Assembly (NCBI GenBank): GCA_947165675.1
Contig: CAMVBJ010000010.1
Location: forward strand, 1-64,000
DNA length: 64,000 bases
Origin: an uncultured Prevotellaceae bacterium
GTDB taxonomy: Bacteria; Bacteroidota; Bacteroidia; Bacteroidales; Muribaculaceae
Direction of reading: 5' to 3'
The position numbers and the translations under genes are program-made. The notes beneath the pieces are model-generated. The model had not been told where the DNA came from. It made no database searches and worked only from the letters and a program-made list of their open reading frames with translations. Below, in pieces: positions 1 through 64,000 of the stretch; position 1 is the stretch's first letter, and every line of letters begins with the position of its first letter.

Positions 1-395
1 AGTGCCGCGACATGCTCCTGTGCTTCCTCAACCTCTACTTCAAGGACAAGGAAGCTCTGGTCACGCCCATTGACCCGCTGCCCGACACCCGCAACGATGA
101 CCCCGAGTTGAGGAGCCAGTTCGTGGGAGATAACTTCCGCGAGGACTACAAGCGGTTAAACACCTTCATCCGCCAGCACGGCATCAACATCCCGCCGCTG
201 GTCAATGCCTACATGGGCCTGTCGCCCAAGATGCACATGCTGGGTACGGCCATCAACCGTGAGTTTGGCGACGTCGAGGAGACGGGCATCCTCATCAACC
301 TCGATGAGATTGCCGACGAGAAAAAGCGCCGCCACATCGACACCTACCTGGCCCACTTGGCTCAGGTGCTCAAGAACAACCCATCCAAACCCTGA
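1..395 (+). CDS. C-terminal part of hemolysin/OlsB-like GNAT-fold acyltransferase (partial)
   Basis: Only the last ~130 codons are in the window; the frame is open to the left edge, so the start lies upstream. The C-terminus has the pattern I recall from Bacteroidota hemolysin-like lipid acyltransferases: IPPLVNAYMGLSP, then GTAINREFGDVEETGILI, then a basic helix ending in the HIDTYL region. Family members attach acyl chains in ornithine/glycine lipid synthesis or phosphatidate formation, acting at the inner face of the membrane. The stop lies 5 nt before the next ATG, so it probably heads an operon with the Wzi-like gene. The assignment rests on this C-terminal segment alone. Confidence 0.6.
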   Translation, partial: CRDMLLCFLNLYFKDKEALVTPIDPLPDTRNDDPELRSQFVGDNFREDYKRLNTFIRQHGINIPPLVNAYMGLSPKMHMLGTAINREFGDVEETGILINLDEIADEKKRRHIDTYLAHLAQVLKNNPSKP

Positions 396-400
396 CACAC

Positions 401-2032
401 ATGATAAGAAAAATTCTATTCGCAATCATTCTGTCGTTGTCCTGTGCCACAACCATGCTGGCCCTGGATGCAACTGACACGATACAGAACAAACTTGACC
501 TCTCGACCGACACGGTTCTGTTACACGTTTGTCCTACCGTGGTTTTACACGTCGATAATCGATACATTTTCGGTCTTATCGCCAATGCGGGCAACAGCGA
601 GTTGGCCCCCTACTATATCAGTTCCAACTGCGGCGGTGTCAATACCCAGCAATACTCGGTCCTCGCCCGGGCCGCGGTATGCCATGACATGTCCACGACC
701 AAGCGCTTCTCGTGGGGTGCGGGACTCGAAGCCTGGGGCGGCTATGCGTCAAGCGCGGGCTACCAGCGCTATGTGGGCGACGGCCAGTTTGAGACACAGA
801 AGCAACATCCCGCCAGGGTGTGGCTCCAGCAAGCCTTTGTCGAGGCCAAGTACCGCGGCATCTTTGCCGTCGCGGGCCAGGCAAGCAAAACATCGCCCAT
901 CGTCAACGGGTCGTTGAGCAGTGGCGACCTGGTGTGGAGCAACAATTCACGGCCTCCCGTGGGCCTGCGTGCCGGTTTCATCGACTTCCAGAACATCCCG
1001 TTCACCCGGGGCTGGGTGCAGATCCAGGGCGAGTTCGGCTACTTCCGCGAGCTGGACGACAAGTGGCTCGAGAACCACTACAACTACTATAACCACTTCA
1101 TCACCACCGACGTGTGGCTGCACTACAAGAGTCTGCACTTCCGCACCAACCCTCATCAGCCCCTGGTGTTCACCATCGGTGCCCAGTCGGCCTGCCAGTT
1201 TGGTGGCACGGCCACCTACTATGAGGACGGTCAGGTGACCCGCACCGTCAAGATGGATGCCGACGCCAAGGCCTTCTGGCGCACGTTTATCGCCGGCAGC
1301 GGTGGCAACAGTGCGGGCGACTCCTTTGTCGAGGGCAACCACTTGGGCACCTGGGACATCGCGTTGGACTATCATTTGCCCAATTACGGTACCCTGCGTG
1401 CCTACACCCAGTGGCTGTGGGAAGACGGATCGGGCATCGGCAAGATGAACGGCTTTGACGGCCTGTGGGGACTGGAATTCCGTCAAGAGCCATATAACTA
1501 TGTATCGGGTGTCGTCATCGAGTATATCGATTTCACCAACCAGAGCGGCCCCATCCACTGGACGCCCAACGATCACGAGGGCACGCCCATCACCAGTCAC
1601 TCCTCGGGTGCCGACGACTACTACAACAACTACATCTACAACGGCTACCAGAGCCGCGGCCTGTCCATCGGCTCGCCCTTTGTCAAGTCGCCGCTCTACA
1701 ACCAGGACGGCTACATGCGCTACCGCGACAACGTGCTGCGCGGCTTCCATGCCGCCATCGAGGGCTGGTTTACTACCGAGTGGTACTACCGCCTGCAGGG
1801 TTCTTACCGCAAGGCTTGGGGCACGCCCATCATCCCCCGCGTGGGCAGCGTCGATGACTTCTCGATGGCTCTGAAGGTCAACTATTCCCCCTATTGGTTA
1901 CGGGGCTTCAAGTTTGATGGCCTGACGATTGGCGCCACCATCGCTCTGGACCACGGCAAGCTCTACGGCAACAACTGGGGCGCACAGTTAGCCGTTTCCT
2001 ACACTGGCAACTTTAATATCAAGAAACGATGA
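401..2032 (+). CDS. Wzi-like capsule assembly family outer-membrane barrel protein
   Basis: A 543-aa protein with a clear Sec signal peptide (basic MIRK, hydrophobic core, cleavage near residue 21). The mature part is rich in aromatic residues and alternating beta-strand patterns ending in a short basic tail, as expected of an outer-membrane beta-barrel. Segments such as ARVWLQQAFVEAKYRGI, the G-Q-x-S-K region and IDFQNIPFTRGWVQIQGEFGY are what I associate with the capsule assembly Wzi family (PF14052). The proposed role is attachment or assembly of surface polysaccharide in the outer membrane; the substrate is unknown. It lies 5 nt after the acyltransferase gene and overlaps the following lipoprotein gene by 4 nt (ATGA), so the three are probably co-transcribed. 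Confidence 0.75.
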   Translation: MIRKILFAIILSLSCATTMLALDATDTIQNKLDLSTDTVLLHVCPTVVLHVDNRYIFGLIANAGNSELAPYYISSNCGGVNTQQYSVLARAAVCHDMSTTKRFSWGAGLEAWGGYASSAGYQRYVGDGQFETQKQHPARVWLQQAFVEAKYRGIFAVAGQASKTSPIVNGSLSSGDLVWSNNSRPPVGLRAGFIDFQNIPFTRGWVQIQGEFGYFRELDDKWLENHYNYYNHFITTDVWLHYKSLHFRTNPHQPLVFTIGAQSACQFGGTATYYEDGQVTRTVKMDADAKAFWRTFIAGSGGNSAGDSFVEGNHLGTWDIALDYHLPNYGTLRAYTQWLWEDGSGIGKMNGFDGLWGLEFRQEPYNYVSGVVIEYIDFTNQSGPIHWTPNDHEGTPITSHSSGADDYYNNYIYNGYQSRGLSIGSPFVKSPLYNQDGYMRYRDNVLRGFHAAIEGWFTTEWYYRLQGSYRKAWGTPIIPRVGSVDDFSMALKVNYSPYWLRGFKFDGLTIGATIALDHGKLYGNNWGAQLAVSYTGNFNIKKR

Positions 2033-2454
2033 AAAAGACATTATTATATATAGCATCACTTTTAGTGGCGGCGCTGGTTCTCGGTGCCTGCACCCGCAAT
2101 CACGGCGACATCGGCATCTGGTTCGGCACCTGGCACGTCGAGCAGATCACTGCTGGCGGCACACCCGTCAACGTCGAGGGCGACTACTTCTTCCAGTTCC
2201 AGAGCCACGTCTTCAGGGTGTCGCAGGTCTATGGCCATGAGCAGACGGTCGAGAGTTACGGTGCTTGGCAAGAAGGTGAAAGTGGCAAGATGACCATTGA
2301 TTTCTCGGACCCTAACGTATATTACATCGTGATGCCAGGCCTCGAATCCCACAATGACTTCACCGTCACCACCACATCATCGAGCGACGTCACCTTCTCC
2401 AAGACCGACGCCACGGGCACCCCCTACACCTACCACCTAAAAAAACAACCGTAA
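2029..2454 (+). CDS. Lipocalin-like lipoprotein
   Basis: A 141-aa lipoprotein: MKKTLLY start, hydrophobic segment, and a lipobox ending LGAC at about residue 20. The mature region resembles small Bacteroidota lipocalin-like domains (IGIWFGTWHVEQI, then VEGDYFFQFQSHVFRV, ending THHLKK-type strands). It starts inside the last codons of the Wzi-like gene (4-nt overlap), which implies translational coupling. Function is not known; ligand binding or a structural envelope role linked to the capsule-type barrel is an inference. A long AT-rich inverted repeat follows at 2493-2552 and may end the transcript. Confidence 0.7.
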   Translation: MKKTLLYIASLLVAALVLGACTRNHGDIGIWFGTWHVEQITAGGTPVNVEGDYFFQFQSHVFRVSQVYGHEQTVESYGAWQEGESGKMTIDFSDPNVYYIVMPGLESHNDFTVTTTSSSDVTFSKTDATGTPYTYHLKKQP

Positions 2455-2492
2455 CGTTACAACAACTAAAACAAGGGCTTTAAAAGAATAGA

Positions 2493-2552
2493 AAACAAGA
2501 AATACAATTTATTGTAAATCAGTATTTTGCATATCTTGTATTTCTTGTTTTT
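2493..2552. terminator. Long AT-rich inverted repeat, likely bidirectional terminator
   Basis: A perfect 16-bp inverted repeat: AAAACAAGAAATACAA at 2493-2508 and its reverse complement at 2537-2552, with a 28-nt loop. T-rich sequence follows on the plus strand. It sits between the convergent 3' ends of the lipoprotein operon and the TPR regulator gene. Confidence 0.5.
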
Positions 2553-2593
2553 CCCTAATATTAGTTGTTTTGTAAGGCGTGTTCGATGACCTC

Positions 2594-2722
2594 GCGGTAT
2601 TAACCGCCCTGTCGGGCGGGAAATTAAGCAAATTAATTTTAAAATTTAATTTTCTTTTAATTTCCCGTGCGTTAGCACGGTTTGATGCAGAGACGTTTCA
2701 GCGCAGGGTCAACTGCTATATC
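2594..2722 (-). repeat. Dispersed intergenic repeat, family A (copy 1)
   Basis: It contains a GC hairpin (CCGCCC/GGGCGG, about 2602-2620), a second palindrome made of CCGTGC and GCACGG-type arms near 2666-2680, and ends in GGGTCAACTGCTATATC at 2706-2722, a few nt from the stop codon of the TPR gene. Nearly the same sequence in reverse orientation follows the dockerin gene at 5609-5951, and the same end sequence follows ribH at 49719. No coding potential was seen. Confidence 0.7.
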
Positions 2723-2729
2723 GTTTCTT

Positions 2730-4445
2730 TTAATTATATTGCTTCACAAAGTCATCCAGGTCGGGGACATGTAGCTTCTTGGCGATCTGCAATCTCTTGT
2801 TATAGACGGTGCCGATGCTCTTGTAGCCCATGGTCACCATGATCACGGTGCGCGAGAAGCCGCAGCAGAAGAGCGCCAGTAAGTTCAATTCGCTGTCATT
2901 CAACGCGCCACCGGCCACCTCTTGTGCCTTGACAAGCACGTTATCGTGCAAGTCGTTGACCAGCGCCTGCAAGTTGGACCAGTAGTTGCTGTCATTGCCC
3001 ATCCCGCCCAGGGTCATCATCTCCCTGAACTTTGCGGCAAACTTGTCGCTGTCATATTGGTAGGACCAGGCCATCAATTGATGCACAGCTTCGATCTGCT
3101 GGTTGATGATAACGTGCAGTTGATCGTTCTGGGTTTTCTTGTTCTCATTGTCCATGAGGCTATGCTTACGCACATCGAGCCGTTCCTGCATCTGCTTTAG
3201 ACTCGCCAGCGACTCCTTCAGGTCGGCCTTCAGCATCTCAACCTCATTCTGCCTCATCTTTAACTGATTCCTGTACCTCCACAACAGGAAGGCCAGCGCC
3301 AGCAGCCCCAGGGCCAACAAGGCAGCTAAGAGCAACGATCCCTTCAGGCGGGATTCATTCTTGACCTGATTCAACTCTGCCAACTGGACATCATATTTCT
3401 TCTCTACCTCCAGTAAACGATGGTTAAGTCCATTGATGGTTATAGAATCGGCAATGCCATGAGCCTGCTGGAGATAACTCCTTGACTTTTCCTCATTCTT
3501 CCAGTACTGGTGCTCCAGATTGGACATCAGTTCAAGGTAAGCGATACTGTCACTCGCACTGGCAGCACGGGGTGCCTTCTCTAAATAATAGATGGCCGAA
3601 TCGGGTTGCCCCAGCGACAAGTAGGATGATGCCAGCCGGTAATGGGCGCGGGGATGGTCGATGATGGCAGGATCGGCCGAAATGGCCTGGAGCGCATATT
3701 TCTTGCACAATGAGTCATTGTGCTCACGCACCAGGTAGTATTCAGCGAGAAGATAGCGATTGGCAAACAGGCTGTATTGATCTCTCAGCTCCTGTGACAG
3801 CTTGATAGCATCCTCCATATAGACCACTGCCGAATCATGCTTTTCATCAATATTACGATAGATGCCCCCAATGCTCGTCATGCACACCAGCACATAGTGG
3901 TTATCCTTGAGGGCTTTGAAGATAGGCAATGCCTCTTTGTACTTCTGTAGGGCCAGGGTGTTGGTCCCGACGACCTGTGACTGGTACAGTGTGCCCAGTC
4001 TCAGTTTGGCGTAAGCCATCATTGAGCTATCGGTGGCTAAGGGCAGCTCCTCGGCATGATGGTAGCTCACAACCGCCTGCTCCAGGTTACCCATGTCCTC
4101 ATTCACACAGCCCTGGGCGATGAGTGCTTTCAAGTATTTCATGTCATCACCCGACTTCTTATAGTAGCTGACGGCCTCGTTAATGGCCGAATCACTGGTG
4201 CATGCGACGTAGTTCTTGTATAATGCCATTGATAGCAGCACAGCATGATAGGCCTGTTCCTGCTTGCTCATGCGCTCTGTGTCCATCTGTTGCAGCAAGG
4301 GCAAGGCTTCTTTTTCACGTTGATGATATACCATCGTGTCGAGGCGGGAGAGTTCCTGCATGGTGGCACTGTTACGTTGGCACCCTGGCGCCATGAGACA
4401 ACAAACGGCGACGAGTGCTATTAGGATATTCTTGAAGTTTATCAT
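2730..4445 (-). CDS. TPR-domain lipoprotein regulator with C-terminal HTH-like region
   Basis: A 571-aa protein from the chosen start (MINFKNIL); an ATG 14 codons upstream (4487) is possible, but the signal sequence begins here. Residues 1-22 form a lipoprotein-like signal (LMAPGC). Tetratricopeptide-like helical pairs follow to about residue 320. Next come a transmembrane segment (LLLAALLALGLLALAFLLW) near residues 365-383 and a coiled coil. The C-terminal ~60 residues read like a LuxR/sigma-4 type helix-turn-helix (LNDSELNLLALFCCGFS, then MGYKSIGTVYNKRLQIAKKL). Bacteroidota have many such membrane-tethered TPR regulators; the target here is unknown. It is divergent from the secreted dockerin protein at 4698, a plausible but unproven target. 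Confidence 0.7.
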   Translation of the reverse strand: MINFKNILIALVAVCCLMAPGCQRNSATMQELSRLDTMVYHQREKEALPLLQQMDTERMSKQEQAYHAVLLSMALYKNYVACTSDSAINEAVSYYKKSGDDMKYLKALIAQGCVNEDMGNLEQAVVSYHHAEELPLATDSSMMAYAKLRLGTLYQSQVVGTNTLALQKYKEALPIFKALKDNHYVLVCMTSIGGIYRNIDEKHDSAVVYMEDAIKLSQELRDQYSLFANRYLLAEYYLVREHNDSLCKKYALQAISADPAIIDHPRAHYRLASSYLSLGQPDSAIYYLEKAPRAASASDSIAYLELMSNLEHQYWKNEEKSRSYLQQAHGIADSITINGLNHRLLEVEKKYDVQLAELNQVKNESRLKGSLLLAALLALGLLALAFLLWRYRNQLKMRQNEVEMLKADLKESLASLKQMQERLDVRKHSLMDNENKKTQNDQLHVIINQQIEAVHQLMAWSYQYDSDKFAAKFREMMTLGGMGNDSNYWSNLQALVNDLHDNVLVKAQEVAGGALNDSELNLLALFCCGFSRTVIMVTMGYKSIGTVYNKRLQIAKKLHVPDLDDFVKQYN

Positions 4446-4629
4446 TTGATAGAAATATTGTATCAAGTCTTGTTTTGATCTACTCATGAAACAGTAAATC
4501 TTGATACAAAATTAACAATTTGTCACCAACGAGATGGTCCAATGAGGCCAAAATTAGATTTTAATTTTTTAGATAATTGATTATCAGCAATTTGCGATTC
4601 CTAAAATGAGGTCGGAATGTGACACCGTT

Positions 4630-4663
4630 TTGACCGATTTTACATTTTTCTTTACTACCTTTG
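4630..4663 (+). promoter_or_regulatory. Bacteroidota-type promoter for the secreted dockerin protein
   Basis: TTG at 4630-4632 and TACCTTTG at 4656-4663, matching the -33/-7 consensus though with slightly long spacing (23 nt). The predicted start lies about 30 nt before the ATG at 4698. Confidence 0.6.
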
Positions 4664-4697
4664 CAAGTGAGAAAATCACTAAAAATCAAATACAGAT

Positions 4698-5597
4698 ATG
4701 AAAAAGACTTTACTTATCACAATGCTCGCCCTGCTGGGCATGTCCCAGATGTTGGCGCAGGAATATGAGTACATTCCGTTCGTTCGCGAGGGCGTTAAGT
4801 GGGTTTGTACTATTTCCAGATTTGATGAAGTTTCAGAAATGAATGTGAGACAGAGCTTTAATCTCGAGTTTAAAGGTGATACTATCATCAATGGAAGAAC
4901 CTATAAAGCGATGCACAAGTATAGTGGAGTTGAAGTAAATTGTGATAATGACACTGTGCCTGTCTATATGCGTGAAGAAAACAAAATTGTTTACGCAATT
5001 ACTCCTGATGGTGTGACTTATCCTGGTTGCCCTGTCGGCCTGTATTATAGCTATTCCGATATTTATGATGGGGAAGAATTTGAGTTCTGTGACTTCAATG
5101 ATCCGGCTGGGTTCTGGGCCAATGAAATCAATGAATCGATAGGTGATAATCTCTACCAACTGGTTAGTATCGATACCATTCAGGTTGGAATGCATCAGGC
5201 TAAACGCTATAATAGTATGGTAGGTGCTGATGAAACCAATTTTTTCATTATAGATGGTGTTGGCTACGACTCTAATTTTGGATACACATTGTTTCCTTTT
5301 GTTCCTTATTTTTATAGCACTCCAGTGTTTTATGCCTTGAGCCACGTCATTGAGAACGGAGAGATTATCTACAAGGGTAGTCATTTTAATCCTAATGCAA
5401 TTGTACTTCCAGGTGACGTGGATGGCGATGGCGAAATCACCATTGCTGATGCCAACAGCGTGATTGATATCGTCGTCATGGGCGGCAACGCTGGCCACAC
5501 CCGTATTCCCGCTTCCGACAGGAACGGAGACGGTGAAGTCACCATCGCCGACGTGAACGCCATCATCGACATAATCCTCAACGATTTATCATTCTAA
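4698..5597 (+). CDS. Secreted protein with C-terminal dockerin-like dyad
   Basis: A 299-aa protein with a signal peptide (MKKTLLITMLALLGMSQMLAQ, cleavage near residue 20). Residues ~22-230 form an unrecognised beta-rich domain. The last ~65 residues contain two EF-hand-like dockerin repeats (GDVDGDGEITIADANSVIDI and DRNGDGEVTIADVNAIIDII). Such dyads bind calcium and, in cellulosomes, a cohesin partner; no cohesin gene is seen here. The body of the gene is AT-rich in codon choice, while the dockerin segment from about 5400 is clearly GC-richer, suggesting a shuffled module. It is divergent from the TPR regulator, and a family A repeat begins 12 nt after its stop. Confidence 0.75.
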   Translation: MKKTLLITMLALLGMSQMLAQEYEYIPFVREGVKWVCTISRFDEVSEMNVRQSFNLEFKGDTIINGRTYKAMHKYSGVEVNCDNDTVPVYMREENKIVYAITPDGVTYPGCPVGLYYSYSDIYDGEEFEFCDFNDPAGFWANEINESIGDNLYQLVSIDTIQVGMHQAKRYNSMVGADETNFFIIDGVGYDSNFGYTLFPFVPYFYSTPVFYALSHVIENGEIIYKGSHFNPNAIVLPGDVDGDGEITIADANSVIDIVVMGGNAGHTRIPASDRNGDGEVTIADVNAIIDIILNDLSF

Positions 5598-5608
5598 CAC
5601 AGAAAACA

Positions 5609-5951
5609 ATATAGCCGTTGACCCTGCGTTGAAACGTCTCTGCATCAAACCGTGCTAACGCACGGGAAAACTTGTGCAAATCGAACGCCATTAAGTTTAC
5701 TTATATGGCTGAGGTGCAGCCAAGTTTCGGGAAATTAAAAGAAAATTAAATTTTAAAATTAATATGTTTAATTTCCAGGCTGTTGCAAAACTCTAACTCG
5801 GTAATTTAACCGTGCTAACGCACGGGAAATTAATCAAATTTTTAAATTAAAATTCGATAGTTACTTTGTGTTTATAAAAATTTTAAATTTAATTTGTATA
5901 ATTTCCCGCCCGCAGGGCGGTTAATACCACCAATGGGCCAACTTCTATATC
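5609..5951 (+). repeat. Dispersed intergenic repeat, family A (copy 2)
   Basis: It begins ATATAGCCGTTGACCC just after the stop of the dockerin gene and ends GGGCCAACTTCTATATC at 5935-5951; the two ends are imperfect inverted repeats of each other. Inside are two copies of the palindrome built on CCGTGCTAACGCACGG (about 5651-5666 and 5810-5825) and a CCGCCC/GGGCGG hairpin near 5907-5921. Large parts match copy 1 (2594-2722) in reverse orientation. Confidence 0.7.
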
Positions 5952-6032
5952 ATTGCCATTTTATTTATATTTTTTTAGATTTCTCGCGCACAGCGCGATC
6001 CTCTTTTTGTGGTTTTATGTTTTGCAACAGCA

Positions 6033-6172
6033 TCTTAATACCACTGATGGACCAACATCTATATCATTGCCAAAATTTTTCAATGCGAATTACACGAATT
6101 TAACGAATTGACGCATAATGTTTTATATAGAAATTCGTGTCATTAGCCTAATTAGCGAAATTAGCGTTAAAA
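6033..6172. repeat. Family A repeat fragment with inner AT-rich module (copy 3)
   Basis: GGACCAACATCTATATC at 6049-6065 is a family A end. Positions 6082-6170 match the reverse complement of 49746-49828 closely, including the shared core AATTTAACGAATTGACGC followed by AATGTTTTATAT and GAAATTCGTG. The module's own ends are inverted (GCGAA and TTAGCGTTAA types). The rest of the gap 5952-6248 shows no gene. Confidence 0.6.
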
Positions 6173-6248
6173 ACCTCGTTATGGGCGCAATCATGACATA
6201 CCCTCTACATGCTGCTGCCCTTCCCTTGAACCACCATGACGTGACGGT

Positions 6249-8417
6249 TTAGAAACGGTACTTCTCGCGCAGGTGGCGGGAGAAAGTGAGCAGGTCGTCA
6301 TCGCTGGTTCCGCTGATGATCTCTTCGGTCGAGGTCACCCACTGTTGCTGGAACTTATCATTTGCCCTGTCGCATGATGCCGCGTCAAATTCCTGACCCG
6401 ACAACATCGCTACGGTCATTTCCCTGATATAGTTCTGCCACCGCTTGGCATAATAGTCCCACATGAGACCATTCCAGTTGCGGCACGCATAGTCATTCAA
6501 GTGGCCACCCCATGTGGTAATCAGGCGGCGAGCATTCATCTCGTAATAGTCTTTAACCCCCGTTGTCGTGCCCAGGTCACGCGCCTGTTGCAGCCATTGC
6601 CTGAGCGTGGCGTGGGGATGATAGCTGCCCAGGATGTCCAAGTCGGACAAGAGTTCATAGAGCATGTCGCTGTGAGTATAGAAAGCATTCTTGTCCCTCT
6701 GTTCATAGGCTTGATCAAGCTGCTGCTTCTCGGCAAGGAACAGGTCGCCCAGCAATTGACGCCCCACCCAGATGAGGTCGATGGTCATGGCATCGGTGGT
6801 GATGCTGTCCTGCTGCAACAACAAGTCCCACACGGCAAGCAGGTCGCGCCGATTGTACTTGACAGGGCGGTTCTCCTTGCCATGGACGGGATAGGAACAC
6901 GGCAGCGGAGCGGCAAAATTGCCAGGCGTGATATCGAGCACACTGTCGTAGAGCAACTTCCATGCCTGTCGCACGGGCTGGCTTTCATGCCCCGCATGAC
7001 GGTCGGCAAGTTCATTAATCACCTGCTCGTCGGTCTTGCCATAGTCCCACGCCTTCTCCAAGATGAACTCATAGGGGAACTGTTGCACGTCGAGCCCCTC
7101 AAGCGTCGAGCCGATGCCCACGAGGTTGTCGCCACACTCCTGCAAGGCGCGCTCGATGCGCTGGCCTGCCTCCTTAACACGCCCCTGAACATCGGTATTG
7201 CCACCGAAGTTTCCCAGATAGCACCAGATGAAGGGCTGACCATAGAAGCCCTCATGCTCGCGCCACATCTCCTTGTACTCGCAATAGTAGTCGAGCATCG
7301 TCATCTTGCCCTGGGGCACACCCGTCAACATGGCACGGGTGCGCTCGGGGGTATAATCCTTGCGTTGATAATAGAGGAACCACGCCATCTGTAGCCACTC
7401 GGCATCAGGATCGACGGCGGTCAGGCTCTCATAGATGTGCCGCGACACCTTGTTCAGATATTCAGGCTCAAAACTGGGTGGATCGACCTCGTTGAACGGG
7501 TCGATGCCGTAGATGTGGTCTGTGCCGAACAGACGGGTCTGCTCCTCGAGAAACATGCGCTGGATGCGGCTATACAATGGGTCCTCGCTGTTGAGGAAGT
7601 AGGTGCGGTATTGCTCGTCAAAGCCCGCCCAGCTCCCCAAGGCCTGAATATCGGCTTCTGGAAAAAGCTCACGCAACGCTCCAGGCACATGTCCCGCAAA
7701 AGCGGGCAGCACGGGGCGCATGTTCAAGGCGCGCTCACGCTCCACGATGCGCTGCTGCAAACTGGTCTGCCCCTTGAGCCACTCCATGGGCAGCGGACCA
7801 CACCAGCCGTCAATATTGGCCATGCGGTGCCATGGCAGGTAGGCAGGTCCGGTGAAATAGTTGCGCACCTGCTCATCGGTCATGCCCAGCCGCGTCCACA
7901 CGTTGTACCACACTGCCTCCTGCCCCGTAATGGCAAGTGGCAGGTTCACGCCATTCAATGCCATCCAGTCGATAAAGTGTTCCCACTGCTTCCAGCCCCA
8001 GAAGGGCATGGTGTAGCCCCACGTGCAGTAGTTCAGGAAGAAACGCTGAGGCACCCTGGCCACCACTCGCTCTGGGACAGTCACGTCGGGCAATGTGCTG
8101 GGCAGATCAAGTGACACGTCGTCATACCACGACACCGTCACCCGGCAGTAGCGGTTCAGGTAGCGGTTCAACCCCACGGCCATCGAGCCCGCACTGTTAC
8201 CGCCGATGACCACCTTGCCACCAGCACTCTCGAGCGTGAACACGTCCCGTCCCCGATCAGTCTCAACGACCTTGAAATCAACCTTGTCGGCCAGCCGTGG
8301 CGACAAGCGCCTTGCCAATTCACACGCCTGTACCACGTCACCATTTACCGACCCACTGACAGTCATCACCGCCATCAGCAGCAAGTGCAGCAATATCATC
8401 AATCGTTTCATCATCAT
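6249..8417 (-). CDS. Alpha-N-acetylglucosaminidase (GH89)
   Basis: A 722-aa secreted glycosidase with a signal peptide (MMMKRLMILLHLLLMAVMTVSG). A small N-terminal mixed alpha/beta domain (residues ~25-100) precedes the catalytic barrel, which carries family hallmarks: LNYCTWGYTMPFWGWKQWEHFIDWMALNGVNLPL, the YGIDPFNEVDPP motif with Glu310, and GIGSTLEGLD with Glu440. These two acids are the likely catalytic pair by comparison with human NAGLU and bacterial GH89. It removes terminal alpha-linked GlcNAc from glycans such as gastric-type mucin or heparan fragments, probably in the periplasm or at the surface. It stands alone, with its own promoter at 8441-8472. Confidence 0.92.
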   Translation of the reverse strand: MMMKRLMILLHLLLMAVMTVSGSVNGDVVQACELARRLSPRLADKVDFKVVETDRGRDVFTLESAGGKVVIGGNSAGSMAVGLNRYLNRYCRVTVSWYDDVSLDLPSTLPDVTVPERVVARVPQRFFLNYCTWGYTMPFWGWKQWEHFIDWMALNGVNLPLAITGQEAVWYNVWTRLGMTDEQVRNYFTGPAYLPWHRMANIDGWCGPLPMEWLKGQTSLQQRIVERERALNMRPVLPAFAGHVPGALRELFPEADIQALGSWAGFDEQYRTYFLNSEDPLYSRIQRMFLEEQTRLFGTDHIYGIDPFNEVDPPSFEPEYLNKVSRHIYESLTAVDPDAEWLQMAWFLYYQRKDYTPERTRAMLTGVPQGKMTMLDYYCEYKEMWREHEGFYGQPFIWCYLGNFGGNTDVQGRVKEAGQRIERALQECGDNLVGIGSTLEGLDVQQFPYEFILEKAWDYGKTDEQVINELADRHAGHESQPVRQAWKLLYDSVLDITPGNFAAPLPCSYPVHGKENRPVKYNRRDLLAVWDLLLQQDSITTDAMTIDLIWVGRQLLGDLFLAEKQQLDQAYEQRDKNAFYTHSDMLYELLSDLDILGSYHPHATLRQWLQQARDLGTTTGVKDYYEMNARRLITTWGGHLNDYACRNWNGLMWDYYAKRWQNYIREMTVAMLSGQEFDAASCDRANDKFQQQWVTSTEEIISGTSDDDLLTFSRHLREKYRF

Positions 8418-8440
8418 ATCAAGCCAAATTTGTTGACTTG

Positions 8441-8472
8441 CAAATGTAACAATAATTTCTGATTCTACTCAA
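8441..8472 (-). promoter_or_regulatory. Promoter of the GH89 gene
   Basis: On the minus strand TTG (8472-8470), 21 nt, then TACATTTG (8448-8441), a good Bacteroidota -33/-7 pair, about 24 nt ahead of the ATG at 8417. Confidence 0.65.
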
Positions 8473-8527
8473 TTTGCAACCGATTTACAGCTCTTGACCA
8501 ATCATGCCATCGTGAGCAATTCTGTCG

Positions 8528-9571
8528 CTACAGGTGACTACTCCCAAAACTGTGCACAGCATTAAGAACAGAGGTGTTAATGTGATCTATCTGGCTCATG
8601 TCTATCGAGTTAAGGTAGATCTTGGTCGTCTTGACCGATGTATGCCCCATGCCATAACTGATGAGCTCAATCGGGTGGTTAAGGGTTCTTGCCGCACTGG
8701 CCCAAGAGTGCCGAGCGACATACATGGTCAAGTTACTCTTGATGCCACACCGTTGTGCTATCTTTTTCAACAGCTTGTTCACCTTGTACTGCACGCCACG
8801 GTACTGGTTACGTTCTTTCCCGTTGTCTGAGTGGATAATAGGGAGCAAGTAAGGGGATTTGGGCTCATGATACCGCTCCACGATCTCCTGCATGCAATAC
8901 TCCCACTTGACAGTAATGCTCTGTCCCGTCTTGTGCCGCTTGTAGTGTAAACTTCCAGACTTGATATTAGCTGGCTTCAAGTAAGCCATGTCCACAAACG
9001 ACATTCCACGAGTGTAAAAACTGAACATGAACATGTCGCGCGCGAACAATTCCTCATGGTCAATAATGTCACACTGGCTGATTTTCTTGATGTCATCGAT
9101 AGCCAGTGCGCGCTTGTTGGTCTGCCCTATTCCTGTATATACGTTCTTAAAGGGATGCCTGTCAACAAGCTGGTATCTCTCAATGGCCTTGTTGTAGCAA
9201 GAGCGCAGCACCCTCATGTTAAATGACACTGTGTTTAACGACAAGTCGCGTGATCTGAGGTAATTCTCGAACTGCTCCATGACCTCGGCGGTCACATGAC
9301 TGATGGCAATGTCATGCCCTTGCCGCCATTGCATGAATTGCTTTAAGACACTCGCATGGATTTCGGCGCTACGGATGCGCCGGTTCTCAGATAGCCGCTT
9401 TATCTCTCGGCTGATAAAAGCCCCAAAGTCGATCATTGTTGGGTCAGTTGACGGCATACCTATCTCAGCAATGCCTCTGGAACTAATTGTGTGCCCATTG
9501 ATCGTGACAACAAACTCGTTGCACGAGACATCAACGCCTCTAATCTGTAAATCAAGTACTATTTTTTTCAT
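8528..9571 (-). CDS. Tyrosine site-specific recombinase
   Basis: A 347-aa integrase-family protein. An SAM-like core-binding domain (residues ~45-150) is followed by the catalytic domain, where Arg188 (FYTRGMSF), Lys214 (RHKTG), Arg287 (YVARHSW), His310 (GMGHTSVKTT) and Tyr319 are visible. The usual first His of HxxR is Tyr284, a change I recall as common in Bacteroidota integrases. The N-terminal ~45 residues are short, and no excisionase, relaxase or phage genes lie next to it. It therefore resembles an orphan recombinase or DNA invertase rather than the integrase of a complete element. Nested inverted repeats lie just upstream (9591-9646). Targets are unknown. Confidence 0.85.
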   Translation of the reverse strand: MKKIVLDLQIRGVDVSCNEFVVTINGHTISSRGIAEIGMPSTDPTMIDFGAFISREIKRLSENRRIRSAEIHASVLKQFMQWRQGHDIAISHVTAEVMEQFENYLRSRDLSLNTVSFNMRVLRSCYNKAIERYQLVDRHPFKNVYTGIGQTNKRALAIDDIKKISQCDIIDHEELFARDMFMFSFYTRGMSFVDMAYLKPANIKSGSLHYKRHKTGQSITVKWEYCMQEIVERYHEPKSPYLLPIIHSDNGKERNQYRGVQYKVNKLLKKIAQRCGIKSNLTMYVARHSWASAARTLNHPIELISYGMGHTSVKTTKIYLNSIDMSQIDHINTSVLNAVHSFGSSHL

Positions 9572-9590
9572 AACGTCTAATAAAAAATGG

Positions 9591-9646
9591 ATAAGGTTCG
9601 TGTTGTGTTTTCAACAACATGAACGAGAAAAAACCTGAAACCTTAT
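9591..9646. repeat. Nested inverted repeats upstream of the recombinase gene
   Basis: Outer arms ATAAGGTT (9591-9598) and AACCTTAT (9639-9646); inner 11-bp arms GTTCGTGTTGT (9596-9606) and ACAACATGAAC (9614-9624) with one mismatch. They could be a terminator for the DUF4249 operon, a recombinase binding site, or both. Confidence 0.4.
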
Positions 9647-9718
9647 AATTCTTTTTAAATATTTTAGCTTCTTTATATTTAAATCTTATGGCTTGAAGTC
9701 GTGAATGTTAACTTAGCA

Positions 9719-10564
9719 TCACACACTGTCTGCAATGACGATATTCCTTGTTATGGCACCATAACCACACCAGTAGCCATAACCACCGTCAATGTTAGTG
9801 AAAATGTTCATGTAAGATGATAAGAATAAATTGCCCGACAAGGAGAGCACCTTAGTATAGCTGTCCCAGAACAGGTAAGAATCCTTATCAACCTGTGCAA
9901 ACTTGACTGTAATTGAGTCATCGATATGATAATAGGGCGTGTAATCTTGTGTTCTGAATTGATGGCCCCGAAAAACCTGAACCGATGAGCTATCGCCCAG
10001 AATGCCATCGTCAATCGAACCGAGATAGGATGCCGAAAATTGCTTCTGCACCGTACCCACTCGAGTGAAAAACTGGTAGTAATTCTTCTCCATGGGGTTG
10101 TCCTTGAAGAGGGCCAATACTTGATACAAGGTATCGGAGTCGCTGCATGGCGCGACACGGAATTGAGTTGCAGGGGGGCGCGACGGGATGGATGTCGTCG
10201 CTGTCGCGTGAAACGTCTTGTAATCCACCGTCAACTGGTAATTCTTGCCTGACTCCCCTCTCATGCGGCTTGTTGTGTAGATATAAGGAGGAAAGTATCC
10301 CGGGTCATACTTGCCAGTCAAGACGACGCTATCGGTGCCATCGCTGACGGTCACTTTGGCCCATCTGATCAGGTATGCTCCCAGGCTATCCACGTCCTGG
10401 TAAGACGATGTAACAGGTATCGACTGAGTGAGGATGACAACGGGAAATCCTCCATCCTCAATCCACCCCTCGACCACTATCTTGGCGCCAACGGGACCAT
10501 CATCCGGGTCAATACATGATGTGGAAAGCACCAGCACAGTCAATATCAGTATCATTTTTCTCAT
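9719..10564 (-). CDS. DUF4249 lipoprotein, partner of a TonB receptor
   Basis: A 281-aa lipoprotein with a signal and lipobox (LSTSC, Cys17). The mature protein starts with an immunoglobulin-like segment (AKIVVEGWIEDGGFPVVILTQSIPV), followed by VTVSDGTDSVVLTGKYDPG and YQLTVDYKTF-type strands, characteristic of DUF4249 (PF14054). These proteins are typically encoded directly downstream of a TonB-dependent receptor, as here (3-nt gap). They are presumed to be surface-exposed accessory subunits of an uptake complex. The cargo is not known. It is the last gene of a three-gene operon running 14089 to 9719. Confidence 0.8.
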   Translation of the reverse strand: MRKMILILTVLVLSTSCIDPDDGPVGAKIVVEGWIEDGGFPVVILTQSIPVTSSYQDVDSLGAYLIRWAKVTVSDGTDSVVLTGKYDPGYFPPYIYTTSRMRGESGKNYQLTVDYKTFHATATTSIPSRPPATQFRVAPCSDSDTLYQVLALFKDNPMEKNYYQFFTRVGTVQKQFSASYLGSIDDGILGDSSSVQVFRGHQFRTQDYTPYYHIDDSITVKFAQVDKDSYLFWDSYTKVLSLSGNLFLSSYMNIFTNIDGGYGYWCGYGAITRNIVIADSV

Positions 10565-10567
10565 ACA

Positions 10568-12601
10568 TCAGAATTTACAATAATAGTTAAGTGAAGGCAG
10601 TAACCTTAAAACCGAGATCACAGGCCGGTAGGCAAACTGACCATCCTGGTGTGAACTCAGGTAGTGGAATACTTCATTATTGCGACCTGTCAAGTTGTAG
10701 ATCGAGAAATTCAATCCGTTTTCACTGAAAACCTTATTTTTCCACTTGTAATTGACCGACACATCGATGCGGCCATAGGGGCGCAGCCGTTCCCCGTTGT
10801 GCCGACCATACTGGATCAGGATATTTCCATTAAGCAGCGAGAGAGAACTGGCGGCTGTGTATGGAGTTCCTGTAGCATAGGTCATGGTTACCCCAAAATC
10901 CCAGTGCTCATTGAATCTATAACTCACCACAGCATTCAACTCATGGGGGCGGGAATGATTGGCTGGATAAGTCTCCTCTCCTTGCCCCTTGTGATTGAAT
11001 GTGGCGTCTGCGTGGGTATAACCATAGCTCAGCCAACCCGTGAGCCGCCCTGAACACTTGTTAAGCATGATGCTGAAACCATAATTCTCGCCATGACCAG
11101 GCTGGAGCAGATTGTTGACGTCATAAGCGGTATTCACCAGATCAAGCACCGACCCAAAGTACTCGACCTGACCTCCCAGCTTCTTGTAAAACGCATCAGC
11201 AACCAACATCCACCTTCGACTGAACAGGTAATGGCTATAGCTCACACTCAACGAACTCGACGTCTGTGGGGGCAGGTCACGATTGGCCGACATCCAGAAC
11301 TCTGTGGGGAGGCCCATGTCCGAGAATCCCGTCTGAAACAAGTACTGATGCTTTAGCCACCAGACCGCAGACAACTGCATGTCGGCATGGTTATAGGCGA
11401 TTCTGATCAATGGATCCACGCCGTAATATGCGCCTCCTGCATGTTGCAGGCTGCTGCTTCTCAGGCCGACGGTCAGTTTGATATCTTGAACCAGGGGAAA
11501 AGTGTAATCACCATATAGTGATAGCTCAACAGGCTTTTCGGTAGATGCTTGAGAACTGGATGTCCCGATATAGGTTCCGCTGCTCTCTAAATTCTGGGGC
11601 TTGATTCGGTGCAGAATGATTTCGGCGCCTGCTGTCCATTTTCCACGGGCCATGTGAACATTGTACCCGACATCGATGATACTTGACGGCAGGTTGAATG
11701 TCATTCCAGGCATAGCTAAACGGAATTGGTTATGGTATTGTGTTACATAGGCCACATGATTCATCGCCAAGCCATTGCGACAGTTGGACAGCCAGTGAGC
11801 CGCAACCATCCTGTTTCCCCATGTCGCTCTCATGTCGGCCAAGTAAGAGTGATCCGAAAAGATGGCCTTGTCACGTCCCAGGTAACCATCAACGATGAGC
11901 CTGTTGCTTGAATCCACTTGATGTACCACGGTCATGTTCACATCGCCAAATGTGTAACCGAGTTGATGATCTCCCTCCTTGAGCCACCTGCTGTATAGCA
12001 GATTCATGTATGAACCTCGCAGCGACACCGTGGCAGCGGTATGATCTGCAATGGGCAGCCGCAAGGTGCCATGGGATGAGATGAACCCCAGTGAGAGCTC
12101 TCCGCCCACCCGCTTGACGAGGTTGTCGGGCAGCAGCATGTTCAGCTCGCCACCCAATCTGTTAGGCATCTGGGTCGAGGATGGCGCTTTTGACAATTCC
12201 ATCGACGGGTAGTGGGAAGGAATAAACGACGAGAAGAATCCCATCAAGTGGTTGATATTATATAATGGCACCCTGCCGGCGAGAATGGCATTGTGCTGGT
12301 TCCCGCACCCTTGAATGTGAAGTCCGGTACTATACTCGTCATTCGTCTGGACCCCAGGAAGCATCTGGCTATACCGCAAGGGATCGGCATTGCCCAGAAT
12401 CATGGGGAGGGATGACAATTGTTCCAGTTGCCATCTGATTTTTCCATCCTCACTGGTCTTCAAGGATGATGTATTCTTGTGCACCTTGACAACCAGGCTA
12501 TCCAAAGAAATATTCCACACACCCTCCTCCTGCCCATGAAGACAAAAGGAAGATGTGCAGAATAACAATAAGATCCAAACTATGTGGGTCTCATGTTTCA
12601 T
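10568..12601 (-). CDS. TonB-dependent receptor (plug and barrel)
   Basis: A 677-aa protein with a signal peptide ending near HGQ (residue ~23). A plug domain is visible (LRYSQMLPGVQTNDEYSTGLHIQGCGNQHNAIL, then the MELSKAPSS and GGELNMLLPD segments). Alternating amphipathic strands follow to the C-terminus, which ends with an aromatic residue (YYCKF) as expected of an outer-membrane barrel. The N-terminal carboxypeptidase-like domain of SusC-type receptors is absent. It is followed by DUF4249 and preceded by a lipoprotein gene, making a small uptake operon whose substrate cannot be told from sequence. Confidence 0.85.
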   Translation of the reverse strand: MKHETHIVWILLLFCTSSFCLHGQEEGVWNISLDSLVVKVHKNTSSLKTSEDGKIRWQLEQLSSLPMILGNADPLRYSQMLPGVQTNDEYSTGLHIQGCGNQHNAILAGRVPLYNINHLMGFFSSFIPSHYPSMELSKAPSSTQMPNRLGGELNMLLPDNLVKRVGGELSLGFISSHGTLRLPIADHTAATVSLRGSYMNLLYSRWLKEGDHQLGYTFGDVNMTVVHQVDSSNRLIVDGYLGRDKAIFSDHSYLADMRATWGNRMVAAHWLSNCRNGLAMNHVAYVTQYHNQFRLAMPGMTFNLPSSIIDVGYNVHMARGKWTAGAEIILHRIKPQNLESSGTYIGTSSSQASTEKPVELSLYGDYTFPLVQDIKLTVGLRSSSLQHAGGAYYGVDPLIRIAYNHADMQLSAVWWLKHQYLFQTGFSDMGLPTEFWMSANRDLPPQTSSSLSVSYSHYLFSRRWMLVADAFYKKLGGQVEYFGSVLDLVNTAYDVNNLLQPGHGENYGFSIMLNKCSGRLTGWLSYGYTHADATFNHKGQGEETYPANHSRPHELNAVVSYRFNEHWDFGVTMTYATGTPYTAASSLSLLNGNILIQYGRHNGERLRPYGRIDVSVNYKWKNKVFSENGLNFSIYNLTGRNNEVFHYLSSHQDGQFAYRPVISVLRLLPSLNYYCKF

Positions 12602-12619
12602 TACCCTGTGGGCCGCTGA

Positions 12620-14089
12620 TTACCAGTAAATCTGTTCATCAATAATGTCGGCATAAGCATTAGCCAAGGACTTGAAGGCATCGATAGTCCTTCTAAAATC
12701 TGTGTCATTGAAGAATGCTTCAAATGTGCTGTAAGAGCTATTGTCACCGAAGATGATGATGGGCTCCACCGTCCAGTAATTATTGTACCAGCCTTCTTCC
12801 TTAAAGGGCTCAAGCTTGATGGTGGCCTGCTTGGTGGTCGTGTTATTGTAGTACAAGTTGACATCGGTCAAGCTGTTGGCCTGATTGATGTAGGACCTGT
12901 ATTGGCTCTCATTCCCGTCGTTCTCATCGGCCTTTTCAAGATAGTCCACATACTTGCGGACATCCTTCAATTTTCCTTGCATCTGCACCTTGCCTAAAAT
13001 GTCAAGTTTCACAAATGCATCCTTGGCATTAACATCATCAATATTGTAATCATCGATGTCAAAGGTCTCGCTGCTGAATGCACTAACGTTAACCGAGGGG
13101 ATGTTCATCAAGTCGGCACTGACTGCCATCGTGATAAGAGCCTTGTTGCCCTTGCTCATGGCAAACTTGATCGAGGCCGTGCTGTTGCCCGAGAAGTGCA
13201 CCTGCGAGAAGTCAAACTTGTAGCCGTTGTTAAACTCGGTGGTCACGCTGGCATCAACGCTGCCCTTGCTCAGGTCAAATTCCTCGTCACTCACACTCTT
13301 CAAGTTGATTTTCACAGTCGTCTTGACAAGTTGTGACTGGCCACGCAGCAGGGTCACCACAATTCTCTCGGGCACCGCGATGGTGTATGCCGTGCGGTCA
13401 TAGTAATCATTGCTGATCACCGTGTAGCCAAAGTCATCGGTATAACCTCCTGTCCAGTCATTGATGTCGAAGGCGTGAACTCGCGCTGTCTCGCCGCTGG
13501 TCTCGACCTTCAGGACCAAGCGTTGACCCTGCTTGTCGTTGAAGATAAATTGCAGGTCACTGGCTCTCTCGTAGCTCCAGTAGCCATGCAAGGCAACGAA
13601 ATGGCCAGTGAAATTGGACGCCATCAGCAGAGACTTGAAATTAGTATAGATGTAATTATAGGTATAGTTGTAACGTCCCCAGTTCTCAGTCTTGGAGTCA
13701 AATGAGCTGGTACCGAGTGGCTCTCTCACTGCATCCAGTATGTCTTTACCCCAGTCACCCACATTTTCCCAGTCATAGTTATTGATATAGATGTCGGTGA
13801 TAAATTTACCTAATTCTCCCAGCTCTTGAAAGTCCTGTGAGGGAATCAAGTTCATGAACTCAAGCGCCACCTTCTCTAAAAACTCCTTCTGCTCGGTGGG
13901 GGTGAGGAGTTTATCAGTGTTGGGGTCATTAGGGTTAGGATTGTTGGGGTTATCCGGATTATCGGGATTATTGGGGTTGTTAGGAGTATCAGGCTTAACG
14001 ATTTCGGGCTCATCATGGCCACAAGATGCTAAATTCATGCTCATCGTCACGGCCAGCAGTGCAACCATCAATTTAATAACATTTTTCAT
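12620..14089 (-). CDS. Large lipoprotein with Asn/Pro-rich linker
   Basis: A 489-aa protein from MKNVIKLM (an ATG 13 codons upstream at 14128 would place residues ahead of the signal). The lipobox LASC lies near residue 23, followed by an Asn/Pro/Asp-rich low-complexity linker of about 35 residues built on repeated NPNNPDNP units, typical of surface-exposed lipoprotein tethers. The remainder is an unrecognised mixed alpha/beta domain. It lies 18 nt before the TonB receptor gene and probably opens that operon. A surface capture role is an inference from position only. Confidence 0.7.
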   Translation of the reverse strand: MKNVIKLMVALLAVTMSMNLASCGHDEPEIVKPDTPNNPNNPDNPDNPNNPNPNDPNTDKLLTPTEQKEFLEKVALEFMNLIPSQDFQELGELGKFITDIYINNYDWENVGDWGKDILDAVREPLGTSSFDSKTENWGRYNYTYNYIYTNFKSLLMASNFTGHFVALHGYWSYERASDLQFIFNDKQGQRLVLKVETSGETARVHAFDINDWTGGYTDDFGYTVISNDYYDRTAYTIAVPERIVVTLLRGQSQLVKTTVKINLKSVSDEEFDLSKGSVDASVTTEFNNGYKFDFSQVHFSGNSTASIKFAMSKGNKALITMAVSADLMNIPSVNVSAFSSETFDIDDYNIDDVNAKDAFVKLDILGKVQMQGKLKDVRKYVDYLEKADENDGNESQYRSYINQANSLTDVNLYYNNTTTKQATIKLEPFKEEGWYNNYWTVEPIIIFGDNSSYSTFEAFFNDTDFRRTIDAFKSLANAYADIIDEQIYW

Positions 14090-14294
14090 TCTTCTATCTT
14101 GTATCACTTCACGTTCCAGTCCATTCAACGCGCAGTTTAGTTTAGTTCATGCAGGCGTGGACTGCTCATTCCCCTGTCGCCACTGCCATAGGGCCATCAG
14201 AGGGATAACGCCTCCCCATTGTTTACTGTCTATCTCTCATCACTCACGCACCCGTGCGATGGTGAGTCACCCTCCAGGGGACTTCAATAATACC

Positions 14295-14477
14295 CAAGTT
14301 TCTAAAGTAGCTGCGCCACTTTAAAAACTTGAGGTTAAAGGATAAAGGTTAATGGTTAATGAATATGCCGCAATTGTGATTTTATGGAAATTTTCCCAAA
14401 GTTTGAGCGAAAAATCATTAAACAATTAACCTTTAAACCTTATGCAGTGAGCAAGTTAACAACTTGCGAAACTTAAA
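14295..14477 (+). repeat. Fold-back repeat, family B (copy 1)
   Basis: The element has a hairpin at one end (AAGTTTCTAAAGT 14296-14308 pairing with ACTTTAAAAACTT 14318-14330), then GGTTAATGGTTAATG-type sequence, then its inverse (ATTAACC, CCTTTAAACC), and a second hairpin GCAAGTT/AACTTGC at 14451-14467. A diverged copy in reverse orientation is at 19131-19309. The gap 14129-14294 shows no gene. Confidence 0.7.
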
Positions 14478-14540
14478 AATAATACCCTTGAGGGCATGTC
14501 ATTGATCAACATGCCCTCGTCAGGATATCGTTATTACTTG

Positions 14541-14719
14541 AGGGGACTTCTATAAATTAGCTTGGAATGGATTTGGATTGATTTTCGAGCAGATTTTGAC
14601 TTGCCTTCGCAGGAGCATAGCAAGCTATGGTCCAAGAAGGTAAGGCAAAAGATGCCGAAAAGCAGCCAAAGATATCCAACACTAAAAACTATCATTTTGG
14701 TAATTTATAGAAGTCCCCT
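14541..14719. mobile_element. MITE-like element with perfect 19-bp terminal inverted repeats
   Basis: The left end, 14541-14559, reads AGGGGACTTCTATAAATTA; the right end, 14701-14719, is its exact reverse complement. Between them is a long imperfect hairpin (TTTTG, CCTTC, GGA, CATAGC on the left arm; GCTATG, TCC, GAAGG, CAAAA on the right, about 14595-14650). The total is 179 bp with no transposase. No clear target-site duplication is visible. The 60-codon open frame inside it is not credible as a gene. Confidence 0.7.
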
Positions 14720-14730
14720 TCAATCCAGCA

Positions 14731-15075
14731 TTACTCCCGCGTGAGTTCTATAGCAGGGCTACCGGCCTCCATGGTCTGCTTGCTCCGGTAGAGCTTGCCA
14801 TGGCTCATATAGTAGTAAGTGGTGTCGCCATTATACTCGATCGTCACATAGGACGTATCGCTGTGCTCTCCATCATGCCAGCGGGTCTCGTTGATCTTGT
14901 CTTGACCATTAAACTGGATGGTGGCAGTGTGGTCCTCGCGTAACTCAAACTTGTTGCCGAACTCGTCAACATACTTGCCTGTTACCTTGCCATCGTCGGC
15001 GTTCTTGCTTCCGCATGACACCACAGTGGCAGCGAGGCTTGCAATCAATAGTGCGTGAAATAACTTTAAAGCCAT
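14731..15075 (-). CDS. Small lipoprotein of unknown function
   Basis: A 114-aa protein from MALKLFH; the ATG 13 codons upstream is less likely because the signal starts here. The lipobox is VVSC at about residue 21. The mature ~90 residues have short beta-strand-like stretches (GKYVDEFGNKFELREDHTATIQF, YVTIEYNGDTTYYYMSHGKLY), resembling small lipocalin-like or META-type lipoproteins, but no family is assigned. The MITE-like element abuts its 3' end, with the right terminal repeat 12 nt from the stop. It is downstream of the 993-aa lipoprotein gene on the same strand, with a 135-nt gap. Confidence 0.65.
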   Translation of the reverse strand: MALKLFHALLIASLAATVVSCGSKNADDGKVTGKYVDEFGNKFELREDHTATIQFNGQDKINETRWHDGEHSDTSYVTIEYNGDTTYYYMSHGKLYRSKQTMEAGSPAIELTRE

Positions 15076-15210
15076 GATCTTCTCAGTTTTTAGTAAAAAA
15101 TTGGCACCGCACACATCTTAAGAAAAGAGCGACGGTGCCAATCATCAAAGAACTATTGTGCTATTTAATGCTATGAAAAAAACTTTTAGTTCATTTCAAT
15201 GGTTATCACA

Positions 15211-18192
15211 TCAAGGAGCAGGAGTGTTCTTGGTGGACTGAACAAGGATCTCAACGTCCTCGATGGTATAAGTACCCCAACCATAGTTGATGTCAAGATC
15301 AACCTTGATGTAGAAGTCCTCTTCCACGTTGGCGCCGTTGTTCTTGTAGGTCAACCAGCCGAAGCGGTTATTGCCACCGATGGTGCGATTGAAGCCGAAC
15401 TCGATGGTTGAGGGCAGCGGCTTCCAACCAGTGTTACCATCCACCTTCAGGTTGCAGACAGCACTGTTGGTGTAGAACGTGCAGCTGAAGGGACCATAGT
15501 AACCCCAGAACGAGGGATGGTTAGCGAAGTCGCGATCGCGCCAGTCAACAAGGCGGTTCAGGAACTTGTCAATGTTAACATAGGAGTGAGCCTCGCCATA
15601 GTCAACACCATCAATGAAGTAGTCATCGGTCTTGTTATTACCAGTGAGGGTTACAGGACGGATCACCTTAGCAACGAAGTGATCAGCACCACCACGGAAG
15701 TTGAACTTCACCTCATACTTGCCACAAACCAGACCAGAAGCACCAATGAAGACTTCCATGTTGCCATTGTTCAGCAACTCGAGAGCAGTAGCGTCAGTCT
15801 TGTTGTAAGTGAACTTGTTGTAGGTGGGACCATTCAGCAGCCATGCAATCTTGTGGCTACCGTACCACAACTCTGTGCCATTGTTGGCAACAGTGAAGGT
15901 CTTGCCATTGATGGTCTTGTGGGTGTCGCAGAAGAAGTAGCGCATACCAGAGATGGGGAACTCGGTGCCCGTGATCTTGATGAAGCCGTTCTCAGCAACG
16001 AAGAAGGTGTTCAAGTCAACATCAAATACACACTTGGTGTTGTCGGTGGTGTTCTCGGGATCGGGAACATTCACGTTCAGCTTGGTGTAAGAATAGTTGT
16101 CGAACCAGTAGTTCTCAACATACTTACCATTAGCACCATTCACATCGATGGTATAGGTCTTCTTAATATTCTTGATCTTGGCACACAAGATGATATCGAA
16201 GAAGTGAACGTGGTCAGGAGCCCAGAAACGATAGCGGTTGTAAACCGTCTCACCGGCATGTGCCCAGAGGTCATCATTGGAGATCCTCCAGTAAAGAACA
16301 ACGGTGCCTTCCTGTGAGGGATCGCCAACCAAGTCGTTGCTCTGTTCAACGGTACCCAGCTCGAAGTGATCCTTAGTGCGGTTGTCGATGGTGATCGACT
16401 GACCAGTCAGGTTATCAGTGAACGTGCCAGTGCCGGTTACATCCTGACCCTGATCCATGGGATATACGCTCTGGAACTCAAGCCAGCTGTAGTGATAAGG
16501 CTTGAGCACGCTGATGCTGAAGTCCTTGTAGTCATATACGAATTGGCCAGCGTCCTGGTTGCAATTGAATGTGAAGTCTTCACCAGTGAAGATTGCAGCG
16601 AAATTCTGAATGGGTTCAGGAGTGCGAACGATCTTAACCTTGATGTAAGCAACCTTGACAGTCTTGTCACCATCCATCAGGCGGACACGGATAACGGGAG
16701 TGCGGTCGATAGCTGACTCACCATATTTCTCCTTCACCTTCAAGATACCAGTGGTCTCATCGAAGTCAACATACTCGTTCTGCTCAGTCTCGTTGCCACC
16801 AATCTTATAACCGGTCATCAGTTCAAGCTTCCAGGTGAAGCCCAAAGCCTGCAGCGAGGTGGTAGCGTCAATGCAAGTCTCACCGACCTCATGAGCCATC
16901 ACGAAGTCCCAAATGTTCAACTCGCCATTCCACTTGAGCTGGAGGTCGCAAGTCTCACCATTGTTGTCGAGCTTGTGGGTAACAGCATAATCCCGGATAC
17001 CAATGTGGCCGCATGAGTTGTCCTTGCTGTGGAGGATGGTGCGGAAGTGGTAGTCCTCCTTCGAGGCAAAGCGAGCCTTGTCGGCAATGTGGATATCCTT
17101 CAGGTTGCTCTTGATAACGGTGGCGTAGTCCGAAGTCACGTTCTCGCCATCCTCACGGGCAGTCTGCAGAGCGATTACCGAGATGTTGTCACCAGTAGCG
17201 GGTTCGCCATGGACAACAACCTCGACGGTCAGCATACCGTTAGAGAAATCAACAAACTTAGCCTCGGCATTGAAGTCGCTGGAAGCGGGATCCTTCTTGG
17301 GGGCGCGAGTCTTGATGAACTCATCGTTGGCCTTAACGACAAATGTGAGGTTCTTCAGGTCATCCACATTGGCATTGCTGGGATTGACATGATACTTCAC
17401 ATAGGTCTTGCGGCTCTTGTAAGTCTTGGTAGAAGAAGTGGTATACTCCTCAAGACCCTTCTGGGTACCATCCTCACCATCGCCATTCTTGCCGTTGTTC
17501 ATGCGGGTCATGTTCAGTGCATTGTAGCCGAACTGTGCCACGCGGATTGCGGGAACACCGTCAACGTAAACCTCAGGCTGGAACACGAAGCCACGCAGCA
17601 CGTTGCTCAATGCAACGGTGAAGTCAGCATAGCCACTGCTGGTCCTGACGTTGTACAGCTTCAAGTCGCTACCGTCCTTGACTGCCGTGATTTCATTGGT
17701 AGAAGCCATCCACGAAACAGTGGTGTGCTCCTTGAGGGTGCCGTCACCATTGTAGATGTCCCAGCAGCCAGTCTCGGTATTAGGTACGTAATAGATGCCG
17801 TCCTTGCCGTTGGTACCATTGGTGCCGTTGGTGCCGTTCATACCGTTGGCTCCATCCTTGCCGATTGCGTAATAGTTGGTCTTCTCACCATCCTTGTACC
17901 AGTAGCCATCATCACCGATAGTCCATACAGTAGCGTTTGTACCATTGGTGATGGTGTAGGTCGTGCCGTTTGCCATTACGACCTCAATGCCGTTAGCAAC
18001 CTTCCTCACTTCCTTAATGACACTGCCATCGGTTACCAGACTGTTGATCTGGTCAATCGCCTTGGCATTCTTGTCAATCTGCTCCTGCAAGTCCTTGATG
18101 TCGTCATCGTAGTCCTTACAAGAAGTAAACATGCTTGAAATTCCCACACATAGCAGGAATGCCAGCATTGAGCTCAATAAACGTTTACTCAT
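15211..18192 (-). CDS. Large surface lipoprotein (DUF4988-like N-terminus, short collagen-like run)
   Basis: A 993-aa protein. The signal and lipobox (FTSC) place the lipidated Cys at residue 25. An acidic stalk, KDYDDDIKDLQEQIDKN, and a coiled-coil-like helix follow, as in the N-terminal domain I associate with DUF4988. Residues ~113-131 are a short Gly-x-y run (GANGMNGTNGTNGTNGKDG). The remaining ~850 residues look like several beta-sandwich domains; none was recognised with certainty. It is likely an outer-membrane surface lipoprotein. Its promoter (18292-18323) lies just inside one arm of a 26-bp inverted repeat, so expression could be phase-variable. Confidence 0.75.
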   Translation of the reverse strand: MSKRLLSSMLAFLLCVGISSMFTSCKDYDDDIKDLQEQIDKNAKAIDQINSLVTDGSVIKEVRKVANGIEVVMANGTTYTITNGTNATVWTIGDDGYWYKDGEKTNYYAIGKDGANGMNGTNGTNGTNGKDGIYYVPNTETGCWDIYNGDGTLKEHTTVSWMASTNEITAVKDGSDLKLYNVRTSSGYADFTVALSNVLRGFVFQPEVYVDGVPAIRVAQFGYNALNMTRMNNGKNGDGEDGTQKGLEEYTTSSTKTYKSRKTYVKYHVNPSNANVDDLKNLTFVVKANDEFIKTRAPKKDPASSDFNAEAKFVDFSNGMLTVEVVVHGEPATGDNISVIALQTAREDGENVTSDYATVIKSNLKDIHIADKARFASKEDYHFRTILHSKDNSCGHIGIRDYAVTHKLDNNGETCDLQLKWNGELNIWDFVMAHEVGETCIDATTSLQALGFTWKLELMTGYKIGGNETEQNEYVDFDETTGILKVKEKYGESAIDRTPVIRVRLMDGDKTVKVAYIKVKIVRTPEPIQNFAAIFTGEDFTFNCNQDAGQFVYDYKDFSISVLKPYHYSWLEFQSVYPMDQGQDVTGTGTFTDNLTGQSITIDNRTKDHFELGTVEQSNDLVGDPSQEGTVVLYWRISNDDLWAHAGETVYNRYRFWAPDHVHFFDIILCAKIKNIKKTYTIDVNGANGKYVENYWFDNYSYTKLNVNVPDPENTTDNTKCVFDVDLNTFFVAENGFIKITGTEFPISGMRYFFCDTHKTINGKTFTVANNGTELWYGSHKIAWLLNGPTYNKFTYNKTDATALELLNNGNMEVFIGASGLVCGKYEVKFNFRGGADHFVAKVIRPVTLTGNNKTDDYFIDGVDYGEAHSYVNIDKFLNRLVDWRDRDFANHPSFWGYYGPFSCTFYTNSAVCNLKVDGNTGWKPLPSTIEFGFNRTIGGNNRFGWLTYKNNGANVEEDFYIKVDLDINYGWGTYTIEDVEILVQSTKNTPAP

Positions 18193-18258
18193 AATAAAAA
18201 CTGTTTAAAAAATTAGTAAATTATACATTATTTATAGTAATAGTCGTTCCAGTCGTTT

Positions 18259-18284
18259 TGTAACTCTTGCGGAGAGTTACAATT
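18259..18284. repeat. 26-bp inverted repeat, left arm
   Basis: It begins TGTAACTC, has centre TTGCGGA and ends GAGTTACAATT. It is an exact inverted copy of 18963-18988, and each arm is itself a hairpin (GTAACTC / GAGTTAC, 7-nt loop). It lies directly downstream of the predicted transcription start of the 993-aa lipoprotein gene, so the mRNA would begin with this stem-loop. Confidence 0.75.
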
Positions 18285-18291
18285 CAGCGTG

Positions 18292-18323
18292 CAAATTTAC
18301 GCATAACTTTTTTAACATGCAAA
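18292..18323 (-). promoter_or_regulatory. Promoter of the 993-aa lipoprotein gene, inside the inverted repeat
   Basis: On the minus strand TTTG (18323-18320), 20 nt, TAAATTTG (18299-18292): a near-perfect Bacteroidota promoter pointing to the gene starting at 18192. The transcript would start at about 18286, at the edge of the repeat arm. Confidence 0.75.
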
Positions 18324-18392
18324 TTTAAAGATTAGATTTTGTTCACATTTTATTCTATACCGTGTGAAAACAGCAAGTTTTAATTACACGGA

Positions 18393-18839
18393 TTATTGTT
18401 TTTTCTTGTTTCGGGTATTTGCCGGCTCTTTTAGAACATTACCATGAAGGTAGAACCAGACGTAATCGTGAGGGACAGTATTTGTCTTTAACAAGACCGA
18501 TTGCTTGAACATTCCAACATGAGACCGAATGTAATAGGTCATTTTGATCTCAACAGAATCTCCTGGATAAACAATATCCCGATCATAAGACACACAGACA
18601 CAGGGACATGACGTTGTGCTTGAAACAATGATCAACGGTACATCCCCTGTGCTTTTCAGCCAGAAGGAAGACGAGACGGAATCAGTATCACTAAAGACAT
18701 CGCCAACGTCACACAGGTATTGCCCTTGAATCTCAAATCTCGCGCAGGAATCCGTAGAATGATCACCATCCGCTGCCATGGCATTGAGCCAGTAGCAAAG
18801 AATAAAAGCCAATAAACTACAACAGTATTTCATGCTCAT
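18393..18839 (-). CDS. DUF1573 family secreted protein
   Basis: A 148-aa protein with a signal peptide (MSMKYCCSLLAFILCYWLNAMAA). The remainder matches the DUF1573 pattern: GDVFSDTDSVSSSFWLKSTGDVPLII, then a Cys-rich TTSCPCVCVSYDRDIVYPGDS, then IKMTYYIRSHVGMFKQSVLLKTN and a final strand pair (HGNV). DUF1573 is an immunoglobulin-like domain common in secreted Bacteroidota proteins; its molecular role is not established. The gene is enclosed by the 26-bp inverted repeats at 18259 and 18963, so it would change strand if that segment inverted. No good TAnnTTTG box was found just upstream. Confidence 0.75.
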   Translation of the reverse strand: MSMKYCCSLLAFILCYWLNAMAADGDHSTDSCARFEIQGQYLCDVGDVFSDTDSVSSSFWLKSTGDVPLIIVSSTTSCPCVCVSYDRDIVYPGDSVEIKMTYYIRSHVGMFKQSVLLKTNTVPHDYVWFYLHGNVLKEPANTRNKKKQ

Positions 18840-18962
18840 GATGTTTTCATTATTTCATTATTTGATAATTGAATAGTGATAAACTTGTATATATATACTG
18901 AATTTATATTAGGCTATTCTTGGAAATAACGTGTTAAGTGATTTATAATCAAGTTATTTGTA

Positions 18963-18988
18963 AATTGTAACTCTCCGCAAGAGTTACA
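18963..18988. repeat. 26-bp inverted repeat, right arm
   Basis: An exact inverted copy of 18259-18284. On the plus strand its hairpin is followed by a run of eight T, so it could also act as a plus-strand terminator, although no plus-strand gene in the present orientation needs one. Confidence 0.75.
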
Positions 18989-19130
18989 TTTTTTTTGCTT
19001 TTAGCTGTATCTATTTTCATTTTTAGCACGGTCCCTGGCACGCCAAACCATGGACGGGATTGCTGTCGCGAGTTGGAGCAAATAGCCCGATGATCCACCC
19101 CATCTCGCCACACAGTCATTTTTCTTTATT

Positions 19131-19309
19131 TAAGTTTCGCAAGTTGTTAACTTGCTCACTGGTTAATGGATAATGGTTAATGGTTAATGAAAAATACCTT
19201 CCATTTTCAGGAAACATTTATAAATCACATTTTGGCAAATTCTTTAACCATTAACCTTTATCCTTTATCCTCAAGTTTTTAAAGTGGCGCAGCTGCTTTA
19301 GAAACTTGA
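19131..19309 (-). repeat. Fold-back repeat, family B (copy 2, inverted)
   Basis: Reverse-oriented, diverged copy of 14295-14477, with the same two end hairpins (GCAAGTTGTTAACTTGC-type at 19138-19155 and AAGTTTTTAAAGT/GCTTTAGAAACTT at 19273-19307). It ends 6 nt from the stop codon of the SUMF1-type gene. Apart from the repeat arm, the gap 18840-19130 contains nothing recognisable. Confidence 0.7.
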
Positions 19310-19315
19310 ATTTCT

Positions 19316-20884
19316 TTACAATGCAAGTCGCAATCCCACAGAATAGTGTTTAAATTCGGGCCTATTGTTATATCGATAGGAGCAACGGCAGAAACGCGCT
19401 TCGACATTCCACGAGCCACCACGTATCACTCGATAGCTTCCAGCGCTTGGTCCTTTGGGATCCACATCAATATATCCTTGATAACTGTCCCTGGGCGACA
19501 AGAGCGCAATCCTGTTGGCCCTATAGCTTGCCTCGGTTGTATCAGGTACCGACTTTTGGGCATACACTGTGATCGATTGTTCAGGGACGCCCGCACTGCT
19601 GATACCGATGACTCCCGAAACAGGTTCTGTGCTTGTACCTAAATACTTGACAGTCAACCACGCGTTCTCTACCACGCCATCAACAGGAGTGATCACATCA
19701 GGTGTCACACTGAAATCCTCACGGTTGCAGGTAACCCTGACGTCATCGATCAGGTTATGCCCCATCAGCTCAATTGTTCCAGTAATGACGGTATCCTGGC
19801 CAACTACTTGTTCCTGTAGCCACAAGGGGTTGTCTGCATAGACACTCAACTCGGGATTGTGGTATCGGACATTGACAATCGCATCGTCAGCATTTCTACT
19901 GCTCACCGTGATGGTAGCACTGGCAGGGCTCAATCTCGGGCCTGTATAAGTCACCGTGACACTGATATCACGATTTTCAGCATCACTCACCCTGATAGAT
20001 TCGGGGCTGACGCTGAATCCCTCTTCCTCAATAGTGATGTGAATGTCATCGGACAGATGATACCCCCTGACGGTGAACACACCCGTCGTTGAAGTGCCGC
20101 CTGCAGGGAGGTCTTCCAGATATAGGGTCCTGGGATTAATATACAGCATCGGACCTGGATAGCCGCTATACCAATCGTTGCACCACTCAAACACGTTACC
20201 ACTCATGTCATACAGACCCAACTCATTGGGAGCCAGTTGTGCAACAGGCTGGGTAGTGTAGCTCGTGTTGTTGCCTCCTTTTTCAAATCCCCACCAACCG
20301 ACTTCGTCAATGTAATTACTACCGGCATATTTGTAGCCACGGCTCTTGTTGCCGCCTCGGGCGGCAAATTCCCATTCAGCCTCGGTCGGAAGACGGAATT
20401 GCTGTCCCGTCAAGGCGTTTAAACGGTTGATGAACTCTTTACAGTCTTCCCACGAGACACGTTCAACGGGTTTACTACTGCCCGAGAAAGAGCTTGGATT
20501 ACTGTTCATGACAGCATCCCACAATTCCTGGGTCACTTCAGTCTGGCCGATGTAGTAGTCTGAGAGTTGAACCATGCGTGCAGGACGCTCATCCGGCCTG
20601 GCCTCGGTGTCATCATCGGTGGCACCCATCATATAGGTCCCGCCATCGACCCGGACCATTGTAAAGGATACACCATTGACAGTAAATGTCTTATTCTGCT
20701 GTGGAGGTGTCACTGGTTTGCCTAAGATGACATCGATCACGGCGTTGATGTCACTCAGGGTCACCTCGCCATCCCGATTGACATCGGCAAACAGATAGTC
20801 GTCAGCTTGACTGTACATGGGTGTCAGCAGCATTAAAGCCATTGGCAATAACGCTACAAGCGGTTTTAATAATGATTTCTTCAT
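19316..20884 (-). CDS. SUMF1/FGE-fold protein with N-terminal dockerin repeat and inserted Ig-like domains
   Basis: A 522-aa protein from MKKSLLKP. The ATG at 20950 is excluded because the -7 box (20955-20948) overlaps it. A signal peptide (1-27) is followed by one dockerin-like repeat (ADVNRDGEVTLSDINAVIDVIL, 33-54). Then comes a SUMF1 fold: FTMVRVDGGTYMMGAT, YYIGQTEVTQELWDAVM, PVERVSWEDCKEFINRLN, FRLPTEAEWEFAARGG and LYDMSGNVFEWCNDWY (to ~242). Residues ~243-468 are two similar beta-sandwich repeats, after which the fold resumes (DPKGPSAGSYRVIRGGSWN to GLRLAL). The C-terminal Cys residues (CRC) do not match the Cys pair of true formylglycine-generating enzymes, so that activity is doubtful. 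Probably a secreted binding protein. Confidence 0.8.
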   Translation of the reverse strand: MKKSLLKPLVALLPMALMLLTPMYSQADDYLFADVNRDGEVTLSDINAVIDVILGKPVTPPQQNKTFTVNGVSFTMVRVDGGTYMMGATDDDTEARPDERPARMVQLSDYYIGQTEVTQELWDAVMNSNPSSFSGSSKPVERVSWEDCKEFINRLNALTGQQFRLPTEAEWEFAARGGNKSRGYKYAGSNYIDEVGWWGFEKGGNNTSYTTQPVAQLAPNELGLYDMSGNVFEWCNDWYSGYPGPMLYINPRTLYLEDLPAGGTSTTGVFTVRGYHLSDDIHITIEEEGFSVSPESIRVSDAENRDISVTVTYTGPRLSPASATITVSSRNADDAIVNVRYHNPELSVYADNPLWLQEQVVGQDTVITGTIELMGHNLIDDVRVTCNREDFSVTPDVITPVDGVVENAWLTVKYLGTSTEPVSGVIGISSAGVPEQSITVYAQKSVPDTTEASYRANRIALLSPRDSYQGYIDVDPKGPSAGSYRVIRGGSWNVEARFCRCSYRYNNRPEFKHYSVGLRLAL

Positions 20885-20947
20885 ACTTAATGAATACTTG
20901 GATAATAGTTTGATACAGTTCAAGCACAATAGTTCCTCATGGTGGCG

Positions 20948-20981
20948 CAAAGGTACACATTTTAATTACACAGGTGGCAAA
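20948..20981 (-). promoter_or_regulatory. Promoter of the SUMF1-type gene
   Basis: On the minus strand TTTG (20981-20978), 22 nt, TACCTTTG (20955-20948). It decides the start: translation must begin downstream, at 20884. Confidence 0.6.
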
Positions 20982-21105
20982 TTGAATGTAAAAAATGTCT
21001 TTCTACCATCATTTACAGCACGATTTAGGTGATTTTTCTTGGTCACTGCACACCTCATTGGGCAATAATGAAGTAATTTTGTGGCTCGATAATAACAACT
21101 GGATT

Positions 21106-21816
21106 ATGATTGGAACGATTGTCAACACTTGCACGATTGTGACCGGGACGCTGATTGGAGTCGTGCTGCACAAGGGCATTAAGGAAAAATACAAGAATGT
21201 GCTCTATGACGCACTGGGGCTGGCGTGCTTTGCCATTGGACTGAATGCGGTGGTCACCAACCTGCCCAAGAGCCAGTATCCCGTGCTGTTTATCGCAGCG
21301 ATAGCCATCGGCAGCATCGTGGGGGTGGCTCTCGACATCGACGGGCGCTTCCATCGCCTGGTGGAACGGCGCAGCAAGCACGAGGGCAACGATGGTGGCA
21401 CCCAACGCTCGCGCCTGGCCGATGGGCTGGCGACGGCTACGCTGGTCTATTGCATTGGCCCGCTTTCAATGTTGGGACCCGTCATCAGTGCCCTGGAGGG
21501 CGACAACACCTTCTTGTTTACCAACGCCACGCTCGACCTGGTCACGGCAACAATCTTCGGCTCGACCTACGGCACCGGTATGCTGCTGGCTGCACCAGTC
21601 CTGTTCCTGTGGCAAGGCATGTTCTACTGCATCGCCATGCTCTCCAGCACAGCGGTGAGCGAGGCACTCATGGCCGAGCTGCTCATCGTGGGTGGGCTGC
21701 TCATCACGGGGTCTGGGTTGTCGCTCTTGCGCATCAAGGATTGCCACGTGCTCAACATGCTCCCTGCCCTGCTCGTGCCACCATTGTGGTACTTGTTGAT
21801 GGCAATTCTGGGTTAA
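21106..21816 (+). CDS. DUF554 membrane protein
   Basis: A 236-aa integral membrane protein from MIGTIVNTCTIVTGTLIG, the usual DUF554 N-terminus. The open frame extends upstream to 20995, but a TAATTTTG box at 21074-21081 puts transcription start after those codons. Family features seen: GIKEKYKNVLYDALGLACFAIG, GSIVGVALDIDGRFHRL with a cytoplasmic loop, FGSTYGTGMLLAAPVLFLWQG, and about six or seven hydrophobic segments. The function of DUF554 (YdfK-like) proteins is not established; transport is only a guess. It is probably a single gene. Confidence 0.8.
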   Translation: MIGTIVNTCTIVTGTLIGVVLHKGIKEKYKNVLYDALGLACFAIGLNAVVTNLPKSQYPVLFIAAIAIGSIVGVALDIDGRFHRLVERRSKHEGNDGGTQRSRLADGLATATLVYCIGPLSMLGPVISALEGDNTFLFTNATLDLVTATIFGSTYGTGMLLAAPVLFLWQGMFYCIAMLSSTAVSEALMAELLIVGGLLITGSGLSLLRIKDCHVLNMLPALLVPPLWYLLMAILG

Positions 21817-21889
21817 AAGCGGTTTACCTGCCCGGGATTAATCTTTTTTTATTACCTTTGTCGAATCTATCATTAACGTTTCTCGCAAC

Positions 21890-22741
21890 ATGAAGATTAA
21901 ATACTTGCTCTCGTTCACTGTAGCAATCATCATGGCCGGAATAAGCATTCCTGCCATGGGCCAAATCGTGACGATTGAGAGATCCAACAAGGAGATCGCC
22001 GACAGCATCCGCGCCGAGCTCGACAGCAGGCCCTACTTCAGCCTGTACAAGGACACCTACTTCATCGGCGGCACTGTGCTGGGTGGCACGCCCACCATCC
22101 ACAATAGCGATGTGAAGTTCCAGATCAGCTTCCAGCAACGCCTCACCAAGAGTGTCCTCCCCTGGAACACTTACCTCTACCTGTTCTATACCCAGAAGGC
22201 CATGTGGAACGTGCTGGAGCGCTCGTTACCATTCCATGACCTGAACTTCAATCCGGGCATCGGCTTGTCACGCTTCATCATCTTGAAGAACCGGCTGGTG
22301 GGCAAGATGACCGTGATGCTCGAGCATGAGTCTAATGGTAAGGACGGGACCGCTTCCCGCAGCTGGAACAAGATTTCGCTGGCGGCCGAGGGCTACATCT
22401 CGCCCTACCTCATGGCCCACGCCAAGTACTGGATTCCCATCGTTGACGGGCAATACAACCGTGACATTCTCAGGTACAGCGGACTTTATCAAGCGGGATT
22501 CCAGGCCATCAGCCACGACAACAAGTGGGTTCTCGACATGACCCTCGTCAAGCGCAAGGGATGGAACTTCAACTTCAATACCATCGTGCAGCTGGGCTAT
22601 CGCCTCAACCACAATTCCAACCAGTTCCTCATGCTGCAATACTATAACGGTTACGGCGAGACCATGCTCGACTACAACCAGTATCATTCCCGCATCCGCA
22701 TCGGCCTGCTCATCAGGCCACGCTTCTTCAGCGATTTCTAA
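21890..22741 (+). CDS. pldA: Outer-membrane phospholipase A (OMPLA family)
   Basis: A 283-aa protein with a signal peptide (cleavage near PAMGQ, residue 25). The barrel carries the OMPLA catalytic arrangement: His146 and Ser148 in LEHESNG and Asn160 in SRSWN, with the same 14-residue His-Asn spacing as E. coli PldA. It would hydrolyse acyl chains from phospholipids that reach the outer leaflet of the outer membrane, requiring calcium and dimer formation in studied members. It ends in an aromatic residue (FSDF), typical of barrels. A TACCTTTG box at 21853-21860 lies 30 nt upstream. Monocistronic. Confidence 0.88.
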   Translation: MKIKYLLSFTVAIIMAGISIPAMGQIVTIERSNKEIADSIRAELDSRPYFSLYKDTYFIGGTVLGGTPTIHNSDVKFQISFQQRLTKSVLPWNTYLYLFYTQKAMWNVLERSLPFHDLNFNPGIGLSRFIILKNRLVGKMTVMLEHESNGKDGTASRSWNKISLAAEGYISPYLMAHAKYWIPIVDGQYNRDILRYSGLYQAGFQAISHDNKWVLDMTLVKRKGWNFNFNTIVQLGYRLNHNSNQFLMLQYYNGYGETMLDYNQYHSRIRIGLLIRPRFFSDF

Positions 22742-22765
22742 AACAGCAATTATCTCCTTGACAAG

Positions 22766-22795
22766 TTGCAATTTCAAGATTTATTAGTACCTTTG
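22766..22795 (+). promoter_or_regulatory. Promoter of the GYF/CD225 gene
   Basis: TTG (22766-22768), 19 nt, TACCTTTG (22788-22795); about 31 nt ahead of the ATG at 22827. Confidence 0.65.
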
Positions 22796-22826
22796 TGACA
22801 ATAGTATAACTCTAACGACGTCGATT

Positions 22827-23372
22827 ATGCAGTACTGGATCAATCACAATGGAGTACAGGCTGGGCCTGTCAGCCTGGATGAAATGAAAGAGATGGGCCT
22901 CACCTCGCGGGCCTACGTCTGGTGCGAGGGCCTCAGCGACTGGGTAAAGATCACCCAGATGCCTGAGCTACAAGGATATTACGAGATGATCAGCGAGCCC
23001 GCTGCACAGCAGCAGCCCGTCCCCGAGCAACAAGCAGTCAATAGCGGACAGGTCATCACCGGTCAGCCCTATCAGCCCCAACCGGCACAGCCGCAATATG
23101 CCCAGCCACAAGCCGCCGCCACCGACGAGCCCTGCCCGCCCACCAATCTGGTCTGGGCCATCATCTCGACGGTATTGTGCTGCATCCCCACCGGCATCGT
23201 CGCCATCATCTATGCACTCAAGGTGACCAACAAGTACCGCGAGGGTGACATCGAGGGCGCCAAGCGCGCCAGCGAGACGGGAGCCTGGTGGTGCATCGCC
23301 ACGATCATCCTGGGCATCATCGTGCAGCCCTTCATGTCGATTCTACCGGCACTGATGATGTCGGCGGGCTGA
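22827..23372 (+). CDS. GYF-like plus CD225/dispanin membrane protein
   Basis: A 181-aa protein. Residues 1-55 form a GYF_2-type domain (YWINHNGVQAGPVSLDEMKEMGL, YVWCEGLSDWVKI). A Gln/Pro/Ala-rich linker (~60-105) follows, then a CD225/dispanin pair of hydrophobic segments (TNLVWAIISTVLCCIPTGIVAIIYALKVTNKYREGDIEGAKRAS, then WWCIATIILGIIVQP). Together these indicate an inner-membrane protein with a cytoplasmic peptide-binding head. The biochemical role in bacteria is unknown. The next gene (DUF2752) starts 13 nt after its stop and is probably co-transcribed. Confidence 0.85.
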   Translation: MQYWINHNGVQAGPVSLDEMKEMGLTSRAYVWCEGLSDWVKITQMPELQGYYEMISEPAAQQQPVPEQQAVNSGQVITGQPYQPQPAQPQYAQPQAAATDEPCPPTNLVWAIISTVLCCIPTGIVAIIYALKVTNKYREGDIEGAKRASETGAWWCIATIILGIIVQPFMSILPALMMSAG

Positions 23373-23385
23373 CGCTACGGGCAAC

Positions 23386-23760
23386 ATGCGCCGCACTCTC
23401 ATCATCATTCTTGCCATCGCCGCACTACTGGTGTTCGGCATCATCTACTATGCGCTTGACCCGTCACAGTCAGGCATGTTTCCGCGTTGCACATTCCTCA
23501 CGCTCACGGGCTACAAGTGCCCCGGATGTGGCAGCCAGCGAGCCATCCACGCCCTGCTCCACGGTGACGTGGTGGGAGCCTTCAAGTACAACGCCCTGTT
23601 GCTGATCTCAATTCCTTGGATCGCACTTTGCCTATACGCCGAGACCCAGCGCATCCGCAATCCCCGCCTTTACACACGCATCAACGCCCCACAACTCATG
23701 TGGTTCTTCCTAATCACGGTCCTCCTCTGGTGGCTCCTGCGCAACATCTTCAACTGGTAA
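23386..23760 (+). CDS. DUF2752 membrane protein
   Basis: A 124-aa protein with three hydrophobic segments (residues ~4-22, ~62-80, ~104-119). The DUF2752 signature Cys/Gly motif is present: FLTLTGYKCPGCGSQRAIHALLHGDVVGAFKYN. Function is unknown; the paired Cys residues (C-P-G-C) could bind metal or be redox-active. It lies in an operon with the GYF/CD225 protein, an arrangement I recall from other Bacteroidota. Confidence 0.85.
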   Translation: MRRTLIIILAIAALLVFGIIYYALDPSQSGMFPRCTFLTLTGYKCPGCGSQRAIHALLHGDVVGAFKYNALLLISIPWIALCLYAETQRIRNPRLYTRINAPQLMWFFLITVLLWWLLRNIFNW

Positions 23761-23834
23761 AAACAACCCGCCCCACCAAATAAAACAACAACAAACACAA
23801 TAATAATTGTCTTTCTCATCTTCAAAACAACAAG

Positions 23835-23880
23835 AGTGCGGACGCCATTGTATTTATTGTACTTATTGTCTTCCTTTTCT
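23835..23880 (+). repeat. Dispersed repeat, family C (partial copy)
   Basis: GTGCGGACGCCATTGTATTT then TATTGTACTTATTGTCTTCCTTTT resembles the core of the copies at 49866-50003 (inverted) and 60427-60570. A second, shorter echo (GGATGCCATAATGTTTATTG) follows at 23901-23920. Confidence 0.5.
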
Positions 23881-23933
23881 CAACAACCCAACCGATCGTG
23901 GATGCCATAATGTTTATTGTCTTTAACAGGAAA

Positions 23934-23963
23934 CAAAAAAGGAGACATGTCTGTCTCCTTTTC
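23934..23963 (-). terminator. Terminator after tRNA-Gln
   Basis: A GGAGACA/TGTCTCC stem (23941-23947, 23952-23958) flanked by A-run and T-run. On the minus strand it follows the tRNA gene and ends in six T. Confidence 0.7.
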
Positions 23964-23966
23964 TTG

Positions 23967-24040
23967 TGGTTGCCTTGCCCGGACTCGAACCAGGAAATGC
24001 GGCACCAAAAACCGTTGTGTTACCATTACACTACAAGGCA
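23967..24040 (-). tRNA. trnQ: tRNA-Gln (anticodon UUG)
   Basis: The minus strand folds as a tRNA: acceptor TGCCTTG pairing with CAAGGCA, D-arm GTG/CAC with loop TAATGGTAA, anticodon loop TTTTGGT giving anticodon TTG, T-arm CCTGG TTCGAGT CCGGG, discriminator A, and an encoded CCA. The anticodon stem has one mismatch at its outer pair. Confidence 0.93.
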
Positions 24041-24148
24041 ATCCTCATGTCAACTGAACGGCAAGCCACTCAAATTGCGGTGCAAAATTACTGCTTTTTT
24101 TTGAATTTCAAGCCTTTTGTCGCAAAAAATTACAACAAAAATATAAAA

Positions 24149-25441
24149 TCACTTGACAATCAGCAGATAATAGTTCTTCTTTCCCTTCTGGGCCAGGATG
24201 TACTTGCCGTTGAGCAGCATGTCGGCACTGGCAGCCATGTTGGGGTCGGCGAGCTTCTCCTTGTTGATGCTCACGCCACCGCCCTGGGTCAGCTTGCGCA
24301 TCTCGCCCTTGCTGGGGAACACGGCAGCCACCTCGGTCAACAGCGAGATGAGCGGAGTGCCCTCGTCGATGGCGCTGCGGGGCACCTCAAACGTCGGCAC
24401 GCCCTCAAACACGCTCAGCAGCGTGTCCTCGTCGATCTTGTGCAGGGTGTCCTTGGCCTTGTTCGAGAACAGGATCTGTGAAGCCTCCACAGCGTTCTCA
24501 TACTCCTCGGCACTGTGCACCATGGTGGTGATTTCCTTGGCCAGGCGCTTCTGCAAGGGGCGCAGGCCGGGATCCTTCTCCTGCTCGGCTACGAGCTCGG
24601 CGATCTCCTCCTGAGTCAAGTCGGTGAAGATCTTGATGTACTTCTCGGCATCGGCATCGCTCACATTGATCCAGAACTGGTAGAACTTGTAGGGCGAGGT
24701 GCGCTTGGGATCCAGCCACACGTTGCCGCTCTCGGTCTTGCCGAACTTGCCGCCGTCAGCCTTGGTGATCAGCGGGCAGGTGATGGCAAAGGCCTCACCG
24801 CCGTTCATGCGGCGAATGAGCTCGGTGCCCGTGGTGATGTTGCCCCACTGGTCGCTGCCACCCATCTGCAGCTTGCAGCCCTCGGTCTCATAGAGGTGCA
24901 GGAAGTCGTAGCCCTGCAGCAGCTGATAGGAGAACTCGGTGAACGACATGCCGTGGTCGGCGTTGGCGGCCAGGCGCTTCTTGACGCTGTCCTTGGCCAT
25001 CATGTAGTTGACGGTGATGTGCTTGCCGATGTCGCGGATGAAGCTCAAGAAAGAGAATTCCTTCATCCAGTCATAGTTGTTCACCACGATGGCGTGGTTG
25101 GGAGCATCGCTGTCAAAGTCCAGGAACTTGGCCAACTGCTGACGGATGCACTCCTGGTTGTGACGCAGGGTCTCCTCGTCGATGAGCTTGCGCTCCTGGG
25201 ACTTCATCGAGGGGTCGCCGATCATACCCGTCGCACCTCCTATCAGGGCGATGGGACGATGTCCCGCGCGCTGCAGGTGCTTGAGCATCATGATGCCCAC
25301 CAGGTGGCCGATGTGCAGCGAATCGGCAGTGGGGTCGATGCCCACATATCCGCTGGTCATTTCCTTGTTGAGTTGCTCCTCGGTACCAGGCATGATGTCG
25401 TTGATCATGCCACGCCATTTCAGTTCTTCTACAAAATTCAT
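24149..25441 (-). CDS. tyrS: Tyrosyl-tRNA synthetase
   Basis: A 430-aa class I synthetase. Visible motifs are HIGH (His43-His46, in [10 protein letters not shown]), the tyrosine-pocket segments [25 protein letters not shown] and the KMSKS equivalent KFGKT near residue 231. The C-terminus ends in an S4-like RNA-binding domain ([28 protein letters not shown]). It charges tRNA-Tyr in the cytoplasm. Length and domain order are normal for the TyrS family. A TACCTTTG box at 25494-25487 lies ~45 nt upstream of the ATG. It is convergent with nothing nearby; the tRNA-Gln gene follows on the same strand. Confidence 0.97.
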
Positions 25442-25533
25442 CGTTATTCTGTCTTAATTAGTTGGTTATTTTCTGTTATTGAACGGCAAAGGTACAATAA
25501 AGTTTTCAGTTTTCGGTTTCCGTGGCTTGTTTT

Positions 25534-25564
25534 TTGCACAGAGAGGAAAAAACCATTATCTTTG
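25534..25564 (+). promoter_or_regulatory. Orphan strong promoter in the tyrS/BspA gap
   Basis: TTTG (25533-25536), 20 nt, TATCTTTG (25557-25564): a near-consensus promoter on the plus strand with no gene for ~330 nt. Downstream at 25714-25762 is a stable hairpin (CCACCCCAC paired with GTGGGGTGG). It could drive a small RNA or a long leader of the LRR protein. The rest of 25442-25899 holds no convincing gene. Confidence 0.5.
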
Positions 25565-25922
25565 TCACCGTCAAGGGAGCCGCTGTTTTGGACATCCCGC
25601 GACAGACATTTGAGTAAATAAGGAAGCGTTTCGTGCTTTATCCTAACCATTGAAATCGCCAATTTCACACTACCAGAATAAGGCAGTCAACAACGCTCAT
25701 GCGTGCTTTGCATCCACCCCACCAGCGCATGGGGTGTCATGATAGCGCATGGCGTGGGGTGGACTGTTTATTTCGGAGATGGTGTTTGGCGATACCTCAA
25801 GCTTGATAAACAGACAATGTCCCCACGTTTTCGCATTCTATAACCACCCGCCGCCGTTGAGAGGGGCCACCGCGGCAAAACAAATTCAATAACACGCGTA
25901 TGAAAATCCGACTACTTTCTCT

Positions 25923-28559
25923 TTGCGTACTGCACTACTGCTATTTGCCATGCTCTCTTCGATCACAGCCTCCGCCTATGACTTTGAACAGGACGGCATC
26001 TTCTATAACGTGAACAAGGACGGCACAACCGTGGCGGTTACCTATGAAACAACAAATTACAATTCCTACAGCGGAGAAGTCACCATCCCCAATTTCGTCA
26101 CCCACGACGGCATCACCTATACAGTCACCTCCATCGATCAGGATGCTTTTAGAATTTGTAGCGAACTGACGAGTGTTGTAATACCCGACTCTGTAAAAAC
26201 AATCGGAAGACAGGCTTTCAATAATTGCACTGAGCTAAATCACGTCACCATCGGTCAGTCTGTCACCAGTTTAAGAAAGCAGTTTTATTATGCCTTTGAA
26301 GGCTGTGATAATATCACATCACTGACATGGAATGCACGCAATTGTACTGACAATGGTAAAATGGGCACTTCAAATATCGAACATGTGACACTCGGTCCCC
26401 AAGTGGAAGTACTCCCTGCAGATTTTGTTAAGGGCTCAAAAATTGATAACGTCATTATTCCCAACTCGGTCAATTCTATCGGCAAAAGTTCATTCGAGGG
26501 ATGCAAAGGATTAACAAGTCTGATTATTCCCAATTCCGTTAAAACTATAGGTAATAATGCATTCTCGGGATGCACCGGGTTGACGGACGTCATCTTGGGA
26601 AATTCGGTCACAACAATATATAGTGGCGCATTTGCTTACTGCTCAAGGCTGACACACATTGACATTCCCAATTCAGTCACCAGTTTATCTGGATTCGAAT
26701 ATTGCACTGGACTGACAAACGTCATTATCCCCAATTCGGTAGTCGATTTGGGAGGATTCACTGGATGCACAGGATTGACACACATTGACATTCCCAATTC
26801 GGTTATCACTATAGGTAGAAATGCATTCTCTGGTTGCACGGGGTTGACAAACATTGACATTCCCGACTCGGTCACGAAGATTTATTACAACGCTTTCAGT
26901 GGTTGCACGGGGCTCACAGAGGTCACAATCGGCAACTCGGTAGCTTCTATTCTCAAAGAGGCTTTTTATGGTTGTGAGAATTTAGTCAAAGTCAATATTT
27001 CAAGCATTGAGGCATGGTGTAATATTCTATTTGACATTTCAGATACGGATGATTTTCAACCAGGAACTTCTAACCCACTATATTATGCACATCACCTCTA
27101 TTTGAACAACCAAGAAATAACAGATCTTGTTATTCCGAGTACCATTACTGCTATCAATAACTATGCTTTCTATGGTTGCTACAGTATTACAACTGCCACC
27201 ATCCCCAACTCGGTTACATCGATTGGTAACTATGCATTCTCGTTCTGCCCTGGGTTAACAGACATCGACCTCTCCAATGCTCTCACCAGAATTGGAGATG
27301 AGGCTTTTTATGGTTGTGAACAGCTTACAAGTATTAACATATCCGATAAGATCGCCTCTATAGGCTATAGAGCATTTGGTTATTGCGTTAGCCTAAAAAG
27401 TATAACAGTGGATAATGGCAACACGGTATATGACTCACGCGACAATTGCAATGCTATTATCGAGACCGCAAGCAATAAATTAATCTATGGATGCCAGAAT
27501 ACGATGATTCCAAGGACGGTTACCAGCATCGCACCCAATGCCTTCTACGGCTGTGTACATATGAACAGCCTTTTTATTCCTAATACAGTAACCTCCATCG
27601 GTAAAGAAAGGATAAACGCTACCACTTACATTTATTATAACCCGTTCGATTATTGTCTTGATTTGAATTCAATCATAGTAGAAGAAGGAAACCCCGTCTA
27701 TGATTCACGCGACAACTGCAATGCCATCATCGAGTCCGCTTCCAACACACTGATTGCAGGATGTAAAAACACCACAATCCCTAACTCAATTACCACCATC
27801 GGGAAAGAGGCCTTTTGGGGTTGCCGGACTTTGTCAAGCATAGATATTCCCAACTCGGTCACGAAGATTGACAATGCCGCTTTCGGCGTCTGCACAGGTT
27901 TGACAAAGCTGACCCTCCCCAATTCTGTCACCACTATAGGCGAAAACGCATTCTATGGTTGTGTGGGACTGACAGATTTGTCGTTACCGAACTCCCTTAC
28001 CACTATCGGCTTTTCTGCATTTGACTACTGCACCAGCTTAACAAGTGTCACTATTCCAAATTCGGTAATCTCACAATACAATGGCAGTATGGCTGATGGT
28101 TGGTTCATGCATTGCACAGGTTTGACGAGCGTCACCATCGGAAGCGGCATCGAATATATGGGAGTTTTGTTTTGGGAATGTCCGAATATCACCAGTGTTA
28201 CCTGCCTGGCAACCACTCCCCCTTTATGGTGCGTTTTTCAGGTGGCTCACACTCATGAATATTTGTACAACTTCAACAATGAGGTTTATGGGCAAGCTAC
28301 ACTTTATGTGCCAGCCGAGTCTCTTGAAGCATACCAGAACGCCGAATACTGGAGGAACTTTCAGGACATTCGACCTATAAAAGATAGTATTCAAGGTGAT
28401 GTGAACGGCGACGGCGAGGTGAATATTGCCGACATCAACAGCGTGGTCAATGCCATCCTGAGTGGTGACAATGACATGGCATCGGATGTGAACGGTGACG
28501 GTGAAATCGGCATCGCCGACATCAATGCAATCGTCCAGACCATCCTCGGCTCAAACTAA
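25923..28559 (+). CDS. BspA-type leucine-rich repeat surface protein with C-terminal dockerin; signal peptide possibly frameshifted
   Basis: An 878-aa frame. Residues ~75-790 are BspA/LRR_5-type repeats of ~23 residues with the pattern IPNSVTTIGNNAFSGCTGL, interrupted by two related segments containing VYDSRDNCNAII. The last ~60 residues are a dockerin dyad (GDVNGDGEVNIADINSVVNAIL, DVNGDGEIGIADINAIVQTIL). The only in-frame start near the signal is TTG at 25923. An ATG at 25900 gives MKIRLLSL in another frame, and losing or gaining one base in the T-rich stretch at 25916-25924 would join it to RTALLLFAMLSSITASA as a perfect signal peptide. So either TTG is used or this is a one-base deletion. 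LRR proteins of this kind mediate adhesion or glycan binding at the surface. Confidence 0.8.
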   Translation: MRTALLLFAMLSSITASAYDFEQDGIFYNVNKDGTTVAVTYETTNYNSYSGEVTIPNFVTHDGITYTVTSIDQDAFRICSELTSVVIPDSVKTIGRQAFNNCTELNHVTIGQSVTSLRKQFYYAFEGCDNITSLTWNARNCTDNGKMGTSNIEHVTLGPQVEVLPADFVKGSKIDNVIIPNSVNSIGKSSFEGCKGLTSLIIPNSVKTIGNNAFSGCTGLTDVILGNSVTTIYSGAFAYCSRLTHIDIPNSVTSLSGFEYCTGLTNVIIPNSVVDLGGFTGCTGLTHIDIPNSVITIGRNAFSGCTGLTNIDIPDSVTKIYYNAFSGCTGLTEVTIGNSVASILKEAFYGCENLVKVNISSIEAWCNILFDISDTDDFQPGTSNPLYYAHHLYLNNQEITDLVIPSTITAINNYAFYGCYSITTATIPNSVTSIGNYAFSFCPGLTDIDLSNALTRIGDEAFYGCEQLTSINISDKIASIGYRAFGYCVSLKSITVDNGNTVYDSRDNCNAIIETASNKLIYGCQNTMIPRTVTSIAPNAFYGCVHMNSLFIPNTVTSIGKERINATTYIYYNPFDYCLDLNSIIVEEGNPVYDSRDNCNAIIESASNTLIAGCKNTTIPNSITTIGKEAFWGCRTLSSIDIPNSVTKIDNAAFGVCTGLTKLTLPNSVTTIGENAFYGCVGLTDLSLPNSLTTIGFSAFDYCTSLTSVTIPNSVISQYNGSMADGWFMHCTGLTSVTIGSGIEYMGVLFWECPNITSVTCLATTPPLWCVFQVAHTHEYLYNFNNEVYGQATLYVPAESLEAYQNAEYWRNFQDIRPIKDSIQGDVNGDGEVNIADINSVVNAILSGDNDMASDVNGDGEIGIADINAIVQTILGSN

Positions 28560-28578
28560 GTCACATCAATCAACCCTA

Positions 28579-28617
28579 CGATAGAATGGGCGACCACAAC
28601 AGCAGGCCGCCCATTAT
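28579..28617. terminator. Terminator after the LRR protein gene
   Basis: Stem AATGGGCG (28585-28592) with CGCCCATT (28608-28615), extended by CGATA/TATCG around one bulge; TTTT follows on the plus strand. It probably also serves the minus-strand operon ending at 28648. Confidence 0.65.
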
Positions 28618-28647
28618 CGTTTTAATAGAAAAGACTTGCCGGCAAAG

Positions 28648-28866
28648 TCAAGAACTGGCTGTCATGTCCTGATACAGTGCCACCGGGCCAAGGTGCCACA
28701 TCTTGGTGGACTCGTCTTCAAGCTGTCTATAGGTATCAGAGGAATATATTTCGATCATCGCATCCACAATGCCGATGCCCTTGTCGGAGGTCATCATATC
28801 GGCAAGCCAAGCCACCTTGGATGGGAGCAACAGATACAAGTTATCTTGATTGATATCTAAATTCAT
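28648..28866 (-). CDS. Small acidic protein, third gene of a DUF3791/DUF3990 operon
   Basis: A 72-aa protein. I recall similar short proteins (LLPSKVAWLADMMTSDKG, IYSSDTYRQLEDESTKMWHLGPVALYQDM) next to DUF3990 genes in Bacteroidota and Firmicutes, but cannot name a Pfam family with certainty. Its ATG overlaps the stop of the DUF3990 gene (4 nt), implying translational coupling. By analogy it could be an antitoxin or regulator of the putative ADP-ribosyltransferase; this is inference from position only. Confidence 0.65.
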   Translation of the reverse strand: MNLDINQDNLYLLLPSKVAWLADMMTSDKGIGIVDAMIEIYSSDTYRQLEDESTKMWHLGPVALYQDMTASS

Positions 28867-29348
28867 GCTGTAATCTCCTTTGCTTCAATAAATGTTATGG
28901 TTTGCAATGCTAAATCGGTATGGAATAAGAATTGATCAACCAGTTTGTAGGTCTTCAACTCTGCAATAAGACTCTGCTTATTCAGCAATCCGCCTTCGTA
29001 GAGTGCAAATGCGGCATAATCCCGATCATTAGCGACAGGGCCATAAACGATGTCATAAGAATGGCTAAAATCCTTCTGGGTGCGATTGAGCATCACAAAA
29101 TCCACCCATTCTTCAGTTGGATTCTCAAATATCAAGCAGTTCAGTTCATTCAGTGATGACTTGTCGAACTCAAACACATTGATAAAACCATGGTCTGATT
29201 TTTGTTCTTTCATTCTACGTCTCACCCAATCCTCGGCTTGCTGATAGGATGTCGTCGTGTAAAAGCCATTGCCGTAATCCAGCGTGCGGCTTGATAACCT
29301 GATTTCCGGCTTGTCCACCACCTCTATGCTTCCATGATAGACCCTCAT
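28863..29348 (-). CDS. DUF3990 protein, putative ADP-ribosyltransferase-like toxin
   Basis: A 161-aa protein matching the DUF3990 pattern: VYHGS at residues 3-7, IRLSSRTLDYGNGFYTTTSYQQAEDWVRRR (18-45), and DIVYGPVANDRDYAAF. From memory this family belongs to the ADP-ribosyltransferase clan, where His5 and Tyr30 would correspond to the NAD-binding His and Tyr. No catalytic Glu can be assigned with confidence. It overlaps both neighbours by 4 nt: DUF3791 upstream and the 72-aa protein downstream. Cassettes with this makeup occur in gut bacteria and look like toxin-antitoxin modules, but I know of no demonstrated target. Confidence 0.75.
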   Translation of the reverse strand: MRVYHGSIEVVDKPEIRLSSRTLDYGNGFYTTTSYQQAEDWVRRRMKEQKSDHGFINVFEFDKSSLNELNCLIFENPTEEWVDFVMLNRTQKDFSHSYDIVYGPVANDRDYAAFALYEGGLLNKQSLIAELKTYKLVDQFLFHTDLALQTITFIEAKEITA

Positions 29349-29569
29349 GCGTTCTCCTCCTTTCTTAGTTTTATAAATTCCTCAATATCCTCCATGAGCC
29401 ATTGACGGCTCTGGGTGTGAAGCACCTCAAAATGCTCGCTCAGATAGTCAAGCACATTGTGCTCCATCAACTGGCGCATAGCTTCAGCACCAGTAAGATG
29501 GTGCTCGTTCTTGTATTGCTCGATACAGAACGAAAGAAAAAAGGCTATATCTTGTTTCTTTTTATCCAC
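29345..29569 (-). CDS. DUF3791 protein (first gene of the toxin-like operon)
   Basis: A 74-aa protein starting with GTG at 29569 (MDKKKQDIAFFLSFCIEQYK). The longer frame to an ATG at 29656 is rejected because the promoter, with -7 box 29596-29589, lies inside it. The DUF3791 hallmarks are EQYKNEHHLTGAEAMRQL, VLDYLSEHFEVLHTQ and the end MEDIEEFIKLRKE. Normal family length is ~75 aa. It is coupled by a 4-nt overlap to the DUF3990 gene. Probable role: partner or antitoxin; unproven. Confidence 0.75.
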   Translation of the reverse strand: MDKKKQDIAFFLSFCIEQYKNEHHLTGAEAMRQLMEHNVLDYLSEHFEVLHTQSRQWLMEDIEEFIKLRKEENA

Positions 29570-29588
29570 TCTTAATGTGATTAGAATG

Positions 29589-29619
29589 CAAAGATAATGT
29601 TTTTTATTGACATTCCAAA
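29589..29619 (-). promoter_or_regulatory. Promoter of the DUF3791/DUF3990 operon
   Basis: On the minus strand TTTG (29619-29616), 19 nt, TATCTTTG (29596-29589): almost exact consensus. It fixes the DUF3791 start at the GTG, ~20 nt downstream. Confidence 0.75.
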
Positions 29620-29761
29620 TCTTTATCCGTTTATCAGCCACGGCACGTCGATTCAAGATAGAAATTATTAGTTGTTAATGTCCCGATTCTTTGCAGCCTG
29701 AACGAGTGATAACTGAAAACTTTTTCGTAATTTTGCAAGTTCTAACAATCAACCAAGCAAG

Positions 29762-32383
29762 ATGGCACAAGACCCGTTGAAAACGCCGATGATGAAGCAG
29801 TTTGTCGAGATGAAATCCAAGCATCCCGACGCGATACTGCTGTTCCGTGTGGGAGACTTCTATGAGACCTACCTGCAAGATGCAGTGACTGCCAGCGAGA
29901 TATTAGGCATCACGCTCACAAGACGCAGCAATGGCGCAGCCGCAGCAACCGAGATGGCCGGCTTCCCACACCATGCCCTGGACACTTACCTGCCAAAACT
30001 GGTGAGGGCTGGCAAGCGGGTCGCCATTTGCGACCAGCTCGAGGATCCCAAGTTGACCAAGAAGCTGGTCAAGCGCGGCATCACCGAGCTCGTGACCCCT
30101 GGCGTGGTCGTGGGCGGCACGATGCTTGACCGCAAGGAGAACAACTGGCTCGCGGCGGTCCACTTCGGCAAGAAGATGATAGGCGTGTCATTCCTCGACA
30201 TCAGCACGGGCGAGTTCCTCACCGCCGAGGGCAATGAGGAGTATGTCGATAAGCTGCTGGTCAACTTTTCGCCCAAGGAGGTGCTCATCGAGCGCAGCAA
30301 CCGTCAGCGCTTTGCCGCCACGTTCTCGTCACGTTACCTGACGTTTGAACTCGAGGACTGGGTCTTCACCTTTGAGTCGGCCAACGACCGCCTGTTGAAG
30401 CACTTCGAGACCCGCAGCCTCAAGGGCTTCGGCATCACCAAGATGGATAACGCCATCGTTGCCAGCGGTGCCATCTTGCACTACCTGGACATCACCCAGC
30501 ACACCCAACTGGGCCACATCACCACCTTGTCACGCATCGAGGCCGAGCGCTATGTGCGTCTGGACAAGTTCACCATCCGCAACCTGGAACTGGTAGCTCC
30601 CATGAGCGACGACGGCAAGTCGCTGCTCGACGTCATCGACCGCACCATCTCGCCGATGGGTGGCCGCATGATGCGCCGCTGGGTACTCTTCCCCTTACAG
30701 GACGCCAAGGCCATCAACCGCCGCCTGAACGTGGTGGAGCACTTCATGCGTGACCCCGAGGGCCGCGACTTGATCAAGGAGCGCCTGGAGCTCATCGGCG
30801 ACCTGGAGCGCTTGACCAGCAAGGCCGCCGTGGGGCGCATCACCCCACGCGAACTCGTGCAGCTCAAGAGCGCCCTCCAGGCCATCGAGCCCATCAAGCT
30901 CTACTGCCAGCAAGCCTCGTGCGACGTGCTGAACAGCCTGGGCGAACAACTGAATCCGTGTGCCATCATCCGTGATCGCATCGAGCGCGAAATCAACCCC
31001 GATGCCCCCAACCAGACCAACCGTGGCAACGTCATCTGTCGTGGTGTGGATGCCCAGCTCGACGAGCTGCGCGACATCTCCAGCAGCGGCAAGGACTACC
31101 TGGTGGCCATGCAGCGCTCGCTGAGTGATCAGACGGGCATCCCCAGCCTCAAGATTGCCTACAACAACGTGTTCGGCTACTACATCGAGGTGCGCAACAC
31201 CCACAAGGACAAGGTACCACCCGAGTGGATCCGCAAGCAAACGCTGGTCAACGCCGAGCGCTATGTGACCCAGGAGCTCAAGGAATATGAGGAGAAAATC
31301 CTGGGTGCCGAGGAGAAGATACTCATTATCGAGACACGCCTGTTCAATGAACTGGTGACTGCCGTGACCGAGTATATCCCTGCCATCCAGAACGATAGCG
31401 CCATCATCGCCCAGCTCGACTGCCTCAATGCCTTGACGCGCGTGGCGATGGAGAACCGCTACAACCGCCCTGTGCTCGACGACAGTCTGGACATCGACAT
31501 CGCCATGGGACGCCACCCCGTCATCGAGTGCCAGTTGCCCCCTGGCGAGACCTACGTGCCCAACAGCATCCGCCTGAGCAACGACGAGCAGCAGATCATG
31601 ATCATCACGGGTCCCAACATGGCCGGTAAGTCGGCTCTGCTGCGACAGACTGCCCTCATCACGCTCATGGCCCAGATGGGTAGCTTCGTGCCTGCCGAGC
31701 AGGCCCGCATCGGCGTGGTAGATAAGATATTCACCCGCGTGGGCGCCAGCGACAACATCTCGCTGGGCGAGTCCACCTTCATGGTCGAGATGACCGAGGC
31801 CGCTGCCATCCTCAACAACATGAGCCAGCGCAGCCTCATCTTGTTCGACGAGTTGGGCCGCGGCACGAGCACCTACGACGGCATCTCCATCGCCTGGAGC
31901 ATCGTCGAGTACATCCACGAGCACGCCACCAGGCCCAAGACGCTGTTTGCCACCCACTACCACGAGCTCAACGAGATGGAGAAATCCTTCAAGCGCATCG
32001 TGAACTACAACGTCAGCGTCAAGGAGATCAACGGCAAGGTGGTGTTTGTGCGCCAGCTCGTCAAGGGCGGCAGCGAACACAGCTTCGGCATCCACGTGGC
32101 CAAGCTCGCTGGCATGCCACCCACGATTGTCAAGCGTGCGGGCGAGGTACTCAAGCAGCTTGAGGCCAACAACCGCAACGACACGGCTTTGACCAAGGAC
32201 CTGGGTGACGTAGCCACCAACCGCTCGGGCTACCAGCTGTCCATCTTCCAGCTCGACGACCCCGTGCTGAGCCAAATCCGCGACGAGATCCTCACCATCG
32301 ACATCAACAACCTCACCCCCGTCGAGGCCCTCAACAAGCTCTACGACATCAAGGGCATCCTCACCGGCAAGAAAGAGAGGTAA
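29762..32383 (+). CDS. mutS: DNA mismatch repair protein MutS
   Basis: An 873-aa protein with full MutS architecture. The mismatch-reading motif GDFYE (Phe33-x-Glu35) is in domain I; connector, lever and clamp domains follow. The ATPase domain has Walker A GPNMAGKS at about residue 618, [17 protein letters not shown], Walker [17 protein letters not shown], and the His-containing ATHYHEL. A C-terminal helix-turn-helix dimerisation region ends the protein. It recognises mismatches and recruits MutL in the cytoplasm. A TAATTTTG box at 29728-29735 precedes the ATG by 27 nt. Length is typical (E. coli 853). Confidence 0.98.
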
Positions 32384-32443
32384 CGCAGTACTATTTGTTA
32401 CTACAATTAGCCTGCTATAGCCCCAAAAACAAGGTTATTGTGC

Positions 32444-32470
32444 AAAAAAAGCCCACCGAGGTCATCGGTG
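32444..32470 (-). terminator. Terminator of the HigBA-like operon
   Basis: On the minus strand CACCGA/TCGGTG (32470-32465, 32459-32454) followed by GGGC and seven T. It lies ~90 nt after the antitoxin stop at 32562. Confidence 0.65.
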
Positions 32471-32561
32471 AAATGAGTATATCCTCCAAAGAATAATATT
32501 GTAAACTCGTTCTATCATTAATGGATGCCATTTATTTATTGGCAAATCTCTAATTAATGCA

Positions 32562-32834
32562 TTACACGGTTAGCAGGTTCACACCCAATGCTACCGAGAT
32601 TTTGGCCAACGTGGCGAGCGTGAAGTTATGTGTACCGCTCAACCAGCGCGAGACCTCGCCTTGGGAATGATGGACGAGTTGGGCAAATTGCTTCTGCGTC
32701 ATGCCACGTTCCTTCAAGATACTGTCGATGCGGCCAGCAATTGTGTCTGACATATCACACTGCATTTTGACTTCTTCAGGAATCTCTGCAATCAACTGAT
32801 TAAGCAGGTTCTTTGTTGGTTCATGCGTTCTCAT
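32562..32834 (-). CDS. XRE-family HTH protein, antitoxin-like (HigA type)
   Basis: A 90-aa protein. The C-terminal ~55 residues are a Cro/CI-type helix-turn-helix (IDSILKERGMTQKQFAQLVHHSQGEVSRWLSGTHNFTLATLAKISVALGV). The N-terminal ~30 residues are acidic and could bind the toxin. Its start overlaps the stop of the upstream gene by 4 nt, the layout of HigBA-type modules where the toxin precedes the antitoxin. It would neutralise the toxin and repress the operon. Confidence 0.8.
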   Translation of the reverse strand: MRTHEPTKNLLNQLIAEIPEEVKMQCDMSDTIAGRIDSILKERGMTQKQFAQLVHHSQGEVSRWLSGTHNFTLATLAKISVALGVNLLTV

Positions 32835-33307
32835 AAATCAAATGTTTTGTCGTCATCAATAATAATGTCGTTCATCTCAATCACGATTGAGCCGTCTGCA
32901 ACACCTTCACGAATTAGTGCATCCAGTTTTTGCAGCGTAATTACATAACCGTTAAGTTCGGAACTGTCTTCGTAGGTTTGCGTGTTTTTCTCACCGCCAT
33001 TACCCACAATCAAAACACTGTCAGATAAACGCAAACAGTACAGTCTCAACTTGCTCCGCAGCACAGGCAAAGCAACAGTTCTGTCATTCATCTTTCCTTC
33101 ATAACGGAAATAACGCTCAAGGGCACCATTCTCGAGAATCTTGCGAAGGACGTTTAATATCTTCTGCAAGTCTTGATTGCGTTCAGCATTGTCCTTGAAC
33201 TTAATCAAAAACTTCTGAAGTTCGGTCTCGGTTTCATTCTCAAAAATGATTGAGAATAAGCCCGTTTTCTCGGTCTGTTCAACTGATATGATTTTAGCGT
33301 GGGCCAT
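32831..33307 (-). CDS. Putative toxin partner of the XRE protein (HigB/RelE-like context)
   Basis: A 158-aa protein from MAHAKIIS; an ATG at 33355 lies upstream of the -7 box TATCTTTG (33337-33330) and is unlikely. No Pfam domain is recognised with certainty. Features seen: KIISVEQTEKTGLFSIIFENETETELQKFLIKF, a LRSKLRLYCLRLSDSVLIVGNGGEK segment that resembles the conserved core of a Bacteroidota family usually paired with an XRE protein, and a C-terminal acidic stretch. The operon order and 4-nt overlap support a toxin-antitoxin reading; the activity (mRNA interferase-like) is inference. Confidence 0.6.
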   Translation of the reverse strand: MAHAKIISVEQTEKTGLFSIIFENETETELQKFLIKFKDNAERNQDLQKILNVLRKILENGALERYFRYEGKMNDRTVALPVLRSKLRLYCLRLSDSVLIVGNGGEKNTQTYEDSSELNGYVITLQKLDALIREGVADGSIVIEMNDIIIDDDKTFDL

Positions 33308-33611
33308 AATTAGGTGATTGAATTCACTGCAAAGATAATACATTTTTGAGACCAATATGCTTTTTAAGGCAATTTTTTAATGTAAGTATTTTTCACTGGT
33401 GATATCGCGACCGCTACCACGAGGGGCGTAAACTCAATCTCGACATTGGTGGCCGTGGGCTACGGTGCAAGAGTAGAGCGACATTCCGTGCCTGCAAAGG
33501 GCGAAACTTTTGGGTGAAAAAATTTTGGCTTACCACCGGAATTGGTGGTTTGTGTTGAAATATTTTCTAATTTTGCACCGCTTAAAACATACACATATAG
33601 TAAATATTATT

Positions 33612-34178
33612 ATGAAGAAGATCTATTCAATTCTGATTGTGGCACTTGCCACTATGATGGGCTTCTCGGCACAAGCTGGGGCCCCTCAATGGGAGATTGT
33701 TGCAGGTATGAACGTGGCAAACCTTGATGCCAGCGGTTGCAGTTCGCGTATCGGTTTCCATGCCGGTGTTCGATCGACCTTCGGCATCCCGAGCGTCAAC
33801 GATGGTTTCTATGCCAATGCCGCTGCTTTGCTCTCCCTCAAGGGTTGCAAAGGGGGTGGTATCACGCTGAATCCTTTTTATCTCGATATCCCTGTCCATG
33901 CTGGCTATAAGTATGCAGTGAATGATAATCTGGCTTTGTTCGGAGAGTTTGGCCCTTATTTTGGTATCGGCTTGTTTGGTAAGACCGATGGCGTAAACGT
34001 CTTTAGTGACGAGGGAGGCTACAAGCGTTTTGATTTCGGCTTGGGCTTGCGTGCAGGACTGGAGTTCAACAAGAAGGTACCCGTTTCCATCGGCTACGAC
34101 TTCGGTGTGCTTGATGTGAATGACGAGGTTTCGGCCAAGAACCGCAATCTGACAATTTCTGTCGGTTACAAGTTCTAA
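33612..34178 (+). CDS. Small outer-membrane beta-barrel protein
   Basis: A 188-aa protein from MKKIYSILIVALATMMGFSAQA, with signal cleavage near residue 22. A TAATTTTG box at 33568-33575 places the transcription start after the frame's first ATG (33510), so 33612 is preferred. Mature alternating strands (WEIVAGMNVANL, RIGFHAGVRSTFGI, LALFGEFGPYFGIGLF, FDFGLGLRAGLEF) end with SVGYKF, a typical terminal strand of the PorT/OmpW-like eight-stranded barrels. Role unknown. It is 23 nt ahead of a lipoprotein gene. The stretch 33356-33567 shows no other gene. Confidence 0.8.
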   Translation: MKKIYSILIVALATMMGFSAQAGAPQWEIVAGMNVANLDASGCSSRIGFHAGVRSTFGIPSVNDGFYANAAALLSLKGCKGGGITLNPFYLDIPVHAGYKYAVNDNLALFGEFGPYFGIGLFGKTDGVNVFSDEGGYKRFDFGLGLRAGLEFNKKVPVSIGYDFGVLDVNDEVSAKNRNLTISVGYKF

Positions 34179-34201
34179 GAATTTATCAGTTTATTACAGT
34201 T

Positions 34202-34711
34202 ATGAGAAAAACAATCAATTTTTTATCATTAGTGCTTGTGTCATTAATGGTGTCTTTATCATTGACGGCATGTGGCAATGACGACGTGGAAGAGGATAAT
34301 GCCGATGTTAACTACGTCACGACCTATGAGGTCAAGGTAACGCCAATCACCTTGAGTTACTTCACGCTGACGGGAGACATCATCAACGAGAACGGTGAAA
34401 TAACGGATATTGACTTGTCACATTCGGTTCACCATTTATCGCCAATTTCTACCTCAACAGTTCCTGACCATTTGCAGATTCGAGTCAATCTTGAACCTCA
34501 TGAAGGTTTAGATAAGTATTCCGCTTTTGTTGAATTAGGGATTGAAACCAAGAAGTACACGACGACAGGTGAATATCTTGAAACGGTTTATTCCAATCGC
34601 AAGGTAATGTGCTTTATCGTCGATTATCCCGTCGAAGAAATAGAAAGCGGCGACTTCGATTCACATTTCACCCTGGAAGCGATAAAGGACAACCAGGGCC
34701 GCTTGAACTAA
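34202..34711 (+). CDS. Lipoprotein of unknown function
   Basis: A 169-aa protein with a lipobox (LTAC, Cys24) followed by an acidic stretch GNDDVEEDNAD that probably marks surface export. The remainder looks like one or two beta-sandwich domains (YEVKVTPITLSYFTLTGDIINENGE, HLQIRVNLEPHEGLDKYSAFVELGIE). No family was recognised. Probably in an operon with the small barrel protein, and followed by a strong terminator at 34774-34806. Confidence 0.7.
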   Translation: MRKTINFLSLVLVSLMVSLSLTACGNDDVEEDNADVNYVTTYEVKVTPITLSYFTLTGDIINENGEITDIDLSHSVHHLSPISTSTVPDHLQIRVNLEPHEGLDKYSAFVELGIETKKYTTTGEYLETVYSNRKVMCFIVDYPVEEIESGDFDSHFTLEAIKDNQGRLN

Positions 34712-34773
34712 TAAAAACCATAGTTTCTAATGTATAGCTGGCTATCGGAACAAGATAGAAAGGTATTTATCAG

Positions 34774-34806
34774 CTCCTCCTCTAATCTCAGAGGGGGAGT
34801 CTTTTT
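34774..34806 (+). terminator. Rho-independent terminator
   Basis: A GC-rich stem, CTCCTCCTCT (34774-34783) with AGAGGGGGAG (34790-34799), followed by TCTTTTTG. It ends the barrel/lipoprotein operon. The rest of 34712-35005 has no gene. Confidence 0.85.
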
Positions 34807-35005
34807 GTCGCTACATTAGAAAACCGAATTACACCCTCAGTAATTTTGTCTAAAATCATTCAACAGCGCTGAACTGAATTCTTTTCCTGCGTCCTTCTCA
34901 TTGAACTCCTTCGGTCGTATCACCGAGGCGCAGACGTGGAGTCTTAATGGGGACTCGGTAAAGTTTAATTATCGTAAGGGTAATTACACATTTTGCGTTA
35001 CACAT

Positions 35006-35036
35006 TTTGTTGAATCAAAAAAGTGTTGTACTTTTG
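35006..35036 (+). promoter_or_regulatory. Promoter of the orphan ATPase
   Basis: TTTG (35006-35009), 19 nt, TACTTTTG (35029-35036), 12 nt before the ATG at 35049. Confidence 0.7.
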
Positions 35037-35048
35037 TAACCTGTAAAC

Positions 35049-36191
35049 ATGAGTAATCGAAAGATGAAGAATCCATTTGTCATCAAAGCCTATGAGTCGC
35101 GAGAACTCTTTTGTGACCGCAATGACGAGTTGCAGTTGATGCTTCGCAATTGCATCAACCACACCGACATGACATTGATTTCGCAGCGCCGCATGGGGAA
35201 AACGGGGTTGATACTGAGGTTGTTTGATGAGATTGCCACTGTGCATCCCGACATCCGCACCATCTATGTCGATATTTTCTCGTCACGCTGCATCGACGAC
35301 TTCATCAAATTGCTGGCTGAGGCAACCATGAGGGCATTTCAACCCAAGACTACCATGGGTGAGAAACTGATAGCATTCATCAAGACGATGAGACCGCAAC
35401 TGTCGTTTGACAGCATCACAGGTGAGCCCCAATTGATGATAGCCTATCAAAGTCCGCATGAAAAGGAATACACCCTAAGAGGGCTCTTGGAGTTTCTTGA
35501 CAGTCAAGACGTTCCCATTATTGTTGCCATCGACGAGTTCCAGCAGATCCGCGACTATCCCGAGAAAAACATGGAGGCGCTGCTGCGCACCTACATCCAG
35601 CAGACACGCAACCTGACGTTTATCTACTGTGGCAGCAAGAAGCACCTGATGGCCGACATATTCACCAACGAGAAAAAGCCGTTCTACTCCAGTTCCACAT
35701 TTGTCTCATTGGGGAAAATCAGTGCTGAGTCCTACACGGCATTCATCCGACGGCTATTCAACGAATGCGGTCGCGAGATTGATGACGAATCCATCAACTT
35801 TATCCTCGAGTGGACACGCAGGCACACCTATTACACTCAACAACTGTGCCACACGATTTTTGCTAACGGTGATCAGCAAATCGACATCGACAAGGTCAAG
35901 GCCGCATGTGAGCAACTCATGCAGCAAGGAGAAGCGATATACCTGCAATACAGGCAAATGCTGACCATCAAACAATGGAGTTACCTGATTGCCATTGCCA
36001 AGGAGGGCTGCGTGAGCCAAATCACAGCCGCCCAATTCCTTGGTCGCCACAGGATAGGCTCGGCATCAACGTCCCAACGTCTGGCCGACGCCCTGTGTGA
36101 GAAAGGGCTGCTCAACGATGAGATTACCGTCAAGGGTGTCACCTACTCGGTTAATGATGTCTTTCTCTCACATTGGCTGGAACGCTTGTAA
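35049..36191 (+). CDS. AAA/STAND-like ATPase (archaeal-type ATPase domain)
   Basis: A 380-aa protein. An N-terminal ATPase domain has Walker A SQRRMGKT (Lys51) and Walker B VPIIVAIDEFQQI (~residue 160), with the sensor-like FIYCGSKKHLM. This P-loop form (R-R-x-G-K-T) marks the archaeal-ATPase/PF01637 branch. The C-terminal ~130 residues are helical and look like a winged helix (ITAAQFLGRHRIGSASTSQRLADALCEKGLL). Such proteins are widespread in Bacteroidota as scattered single genes; proposed roles include defence or stress, none proven. It has its own promoter. Confidence 0.75.
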   Translation: MSNRKMKNPFVIKAYESRELFCDRNDELQLMLRNCINHTDMTLISQRRMGKTGLILRLFDEIATVHPDIRTIYVDIFSSRCIDDFIKLLAEATMRAFQPKTTMGEKLIAFIKTMRPQLSFDSITGEPQLMIAYQSPHEKEYTLRGLLEFLDSQDVPIIVAIDEFQQIRDYPEKNMEALLRTYIQQTRNLTFIYCGSKKHLMADIFTNEKKPFYSSSTFVSLGKISAESYTAFIRRLFNECGREIDDESINFILEWTRRHTYYTQQLCHTIFANGDQQIDIDKVKAACEQLMQQGEAIYLQYRQMLTIKQWSYLIAIAKEGCVSQITAAQFLGRHRIGSASTSQRLADALCEKGLLNDEITVKGVTYSVNDVFLSHWLERL

Positions 36192-36235
36192 ACAGGATGT
36201 CACATTGAAAATTACACTTAGAAAATAATAGGACA

Positions 36236-37525
36236 ATGAATCGCAACGATTTTGAAATCATGGCCCCTGTGGGCTCCTGGGAATCACTCTACGCTGCTCA
36301 CCAGGGCGGTGCCGATGCCATCTACTTCGGCATCGAGGGGCTGAACATGCGCTCACGTTCGAGCGTTAACTTCACCCTCGATGACCTGCGCACCATCGCC
36401 CAGTGGTGTCACGAGCACGGCATGAAGAGTTACTTGACGGTGAACACCATCATCTATGACGAGGACATGGACTACATGCGCCAGATTGTCACTGCCGCCC
36501 GCGATGCCCAGGTGAGCGCCATCATCGCCAGCGACATGGCGACCATCCTGTTTGCCCGCTCAATTGGCGTGGAAGTGCACATTTCCACCCAGGTCAACGT
36601 GAGCAACAGCGAAGCCGTGCGCTATTACGCCCAGTGGGCCGACGTCATGGTGCTCGCGCGAGAACTCAACCTTGACCAAGTGACCAAAATCACCCATTTC
36701 ATCGAGGAAAATGACGTTCGCGGGCCTCATGGCGACCGCGTCAGGCTGGAGATGTTCTGCCACGGCGCGCTGTGCATGGCGGTATCGGGCAAGTGCTACA
36801 TGAGCCTGCATCAAGAGAACACCAGCGCCAACCGTGGCGCCTGCCGACAGATATGCCGCCGCGGCTACATTGTCACCGACCGCGAGAATGGCGACGAACT
36901 GGCCATCGAGAACAAGTACATCATGTCGCCCAAGGACCTCAAGACCATCCACTTCCTCAACAAGATGGTGGATGCCGGCGTGACGGTGTTCAAGGTCGAG
37001 GGACGCGCACGGGGACCCGAGTATGTGCGCACGGTCATCGGCTGCTACGACGAGGCGTTGCGGGCCATCTGCGACGGCACCTACGGTGACGAGGAGCGCA
37101 TTAACGAGTGGAACGAACGCCTGGCCAAAGTCTTCAATCGCGGCTTTTGGGACGGTTATTACATGGGGCAGCGTCTGGGCGAATGGTCGTCAAAATACGG
37201 CTCCAGCGCCACCCGTGTCAAGAAATATGTGGCTAAGGGCATCCGCTATTACAGCAAGCTGGGTGTTGCCGAGTTCCTCATGGAGGCTGGCGAACTTCAC
37301 GTGGGTGACGAGGCATGGATCATCGGGCCCACCACGGGTGCCATCCCCTTGACAATCGAGGAAATACGCGTCGATCTCAAGCCCGTCGAGAAAACCGTCA
37401 AGGGCGAGCACTTCTCCATCGCCGTGTCCGAGAAAATCCGCCCCAGCGACAAGCTCTACCTGTGGCAACCCGTCCCGCCCAAGGACACATCAAGCACCGC
37501 CAAGACAACAACTCCCTGTGAATAA
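36236..37525 (+). CDS. U32 family peptidase (YhbU/TrhP-like)
   Basis: A 429-aa protein with the U32 family signature EMFCHGALCMAVSGKCYMS around residue 180 and conserved N-terminal MAPVGSWESLYAAHQGGADAIYFGI. A later Cys cluster (RGACRQICRRGY) and a C-terminal beta domain complete the family layout. Members named as peptidases or collagenase homologs include TrhP, needed for tRNA uridine 5-hydroxylation; the sequence alone does not separate peptidase from tRNA modification. It starts 44 nt after the ATPase gene and may be co-transcribed. A terminator follows at 37531-37572. Confidence 0.85.
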   Translation: MNRNDFEIMAPVGSWESLYAAHQGGADAIYFGIEGLNMRSRSSVNFTLDDLRTIAQWCHEHGMKSYLTVNTIIYDEDMDYMRQIVTAARDAQVSAIIASDMATILFARSIGVEVHISTQVNVSNSEAVRYYAQWADVMVLARELNLDQVTKITHFIEENDVRGPHGDRVRLEMFCHGALCMAVSGKCYMSLHQENTSANRGACRQICRRGYIVTDRENGDELAIENKYIMSPKDLKTIHFLNKMVDAGVTVFKVEGRARGPEYVRTVIGCYDEALRAICDGTYGDEERINEWNERLAKVFNRGFWDGYYMGQRLGEWSSKYGSSATRVKKYVAKGIRYYSKLGVAEFLMEAGELHVGDEAWIIGPTTGAIPLTIEEIRVDLKPVEKTVKGEHFSIAVSEKIRPSDKLYLWQPVPPKDTSSTAKTTTPCE

Positions 37526-37530
37526 TCACA

Positions 37531-37572
37531 AGAGTGGACTCCCCGATGAATCAGGAAGTCCACTTCTTTTTA
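37531..37572. terminator. Terminator between U32 peptidase and the SusD-like gene
   Basis: Stem AGAGTGGACT (37531-37540) with AGTCCACTT (37557-37565), then TCTTTTTAT. Plausible in the plus direction. Confidence 0.65.
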
Positions 37573-37591
37573 TACCTTGAGGATTAGGCCA

Positions 37592-40426
37592 TTATCTATC
37601 CCACGTGAAGACAAATCTTCCTCCCCTATATAATTGACCATTATTATTCAATAAGAAGTTAACGTCATAGGTGTTGCCATCTTGAGTAACATAGCAGTAA
37701 TTAGGATAGTTACTCTTCCAGCAGGCATAATAGCCCCAATAGTTTATTGAATTGCCTTCAGGAACACTGATGCTGCCATCATCGTTCAGATAGAATATCC
37801 AGTTGGCTGTATCACCTTGACCGTCAGCGTAGGATGACGAGTAAACTTGGGCCAACGGTGAAACAATACAATATGTATTGGTGCCTGGCATATTAAGAAC
37901 TGGCACGTTATAGGCCGTGTAACCACTTTCTTCCCAAGTGTAATCGGTGAAAGTACAGCTACCGGCTTCTACCCAATCGCCAGTCAGCGCACCCTTGACC
38001 GTAACGGTTGTGGATGCAATCTGCGGCTGTCCAGGAATGGCATTGGCGACATCGACATCCGCCAACTTGAGCACACATGAATAAGTGTCAATCTGCGATA
38101 TGTTATAGCAATAGACCTCAATTTGTGCAGTGCTTTCTCCGTCGGCAAAGAGAACATAGTCGCCAATCAACCTTATATTACCCACAGCGTCTTCCATTGT
38201 GAGGTTTGCCCTATATTCGCCCTGGGTAGCCTTGCGGGTCAAAGTAACCCATACCGATGCGTCACTACCTGTCGCTACCTTCTCATAGGATGCCGATTCA
38301 AACGAAATGTGCTGTCCGGCAGGATTGCCATTCTCACACTTGACCTCAACTCGGGTGCCGGTGATTCGGCCTGCGGTACCATTGTTGATGTCATAGTCTG
38401 ACAAACTCAATTCACAGGAGTAAGTGTTGCCAAACTCAAAACCATCGCCGGTAACCGTGGCAGTGGCTTTATTCTGGCCATCAGCAAAAATCGCATAGGA
38501 GCTGGCACGCAAGCCATTGGAACTGGTCAACACAATAGGCACCGTATAGCTGCCGACGGTCGTGGAACGTGTTAATCCCACGCTATAGTTTATCGAACTT
38601 CCAGCCGTGGTAACATGATATTCGGCTTGGTCGAATGACACGTTCTGCGGACCTGTAGCAATGCCACTATCGTTCGCATAATCACCCAATGGGTTCTGGT
38701 CATAGTTCACATTCATGATGGGATTGCCCACAAACTCGGTCATAGGTATCGTCAACACCCAGGGGTAGCTCTCGGGGTCTGACAGCGAGCGCTCTGACAG
38801 CAGCAAGTCACTGGGCCAGCCGTTTTCCTCAGTTCGCTGGAAACCTTGACGCAGGCGGCGGATGGTATAGATGCGCCCATCCTCGCCCCACAGCTCAATG
38901 CGGCGCTGGATCAGGATTTCCTCAAGCAGCGAGCCCGTCTCATCGGTGGTGAGGGCGCCCAATTCGGTTCCTGTCTTTGTGCAATTGTAGCTGGCGTCAC
39001 GTTTAGCCATCAACTGGTTGAGGTAGGAGCGCGCATTGGTGGTTTGATTCAAGCGGCATGCAGCCTCCGCTGCCGTGAGGTACATCTCCTCGACACGCAT
39101 CCAGATGTAGTCGCCTTCCCACTCGGTGCCATCGACAACGTTAAACTTGTTCTGGACCTTGGCATCCGTGCCATAACCCGTCGTGTTATCTTTCCACCAG
39201 GCAAGACGGGCGTCGGTAGCGCTCATCTTGTTATACAACCAGTTGGAAATCTGCTTGGGGGCATTTTGACCATAACCCATATCTGCACTCATGTGAGCCC
39301 ATAATGAAGCATACTGTCCCACTTCATCGGAATGAATATCAGCTCCCCACATCACATTGCCGGCATAGGCATTATTCAGGCCCTTGAATGCTTCTACTTC
39401 CTGAATTGTCTTGCCACTGGCGGTGATGGCAGCGACAGCAGCGCTATAGGCGGTACTCCAGTCTTCCTTGACCAGTGCGATGCGGGCTTTCAAGCCCATT
39501 GCCACAGCATAACCGATGTGGTCAGGAACCATCTGCTCGATACCATTTAGCAAGGTAGTGGCTTGGTTGATGTCGGCATCAATCTGGGCATAAACCTGGG
39601 CAACAGTCGAGCGTGCCAGCGCTGTCGAGCCGTTAAAGGTTAAACCTCTATACAGGGGCACACAGGGGTCACTCTCATGCCCCTTGTAGGTGCGGGCAAA
39701 GGACTGAGCCAGCATGAAGTAACTATAGGCTCGGATGGCATAAGCCTGACCCTTGATATAGTTCCCCTCGCTACCAGTCATCGATTTTGCGGCCTCAAGG
39801 ATGTAGTTGGCATTGGCGACCCAGGTATAATAAGCATTCCACAGGTCATAGCTGCGCCAAGAGGAAGAAGTATAACGGGTCTTCACGTTGTAGGCGGCAT
39901 CAAACCAGAACCAACCCGAACCTTGGGCACCCATGATCATATCATCGCCCATGACCTCGGCCATCAGATTATAGGCACTGACACCGAAGCTCTGGTGAGT
40001 GTTGCCGGCAGTGGACCATCCTGCGGTCCGCATCGAGGCATAAATCTCATTGAGGTCATAGAGGCCCTTACCGTAGGTATAATCGGTTTCCCCACCCAGC
40101 AACATGTCAATCAAGCTGGTCACATCGGTGATGGTTACCGCTCCATCCAGGTTCACATCACCTGACTGGGAGCTGCTGGCAGTGCCTGACAAGAGCAAGT
40201 CAATCAGAGTGGTGACATCAGTAATGCTCACCGCACCATCCAGGTTCACATCGCCAGCACGGGGAGCCATGGGCATCGACAACTTGGCCTTGAGAACAAC
40301 TTGCGGGGTTACATCATCGGAGCAGATTGCCGCAGAATTCATCTTCTGGCCTGTCGCAGCTACCGATGTACAACATAGGGCTATCAATACAAGGATTGAT
40401 CGAAGCAGGTAATAATGTCTTTTCAT
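37592..40426 (-). CDS. SusD/RagB-like protein with N-terminal dockerin dyad and C-terminal beta-sandwich repeats
   Basis: A 944-aa protein from MKRHYYLL. Its signal lacks a convincing lipobox, unlike normal SusD proteins. Residues ~45-105 contain two dockerin-like repeats (GDVNLDGAVSITDVTTLIDLLL and GDVNLDGAVTITDVTSLIDMLL). Residues ~110-600 are SusD-like (GQAYAIRAYSYFMLAQSFARTY, IGYAVAMGLKARIAL, ILIQRRIELWGEDGRIYTIRRLRQGF). Residues ~615-830 hold two similar repeats, Calx-beta-like in look (SFDQAEYHV, TRSTTVGSYTV, IFADGQNKATATV). A final ~120-residue domain has no assignment. SusD proteins bind glycans over a SusC pore; no SusC gene is near. Anchoring through the dockerin instead of a lipid is an inference. 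Confidence 0.8.
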   Translation of the reverse strand: MKRHYYLLRSILVLIALCCTSVAATGQKMNSAAICSDDVTPQVVLKAKLSMPMAPRAGDVNLDGAVSITDVTTLIDLLLSGTASSSQSGDVNLDGAVTITDVTSLIDMLLGGETDYTYGKGLYDLNEIYASMRTAGWSTAGNTHQSFGVSAYNLMAEVMGDDMIMGAQGSGWFWFDAAYNVKTRYTSSSWRSYDLWNAYYTWVANANYILEAAKSMTGSEGNYIKGQAYAIRAYSYFMLAQSFARTYKGHESDPCVPLYRGLTFNGSTALARSTVAQVYAQIDADINQATTLLNGIEQMVPDHIGYAVAMGLKARIALVKEDWSTAYSAAVAAITASGKTIQEVEAFKGLNNAYAGNVMWGADIHSDEVGQYASLWAHMSADMGYGQNAPKQISNWLYNKMSATDARLAWWKDNTTGYGTDAKVQNKFNVVDGTEWEGDYIWMRVEEMYLTAAEAACRLNQTTNARSYLNQLMAKRDASYNCTKTGTELGALTTDETGSLLEEILIQRRIELWGEDGRIYTIRRLRQGFQRTEENGWPSDLLLSERSLSDPESYPWVLTIPMTEFVGNPIMNVNYDQNPLGDYANDSGIATGPQNVSFDQAEYHVTTAGSSINYSVGLTRSTTVGSYTVPIVLTSSNGLRASSYAIFADGQNKATATVTGDGFEFGNTYSCELSLSDYDINNGTAGRITGTRVEVKCENGNPAGQHISFESASYEKVATGSDASVWVTLTRKATQGEYRANLTMEDAVGNIRLIGDYVLFADGESTAQIEVYCYNISQIDTYSCVLKLADVDVANAIPGQPQIASTTVTVKGALTGDWVEAGSCTFTDYTWEESGYTAYNVPVLNMPGTNTYCIVSPLAQVYSSSYADGQGDTANWIFYLNDDGSISVPEGNSINYWGYYACWKSNYPNYCYVTQDGNTYDVNFLLNNNGQLYRGGRFVFTWDR

Positions 40427-40575
40427 TTCAACAAACATTGCCAATGCAGTCCACAATGGCCGATAAGGTTAATACTTGAGAAACGTGAACTGAATCGCCC
40501 AGTTCCACTCATGGAAGCCACCTGTGACACTGGCAATACGTTTCTGCTCCAAGTGCAAAATTCTATTTTATAGGG

Positions 40576-40606
40576 CAAAGATAAAGAAGATTTATCGCAA
40601 TGACAA
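40576..40606 (-). promoter_or_regulatory. Promoter of the SusD-like gene
   Basis: On the minus strand TTG (40606-40604), 20 nt, TATCTTTG (40583-40576), giving a ~145-nt leader before the ATG at 40426. Confidence 0.6.
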
Positions 40607-40637
40607 GACTATATAAATTTTTCAAGTGTTTTCCCCC

Positions 40638-40673
40638 AAAAAAAATTGGCTCTGAAGATACTCCTCAGAGCCA
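40638..40673 (-). terminator. Terminator of glgB
   Basis: On the minus strand a TGGCTCTGA/TCAGAGCCA stem (40673-40665, 40655-40647) followed by AATTTTTTTT. Confidence 0.8.
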
Positions 40674-40696
40674 TAGAGCCATTGAAAACTGAATGT

Positions 40697-42757
40697 CTAT
40701 TTCTTTTTGCCCTCCGTTTTCTTGGCAGCAGGGCGACGACGGGGGGCCTTGAGGCGCAGCACTTGAGCGCTGCGTGCAGGCAGGTAGAGCTTGAGCCAGC
40801 CCAGGTGGGCGTCGGCATACAGGCCGTCGTGTTCGGTCAGGTGCTTCACGCCCTCGTCGATGTTGCCGTAGCCACCATAGCGGGGACTATCGCTGTCAAA
40901 CACGCCCTCGTACTCGCCCTCGGGCGCCAGCATGGGATAGTCCACATGCGACACGGTGGGATTGAAATTGAATACAAACACGAGGTTGCCGCGCATGTAG
41001 GCCAGCACCTGGTCATCATCTTTGTCCCACAGCTTGCGCACGGGCAGTTTCTGGAAATTCTTGGTGCCGCCGATCAGGTGAATCATGTCGTTATCCCAGT
41101 TGTTCAGATACTGGTACTTCAAGTCCTCTCGATCCACGAGGTCCCACTGGCGACGGGCATACTTGTAGCTCCAGCCGTTGCCTTCACGCGGGAAGTCAAT
41201 CCACTCGGGATGTCCCCACTCGTTGCCCATGAAGTTGAGGTAAGCCCCGTTGATGAGCGACGCTGTCACGAGGCGTATCATCTTGTGCAGCGCCATGCCG
41301 CGATCAACAGTGCCATCGTGGTCGCCTATCATCATGTGCCAGTACATTTCTTTATCGATGAGACGGAAGATGATCGTCTTGTCGCCCACCAGCGCCTGGT
41401 CATGGCTCTCGGCATAGGAGACCGTCTTCTCGTCGGCACGTCGGTTGGTGAGTTCCCAGAAGATAGAGGTCGGCTTCCAGTCCTCGTCCTTGCGCTCCTT
41501 GATGGTCTTGATCCAGTAGTCAGGAATGCCCATTGCCATGCGGTAGTCAAAGCCGATGCCTCCATCCTTGAAACTGCGGGCAAGACCGGGCATGCCACTC
41601 ATCTCCTCGGCGATGGTGATGGCATGAGGATTAATGGTATGGATGAGTTCGTTGGCCAACGTCAGGTAGGTGATGGCATTGGTGTCCTCACCTCCGTTGT
41701 AGTAGTCGTCATAGCTGCCGAAGGCCTGCCCCAATCCATGACTGTAATACAGCATCGAGGTCACACCATCGAAGCGGAATCCGTCAAACTTGTATTCCTC
41801 CAGCCAATACTTGCAGTTAGATAGCAGGAAGTTGAGCACGGCATTCTTGCCGTAGTCAAAGCACAACGAGTCCCACGCGGGGTGCTCACGCTTGCCGTCG
41901 CCATAGAAGTACAGGTCACCCGTACCGTCAAAGCAGCCCAGGCCCTCCACCTCATTTTTCACGGCATGGGAGTGGACAATATCCATGATGACGGCGATGC
42001 CCATCGCATGGGCATCATCAATCAGACGCTTCAACTCCTCGGGGGTGCCAAAGCGCGATGAGGCGGCATAGAAGCTCGACACATGATAGCCGAACGAGCC
42101 ATAATAGGGGTGCTCCTGAATGGCCATGATCTGGATGGCATTGTAACCGTCCTTGACAATGCGGGGAAGCACGTTGACACGGAATTCCTCATAGGTGCCC
42201 ACGCCCTCGCGGTTCTGGGCCATGCCGATGTGGCACTCATAGATGAGCAGCGGTTGGGTATTGGGGACAAAGTCCTTGACCTTAAACTGGTAGGGCTGCT
42301 CGGGATTCCACACCTGGGCCGAAAAGATGTAGGTCTTCTCGTCCTGCACCACGCGCGTGGCGTATGCCGGAATGCGCTCGCCCTCCCCGCCAGGCCAGTG
42401 GATGCGCAGCTTGTACAGGTCACCATGGTGCATGGCGCGCTCGGGCAACACGATTTCCCAGTTGCCGCCGTCCAGACGCTTGAGGCGATAGGGGGCACAC
42501 TCGCGCCAGTCGTTGAACTGCCCGACGAGATAAACCTCGGTGGCATTGGGCGCCCATTCACGGAAGACCCAACCATCGGCTGTACGGTGAAGGCCATAGT
42601 AGTTATAGGCATTGGCAAACTCATCGAGATTCCCTGTGCCTCCCGTGAGCTCGGCTATCTTGTTCACTGCATCCTGGTGCCGGCCATTGATGGCGTCACT
42701 GTAGGGTTCAAGCCACGGATCGTCCTTGATGATCGCAAGATTCTTCTTCTTTCTCAT
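40697..42757 (-). CDS. glgB: 1,4-alpha-glucan branching enzyme (GH13)
   Basis: A 686-aa protein: an N-terminal CBM48-like domain (ATEVYLVGQFNDW), a GH13 barrel, and a short C-terminal beta domain with a Lys/Arg-rich tail. Catalytic region: DGFRFDGVTSMLYYSHG with nucleophile Asp330, EEMSGMPG with the acid/base Glu, and SHDQALVGDKT with the third acid. The HTINPHAITIAEEMSG pattern favours the eukaryotic-type branching-enzyme subgroup common in Bacteroidota. It forms alpha-1,6 branches in glycogen in the cytoplasm. No other glycogen genes are beside it. A TACCTTTG box at 42796-42789 precedes the ATG by 31 nt. Confidence 0.95.
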   Translation of the reverse strand: MRKKKNLAIIKDDPWLEPYSDAINGRHQDAVNKIAELTGGTGNLDEFANAYNYYGLHRTADGWVFREWAPNATEVYLVGQFNDWRECAPYRLKRLDGGNWEIVLPERAMHHGDLYKLRIHWPGGEGERIPAYATRVVQDEKTYIFSAQVWNPEQPYQFKVKDFVPNTQPLLIYECHIGMAQNREGVGTYEEFRVNVLPRIVKDGYNAIQIMAIQEHPYYGSFGYHVSSFYAASSRFGTPEELKRLIDDAHAMGIAVIMDIVHSHAVKNEVEGLGCFDGTGDLYFYGDGKREHPAWDSLCFDYGKNAVLNFLLSNCKYWLEEYKFDGFRFDGVTSMLYYSHGLGQAFGSYDDYYNGGEDTNAITYLTLANELIHTINPHAITIAEEMSGMPGLARSFKDGGIGFDYRMAMGIPDYWIKTIKERKDEDWKPTSIFWELTNRRADEKTVSYAESHDQALVGDKTIIFRLIDKEMYWHMMIGDHDGTVDRGMALHKMIRLVTASLINGAYLNFMGNEWGHPEWIDFPREGNGWSYKYARRQWDLVDREDLKYQYLNNWDNDMIHLIGGTKNFQKLPVRKLWDKDDDQVLAYMRGNLVFVFNFNPTVSHVDYPMLAPEGEYEGVFDSDSPRYGGYGNIDEGVKHLTEHDGLYADAHLGWLKLYLPARSAQVLRLKAPRRRPAAKKTEGKKK

Positions 42758-42979
42758 AATCGGTCAGTCACTATATCAATAATCAGCACAAAGGTACAAT
42801 TTTGCCCACAAACAACTCATTCATTTCTTCAACAATTTATTGCCACACCTTGAAAACGATTGCAAATTGCTGTGAAAAATGAAGAAAAAGCTCAAGAAAT
42901 TGATTGGATATTGAAAATTTCATTAAATTTGCACACTTTGAACAACGAATATTAACAACTTAAAAATAGCTTTATCACT

Positions 42980-43855
42980 ATGAGACTTGACGGAAGACGC
43001 GAAAGCACCAACGTTGAAGATCGCCGTGGCATGGGCACAGGCACCAAGGTGGGCCTGGGCGGCATCGGCGGACTGATCATTGCTGGATTAATCACCTTGC
43101 TGATGGGTGGAAACATCGGCGACGTGCTGCAACAGGCTGGCAACATGGGGTTCCAGAACGAACCTGTAGAGCAAGGCCAATTCAGCGAGGAGGAACAGGA
43201 ACTGGCCACTTTTTCCAAGCAGGTAATTGCCAGTACCGAGGACATCTGGTCACAGATTTTCCAGCAGTATGGCATCGGCGAGTACCCCGCCCCCACACTG
43301 GTTCTCTACACGGGTTCAACCAGCACCGCTTGTGGTCAGGGCAATGCTGCCGTTGGACCATTCTATTGCTCGGGCGACCAGAATGTTTACCTTGACCTGT
43401 CATTCTTCCAGACCATGGATCAGCAACTGGGCGTCAAGGGCGACAATTCAAGCCTGGCCAAGGCCTACGTCATCGCCCACGAGGTGGGTCACCACATCGA
43501 GTACCTGATGGGTACCCTCGACAAGGCACACCAGCGCATGCAGGCCACCAACCAGACCACAGCCAACAAGTACAGCGTGCGCCTGGAGCTCATGGCCGAC
43601 TTCTATGCTGGCGTGTGGGCCCACTATGAGAGCCGCCTCTTTGGTTCCATCACCGACCAGGACCTCCAGGAGGCCATCGACTGTGCACAGAAGATTGGTG
43701 ACGACTACCTGCAGAAGCGTTCACAGGGTTATGCACAGCCCGAGAGCTTCACCCACGGCACCAGTGCCCAGCGCATGAAGTGGTTCAAGCTCGGTTACCA
43801 GACAGGCGACGTGCGCCGCGCCACCACCTTCCAGGAGAGCGACGCCACCCTGTAA
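42980..43855 (+). CDS. ypfJ: Neutral zinc metallopeptidase (YpfJ family)
   Basis: A 291-aa protein. The N-terminus carries the family arginine-rich start (MRLDGRRESTNVEDRRG), then a transmembrane segment (LGGIGGLIIAGLITLLMGG). The peptidase domain has the zinc motif HEVGH (His167-Glu168-His171) and the downstream RLELMADFYAGVWAHY, whose Glu and Asp fit the third zinc ligand region. Probably membrane-anchored; substrate unknown. A TAAATTTG box lies at 42924-42931. A bidirectional terminator follows. Confidence 0.9.
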   Translation: MRLDGRRESTNVEDRRGMGTGTKVGLGGIGGLIIAGLITLLMGGNIGDVLQQAGNMGFQNEPVEQGQFSEEEQELATFSKQVIASTEDIWSQIFQQYGIGEYPAPTLVLYTGSTSTACGQGNAAVGPFYCSGDQNVYLDLSFFQTMDQQLGVKGDNSSLAKAYVIAHEVGHHIEYLMGTLDKAHQRMQATNQTTANKYSVRLELMADFYAGVWAHYESRLFGSITDQDLQEAIDCAQKIGDDYLQKRSQGYAQPESFTHGTSAQRMKWFKLGYQTGDVRRATTFQESDATL

Positions 43856-43873
43856 ACAACTCAACACATCACC

Positions 43874-43910
43874 AAAATGGGACAAAGGGACGGTTCTTTT
43901 GTCCCATTTT
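43874..43910. terminator. Bidirectional terminator between ypfJ and pgeF
   Basis: Stem AAAATGGGACAAA (43874-43886) with TTTGTCCCATTTT (43898-43910); flanking T and A runs let it work in both directions between these convergent genes. Confidence 0.85.
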
Positions 43911-44699
43911 TTATTTCATGTAGATTCCGGTAAAGGTCCTGCCACTGTTGATGCCCAGGCGACGGGCCGAGAAGAATCGGTCATGCTCGCAGCGTGAGCA
44001 GTGGCGCGACAGGATGATATGGTCCTCGGGAACGCCGGCAGCCATGAGGACGTCGCGGTTAGCAGCCCTCAAGTCAATGTGCGCCTTCCCGGTAGAAGCA
44101 TGACGCCTCACGATGGCTAACGTGTCAAAACCAGCCTCGTCAAAGGCCGCCACGACCTCGTCCCCCACCTCAAAGCAATCCTGGCAGATGCTGGGCCCCA
44201 TTGCCACCTGGATATGCTCGACACGAGCCCCCTGGTGGCACATCTCCTTCACAACCGCTTGGGCAATGCGTCCCACGGTACCCCGCCAGCCGGCATGAGC
44301 TACAGCAATGACTCCAGCCTTTCCGTCAACCAAGACAATGGGCACACAATCGGCCGTGTTCACCCCGATGACCACCCCATGGAGCGTCGTCACCAGTGCG
44401 TCAACGCCTTCGAGCGCCTCCTCTTGCTTGTCGATATCCATCAAGCGGAAATTCTCATCAATGACCGCCACACGGCAAGAGTGGGTCTGCCGTGGCATCA
44501 CCAGGTCGTCAAGGTCCACGCCTAACTGCATCGCTAACGTGATGCGAGCATCCAGCACCCGCAGGGCATCATCGCCCACATAGTCACACAGGTTCACTTG
44601 TGAGTAAGGCTTGCGCGCCTCGACCTCGCCACGTGTCGTCGAGAACGCCTCCACGCCCTCCACAGCACCCACAAAATCCAATTTCAACCATTCAATCAT
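43911..44699 (-). CDS. pgeF: Peptidoglycan editing factor / multi-copper polyphenol oxidase (YfiH, LACC1-like)
   Basis: A 262-aa protein with family motifs PRQTHSC, GVNTADCVPIVLVD and VAHAGWRGTVGRIAQ, and the C-terminal SRHCSRCEHDRFFSARR. The conserved His and Cys residues bind the catalytic metal. Members act as purine nucleoside phosphorylase/adenosine deaminase (LACC1-like); in E. coli PgeF removes mis-incorporated L-Ser from peptidoglycan precursors. Its -7 box TATCTTTG (44711-44704) ends five nt before the ATG, so the mRNA should be leaderless. It is divergent from recF, which has the same property. Confidence 0.93.
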   Translation of the reverse strand: MIEWLKLDFVGAVEGVEAFSTTRGEVEARKPYSQVNLCDYVGDDALRVLDARITLAMQLGVDLDDLVMPRQTHSCRVAVIDENFRLMDIDKQEEALEGVDALVTTLHGVVIGVNTADCVPIVLVDGKAGVIAVAHAGWRGTVGRIAQAVVKEMCHQGARVEHIQVAMGPSICQDCFEVGDEVVAAFDEAGFDTLAIVRRHASTGKAHIDLRAANRDVLMAAGVPEDHIILSRHCSRCEHDRFFSARRLGINSGRTFTGIYMK

Positions 44700-44755
44700 G
44701 CCTCAAAGATAGCAATTATTACCCACTTCAACGGCAATAATTGAGCAAAAAGCAG

Positions 44756-44763
44756 TAATTTTG
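44756..44763 (+). promoter_or_regulatory. -7 box of recF, next to its start codon
   Basis: TAATTTTG ends 4 nt before the recF ATG (44768). With the usual spacing the transcript would begin at or within a base or two of the ATG. Confidence 0.5.
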
Positions 44764-44767
44764 CACT

Positions 44768-45880
44768 ATGACGCTCAATTCTATTACGATACTCAACTAC
44801 AAGAACATCGCCGAGGCTCGGCTGGAGTTCTCGCCCAAGCTGAATTGCCTCATCGGCAACAACGGCCAGGGCAAGACCAACGTGCTCGATGCGATCTACT
44901 ACCTGAGCATGTGCCGGTCCTATGCCTCGACAAGCGACAATAGCGCCGTCATCCGTCATGGCGAACCCTTCATGATGCTACAGGGTAGCTACATCCGCCA
45001 GGATAAACCACTGGAAATCAGCATCGCCCTGCAGCGTGGCAAACGCAAGATTGTGCGCCACGACGGCAAGGAATACCAGCGCTTGAGTCAGCACATTGGT
45101 CTGCTGCCCGTGGTGATGGTATCGCCCATGGACTGGGACCTGGTGAGGGGCAGCGGGGACGAACGCCGCCGCTTCATGGACCTGATCATCTCACAGAACG
45201 ATAGCCAATACCTCGATGCCTTGATCCGCTACAACAAGGCCGTCGAACAACGCAACGCCATGATCAAGAAGGAAATGCGAGACCCTCTGCTCTATGAGAC
45301 GGTCGAGCAGGTCATGGCGACACAGGCCGCATTGATACACCAGCGACGCAGCCAGTGGGTAGAGCAGTTCATGCCCATCTTCATGCACTACTACAACACA
45401 GTGGCAGGCGATGGCGAAACCGTCAGCCTCCACTACAAGAGTCACCTCAATGATGGCAACATGATCGATCACCTCAACGCTACGCGTGAGCGTGACATGA
45501 TATTGGGCTACACCTCCCGCGGCATCCACCGCGACGACATCGAGCTCATGCTCGACGAATACCCCATGCGCCGCACGGGCAGTCAAGGGCAATGCAAGAC
45601 CTACACTATCGCCTTGAGGCTTGCCCAGTTTGACTTCGTGAAGGCCAATAACCCAGCGGTCCCCATCTTGCTGCTCGACGACATCTTTGACAAACTCGAT
45701 GCCAACCGTGTGGAGCGCATCGTTGATGTGGTATCGAGCGACCGCTTCGGACAGATTTTCATTACCGACACCAATCGCACTCACCTCGACGAAATCGTGG
45801 CCCGCCACGGTGGCGGTCACTGCCTGATGCACGTCGAGAACGGTGCCATCACAGCCATCCAGGGAGGGGAATTGTCATGA
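44768..45880 (+). CDS. recF: DNA replication/repair protein RecF
   Basis: A 370-aa SMC-like ATPase. Walker A GNNGQGKTN (Gly30 to Asn38), the YYLSMCRSYA segment, the signature-like region around GSQGQCKTYTIALRLAQ and Walker B VPILLLDDIFDKLDANR are present. The start MTLNSITILNYKNI is the typical Bacteroidota RecF N-terminus. It loads RecA at single-strand gaps. It overlaps the next gene (DUF721) by 4 nt. The -7 box abuts the ATG. Confidence 0.96.
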   Translation: MTLNSITILNYKNIAEARLEFSPKLNCLIGNNGQGKTNVLDAIYYLSMCRSYASTSDNSAVIRHGEPFMMLQGSYIRQDKPLEISIALQRGKRKIVRHDGKEYQRLSQHIGLLPVVMVSPMDWDLVRGSGDERRRFMDLIISQNDSQYLDALIRYNKAVEQRNAMIKKEMRDPLLYETVEQVMATQAALIHQRRSQWVEQFMPIFMHYYNTVAGDGETVSLHYKSHLNDGNMIDHLNATRERDMILGYTSRGIHRDDIELMLDEYPMRRTGSQGQCKTYTIALRLAQFDFVKANNPAVPILLLDDIFDKLDANRVERIVDVVSSDRFGQIFITDTNRTHLDEIVARHGGGHCLMHVENGAITAIQGGELS

Positions 45881-46167
45881 AGCGTACCGAAGCCCGTAAC
45901 ATCGGCCAAATCATCAACGACGTGCTGCGCAAGGAGAATCTCGATGTCGCCCTCGACGAGCACCGCGCCTGTGCCCTGTGGCCCCAGATCGTGGGCGACG
46001 GCATCAACCGCTACACCATCAAGCGCTATGTCAAGGACGGCGTGATGACGGTGCACCTCTCATCGGCATCGCTGGCCAATGAGCTCATGCTCAACCGCGA
46101 ACGCATAATCGCCAACATCAATAAGGCTATCGGCCGCTACATCATCCGCGAGATTATCTTCAAGTAA
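45877..46167 (+). CDS. DUF721 protein (DciA-like)
   Basis: A 96-aa DUF721 protein: RNIGQIINDVLRKENLDVALDEHRACALWPQIVGDGINRYT and a beta-rich C-terminal half (VMTVHLSSASLANELMLNRERIIANIN). DUF721 includes DciA, which loads the replicative helicase in bacteria lacking DnaC; the recF overlap (4 nt) fits a replication role. No direct evidence for helicase loading in this lineage is known to me. Confidence 0.85.
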   Translation: MKRTEARNIGQIINDVLRKENLDVALDEHRACALWPQIVGDGINRYTIKRYVKDGVMTVHLSSASLANELMLNRERIIANINKAIGRYIIREIIFK

Positions 46168-46225
46168 TCCACCAGTAACTACCATCTATCAACTGTTCAC
46201 TTTTAACTATTAACTGTTCACTACA

Positions 46226-46666
46226 ATGAACCACGCTATCGAAGCTAAATATCCTTTCAAGCACAGCACTAACGTGCAATTGCGTTTCAACGACATCGAC
46301 GCCCTGGGTCACGTCAACAATTCAGTCTATTTCCAGTTCTTTGATCTTGCCAAGACCGAATACTTTGCAGGCCTCGAAGTCAATGCCGACATCAACTGGT
46401 GCCGACCCTCGATTGTCATCGCCAACGTCAACTGCTCATTCCTGGTGCCCACCGTGTTTCAAGAGCCAGTCGAGGTACTCACCCAGTGTGCCCACTTGGG
46501 CAACAAGAGCCTCACGCTCTTGCAGCACCTGGTCAACCGTGACACCCGTGAACTGAAAGCCACCTGCGCCACCGTCATGGTGAACCTGGACCCCGTGACC
46601 AACCGGCCCGCCCCACTCCCCCAGGTGTGGCGCGACGCCATCATCGCCCATGAGGGCCACGAATAG
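46226..46666 (+). CDS. Acyl-CoA thioesterase (hotdog fold, 4HBT)
   Basis: A 146-aa hotdog-fold protein. The active-site segment FNDIDALGHVNNSVYFQFFDLAKTEYF has the conserved Asp of the 4HBT/YbgC-like group, and the remaining strands (IVIANVNCSFLVPTVF, ELKATCATVMVNLD) match the fold. It hydrolyses acyl-CoA or acyl-ACP thioesters in the cytoplasm; the chain length is unknown. It begins 58 nt after DUF721 and may share the recF transcript. Confidence 0.85.
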   Translation: MNHAIEAKYPFKHSTNVQLRFNDIDALGHVNNSVYFQFFDLAKTEYFAGLEVNADINWCRPSIVIANVNCSFLVPTVFQEPVEVLTQCAHLGNKSLTLLQHLVNRDTRELKATCATVMVNLDPVTNRPAPLPQVWRDAIIAHEGHE

Positions 46667-46762
46667 CATTCACCAATTGTATCTAAAAATCTCACAACGG
46701 GAAACAAAGAACTGAAAACTATTTATTACCTTTGCATGTTCAAACCATCAAATACCAATTTT

Positions 46763-47371
46763 ATGGACGTTAAACAGTCAATGCAAGAAATTCTGGAGGC
46801 CGAGAGCAAGGCCGTCCTTAACATACCTGTAACTGATGCCTACGAGGAGGCGGTCAACCTCATCGTTGAGCAAGTGAAGCACGAGGGTGGCAAATTGGTC
46901 ACCTCGGGCATGGGCAAGTGCGGCCAAATCGCCGACAACATCGCCACCACCTTCTCATCGACGGGAATCCCCGCCATCTTCCTCCATCCCAGCGAGGCCC
47001 AGCACGGCGACCTGGGCGTGGTACAACCCCACGACGTGCTGCTATTGCTCTCTAACTCGGGACGCACCAACGAGATCTGCGCCCTCGTCAACCTGGCCCA
47101 CAACCTGTATCCCCAACTCAAGATTGTGGTGATCACCGGCAACAAGGACAGTGAACTGGCCCATCTGGCCGACATCTGCCTGTGGACCGGCAAGACCCAA
47201 GAGGTCTGCCCACTGGGACTGACACCCACCACATCAACGACAGTGATGACCGTCATCGGCGATGTGCTCGTGGTCAATACCATGCGCGCCACCGGTTTCA
47301 CCCGCGAGGACTATGCCCTGCGGCACCACGGCGGTTACCTGGGTAGCGTCGCCAAGGGTACCAAGTATTGA
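46763..47371 (+). CDS. SIS-domain sugar-phosphate isomerase, KpsF/GutQ type without CBS domains
   Basis: A 202-aa protein from MDVKQSMQEIL. The frame's earlier ATG (46736) begins two nt after the -7 box TACCTTTG (46727-46734) and is unlikely. The SIS fold features are GGKLVTSGMGKCGQIADNIATTFSSTGIPAIFLHPSEA, the phosphosugar loop LSNSGRTNE, and the GLTPTTSTTVMTVIGD helix, as in arabinose-5-phosphate isomerases. Usual KdsD/KpsF proteins have two C-terminal CBS domains (~320 aa); these are absent. It likely makes or uses a ketose/aldose 5-phosphate for LPS Kdo; substrate not proven. Confidence 0.85.
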   Translation: MDVKQSMQEILEAESKAVLNIPVTDAYEEAVNLIVEQVKHEGGKLVTSGMGKCGQIADNIATTFSSTGIPAIFLHPSEAQHGDLGVVQPHDVLLLLSNSGRTNEICALVNLAHNLYPQLKIVVITGNKDSELAHLADICLWTGKTQEVCPLGLTPTTSTTVMTVIGDVLVVNTMRATGFTREDYALRHHGGYLGSVAKGTKY

Positions 47372-47392
47372 TTCTCAACATTTCAAGCATCC

Positions 47393-49171
47393 ATGAACTC
47401 CCTGCCAGTTACAGTCGCCCTGCCACGTCTCAAGAACGACATGACCATTGCCCGAGCGCAGATGGCCACCAGCGGCACTATGCCACCATGCAAGGGGCTG
47501 GAACAGGGTATTGTCATCGAGATGCAGATGTGCTATGCCGAGTATCTCATCGCCAACCAGCGGGACATCGAGGCCGACCAGCTCATCGAGTCCATCCTCT
47601 ATGACGATGACCATGAGCAGGAATTGCCGGTACTGTATGCCGCCTGGCTGTGGCTAACACGCATGACGCTTCTCATCAATGAGGGTAACCCCTCACTGGC
47701 GCTCGGTGCAGCCGAGAGTGCCTTGCTTGAACTCAACGATCATCAGGGCAAGAAGACCGAGGATTTTCACGCTATCGTCGCATCGCTGCTCTACAATCTG
47801 GCCCTTGCCCATCACCAGATGGGTGACAACAGTCGTGCCGCCAAGGAGTTGACCAAAGCGCAGCAGTTGCTCGAACGACTCGCCAAGCGCAACGAGGCCC
47901 GTTTCTCGGCGATGCTGCTCATGGCCGTCGAGGCTTCAACCGAGGTCATCAAGTCCAAGACCAAGCAGATGAATGTCCTGGCCCATTACCAGAGCGCCAG
48001 CGAACTCTACATGAGCGAGCTCAATAGTGGCGATGCCAACGCCACCCGCACCGCTATGTCCAATCTGGTGGACACCTTAGGCAAGGAGGGCGATATCATG
48101 CTGGAGATGGGTAACGGGCGCAATGCCGTCAAGTATTATACCAAGGCCCTACGCTACCAGAAGAAACTGGGCGAAAAAATGGGACATCGCGACCTGCAGC
48201 TCTCCATCGGACTGGCCAAAGCGCTCATGCGCCTCATCAACCGCCGTGCCGCTGCCGAGCAACTGCTGCGTTCGCTGCTGCCACTGGCTCAGCGACTGGA
48301 TGCCACAGCCGAGGTCCACGAGATACAAGACCTACTCAATAACAAAAATAAAAACGTGAACATCATGACATTGCTCAAGAGTATTTTCACCGCAGCCCTC
48401 GTCATCGTGGGCACACTGAATATGCAAGCACAACTCATTGTCGGCCATCGTGGCTCGCAGTGGGGCGTTGAGAACACCCGTGCCGCATTTATCAACGGCG
48501 CCAATGCCGGTGCATGGGGACTGGAATGTGACATCCGTGTCACTGCCGACGGCACCTTTGTCGTCAGCCATGACGACAGCTACAAGCGATTGGGCGGCTC
48601 CGAGGCCAAGATTGCCAACATGTCCACCGAGGCCGTGCTCGCCACACGCCTCACCAGCAAGCGTCACGGCATCACCTATGCTGGCACTCCCTGCACGTTG
48701 GGCGAATTCCTCGACATCTGCAATGAATTGAACGTCGTGCCTGTCGTTGAGATCAAGGTCTCGACAACCATCCACAGCAACACCAAGGCTGAGAATGAGC
48801 CTGTCTTTGACGGCATCCCCGCTCTCATCAACCTTATTGACCAGAAGGGGTTGACCGACAAGGTCGTCATCATCTCCTTCATGCCTGGCGTGGTGGACTT
48901 CATCCACCGCCATTACCCCGACATCACCGTTCAGGTGCTCGCTGGCGACGAGGACGGAACCATCATGGAGTGGGTGGAATGGTGCAAGCAGTACAAGATG
49001 GACCTGGATGTCGTTCACACCATCGTTACCAAGGAGGCCGTCGATGCCATGCACGCTGCGGGACTCAAGGTCAACGTCTGGACGGTGGACCGCGTCGAGG
49101 ACTTTGAACGCGTCAAGGCTATGGGAGTCGATTTCATCACTACCAACGCCCGCTTTCCCAAGCAACTCTAA
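47393..49171 (+). CDS. TPR-like protein fused in frame to a glycerophosphodiester phosphodiesterase
   Basis: A 592-codon frame. Residues 1-318 are TPR-like helical repeats without a signal (ADQLIESIL, AVKYYTKALRYQKKLGEKMG). A short polar linker (NNKNKN) leads to Met325, which opens a second complete signal-like segment (MTLLKSIFTAALVIVGTLNMQAQ). The GDPD domain follows: VGHRG (His352), ECDIRVTADG (Glu378, Asp380), SHDDS (His393). GDPD enzymes hydrolyse glycerophosphodiesters to glycerol 3-phosphate in the periplasm. So this is either one protein with a cytoplasmic TPR domain, membrane segment and periplasmic GDPD, or two genes whose intervening stop was lost; the ATG at 48365 could still start GDPD alone. 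It is between the SIS isomerase and ribH. Confidence 0.8.
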   Translation: MNSLPVTVALPRLKNDMTIARAQMATSGTMPPCKGLEQGIVIEMQMCYAEYLIANQRDIEADQLIESILYDDDHEQELPVLYAAWLWLTRMTLLINEGNPSLALGAAESALLELNDHQGKKTEDFHAIVASLLYNLALAHHQMGDNSRAAKELTKAQQLLERLAKRNEARFSAMLLMAVEASTEVIKSKTKQMNVLAHYQSASELYMSELNSGDANATRTAMSNLVDTLGKEGDIMLEMGNGRNAVKYYTKALRYQKKLGEKMGHRDLQLSIGLAKALMRLINRRAAAEQLLRSLLPLAQRLDATAEVHEIQDLLNNKNKNVNIMTLLKSIFTAALVIVGTLNMQAQLIVGHRGSQWGVENTRAAFINGANAGAWGLECDIRVTADGTFVVSHDDSYKRLGGSEAKIANMSTEAVLATRLTSKRHGITYAGTPCTLGEFLDICNELNVVPVVEIKVSTTIHSNTKAENEPVFDGIPALINLIDQKGLTDKVVIISFMPGVVDFIHRHYPDITVQVLAGDEDGTIMEWVEWCKQYKMDLDVVHTIVTKEAVDAMHAAGLKVNVWTVDRVEDFERVKAMGVDFITTNARFPKQL

Positions 49172-49199
49172 ACACCTCACCTCATTATCCTGAATCAAG

Positions 49200-49691
49200 A
49201 TGTCAACACTATTGAATAAAGCCGAGGGCTCGAATGCCCTCCACACCCTGCCTCATGTCGATGGTCTCACCGTGGGCATCGTCTGTGCCGAGTGGAATGA
49301 CCAAATCACAGGAGCCCTGTTACAGGGTGCGCTCGACCTCTTTGCCCGGGAGGGTTATGAGGACATCACCGTGACCCACGTGCCTGGCACGGTCGAACTG
49401 ACCTTCGGTGCCGCACAGATGGCACGCAGCGGCCGTTATGACGCCATCATCATGATTGGGTGCGTTATCCGTGGGGGCACACCCCATTTTGACTACGTCT
49501 GTGACAGCGCTACACAGGGTTGCACACACCTCAATGCCACACAAGACGTTCCCATCATCTTCTGCGTCCTGACGTGTGACAACATGCAGCAAGCACTGGA
49601 CCGCGCTGGTGGCGCCCTATGCAACAAGGGCACCGAAGCAGCCGAAGCGGCCATCAAGATGGCCCACTTTGCACGCCACTTCTCTCACTGA
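49200..49691 (+). CDS. ribH: 6,7-dimethyl-8-ribityllumazine synthase
   Basis: A 163-aa lumazine synthase: VGIVCAEWND, VTHVPGTVELTFGAAQM, CVIRGGTPHFDYVC (catalytic His96) and IIFCVLTCDNMQQALDRAGG are the family's active-site segments. It condenses the butanone phosphate and ribityl-amino-uracil in riboflavin synthesis, forming a large capsid-like shell in the cytoplasm. It is 28 nt after the TPR-GDPD gene and probably in its operon. No other rib genes are near. Confidence 0.95.
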   Translation: MSTLLNKAEGSNALHTLPHVDGLTVGIVCAEWNDQITGALLQGALDLFAREGYEDITVTHVPGTVELTFGAAQMARSGRYDAIIMIGCVIRGGTPHFDYVCDSATQGCTHLNATQDVPIIFCVLTCDNMQQALDRAGGALCNKGTEAAEAAIKMAHFARHFSH

Positions 49692-49718
49692 AGAAATCAT
49701 CTCAACATTTTGGGGAAC

Positions 49719-49858
49719 GATATAGCAGTTGACCCAGAAAAGTTTTTTAACGCTAATTTCGCTAATTGCACGAATTTCCATATAAAACATTTGGCGTCAA
49801 TTCGTTAAATTAGTGAAATTTGCGTTAGCCCCGCAGGGTTCGGACCAACAGTTATATC
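49719..49858 (+). repeat. Dispersed intergenic repeat, family A (copy 4)
   Basis: Terminal inverted repeats GATATAGCAGTTGACCC (49719-49735) and GGACCAACAGTTATATC (49842-49858) match at 13 of 17 positions. The inner part 49746-49828 is itself an inverted-ended module found reversed at 6082-6170. It starts 28 nt after the ribH stop. Confidence 0.7.
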
Positions 49859-49865
49859 ATTGCTA

Positions 49866-50003
49866 AAAAAACTTGCGACCTGGCGGCTTGGCGTGAATAA
49901 AAGGAAGACAATAAACACAATAAAGACAAATGGCGTCCGCTTTCTGACAACTGACAACTAAATAAAAAAAACCTTCGCGTCTTGGCGCCTTAGCGTGAGA
50001 TTC
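49866..50003 (-). repeat. Dispersed repeat, family C (copy at ribH end)
   Basis: It contains ACAAATGGCGTCCGCTTTCT, CTGACAACTGACAACT and flanking arms of the CTTnGCGnCTTGGCG type. It matches the reverse complement of 60427-60570 over most of its length. A further arm (TTAGCGGCTTGGCGTGAGGT) follows at 50028-50047. Confidence 0.6.
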
Positions 50004-50095
50004 ATTTGGGACGATTTTCAAACAACTTAGCGGCTTGGCGTGAGGTTGATGTAACGGCAATCTCTACTTATTGCAGTTCAACCTACCCCTGCTTG

Positions 50096-51463
50096 CTAAG
50101 ACTTAAAATACGTCTTCATTAATTTCTTGACCCTGGGACTCAACGCGATGATGGTAATCATCGTGCACAATGCCATCAATGCAAATGCCAAGTCCATGAT
50201 ACTCACCATGACCTTGAGCGGAATCATGGCTGCAACGATAATCATGGCCAGGTAGTAATAGTTGTACCACTTGACGTTGTGAGCGCCGAAGAGGTAGTTG
50301 GTGCACTTCTGCCCATAGTAGCTATAGGAAAACATGGTCGAGAAAGCAAAGAAGAAAACGATAGCCATCAGCAACAGGTGGCCGATGCCAGGCAGCAACT
50401 GCCCCCAGGCACCCAGGGCGACATACAACCCCTTGGGGTCGGTCAAGCCGACGTAATTACCGGCAATGATGATGGGTATCGACGTCAGGGTGCACACCAG
50501 ACCCGAGTCAATAGCGGGACCCAGCATGGCAATCAAGCCCTCGCGGATAGGGTCGGTGTTCTTGCTGGCACCGTGCATCATCGAGGCGGTACCCACACCA
50601 GCCTCGTTGACAAAGGCCGCACGTCTCGCACCCGTCAAGGCTACATAGGCAAACGCACCAAAACCAGCACGCAGGTCAAATGCACCCTCAAAAATCTGTC
50701 CAAATACACCTGGGATCTCCCTGAAGTTCATCGCCATGATCACCACGACCATGATGAGATAGAGAATAACCATGACAGGCACAATGCGAGAGGCAAACAA
50801 GGCTATGCGCTTGATACCACCCAGGATCACAGCACCCACGATGAGCACCATGACCACTCCCATGATGAAGCGCAGCATCAACGTGTTTTCAATGCCCATG
50901 GGCGTGGTAAACACCGTCGTCACCGACTCAACAAGCTGGTTGGCCTGCATGAAGCACAACGTGCCCACAAGGCCAAAGATCGAGAATGCCACGGCCAGCG
51001 GTTTCCACTTCTCGCCCAAGCCCTTAGTGATAATGTACATGGGACCGCCTTGCACCTCACCAGCGCTGTCACGACCCTTGTACATGATGGACAATGAACC
51101 CTCAAAGAACTTGGTGCTCATGCCCACCAGCGCACTCACCCACATCCAGAAGACTGTACCAGGTCCACCTATCGACAACGCGATCGCCACGCCAGCAATG
51201 TTGCCCATGCCGACGGTAGCGGCAATAGCGCTCAACAGAGCCTGGACCGAACTAATCTGCCCCGACTGCTTGCCACTGTCGCTCGCCTGCTTGTCGCGCA
51301 AGGCACGGATAGCCCACGGCAAACGCCTAATGGACACTGCGCCCGAAAATATGAAAAGGAACAATCCGCCACCAATCAGCAGAAAAAACTCAGGGTAGCC
51401 ACACACAGCGTCGCTGGCGGCCACAATCCAGTCACTCAATGCGGTGAGCATGTTTTCCATCAT
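50096..51463 (-). CDS. Alanine/glycine:sodium (AgcS) symporter
   Basis: A 455-aa membrane protein with ~11 hydrophobic segments. Family motifs: GNIAGVAIALSIGGPGTVFWMWVSALVGMSTKFFEGSLS, GGPMYI, and the central MHGASKNTDPIREG. It imports alanine or glycine with sodium across the inner membrane. A TACCTTTG box at 51502-51495 precedes the ATG by ~31 nt. Two tRNA-Asn genes lie upstream on the same strand. Confidence 0.93.
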   Translation of the reverse strand: MMENMLTALSDWIVAASDAVCGYPEFFLLIGGGLFLFIFSGAVSIRRLPWAIRALRDKQASDSGKQSGQISSVQALLSAIAATVGMGNIAGVAIALSIGGPGTVFWMWVSALVGMSTKFFEGSLSIMYKGRDSAGEVQGGPMYIITKGLGEKWKPLAVAFSIFGLVGTLCFMQANQLVESVTTVFTTPMGIENTLMLRFIMGVVMVLIVGAVILGGIKRIALFASRIVPVMVILYLIMVVVIMAMNFREIPGVFGQIFEGAFDLRAGFGAFAYVALTGARRAAFVNEAGVGTASMMHGASKNTDPIREGLIAMLGPAIDSGLVCTLTSIPIIIAGNYVGLTDPKGLYVALGAWGQLLPGIGHLLLMAIVFFFAFSTMFSYSYYGQKCTNYLFGAHNVKWYNYYYLAMIIVAAMIPLKVMVSIMDLAFALMALCTMITIIALSPRVKKLMKTYFKS

Positions 51464-51598
51464 CGATTTCGTTTCTATTGGTTAATGATTGCGACAAAGG
51501 TAGGAAAAAGTTTTCATTCATCAGGCTTCAGCCTTCATGTTTTACATCACACCAAGGGATAGAAACCAAAAACGAGGCTGCTCACGCAGTCTCGCCTC

Positions 51599-51675
51599 TG
51601 GCGCTTCTTCTTGGACTTGAACCAAGGACCCCCTGATTAACAGTCAGATGCTCTAACCAACTGAGCTAAAGAAGC
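51599..51675 (-). tRNA. trnN: tRNA-Asn (anticodon GUU), CCA encoded
   Basis: On the minus strand GCTTCTT acceptor pairs with AAGAAGC; D-arm AGCTCAGTTGGTTAGAGC; anticodon loop CTGTTAA gives GTT; T-loop TTCAAGT; discriminator G; CCA is encoded. Confidence 0.95.
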
Positions 51676-51710
51676 ATTCCTCTCTTAATATCTATCTATT
51701 ATGTTTTGTG

Positions 51711-51784
51711 CGCTTCTTCTTGGACTTGAACCAAGGACCCCCTGATTAACAGTCAGATGCTCTAACCAACTGAGCTAAAGAAGC
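51711..51784 (-). tRNA. trnN: tRNA-Asn (anticodon GUU), no encoded CCA
   Basis: Identical body to the copy at 51599-51675, but the discriminator G is followed by CAC, so CCA must be added after transcription. It lies 36 bp upstream in the tandem array. Confidence 0.95.
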
Positions 51785-51970
51785 GTTTTCAGCATCTATT
51801 CGGCAACCCCTGCCGAAAAATGCGGTGCAAAGATAGTACCAAAAATTGAACTGTGCAATAAAAAAATGAAAAAACTTGTTTTTTTTCGTCCAATAATAGT
51901 TTTTTAAGCCTCAAATGCAGCCCAAATTCGGGGAATAGTAGTATTTTCGCAGCCAAATACATTAATTATA

Positions 51971-53707
51971 ATGAAAAAGACGCTCAAATATCTCGCATGG
52001 GGATGCGTGGCTATGGCTCTCGCGACGCCTGTGGCACTTGCCGACAACGACAAGGCAGTCAACGATGACGCTGCCGTGGCACGCAGCCTGGACATCTTCA
52101 ACACGCTATACAAGGAGTTAAACACCTTCTACGTCGATACAATTGACGCCCAGAAATCGATCGAGAACGCCATCAATGCAATGCTTGACGAGATCGACCC
52201 CTATACCGAGTATATCCCCGCCAAGGAGACCGACGAGTTCATGACCCTGAGCACTGGCGAGTATGGCGGCATCGGCAGTTACCTGATGGAGCGCACCATC
52301 GATGGCAAGAAGGGGGTCTATATCAGTGGACCCTACGAGGGAAGCCCTGCTGCACGTGCAGGCTTGCGATCGGGTGACCGCATCATCATGATTGATGGCG
52401 ACAGCACCGCTGGCTGGGCAAGCGACCAGGTGAGCAAGCGACTCAAGGGTCAGGCCAACACCCACTTGACGGTAACGGTCGTGCGCCCCTATGACCAGGA
52501 CAGCGTCAAGACCTTCTCCTTCAACCGCGAGACCATCAGTGTCAACCCCGTGCCCTACTACGGCGTGACTCGTGGCAACATCGGCTACATTGACTTGACG
52601 ACCTTCAACGAGAAGTCGGCCCAGCAAGTGCGTGACGCGGTCATCGAGCTCAAGAAAGACCCTCGCGTGAAAAGCATCGTCCTGGACCTGCGCAGCAACG
52701 GTGGGGGCATCGTCGAGGGCGCGATCCAGATTGTCGGTTGCTTTGTCCCCAAGGGAACCCAGGTACTGCAGATGCGTGGCCGTGACAAGTCGAGTGAGCG
52801 CACTTACAAGACCACGGTCGATCCCGTTGACACTGAGATACCTCTGGCCGTCCTCATCGATGGTGGCTCGGCCAGCGCCAGCGAAATCACAGCCGGCGCC
52901 CTCCAGGATCTGGACCGGGCTGTGGTCATCGGCACACGCTCCTTTGGCAAGGGGCTGGTGCAATCAACCCGCTCATTGCCCTACGACGGAATGCTCAAGG
53001 TCACCATTGCCAAGTACTACATCCCCAGTGGACGACTCATCCAGGAAGTGGACTACGGCAACCGCAACGCCGACGGCACCTACAAGAAGACAACAACCGA
53101 CAGCACTGCACGCGTCTTCCACACCGCCCATGGGCGCGAGGTGCGTGAGGGTGGCGGCATCGCTCCTGACCTCAAGGTGGAGCCCCGTGAGTTGAAGCGC
53201 ATCGTCTATAACATCATGCGCGACCACTGGGACTTTGACTTCGCCACCAGGTATGTCGCCCAGCACGGGCAGGAAATCCCCGCTCCAGCCGACTTTGAGA
53301 TCACTGACACCATTTTCAACGAGTTCAAGGCGTTTATCAACGCCGACAAGTTTGAGTATGACAAGGTCTGTGAGCAACAACTCGAGACCTTGCGCAAGAC
53401 AGCGACCGCCGAGGGCTACATGAACGACTCCACCAAGGCCCAGTTCGACCGTCTGGAAGCCCTGCTCAAGCACGACCTGGATCACGACCTGGACTTGCAT
53501 CGCCGCGACATCTCCTACTTGCTCGGTCAGGAAATCACCGACCGCCTCTACTATCAGCGTGGACAGGTCGAATTTTCCATCAAGGACGACGAGTACCTCG
53601 ACAAGGCCAAGGAAATGTTTGACAAGCCCGGCGAATATGCCCGCCTGCTCAACCTCAAGGCCAAGCCCTCCAAGAAGTCCAGCACGCCCAAAAAGAAGAA
53701 GAAATAA
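51971..53707 (+). CDS. S41 family C-terminal processing peptidase (PDZ domain)
   Basis: A 578-aa protein with a signal peptide (cleavage near ALA-DN, residue 25). A PDZ domain covers ~residues 85-180 (GGIGSYLMER, GSPAARAGLRSGDRIIMIDGDS). The S41 core has SIVLDLRSNGGG, the catalytic Ser/Lys motifs GGSASASEITAGALQD and TRSFGKGLVQS, and ends with a Lys-rich tail (STPKKKKK). It cuts C-termini of periplasmic proteins. A TATTTTCG (51942-51949) resembles a -7 box. The C-terminal ~200 residues are an extra helical region common in Bacteroidota members. Confidence 0.92.
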   Translation: MKKTLKYLAWGCVAMALATPVALADNDKAVNDDAAVARSLDIFNTLYKELNTFYVDTIDAQKSIENAINAMLDEIDPYTEYIPAKETDEFMTLSTGEYGGIGSYLMERTIDGKKGVYISGPYEGSPAARAGLRSGDRIIMIDGDSTAGWASDQVSKRLKGQANTHLTVTVVRPYDQDSVKTFSFNRETISVNPVPYYGVTRGNIGYIDLTTFNEKSAQQVRDAVIELKKDPRVKSIVLDLRSNGGGIVEGAIQIVGCFVPKGTQVLQMRGRDKSSERTYKTTVDPVDTEIPLAVLIDGGSASASEITAGALQDLDRAVVIGTRSFGKGLVQSTRSLPYDGMLKVTIAKYYIPSGRLIQEVDYGNRNADGTYKKTTTDSTARVFHTAHGREVREGGGIAPDLKVEPRELKRIVYNIMRDHWDFDFATRYVAQHGQEIPAPADFEITDTIFNEFKAFINADKFEYDKVCEQQLETLRKTATAEGYMNDSTKAQFDRLEALLKHDLDHDLDLHRRDISYLLGQEITDRLYYQRGQVEFSIKDDEYLDKAKEMFDKPGEYARLLNLKAKPSKKSSTPKKKKK

Positions 53708-53886
53708 CTTTCTACAGGAAGAACAAGAGCCATCAGGCGAGATGCGACCGACCGCATCCCGCCTGCTTTGTGTTCACGTGTTCTGTGCTTCGTGGCTATG
53801 CCACGAAATACCGGACACCACGAGGGACATCACATGGATTGGTCGGCTTTCGGCTGCCATTGGGGGTGTATTTTGGGAAAATTGAG

Positions 53887-53894
53887 TAACTTTG
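53887..53894 (+). promoter_or_regulatory. -7 box of mfd, next to its start codon
   Basis: TAACTTTG ends 5 nt before the ATG at 53900, suggesting a leaderless or nearly leaderless mRNA. It also shows that the longer open frame beginning at 53768 is not used. Confidence 0.5.
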
Positions 53895-53899
53895 CAGCC

Positions 53900-56800
53900 A
53901 TGGAAATCAGGGAACTGTGTACACTTTTTAACGGGAAGGCGCGGCTGGCGGCGGTAAAGAAGTTGCTGGCTGGCAAGGGAAATGCTGTCATCGACGGGCT
54001 GGCAGGGTCCAGCGCGGCTATGCTGCTGGCGGGACTGCCTGAGCGCTCTTGCCCTTACCTGATCGTGGTCAATGACCTCGACGAGGCAGGCTACATGTAT
54101 AACGACCTGTGCCAACTCACGGGCGACAAGCAGGTGCTGATTTTCCCGTCGGGCTACAAGCGTGACATCAAGTATGGCCAGGTCGATGCCCCCAACGAGA
54201 TCCTGCGCACCGAGGTGCTTAACCGCTGGTACGACGACAAGGGCGTGCGCTGGGTGGTCACCTACCCCGAGGCGCTGGCCGAGCGCGTGCGCCGTCGCGA
54301 GGACGTCGAGGCGAGCACGGTCCAGTTGAGAACCGGTGGCTCAGCCGACCTGACCGAGGTAGCTGCCCGGTTGCGGGAGTTGGGCTTCACAGCGACCGAC
54401 TATGTCTATGAACCCGGGCAATACAGCGTGCGCGGCTCTATCCTGGACGTATTCTCCTATAGTAACGAGCTGCCCTATCGCATCGACTTCTGGGGCGATG
54501 ACATCGACTCGATACGCACCTTCAACGTCGAGACCCAACTGAGCGAAGAGCGCCTGGAGCAGGTCAGTATCTTGAATAACAGCCCATTGGGTGGAGGCAG
54601 GCAAGACAACGTGTCACTGCTGGACTATGTGGGCGACGACACCATCGTGCTGTGCCGCAGCGAACACTGGCTCACGTCACGCATCCGCGAGATTGCCCAC
54701 GAAGGCATGTCCGTGAGCGCCCTGATTGCCGAGGAAGGTGACACCCAAGCGACTAACAAGGTCATCGATGCCGACCAGTTTGTCAAGCGCCTGCAGCAGT
54801 TGCGCCGCATCGCTATTGTCAACGGTGAGGCGGCTCCCGAGCGAGGTGTCAAACAACTGACGCTGCACTGCAAGCCCCAAGGCATCTACCATAAGAACTT
54901 TGATCTCATCGGGCAGTCGTTCACCCAATTCATCACCCAGGGCTACAAAATCCTAATCCTGAGCGACAGTGTCAAGCAGATCGAGCGATTGCACAACATC
55001 TTTGAGGACCGTGGCGACAACATCCGCTTCGAGCCTGTGCTGCAAACGCTACACGAGGGCTTTGTTGATGAGGATTTGAAACTGTGTGTATTCACTGACC
55101 ACCAGATCTTTGACCGCTTCCACAAGTATAACCTCAAGAGCGACCGTGCCCGCTCAGGCAAGCTGGCCCTGTCACTCAAGGAGCTGAACCAGATCGAGAA
55201 GGGCGACTACATCGTCCATGAGGACCTGGGCGTGGGCAAGTTCGGAGGCTTAATCCGAACCTCGATGAACGGCACGCCCCAGGAGATGATCAAGCTCATC
55301 TACCAGAACGGTGACGAGGCCTATGTCTCGATCCACTCATTGCACAAGCTCTCAAAGTACCGTAGCAAGGAAGGCGAGGCGCCTCGCCTCAATCGCCTGG
55401 GCAGCAACACGTGGGCCAAGATGAAGTCGCGCACCAAGAGCCGCCTGAAGGATATCGCGCGCGAGCTCATCCGCCTGTATGCCGCACGACGCGAGCAGCA
55501 GGGCTTTGCCTACACCCCCGACGGCTACTTGCAGCAGGAGCTCGAAGCCTCGTTCATCTACGAGGACACGCCCGACCAGCTCACCGCCACCCAGGCCGTC
55601 AAGGCCGACATGGAGAGCAACAAGCCCATGGACCGCCTCATCTGTGGCGACGTGGGCTTCGGCAAGACCGAGATTGCCGTGCGTGCCGCTTTCAAGGCCG
55701 CCACCGACGGCAAACAGACCGCCGTGCTCGTGCCCACGACTGTGCTGGCCTTCCAGCACTACCGCACCTTCAGCGAGCGCTTGAAGGATTTCCCCGTGCG
55801 TGTTGATTACCTGAGCCGAGCCCGCAAGCCCAAGGAGGTGAAGCAACTGCTTGCCGACCTCAAGGAAGGGAAAATCGACATCCTCATCGGCACGCACAAG
55901 CTCATCGGCAAGACGGTGCAGTTCCACGACCTGGGACTGCTGGTGGTGGATGAGGAGCAGAAGTTTGGCGTTGCCGTCAAGGACAAACTCAAGCAGATGA
56001 AACTCAACGTCGATACGCTGACGATGAGCGCCACACCCATTCCCCGCACCCTGCAGTTCTCGCTGATGGGCGCCCGCGACCTGAGCACCCTGACAACTCC
56101 TCCCGCCAATCGCTATCCCATCCTCACCACAGTGGGTACCCTCAACGATGACATCGTTGCCGAGGCCATCAACTTTGAACTCTCACGCAACGGGCAGGTA
56201 TTCTTTGTCAACCACCGCATCGAGCAACTGGAGCAGTTAGAGAACATGATTCACCGCGTGGTGCCCGATGCCCGTGTTGTGGTGGGTCATGGCCAGATGC
56301 CCCCCGAGAAATTAGAGCAGATCATCATCGACTTTGGCAACCACGACTACGACGTGCTACTCTCCACAACCATTATCGAGAACGGCATCGACATGCCCAA
56401 CGTCAACACCATCATCATCAATAACGCCGACCGTTACGGCCTGAGCGACCTGCACCAGTTGCGCGGTCGTGTGGGGCGCAGCAGCCGCAAGGCCTTCTGC
56501 TACCTGCTCGTTCCGCCTGGCAAACCCCTGGCCACCGACGCTCGCCGCCGCTTACAGGCCATCGAGAGCTTCAGCGACCTGGGCTCGGGCATCCAGATTG
56601 CCATGCAGGACTTGGACATCCGTGGTGCGGGCAACCTGTTAGGAGCAGAGCAGAGTGGCTTTATCGCCGACCTGGGTTATGAAACCTACCAGCGTGTGCT
56701 CAAGGAGGCCGTCACCGAGCTGCGTAACGAGGAATTTGCGGACACGCTACCCACCCCCGATGGCGATTCGGCCGACGCGGGAACCGACTTTGTCACCGAC

Positions 56801-57256
56801 TGTGTCGTTGACACCGACCTGGAGCTGATGTTCCCCGCCAGCTATGTGCCACAGGAGAACGAGCGCATCACCCTATATCGCGAACTCGACAACATGGAGA
56901 CCGACGATCAGGTCGAGGCCTTCGAGACGAGGATGGTGGACCGATTCGGCAAGATTCCCGAGATGGCCAGTGAACTCATCCGCATCGTGCCCCTGCGCCG
57001 CACGGCGCGACGGCTGGGCATCGAGAAACTGGTCATCCGCCAGCACAGCATGCACCTGTTCCTGGTGGGAGAGGAAAACAAGGCCTACTACCAGTCACCG
57101 GCGTTCGGACGCATTCTCAACTACGTCTATAGTAACCCCAAGCGCTGTGACCTGCGACAGAAGAATGGGCGCCGCAGTGTCGTCATCGGCAACATCCCCA
57201 GCGTGAGCTCCGCCCTGTCTGTCCTGCGCACCATCACCCACCTTGATAGTATTTAG
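53900..57256 (+). CDS. mfd: Transcription-repair coupling factor Mfd
   Basis: A 1118-aa protein from MEIRELCTLFNG. Order: UvrB-like region (residues ~20-330), RNA polymerase interaction domain (GDYIVHEDLGVGKFGGLI, ~434), RecG-like helicase lobes with Walker A CGDVGFGKTE (~583), DEEQ box (VVDEEQKFGV, ~683) and SATPIPRT, the ILIGTHKLIG segment, and the ALQDLDIRGAGNLLG TRG-like segment, ending in the C-terminal D7 domain. It pushes RNA polymerase off lesions and recruits UvrA. Length is close to E. coli Mfd (1148). Confidence 0.96.
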   Translation: MEIRELCTLFNGKARLAAVKKLLAGKGNAVIDGLAGSSAAMLLAGLPERSCPYLIVVNDLDEAGYMYNDLCQLTGDKQVLIFPSGYKRDIKYGQVDAPNEILRTEVLNRWYDDKGVRWVVTYPEALAERVRRREDVEASTVQLRTGGSADLTEVAARLRELGFTATDYVYEPGQYSVRGSILDVFSYSNELPYRIDFWGDDIDSIRTFNVETQLSEERLEQVSILNNSPLGGGRQDNVSLLDYVGDDTIVLCRSEHWLTSRIREIAHEGMSVSALIAEEGDTQATNKVIDADQFVKRLQQLRRIAIVNGEAAPERGVKQLTLHCKPQGIYHKNFDLIGQSFTQFITQGYKILILSDSVKQIERLHNIFEDRGDNIRFEPVLQTLHEGFVDEDLKLCVFTDHQIFDRFHKYNLKSDRARSGKLALSLKELNQIEKGDYIVHEDLGVGKFGGLIRTSMNGTPQEMIKLIYQNGDEAYVSIHSLHKLSKYRSKEGEAPRLNRLGSNTWAKMKSRTKSRLKDIARELIRLYAARREQQGFAYTPDGYLQQELEASFIYEDTPDQLTATQAVKADMESNKPMDRLICGDVGFGKTEIAVRAAFKAATDGKQTAVLVPTTVLAFQHYRTFSERLKDFPVRVDYLSRARKPKEVKQLLADLKEGKIDILIGTHKLIGKTVQFHDLGLLVVDEEQKFGVAVKDKLKQMKLNVDTLTMSATPIPRTLQFSLMGARDLSTLTTPPANRYPILTTVGTLNDDIVAEAINFELSRNGQVFFVNHRIEQLEQLENMIHRVVPDARVVVGHGQMPPEKLEQIIIDFGNHDYDVLLSTTIIENGIDMPNVNTIIINNADRYGLSDLHQLRGRVGRSSRKAFCYLLVPPGKPLATDARRRLQAIESFSDLGSGIQIAMQDLDIRGAGNLLGAEQSGFIADLGYETYQRVLKEAVTELRNEEFADTLPTPDGDSADAGTDFVTDCVVDTDLELMFPASYVPQENERITLYRELDNMETDDQVEAFETRMVDRFGKIPEMASELIRIVPLRRTARRLGIEKLVIRQHSMHLFLVGEENKAYYQSPAFGRILNYVYSNPKRCDLRQKNGRRSVVIGNIPSVSSALSVLRTITHLDSI

Positions 57257-57452
57257 GTTTTAGGTTTTAGGCATCAGGGGGCTTATCTGGTATTTTTATT
57301 GGGTGAGCCTCCTTACATTCTTTTTGTGATTGGTCGAATAAATTGGGGGGTTGATTGAAAAGAATTGTTTTTTATTATAATGTTGAATAGTTTTGTCGCA
57401 ATCAATCATGTTTTAATCATATCAAGACACAACAACTTAAAAATTCACATTT

Positions 57453-59867
57453 ATGACAAAACGATTCCTTTTAGCAACACTGATTGCCATGGCAGGTGTT
57501 TTGGCTCAAGCGCAACAGACCATGTGGGTCCACACAGGTCATGTGCACTGGGCCTATAACACTGAATCAGTGGGCACGATGCCGTACAGTTCGGCCAACC
57601 TGCTCACCGTGCTAGAAAAGGGCTTCACCCTTGCCGATGTGGACAGTGTGACCGTCGCCAGCGAGACGTTTGCCGACGACAATGTCCTCGTCAAGTACAA
57701 CAACTATGTAGCTGATGTGTATGTGGCCGGTAACATCGCCAACCACATCACTGCCCAGGTTACCGGGGCACATGTCGCCGTCATGCAGGACGCCGAAGTG
57801 GCCACCGAGTACATCTACACCCTGCAGGGCACCAGCCCTAACGGCTCCTTCTACCACTCAGGAGCCTACAAGATGACGCTCGCGCTCAACGGTGTGAACC
57901 TCACCAACCCCGATAGCGCAGCCATCAACATCCAGAACAGCAAGCGCATCGCCGTACAACTCGTTGACGGCACAGCCAATACCCTCACCGACGGTGCCAA
58001 CAACACCAAGAAGGCAGCGTTCCTCGTGAAGGGCCATGCCGAGTTTGCCAAGGGCGGCTCGCTGACCATCACGGGTAACAAGAAGCACGCGCTGGCCTGC
58101 AACGAGTACATGGAAGTCAAGAAGACCGTGGGCACGATCACCATCGTTAGCTCGGTAGCCGACGCCATCAACGTGGCACAGTACTTCCAAATGAACGGCG
58201 GTACCATTAATATCCAGAGTTGCGGTGACGACGGCATCCAGGTAGATGCCGAGGACACTGCCGATCCCGAACTTGACGGCCACGTCCTCATCAAGGACGG
58301 AACGCTCACCATCAACGGCAGCGCGGCAGGCACCAAGTGCATTAAGGCCGAGGGCAACGTGGATATCCAGGGCGGCACTTTGACCTTGAAGCACACGGGT
58401 ATTCCCGTTTGGGACACCGACAAGAGTAAGATCAAGGAAGCAACTGGTATCGGTAGCGACCGCAACCTCACCATCAATGGCGCTGAGGCCATCGTAAACA
58501 TCACCATGACCGGTAACGGCGCTCGCGGCATGAAGTGCGACAGCACGATGACCGCAACCGCCGGCACCATCGACCTCAACTGCTCGGGTGGTGACTGGGC
58601 TTATAGCACAGTTGACACCAGCAGTGTGAAGTGCGCCAAGGCCGACTATGCCTTCGTCCTGAACGGTGCCAGCATGAAGTGCACCACCATCAAGGACGAA
58701 GCAGTGGGCGTTCACAGCGAGGGTACCGTCCTCATCAGCGACGGCACGCTGACGCTCAACACCTATGACCACGGTATCAAGAGCGACTATGACATGGAGA
58801 TTACTGGTGGTACGATTACCTTTAGCATCAATGGCCCCGCCAGCAAGGCCCTCAAGTGTGAAGGCAACCTGCACATCTCGGGCGGTAACATCAGCGGCAC
58901 CGTGAGCGGTGGTGGCGAGACTGCCAGCGACAAGACGACCAGTGCCAGCGCTGGCATCAAGTGCGACAACAACGTGACTATCGACGGCGGCACCTTTGAC
59001 CTCAAGGCCACTGGAAACGGCGACAAGGGTATGAGCATCGACGGCTGGCTCATCATCAACGACGGCAACATCAAGGTGAGCACCACCGGCAGCCGCTACG
59101 GACAGAGCAGCAGTGGCTATTACCCTGGCGGTGGCTCGTCGAGCAGCGACATGTGCTCCTCACCCAAGGGCATCAAGGTGGACGGCAACATCACCATCAA
59201 TGGCGGTACCATCACCGTGAGCGCCACTGGCGGCGAGGGTGCCGAGGGCATCGAGTCCAAGAGCGTCATGACTGTCAATGGTGGCTATATTGAGGTGACC
59301 AGCTATGATGACGCGTTGAACAGCGCTTCACACATGTATCTCAAGGGTGGTTACATCTATGCCGTTGCCACTGGCAATGATGCTATCGATGCCAACGGCA
59401 ATTTGAACCTTGACGGTGGCTATATTTACGCTGCTGGCAGTGAAGAAGCCTTTGATGCCAATGAGCAATACAAGCTTTATGTCAATAGTGGCGTTTCCTT
59501 CATTGCCTATGGTGCCACGATGGGTGCACTCGAAAGTGGTGCACAACTCAATCAGACCTGCTATAGCGCATCGACCTATAGCGGAGGTTCACGCTATGCA
59601 CTCTATAACGGCAACCAAGTAGCATTTGCTGTGACTGCAGCTACCGTTTCTGGCGGAGGCCCTGGCTTTATCGCAGGACCTGGTGGCCCTGGAGGCAATA
59701 GCGCAGCGTTCGTTGTTTCTTCGCCCTCCTCAACTGCGCTCAAGTCGGGCGTGACCTTCAGCGGCACTACCTTCTGGACTGGCAAGGGCGCTACCAGCGC
59801 TACGGGCGGTTCATCGGTAACACTCTCACAGTATACCGACAATGGTGGTCAAAATCCCTGGTGGTAA
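57453..59867 (+). CDS. Cthe_2159-like beta-helix carbohydrate-binding protein
   Basis: An 804-aa secreted protein with a signal peptide (cleavage near QAQ, residue ~22). From residue ~120 it has the repetitive right-handed beta-helix pattern of the PF14262 (Cthe_2159) family: LALNGVNLTNPDSAAINIQNSKRI, GSLTITGNKKHALACNEYMEVKKTVGTITI, and many short GGT-x-x-I/TLN coils. A Ser/Gly-rich segment (YYPGGGSSSSDM) and a Gly/Pro-rich stretch (GGPGFIAGPGGPGGN) precede the C-terminal region. Cthe_2159 binds acidic polysaccharide (pectate) in Clostridium thermocellum; catalysis is not shown. Followed 48 nt later by a dockerin protein gene, possibly in one operon. Confidence 0.8.
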   Translation: MTKRFLLATLIAMAGVLAQAQQTMWVHTGHVHWAYNTESVGTMPYSSANLLTVLEKGFTLADVDSVTVASETFADDNVLVKYNNYVADVYVAGNIANHITAQVTGAHVAVMQDAEVATEYIYTLQGTSPNGSFYHSGAYKMTLALNGVNLTNPDSAAINIQNSKRIAVQLVDGTANTLTDGANNTKKAAFLVKGHAEFAKGGSLTITGNKKHALACNEYMEVKKTVGTITIVSSVADAINVAQYFQMNGGTINIQSCGDDGIQVDAEDTADPELDGHVLIKDGTLTINGSAAGTKCIKAEGNVDIQGGTLTLKHTGIPVWDTDKSKIKEATGIGSDRNLTINGAEAIVNITMTGNGARGMKCDSTMTATAGTIDLNCSGGDWAYSTVDTSSVKCAKADYAFVLNGASMKCTTIKDEAVGVHSEGTVLISDGTLTLNTYDHGIKSDYDMEITGGTITFSINGPASKALKCEGNLHISGGNISGTVSGGGETASDKTTSASAGIKCDNNVTIDGGTFDLKATGNGDKGMSIDGWLIINDGNIKVSTTGSRYGQSSSGYYPGGGSSSSDMCSSPKGIKVDGNITINGGTITVSATGGEGAEGIESKSVMTVNGGYIEVTSYDDALNSASHMYLKGGYIYAVATGNDAIDANGNLNLDGGYIYAAGSEEAFDANEQYKLYVNSGVSFIAYGATMGALESGAQLNQTCYSASTYSGGSRYALYNGNQVAFAVTAATVSGGGPGFIAGPGGPGGNSAAFVVSSPSSTALKSGVTFSGTTFWTGKGATSATGGSSVTLSQYTDNGGQNPWW

Positions 59868-59915
59868 TTCCTCAAGTAGTTATAAACAATGACATCATTA
59901 AAAAGATTCAAGATT

Positions 59916-60350
59916 ATGAAAAAGACAATTATAACGATGCTGATCGCTCTGGTGGCCATGACCATCAGCGCCGAGACCTATAACTACCTGAAGTTCACCA
60001 AGACCAACGGATCAACCCTGACCTGCTCGGTAGCGGGCATCAAAGTGACATACGACAACAGTAACATCACCGTGACCAACGATGAGGGCACAACGACCAT
60101 CGCCCTGAGCGAGGTGCAGGACATGTACTTCAGCAACGAGGCGGGCAGTGAGCCCAGCTACGCCATCGGTGACGTCAACAAGGACGGCAACGTCAGCATC
60201 GCCGACGTGACCGCACTCATCGACTACCTGCTGGGTGGCGATGCCAGCGCCATCGACCTGACGGCCGCCAATGTAAACGGCGACGACACCGTGTCGATTG
60301 CCGACGTGACCGCGCTCATCGACTTGCTGCTCAGCGGAAACGCACAATAA
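59916..60350 (+). CDS. Small secreted protein with C-terminal dockerin dyad
   Basis: A 144-aa protein from MKKTIITMLIALVAM; the earlier ATG at 59889 would precede the signal. Signal cleavage is near SAE (residue ~19). Residues 20-75 form a small domain with a LSEVQDMYF motif, resembling short N-terminal segments found ahead of dockerins in Bacteroidota. Residues ~83-143 are a dyad: IGDVNKDGNVSIADVTALIDYLL and ANVNGDDTVSIADVTALIDLLL. It lies just after the beta-helix gene and before a strong terminator. It has no visible catalytic part; it could be a docking adaptor. Confidence 0.75.
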   Translation: MKKTIITMLIALVAMTISAETYNYLKFTKTNGSTLTCSVAGIKVTYDNSNITVTNDEGTTTIALSEVQDMYFSNEAGSEPSYAIGDVNKDGNVSIADVTALIDYLLGGDASAIDLTAANVNGDDTVSIADVTALIDLLLSGNAQ

Positions 60351-60372
60351 GACACTCATCAACAACCTTTTT

Positions 60373-60413
60373 AGCGCCATCGAGGGTCAGCCTCGATGGC
60401 GCTAATTCTTTTT
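60373..60413 (+). terminator. Strong rho-independent terminator
   Basis: Perfect 13-bp stem AGCGCCATCGAGG (60373-60385) / CCTCGATGGCGCT (60391-60403), loop GTCAG, then AATTCTTTTT. Confidence 0.9.
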
Positions 60414-60426
60414 CGGAGGTCAAAAG

Positions 60427-60570
60427 AATCTCACGCTAAGTCGCTAAGTTTTTTTTTATTTAGTTGTCAGTTTTTAGTTGTCAGTTGTCAGAAAGCGGAT
60501 GCCATTTGTCTTTATTGTATTTATTGTCTTCCTTTTATTCACGCAAAGCCGCTAAGCCGCTAAGTTTTTT
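60427..60570 (+). repeat. Dispersed repeat, family C (copy near the ABC operon)
   Basis: Two arms of the CACGCTAAGTCGCTAAG and CACGCAAAGCCGCTAAGCC type flank GTTGTCAGTT units and GCGGATGCCATTTGTC then TTATTGTATTTATTGTCTTCC. It is the inverse of 49866-50003. The remaining bases to 60700 are AT-rich without a gene. Confidence 0.6.
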
Positions 60571-60706
60571 TAAGTTGATGGCTCGCAAGGGGCTCGCAAG
60601 CCGTGCGGATGCCAAAAAAAATAAGGTTGTAATTGTTGTTTAAAAGGTTGTTACGGTTGTTTGAAAGAACCTCACGCAAAGAAAATTCTTAAAAGATGTT
60701 AAAGAA

Positions 60707-60739
60707 TTTGGTGGATTCAAAACTATTGTTATACCTTTG
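60707..60739 (+). promoter_or_regulatory. Promoter of the ABC/GntR operon
   Basis: TTTG (60707-60710), 21 nt, TACCTTTG (60732-60739). It is immediately followed by the operator palindrome. Confidence 0.75.
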
Positions 60740-60740
60740 C

Positions 60741-60764
60741 AGTGTACTATTAAGGTAGTACACT
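60741..60764. promoter_or_regulatory. GntR-type operator palindrome at the transcription start
   Basis: A perfect 9-bp inverted repeat AGTGTACTA (60741-60749) / TAGTACACT (60756-60764), spacer TTAAGG. Its position over the start site fits autorepression by the YtrA-like regulator encoded third in the operon. Confidence 0.7.
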
Positions 60765-60804
60765 ACTACACTAAATTATTAATCCACTAAAATATCTATC
60801 TATT

Positions 60805-61647
60805 ATGTTTAGATTCAATCAGATCAGTTTCAGTTACGGCAAGAAGTCGCCAGAACTCTTCCACGACTTCTCGATGGAATTAAATGCCGGTAACGTGTAT
60901 GGCCTGCTGGGCAAGAATGGAGCCGGCAAGTCCACGCTCATCTACCTGATGACGGGCTTACTCGCCCCCCAAGCCGGTGAAGTCCTGATGGACGGTGAGA
61001 ATGTGCGCCGTCGCCTGCCCAAGACGATGAGCGACATCTTCCTCGTACCCGAGGAGTTTGACATGCCGCAGCTGACGCTCAAGAAGTATGTGAGCATCAA
61101 TGCGCCATTCTACCCCCGCTTCTCGATGGAGGACATGGAGCGTTACCTGGACATCTTTGAGATGAGTGGTATGATGGACGTGAAACTCCATGCGCTGTCC
61201 ATGGGTCAGAAGAAGAAAGTATTCATGGCCTTCGCCTTTGCTACCAACACCCGCGCGCTCATCATGGACGAACCGACCAACGGCTTGGACATCCCCAGCA
61301 AGAGCCAGTTCCGCAAACTTGTCACCACAGGAATGTCCGACGACAAGTTGATGCTCATCTCGACCCACCAGGTGCGCGACATTAGCGACATCCTGGACCA
61401 CGTGGTCATCATCGACCAGAGCCACGTGCTGCTCAACACCGGCATGGCCGACGTGACGAGTCGCATCGCCTTCAGGCCACTGCGCGAGGGCGACCAGCCC
61501 ATCTTTGTGCTTCAGAGTCCCTTCGGCCCGCTCGGTGCCGTACCTGCCCGTGATGGCGAGGAGACCAAGGTGGATCTGGAGATGCTGTTCAACGCCACGC
61601 TCCAGAACCCTGCTGCTATCAACCAATTATTCACCACCTCAAAATGA
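60805..61647 (+). CDS. ABC transporter ATP-binding protein
   Basis: A 280-aa ATPase: Walker A GKNGAGKST (Gly36-Thr44), signature LSMGQKKKV, Walker B RALIMDEPTNGLD, H-loop STHQVRD. It energises the ABC-2 permease encoded next (ATGA overlap). With the GntR gene third, this is a YtrA-type regulated exporter of unknown substrate; such operons often answer to antibiotics or cell-wall stress. A terminal ~60 residues (DVTSRIAFRPLREG onward) are an extra regulatory part. Confidence 0.9.
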   Translation: MFRFNQISFSYGKKSPELFHDFSMELNAGNVYGLLGKNGAGKSTLIYLMTGLLAPQAGEVLMDGENVRRRLPKTMSDIFLVPEEFDMPQLTLKKYVSINAPFYPRFSMEDMERYLDIFEMSGMMDVKLHALSMGQKKKVFMAFAFATNTRALIMDEPTNGLDIPSKSQFRKLVTTGMSDDKLMLISTHQVRDISDILDHVVIIDQSHVLLNTGMADVTSRIAFRPLREGDQPIFVLQSPFGPLGAVPARDGEETKVDLEMLFNATLQNPAAINQLFTTSK

Positions 61648-62534
61648 ACACCACTATGAATACCGCCATCAATCAAACATTCGACTGGAGCCGTTTCACG
61701 GCTACCGTACGCAAGGAGGTCGTTGAGAACAAGCGCATGCTGCTGTTCACCATCATCGGCATCTACGGACTGCTGACCATGGTCATGATCCTGGGCAACC
61801 TGATCGCCCACCAATCCGACTTCTTTACTGATGCTGAGTTTGCCCGCACTCCTGCTGAGTTTGCCCGCGCTCCTCAGATGCTGGTAGGTTCCATAGCCTC
61901 GTTTGTCGCATGCATTTCGGCCTCGCTGGCGTTCAAGGACCTGAAGACAAAACCCGGACGCACCCACTATCTCACCTCGCCGTCATCAACACTGGAGAAA
62001 TTCCTTGCTGGCGTGCTCATCTATGCTGTGGGTATGATGATAGCCTTCTTTGTCTGCGCCCAACTGGCCGACCTGACGCGCATTGCCGCCCTGTGGTGGT
62101 TCAGGAGCGACACCTTCTTTGTCCCCGGCCCCATCAATTTCCTGAACAGTGTTGCTGAAACGGTGAGAAGCTATGATGAAATAGCCGACGCAGCCAACAT
62201 TACCAGCTACATGTCGCTCGTGATGTGGGTCGGCTTGATTGCCAACATGGGACTGTTCTTGATGGGCAGCGTGTTGTGGCCCCGCCTGTCGGCACTCAAG
62301 ACGTTTGCAGCACTTTATGCCGTTGAGTTTGTTGTGTTCCTGATTGCTGTGCCCGCTGCGCTCTGCTTTGGCGACATGGAGGCTTTTGCCCAGTGGTTCA
62401 TGGAATTTGTGACAGGAGGCACCTTCTCAACGAGCATGTTCATTTGGGTCATTGTGCAGGCCATCGTGTTCTGGGCTCTCGCCTGGTACCTGTTTAAGCG
62501 TAAAGATGTCGTTTCACTCAAGTGGTGGAAATAA
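61644..62534 (+). CDS. ABC-2-type permease subunit
   Basis: A 296-aa membrane protein with about six hydrophobic segments (near residues 37-55, 85-102, 118-140, 195-220, 228-245, 268-286). The start overlaps the ATPase gene by 4 nt. A 7-residue tandem duplication (AEFARTP, AEFARAP; residues ~64-77, encoded by two near-identical 21-bp units) sits in the first extracytoplasmic loop. Substrate unknown. It is partnered with the ATPase and GntR genes. Confidence 0.85.
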   Translation: MNTTMNTAINQTFDWSRFTATVRKEVVENKRMLLFTIIGIYGLLTMVMILGNLIAHQSDFFTDAEFARTPAEFARAPQMLVGSIASFVACISASLAFKDLKTKPGRTHYLTSPSSTLEKFLAGVLIYAVGMMIAFFVCAQLADLTRIAALWWFRSDTFFVPGPINFLNSVAETVRSYDEIADAANITSYMSLVMWVGLIANMGLFLMGSVLWPRLSALKTFAALYAVEFVVFLIAVPAALCFGDMEAFAQWFMEFVTGGTFSTSMFIWVIVQAIVFWALAWYLFKRKDVVSLKWWK

Positions 62535-62555
62535 ATTAAAACAAAGAATAGAATC

Positions 62556-62918
62556 ATGAATTTCAAAGATAATAAAGCGATCTATCTGCAAATCGCAGAC
62601 CGCATCGGCGACCAGATCCTCTCCGGGTCACTGACGCCCGACGGCAAGGTGCCCAGCGTGCGTGAACTCGCCGCCGAGATTGAGGTTAACGCCAACACCG
62701 TGGCGCGCACCTACGACCACCTGCAGCACAACGGCATCATCTACACCAAGCGCGGACTGGGCTACTTCGTCAGCCCTGATGCCCGTGACCAGATTGTCGC
62801 CCGTCGGCGCAACCAATTGATGCAGGGCGAGATGGACTACTTCCTGGGTCAGCTCAAGGCCGTGGGCATTACCCCGGATGAGCTCCAGAGACTCTATCAG
62901 GATTACCTCAACAAGTAA
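62556..62918 (+). CDS. GntR-family transcriptional regulator (YtrA-like)
   Basis: A 120-aa regulator: a winged helix (IYLQIADRIGDQILSGSLTPDGKVPSVRELAAEIEVNANTVARTYDHLQHNGIIYTKRGLGYFV) plus a short C-terminal helical dimerisation tail (MQGEMDYFLGQLKAVGITPDELQRL). This short form without a ligand domain is the YtrA subfamily. It most likely represses its own operon through the palindrome at 60741-60764. Confidence 0.9.
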   Translation: MNFKDNKAIYLQIADRIGDQILSGSLTPDGKVPSVRELAAEIEVNANTVARTYDHLQHNGIIYTKRGLGYFVSPDARDQIVARRRNQLMQGEMDYFLGQLKAVGITPDELQRLYQDYLNK

Positions 62919-62927
62919 ACATTAATT

Positions 62928-63006
62928 AAACTACGAATTACGTGAACCCAACCCAGCAGCACAACACCATAAGTTGATGAAACACAGTTTGCGTAATTCG
63001 TAGTTT
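62928..63006. repeat. 15-bp inverted repeat around the operon end
   Basis: AAACTACGAATTACG (62928-62942) and its exact reverse complement (62992-63006), 49-nt loop; T-run follows. It may be a terminator-like long hairpin or a small repeat element. Confidence 0.55.
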
Positions 63007-63025
63007 TTAAAAAACGGATAGTATT

Positions 63026-63112
63026 ATGGAACAGAAAGCATTTGTAGCAACAGCGGCAACCATCGTCATTGCCATCGTCACGTTCATGACCAGCATTATC
63101 CTTTCACATTAA
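63026..63112 (+). CDS. 28-aa putative small membrane protein
   Basis: An ATG-initiated short frame, with residues MEQKAFVATAATIVIAIVTF, then MTSIILSH. One hydrophobic helix covers residues ~6-25. It lies on the operon's strand just after the inverted repeat. No homology is known to me; length makes chance possible. It could be a small membrane protein linked to the exporter or to the following lipoproteins. Confidence 0.4.
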   Translation: MEQKAFVATAATIVIAIVTFMTSIILSH

Positions 63113-63182
63113 TGGGGACATGGAGTGACCATTGTGAGTGATTTCATCAATAGTTATTAACCACAATCAACTCTCTTGAATC

Positions 63183-63794
63183 ATGAAAAGATTATCTATC
63201 ATCGCAGTGCTGATGCTGGCAACAGTGGTCCTCGTCTCCTGTGGCTCAGGCTCCGGTAAGAGCTCTTTAAGCAAGAAACTATTGATGACCACCATTCGGG
63301 TAAAGGCATCGGCCGACCTGATTGCCGTCAGCGATATCGAAATCACCTACAAGGGATCCGGCGGCGCAGATGTCACCGACACGATCAACTTGACCCATTG
63401 GACAAAAAAGATTGTCAATCATTCCTTCCCGACCGAAATCGGCATTGTCAATTATCGCCTGCTCATCAAGCCCGACGCCAAGCTGTCCAAGGACAGATGC
63501 AAACTGGGCCTGGAAGTCCAGTGCCAGAGCACGACACCGTTTGGGTTTGAGATGCCTATTGGCTCCGACTGGACCGAGAAACTCATCGACATCGATGACA
63601 TCGCCAGCAGCAAGGTTGTGCCCTATCTGGAGTCCCAGAATGCCAAGTCAGGCCTTTTCTACAATGGTTTTATGGGTTTTTACACCCACACCCAGGTGGT
63701 CAGCATCAACAATGGCCATTTTGAGATCAAATTGAAGCCCATCAATGCCGATGAACCAAACAATGATGAAACCTCTAAAGAAACAGAACGATGA
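63183..63794 (+). CDS. Lipoprotein, first of a tandem paralogous pair
   Basis: A 203-aa lipoprotein with signal and lipobox (LVSC, Cys20). Mature part has beta-strand segments (IRVKASADLIAVSDIEITYKGSGGADVTDTINL, FEMPIGSDWTEKLID). The acidic tail is NADEPNNDETSKETER. The next gene, overlapping by 4 nt, encodes a similar protein at the right edge. No family recognised; position suggests an envelope function with duplicated genes. Confidence 0.7.
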   Translation: MKRLSIIAVLMLATVVLVSCGSGSGKSSLSKKLLMTTIRVKASADLIAVSDIEITYKGSGGADVTDTINLTHWTKKIVNHSFPTEIGIVNYRLLIKPDAKLSKDRCKLGLEVQCQSTTPFGFEMPIGSDWTEKLIDIDDIASSKVVPYLESQNAKSGLFYNGFMGFYTHTQVVSINNGHFEIKLKPINADEPNNDETSKETER

Positions 63795-64000
63795 AAAAGC
63801 TATTATCTCACGCCACAATCACGGCACTTGCCGCTCTCGCATTGATGTCCTGCGGACAGCATCAAGAAGATGCTGAGAAAGACGTATCTCTCAAAGTAAC
63901 CTACAGTATTGACTGCTCAAAGGACTTGATGGACTTGTGTGACCTGGTTGTCACCTATAAAGGTGATGCTGGGGTCGACGTCGTTGATACAATCAGCGCT
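63791..64000 (+). CDS. Lipoprotein, second of a tandem pair (partial, runs off window)
   Basis: 70 codons are visible from an ATG overlapping the preceding stop. A lipobox (LMSC, Cys21) follows a MKKLLSHATITAL signal. The segment SLKVTYSIDCSKDLMDLCDLVVTYKGDAGVDVVDTI parallels residues ~38-70 of the preceding protein, including a shared VTYKG-DAG-type stretch, so the genes look like duplicates. The 3' end lies outside the window. Confidence 0.65.
   Translation, partial: MKKLLSHATITALAALALMSCGQHQEDAEKDVSLKVTYSIDCSKDLMDLCDLVVTYKGDAGVDVVDTISA

Follow-up and report, generated by a model that had tools for sequence, protein, structure and literature searches.

The window is a stretch of 64,000 nucleotides from a contig of an uncultured Prevotellaceae bacterium. 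In it, a gene for a 993-residue surface lipoprotein lies behind a pair of inverted repeats, which raises the question of whether the repeats bound a DNA segment that inverts and so switches this gene or whether they are hairpins of the transcripts. The initial annotation had favoured a phase-variable segment, with a near-consensus promoter just inside the left arm pointing outward, and had named a tyrosine recombinase encoded at 8528 as a possible invertase. A 5' stem-loop plus a terminator had been kept as the alternative, since each arm is itself a hairpin. The features of the locus are the following.

8528 to 9571, minus strand: tyrosine recombinase of 347 amino acids with the domains PF13102 and PF00589, likely the invertase
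14731 to 15114, minus strand: small lipoprotein-like open reading frame downstream of the switched gene
15211 to 18192, minus strand: surface lipoprotein of 993 amino acids, the gene that would be switched, with CKDYDDDI at the N-terminus and a DUF4988-like N-terminus at the family cut-off
18259 to 18284: lipoprotein-side inverted-repeat arm; the predicted recombination site proper is the 23-nucleotide TGTAACTC-N7-GAGTTACA at 18259-18281
18285 to 18962: predicted invertible segment between the arms, 678 nucleotides, with both orientations among relatives
18292 to 18323, minus strand: predicted sigma-ABfr type Bacteroidales promoter, TTTG-N20-TAAATTTG, directed outward from the segment and toward the lipoprotein gene (ON)
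18393 to 18839, minus strand: passenger gene for a 148-amino-acid DUF1573 (Ig-like) protein, probably secreted, PF07610 with E 3.7e-16, in the direction of the promoter
18963 to 18988: far inverted-repeat arm, with its predicted recombination site proper at 18966-18988
18989 to 18996, plus strand: run of eight T outside the far arm; the arm hairpin and this run resemble a terminator that OFF transcripts leaving the segment would meet

The two arms of 26 nucleotides each are 100% complementary and 678 nucleotides apart, as had been described, and the coordinates of the lipoprotein and recombinase reading frames also proved right when they were checked. The 21-nucleotide core of the arms was found in 2 places only in the window at up to 3 mismatches, and in none of 100 shuffled sequences. 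In the genome (3,124,763 bases searched) the core likewise has 2 copies only. This rules out a genome-wide repeat or REP-like element, and the repeat does not recur at transcript ends across the genome, as it might if it were a common terminator or leader hairpin. Rfam at the gathering threshold returned three tRNAs only for the 64-kb window and no family for the arms. Each arm is internally a dyad. In the leader of the lipoprotein mRNA the left arm forms a hairpin of 10 pairs, and 10 of 200 shuffled sequences folded equally well; the fold is not extreme.

On the minus strand the promoter comes first, then the left arm and then the lipoprotein gene. The promoter has TTTG at 18323-18320, followed by 20 nucleotides and by TAAATTTG at 18299-18292. 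It agrees with the sigma-ABfr consensus as this is set out in PMC7366714, with TTTG around −33 and TAnnTTTG at −7, which bears out the outward promoter of the initial annotation. Just past the far arm, at 19161-19270, near-repeats of the TTAATGG type make up imperfect inverted repeats. Three otherwise different predicted secreted proteins of the window (4698-5597, 19316-20950 and 25923-28559) have DxNGDGE repeats near one end, which we take to be dockerin-like, and one of the three is an FGE-sulfatase-type protein adjoining the element.

The core was searched in 101 genomes of the genus with up to 2 mismatches and matched in 11 of them. Exactly one copy per strand, 585-1139 bases from start to start, was present in 8 genomes including that of the window. 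When 9-20 kb were read around each match, G018 and G064 proved to contain a second arm too, somewhat decayed and with 3 mismatches. The match in G035 is a single copy inside a coding frame; it was judged to be due to chance and left out of the counts. The locus is therefore present in 10 of 101 genomes, with inner segments of 564-1118 nucleotides; in each of the ten, the next gene downstream of the element is related to that of the lipoprotein. Among the genus genomes, these ten gave a match to the N-terminus of the lipoprotein, and G005 gave a weak one. The sister genome G085 has a further relative of the N-terminal region, with 58% identity, on contig C8:32988-33497 (L091), away from the switch.

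Each species is represented by one genome, and the nine relatives are uncultured or metagenome assemblies. For five of the nine the stated source is sheep, the rumen of goats, the abomasum of roe deer or the omasum of water deer; three are 'RUG' isolates, presumably rumen uncultured genomes, and one states no source. Since the ten genomes are related to one another, a gene direction that they share inside the segment is one inherited fact and not ten independent ones. A family-wide scan of 397 genomes with GTAACTC-N7-GAGTTAC gave a match in 16, the ten genus genomes and six others. The single matches in G129, G210, G256 (L061), G357 and G402 were taken as chance because a reversed control pattern matched in 8 genomes. 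In G212, which belongs to another genus of the family, a pair of these sites lies about 165 bp apart (L064 1498-1688), with spacers that differ in one letter. A TAATTTTG element is located about 10 nucleotides inside one of its arms and points outward to a large open reading frame, so that L064 may be another inverton, of ordinary size, that uses this half-site.

The direction of the promoter was then compared between the ten loci. An outward −7 element near one arm is present in all of them; its end lies 10-11 nucleotides from the arm core in nine and 19 nucleotides from it in G081. A placed promoter, with the −7 element 8-12 nucleotides from the arm and TTG or TTTG 18-22 nucleotides upstream of it, was found in 9 of the 10 segments compared to 2 of 5000 dinucleotide-shuffled segments, and the −7 element by itself occurred at this distance in 21 of 5000. 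Additional TAnnTTTG elements lie deeper inside the segment in all ten loci, so other transcription starts are possible. The promoter points toward the lipoprotein gene in G000, G017, G048, G064 and G081 and away from it in G018, G021, G036, G085 and G089. With five genomes in each orientation, the relatives speak for the phase-variable segment that had been suspected from the window. The DUF1573 gene follows the same split: in the nine relatives it is on the strand of the lipoprotein gene in 4 and on the opposite strand in 5, and in all ten genomes it has a common direction with the promoter.

The presence of a DUF1573 gene inside the segment, already noted for the window, extends to all ten loci (PF07610 above the cut-off). 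The ten proteins have a Cys-x-Cys pair in common and few other shared residues. Codon comparison gave dN 0.16 and dS 0.99 for G048/G089, and for G000/G085 dN was 0.34 and dS 2.9, close to saturation; two of three wider pairs gave no dS. With dN below dS, the protein appears to be kept. The signal peptide was judged by eye and the N-terminal helix was taken from the structure model, which has a mean pLDDT of 86.7 and shows this helix followed by an Ig-like fold. The fold matches were weak and mixed (Ig, ASH and PapD-like; the best was 2qsv with E 2.5e-5) and include central-apparatus domains and two pilus chaperones. DUF1573 and phase variation were not found together in the open-licence literature that was searched.

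A real switch might have as its main purpose to move the DUF1573 gene between two transcriptional neighbourhoods, with the lipoprotein being secondary. The gene is indeed in every segment and looks selected, and in the window the FGE-type gene past the far arm points into it in the present orientation. However, the sole consistently placed promoter leaves the segment, either toward the lipoprotein gene or away from it, and the gene beyond the far arm differs between the genomes whereas the lipoprotein is found in all ten. In addition, no DUF1573 gene was noticed in the Bacteroides and Mediterranea segments listed, of which three have a recombinase gene inside and two have no gene. We therefore regard a switch made for DUF1573 as unlikely and return to one that serves the lipoprotein.

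The reversal of the segment is best seen in the closest pair, G048 and G089. Their segments are 74% identical when one is reversed and 48% identical as found, with 43-49% for shuffled sequences, and the outer flanks of 60 nucleotides are collinear, with 82% identity on the lipoprotein side and 69% on the far side. For G000/G085 the segment is 59% identical reversed versus 49% as found, and the flanks are 75% and 49% identical. The DNA is too diverged to tell in G017/G036 (45% versus 44%) and in G048/G081, which are both ON (45% either way), and the test is clear for G048/G089 only.

When the orientations were placed on the tree of the lipoprotein, in which 6 of 7 inner branches are well supported and the G017 protein is truncated where its contig stops, at least 5 changes were needed. 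The sister pairs G000/G085, G048/G089 and G017/G036 are each split. These changes are counted between species and are not events within a strain. The tree of the recombinase is poorly resolved and gives 5 changes, 3 of which are forced by supported branches. The comparison of related genomes that the initial annotation had called for thus places both orientations among the relatives, with the breakpoints in or at the 23-nucleotide sites.

The sites themselves were analysed by comparing the two arms within each genome. Their identity spans 23 positions and breaks at two of them, in G018 and G064 only. On the outer side the agreement falls straight down to 2 of 10 at the next position, and on the inner side it is 6, 8 and 3 of 10 over three positions. 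The half-sites are perfect in 8 of 10 genomes. One arm has a degenerate half-site in G018 and in G064, so the switches of these two may be slowed or locked. The N7 spacer has six forms across the ten genomes and is the same in both arms in every one of them, and 1 of 100,000 re-pairings was as good. For strand exchange, a tyrosine recombinase requires its two inverted sites to have matching spacers, whereas neither a leader hairpin nor a terminator depends on such a match. The hairpin nature of the arms, earlier a ground for doubt, is therefore how the sites are expected to look. The sites are palindromic with the half-site GTAACTC...GAGTTAC, in place of the palindromic GTTAC-GTAAC that PMC12118408 gives for the repeats of the BT1927 type, and we class the predicted site as a variant outside this class.

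The 8528-9571 protein aligns with solved tyrosine recombinases over its C-terminal region. In an alignment of 12 recombinases, consisting of ten genus proteins and those of B. timonensis and B. faecis, the residues K214, R287, H310 and Y319, which we assume to be the catalytic positions, are invariant. The TRG motif reads THG in G036 and G064, which may point to an uncommon active site in this subfamily. Relatives with E 1e-30 or better were found in the ten locus genomes and in G003, G034, G040 and G099. The gene is on the contig of the element in 8 of the 10 genomes and on another contig in G017 and G036. In the window genome it is about 8.7 kb from the nearer arm, and in two genomes it is at the far arm, where the frame ends a few bases from the arm in G021 and inside the arm in G064. 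Neither a site pair nor the lipoprotein was detected in G003, G034, G040 and G099, and a scan of four short loci (L079, L074, L078 and L077, respectively) gave no site pair near the recombinase gene. The copy in G034 (L074) has an in-frame TAG. Across the genus comparison, the predicted sites and the recombinase co-occur. The earlier suggestion of an invertase at 8528 is strengthened by its relatives in all ten genomes and by their place at the far arm in two, and the protein is the best candidate for this predicted role.

The orientations could also go back to old and rare inversions, with several flips over the divergence of the species that are now fixed in each of them and with no working switch. 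One genome per species was compared, and G018 and G064 have one imperfect half-site each, as would fit such a history. Yet the at least five flips among ten species show no clustering by kinship, the half-sites are perfect in eight genomes and the spacers matched in ten, and the recombinase is retained with its invariant K, R, H and Y residues. We consider fixed inversions to be quite improbable, and a working switch remains our reading of the locus.

That the arms are RNA hairpins alone, a 5' leader stem-loop and a terminator with no recombination, is hardly credible: the left arm does fold as a 10-pair leader hairpin and the right arm with its T8 run scores as terminator-like, but sister species have the inner segment in opposite orientations, with collinear outer flanks in the closest pair, the spacer letters are equal in both arms of all ten genomes and vary between genomes, which hairpins do not need, and there is no third copy of the repeat in the genome. 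What stood of this alternative are the hairpin sites and the T-run at the far site, as a second use of the recombination sites and not as a rival to recombination.

This second use was followed in the flanks of the sites. Five or more T among the first 9 outward bases follow the far site in 8 of 10 genomes, the exceptions being G017 and G036, whereas they follow the lipoprotein-side site in none of the 10 (Wilcoxon p 0.006). The flanks with the T-run are outside the segment, and each stays with its side in either orientation. With a hairpin site and then a T-run beyond the segment, transcription from the OFF promoter should meet a terminator. By pattern the right arm plus T8 is terminator-like on the plus strand; 3 such sites were found in 2.2 kb compared to 1.7 in shuffled sequences, and the pattern taken alone is therefore weak. 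Among the related switches outside the genus, a T-run was present in 1 of 5 (L132) in the loci listed (80 of 444). The OFF promoter is likely silenced by the site it reads through, and the ON mRNA would start with the hairpin and have no T-run. More tentatively, we propose as possible, if rather doubtful, the joint view that the site doubles as a terminator, giving a hairpin RNA of about 35 nucleotides in OFF cells, and that the DUF1573 protein is a selected periplasmic Ig-like partner of the lipoprotein with a phase-dependent neighbourhood.

We conclude that the element is very probably an inverton, a site-specific DNA-inversion switch for the phase-variable expression of the large surface lipoprotein. 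In the proposed mechanism, a tyrosine recombinase, most likely 8528-9571, would recombine the two 23-nucleotide dyad sites and the segment would flip. In the ON orientation, the one seen in the window, the promoter at 18292-18323 would fire through the left site into the lipoprotein gene, and the mRNA would begin with the hairpin of the site. In the OFF orientation the same promoter would fire through the far site, and the hairpin with the fixed outer T-run would stop transcription within about 35 nucleotides. The DUF1573 gene rides in the segment, always in the direction of the promoter. We infer from the sequences the identity of the acting recombinase, the activity of the promoter, termination at the far site and continued flipping within a strain.

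The switched lipoprotein scored 29.7 bits against DUF4988, for which the cut-off is 30, and 30.1 in a second run, where 1 of 14 control genomes also scored. Its structure model has a mean pLDDT of 66.7, which is too poor for a fold search, and a PDB sequence search with the lipoprotein gave no match. Small open reading frames similar to that at 14731-15114 were seen by eye after the lipoprotein gene in six relatives (G018, G021, G048, G081, G085 and G089). Outside the genus, a lipoprotein of Bacteroides faecis shows 30% identity to that of the window in an alignment of 562 positions (E 2e-48), with the homology extending over residues 1-527. The repeat pair in front of its gene is of the GTTAC type, measures about 265 nucleotides and has no gene inside.

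Repeats were searched upstream of the lipoprotein relatives for the 80 of 444 matches listed; the search used exact arms, and mismatched arms would escape it. Among these 80 of 444, switch-like pairs were found in nine genus loci and in L132, L133, L152, L162 and L168. Pairs in L108, L124, L153 and L171 and the second pair of L104 were not taken to be switches. In Bacteroides timonensis and Mediterranea, L132 8480-9920, L133 8494-9876 and L162 8430-9877 are repeat-bounded segments of 1.3-1.4 kb that enclose a tyrosine recombinase gene and precede the gene for a related lipoprotein. The −7 element near the arm is directed away from the lipoprotein gene in the B. timonensis and the two Mediterranea loci, and in two B. 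faecis loci a CATCTTTG element replaces it and is likewise directed away. In B. faecis a recombinase gene stops shortly ahead of the far arm; in one of the two loci, L152 (8686-9632), it reads as two adjoining open reading frames. Thirteen other-genus loci are on contigs that start near the start of the lipoprotein gene and were inspected for truncated sites; L156 has a near-complete GTTAC-type site, and nothing clear was seen elsewhere among them.

Invertible promoters are well described in human-gut Bacteroides, and the same logic is now seen in a genus largely from ruminant guts, in a system with evidence that the segment flipped repeatedly during evolution and with a recombinase that is a candidate for a dedicated one. 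A conserved gene other than an invertase in the flipping segment and sites that may end OFF transcription are its design features. Phase-variable surface lipoproteins of such a kind affect phage and complement resistance in Bacteroides, according to the account in PMC12548429, and the switch of the window may by this token bear on rumen phage-host dynamics.

The closest known kind are the invertible promoters of Bacteroides S-layer lipoproteins. The repeats described in PMC12118408 and PMC12548429 are palindromic, of the GTTAC-GTAAC type, and lie close to genes for recombinases or integrases; BT1927, a phase-variable S-layer lipoprotein, is described there as well. As far as BT1927 and its sister loci are portrayed in PMC12548429, PMC12118408 and PMC12578637, they are like the window in that a promoter lies between internally palindromic inverted repeats, that tyrosine recombinase or integrase genes are near and that a surface lipoprotein of about 100 kDa is switched. 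They differ in the half-site, which is GTTAC...GTAAC in the BT1927 type, known here by description, and GTAACTC...GAGTTAC in the window. The genus loci have a segment of 564-1118 nucleotides with DUF1573, whereas that of B. faecis has about 265 nucleotides and no gene. The B. timonensis and Mediterranea loci L132, L133 and L162 share with the window the related lipoprotein, the palindromic arms, a gene inside the segment and an outward −7 element 12-13 nucleotides inside one arm. Unlike in the window, their inside gene encodes the recombinase and the arms are GTTAC...GTAAC, or GTTAT...ATAAC in L162.

For cwpV of Clostridioides difficile, the model presented in PMC2784873 has an intrinsic terminator that is met in the OFF orientation only, as may be the case at the far site of the window locus. 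There, as that report depicts it, the promoter is outside the inverted segment, whereas the window promoter is inside; in the window, moreover, the hairpin is the recombination site itself and the T-run belongs to the fixed outer flank. The restriction subunit S invertons of hCom2 resemble the window in having coding sequence inside or across the invertible region, but as characterised in PMC11892184 they alter the gene that they overlap, while in the window a whole separate gene travels with the promoter. With a half-site of another type and a different gene in its segment, the window element, which would otherwise work like the Bacteroides switches, is classed as a variant of them. What is new here is the passenger gene, the half-site and the predicted double use of the site together with a terminator.
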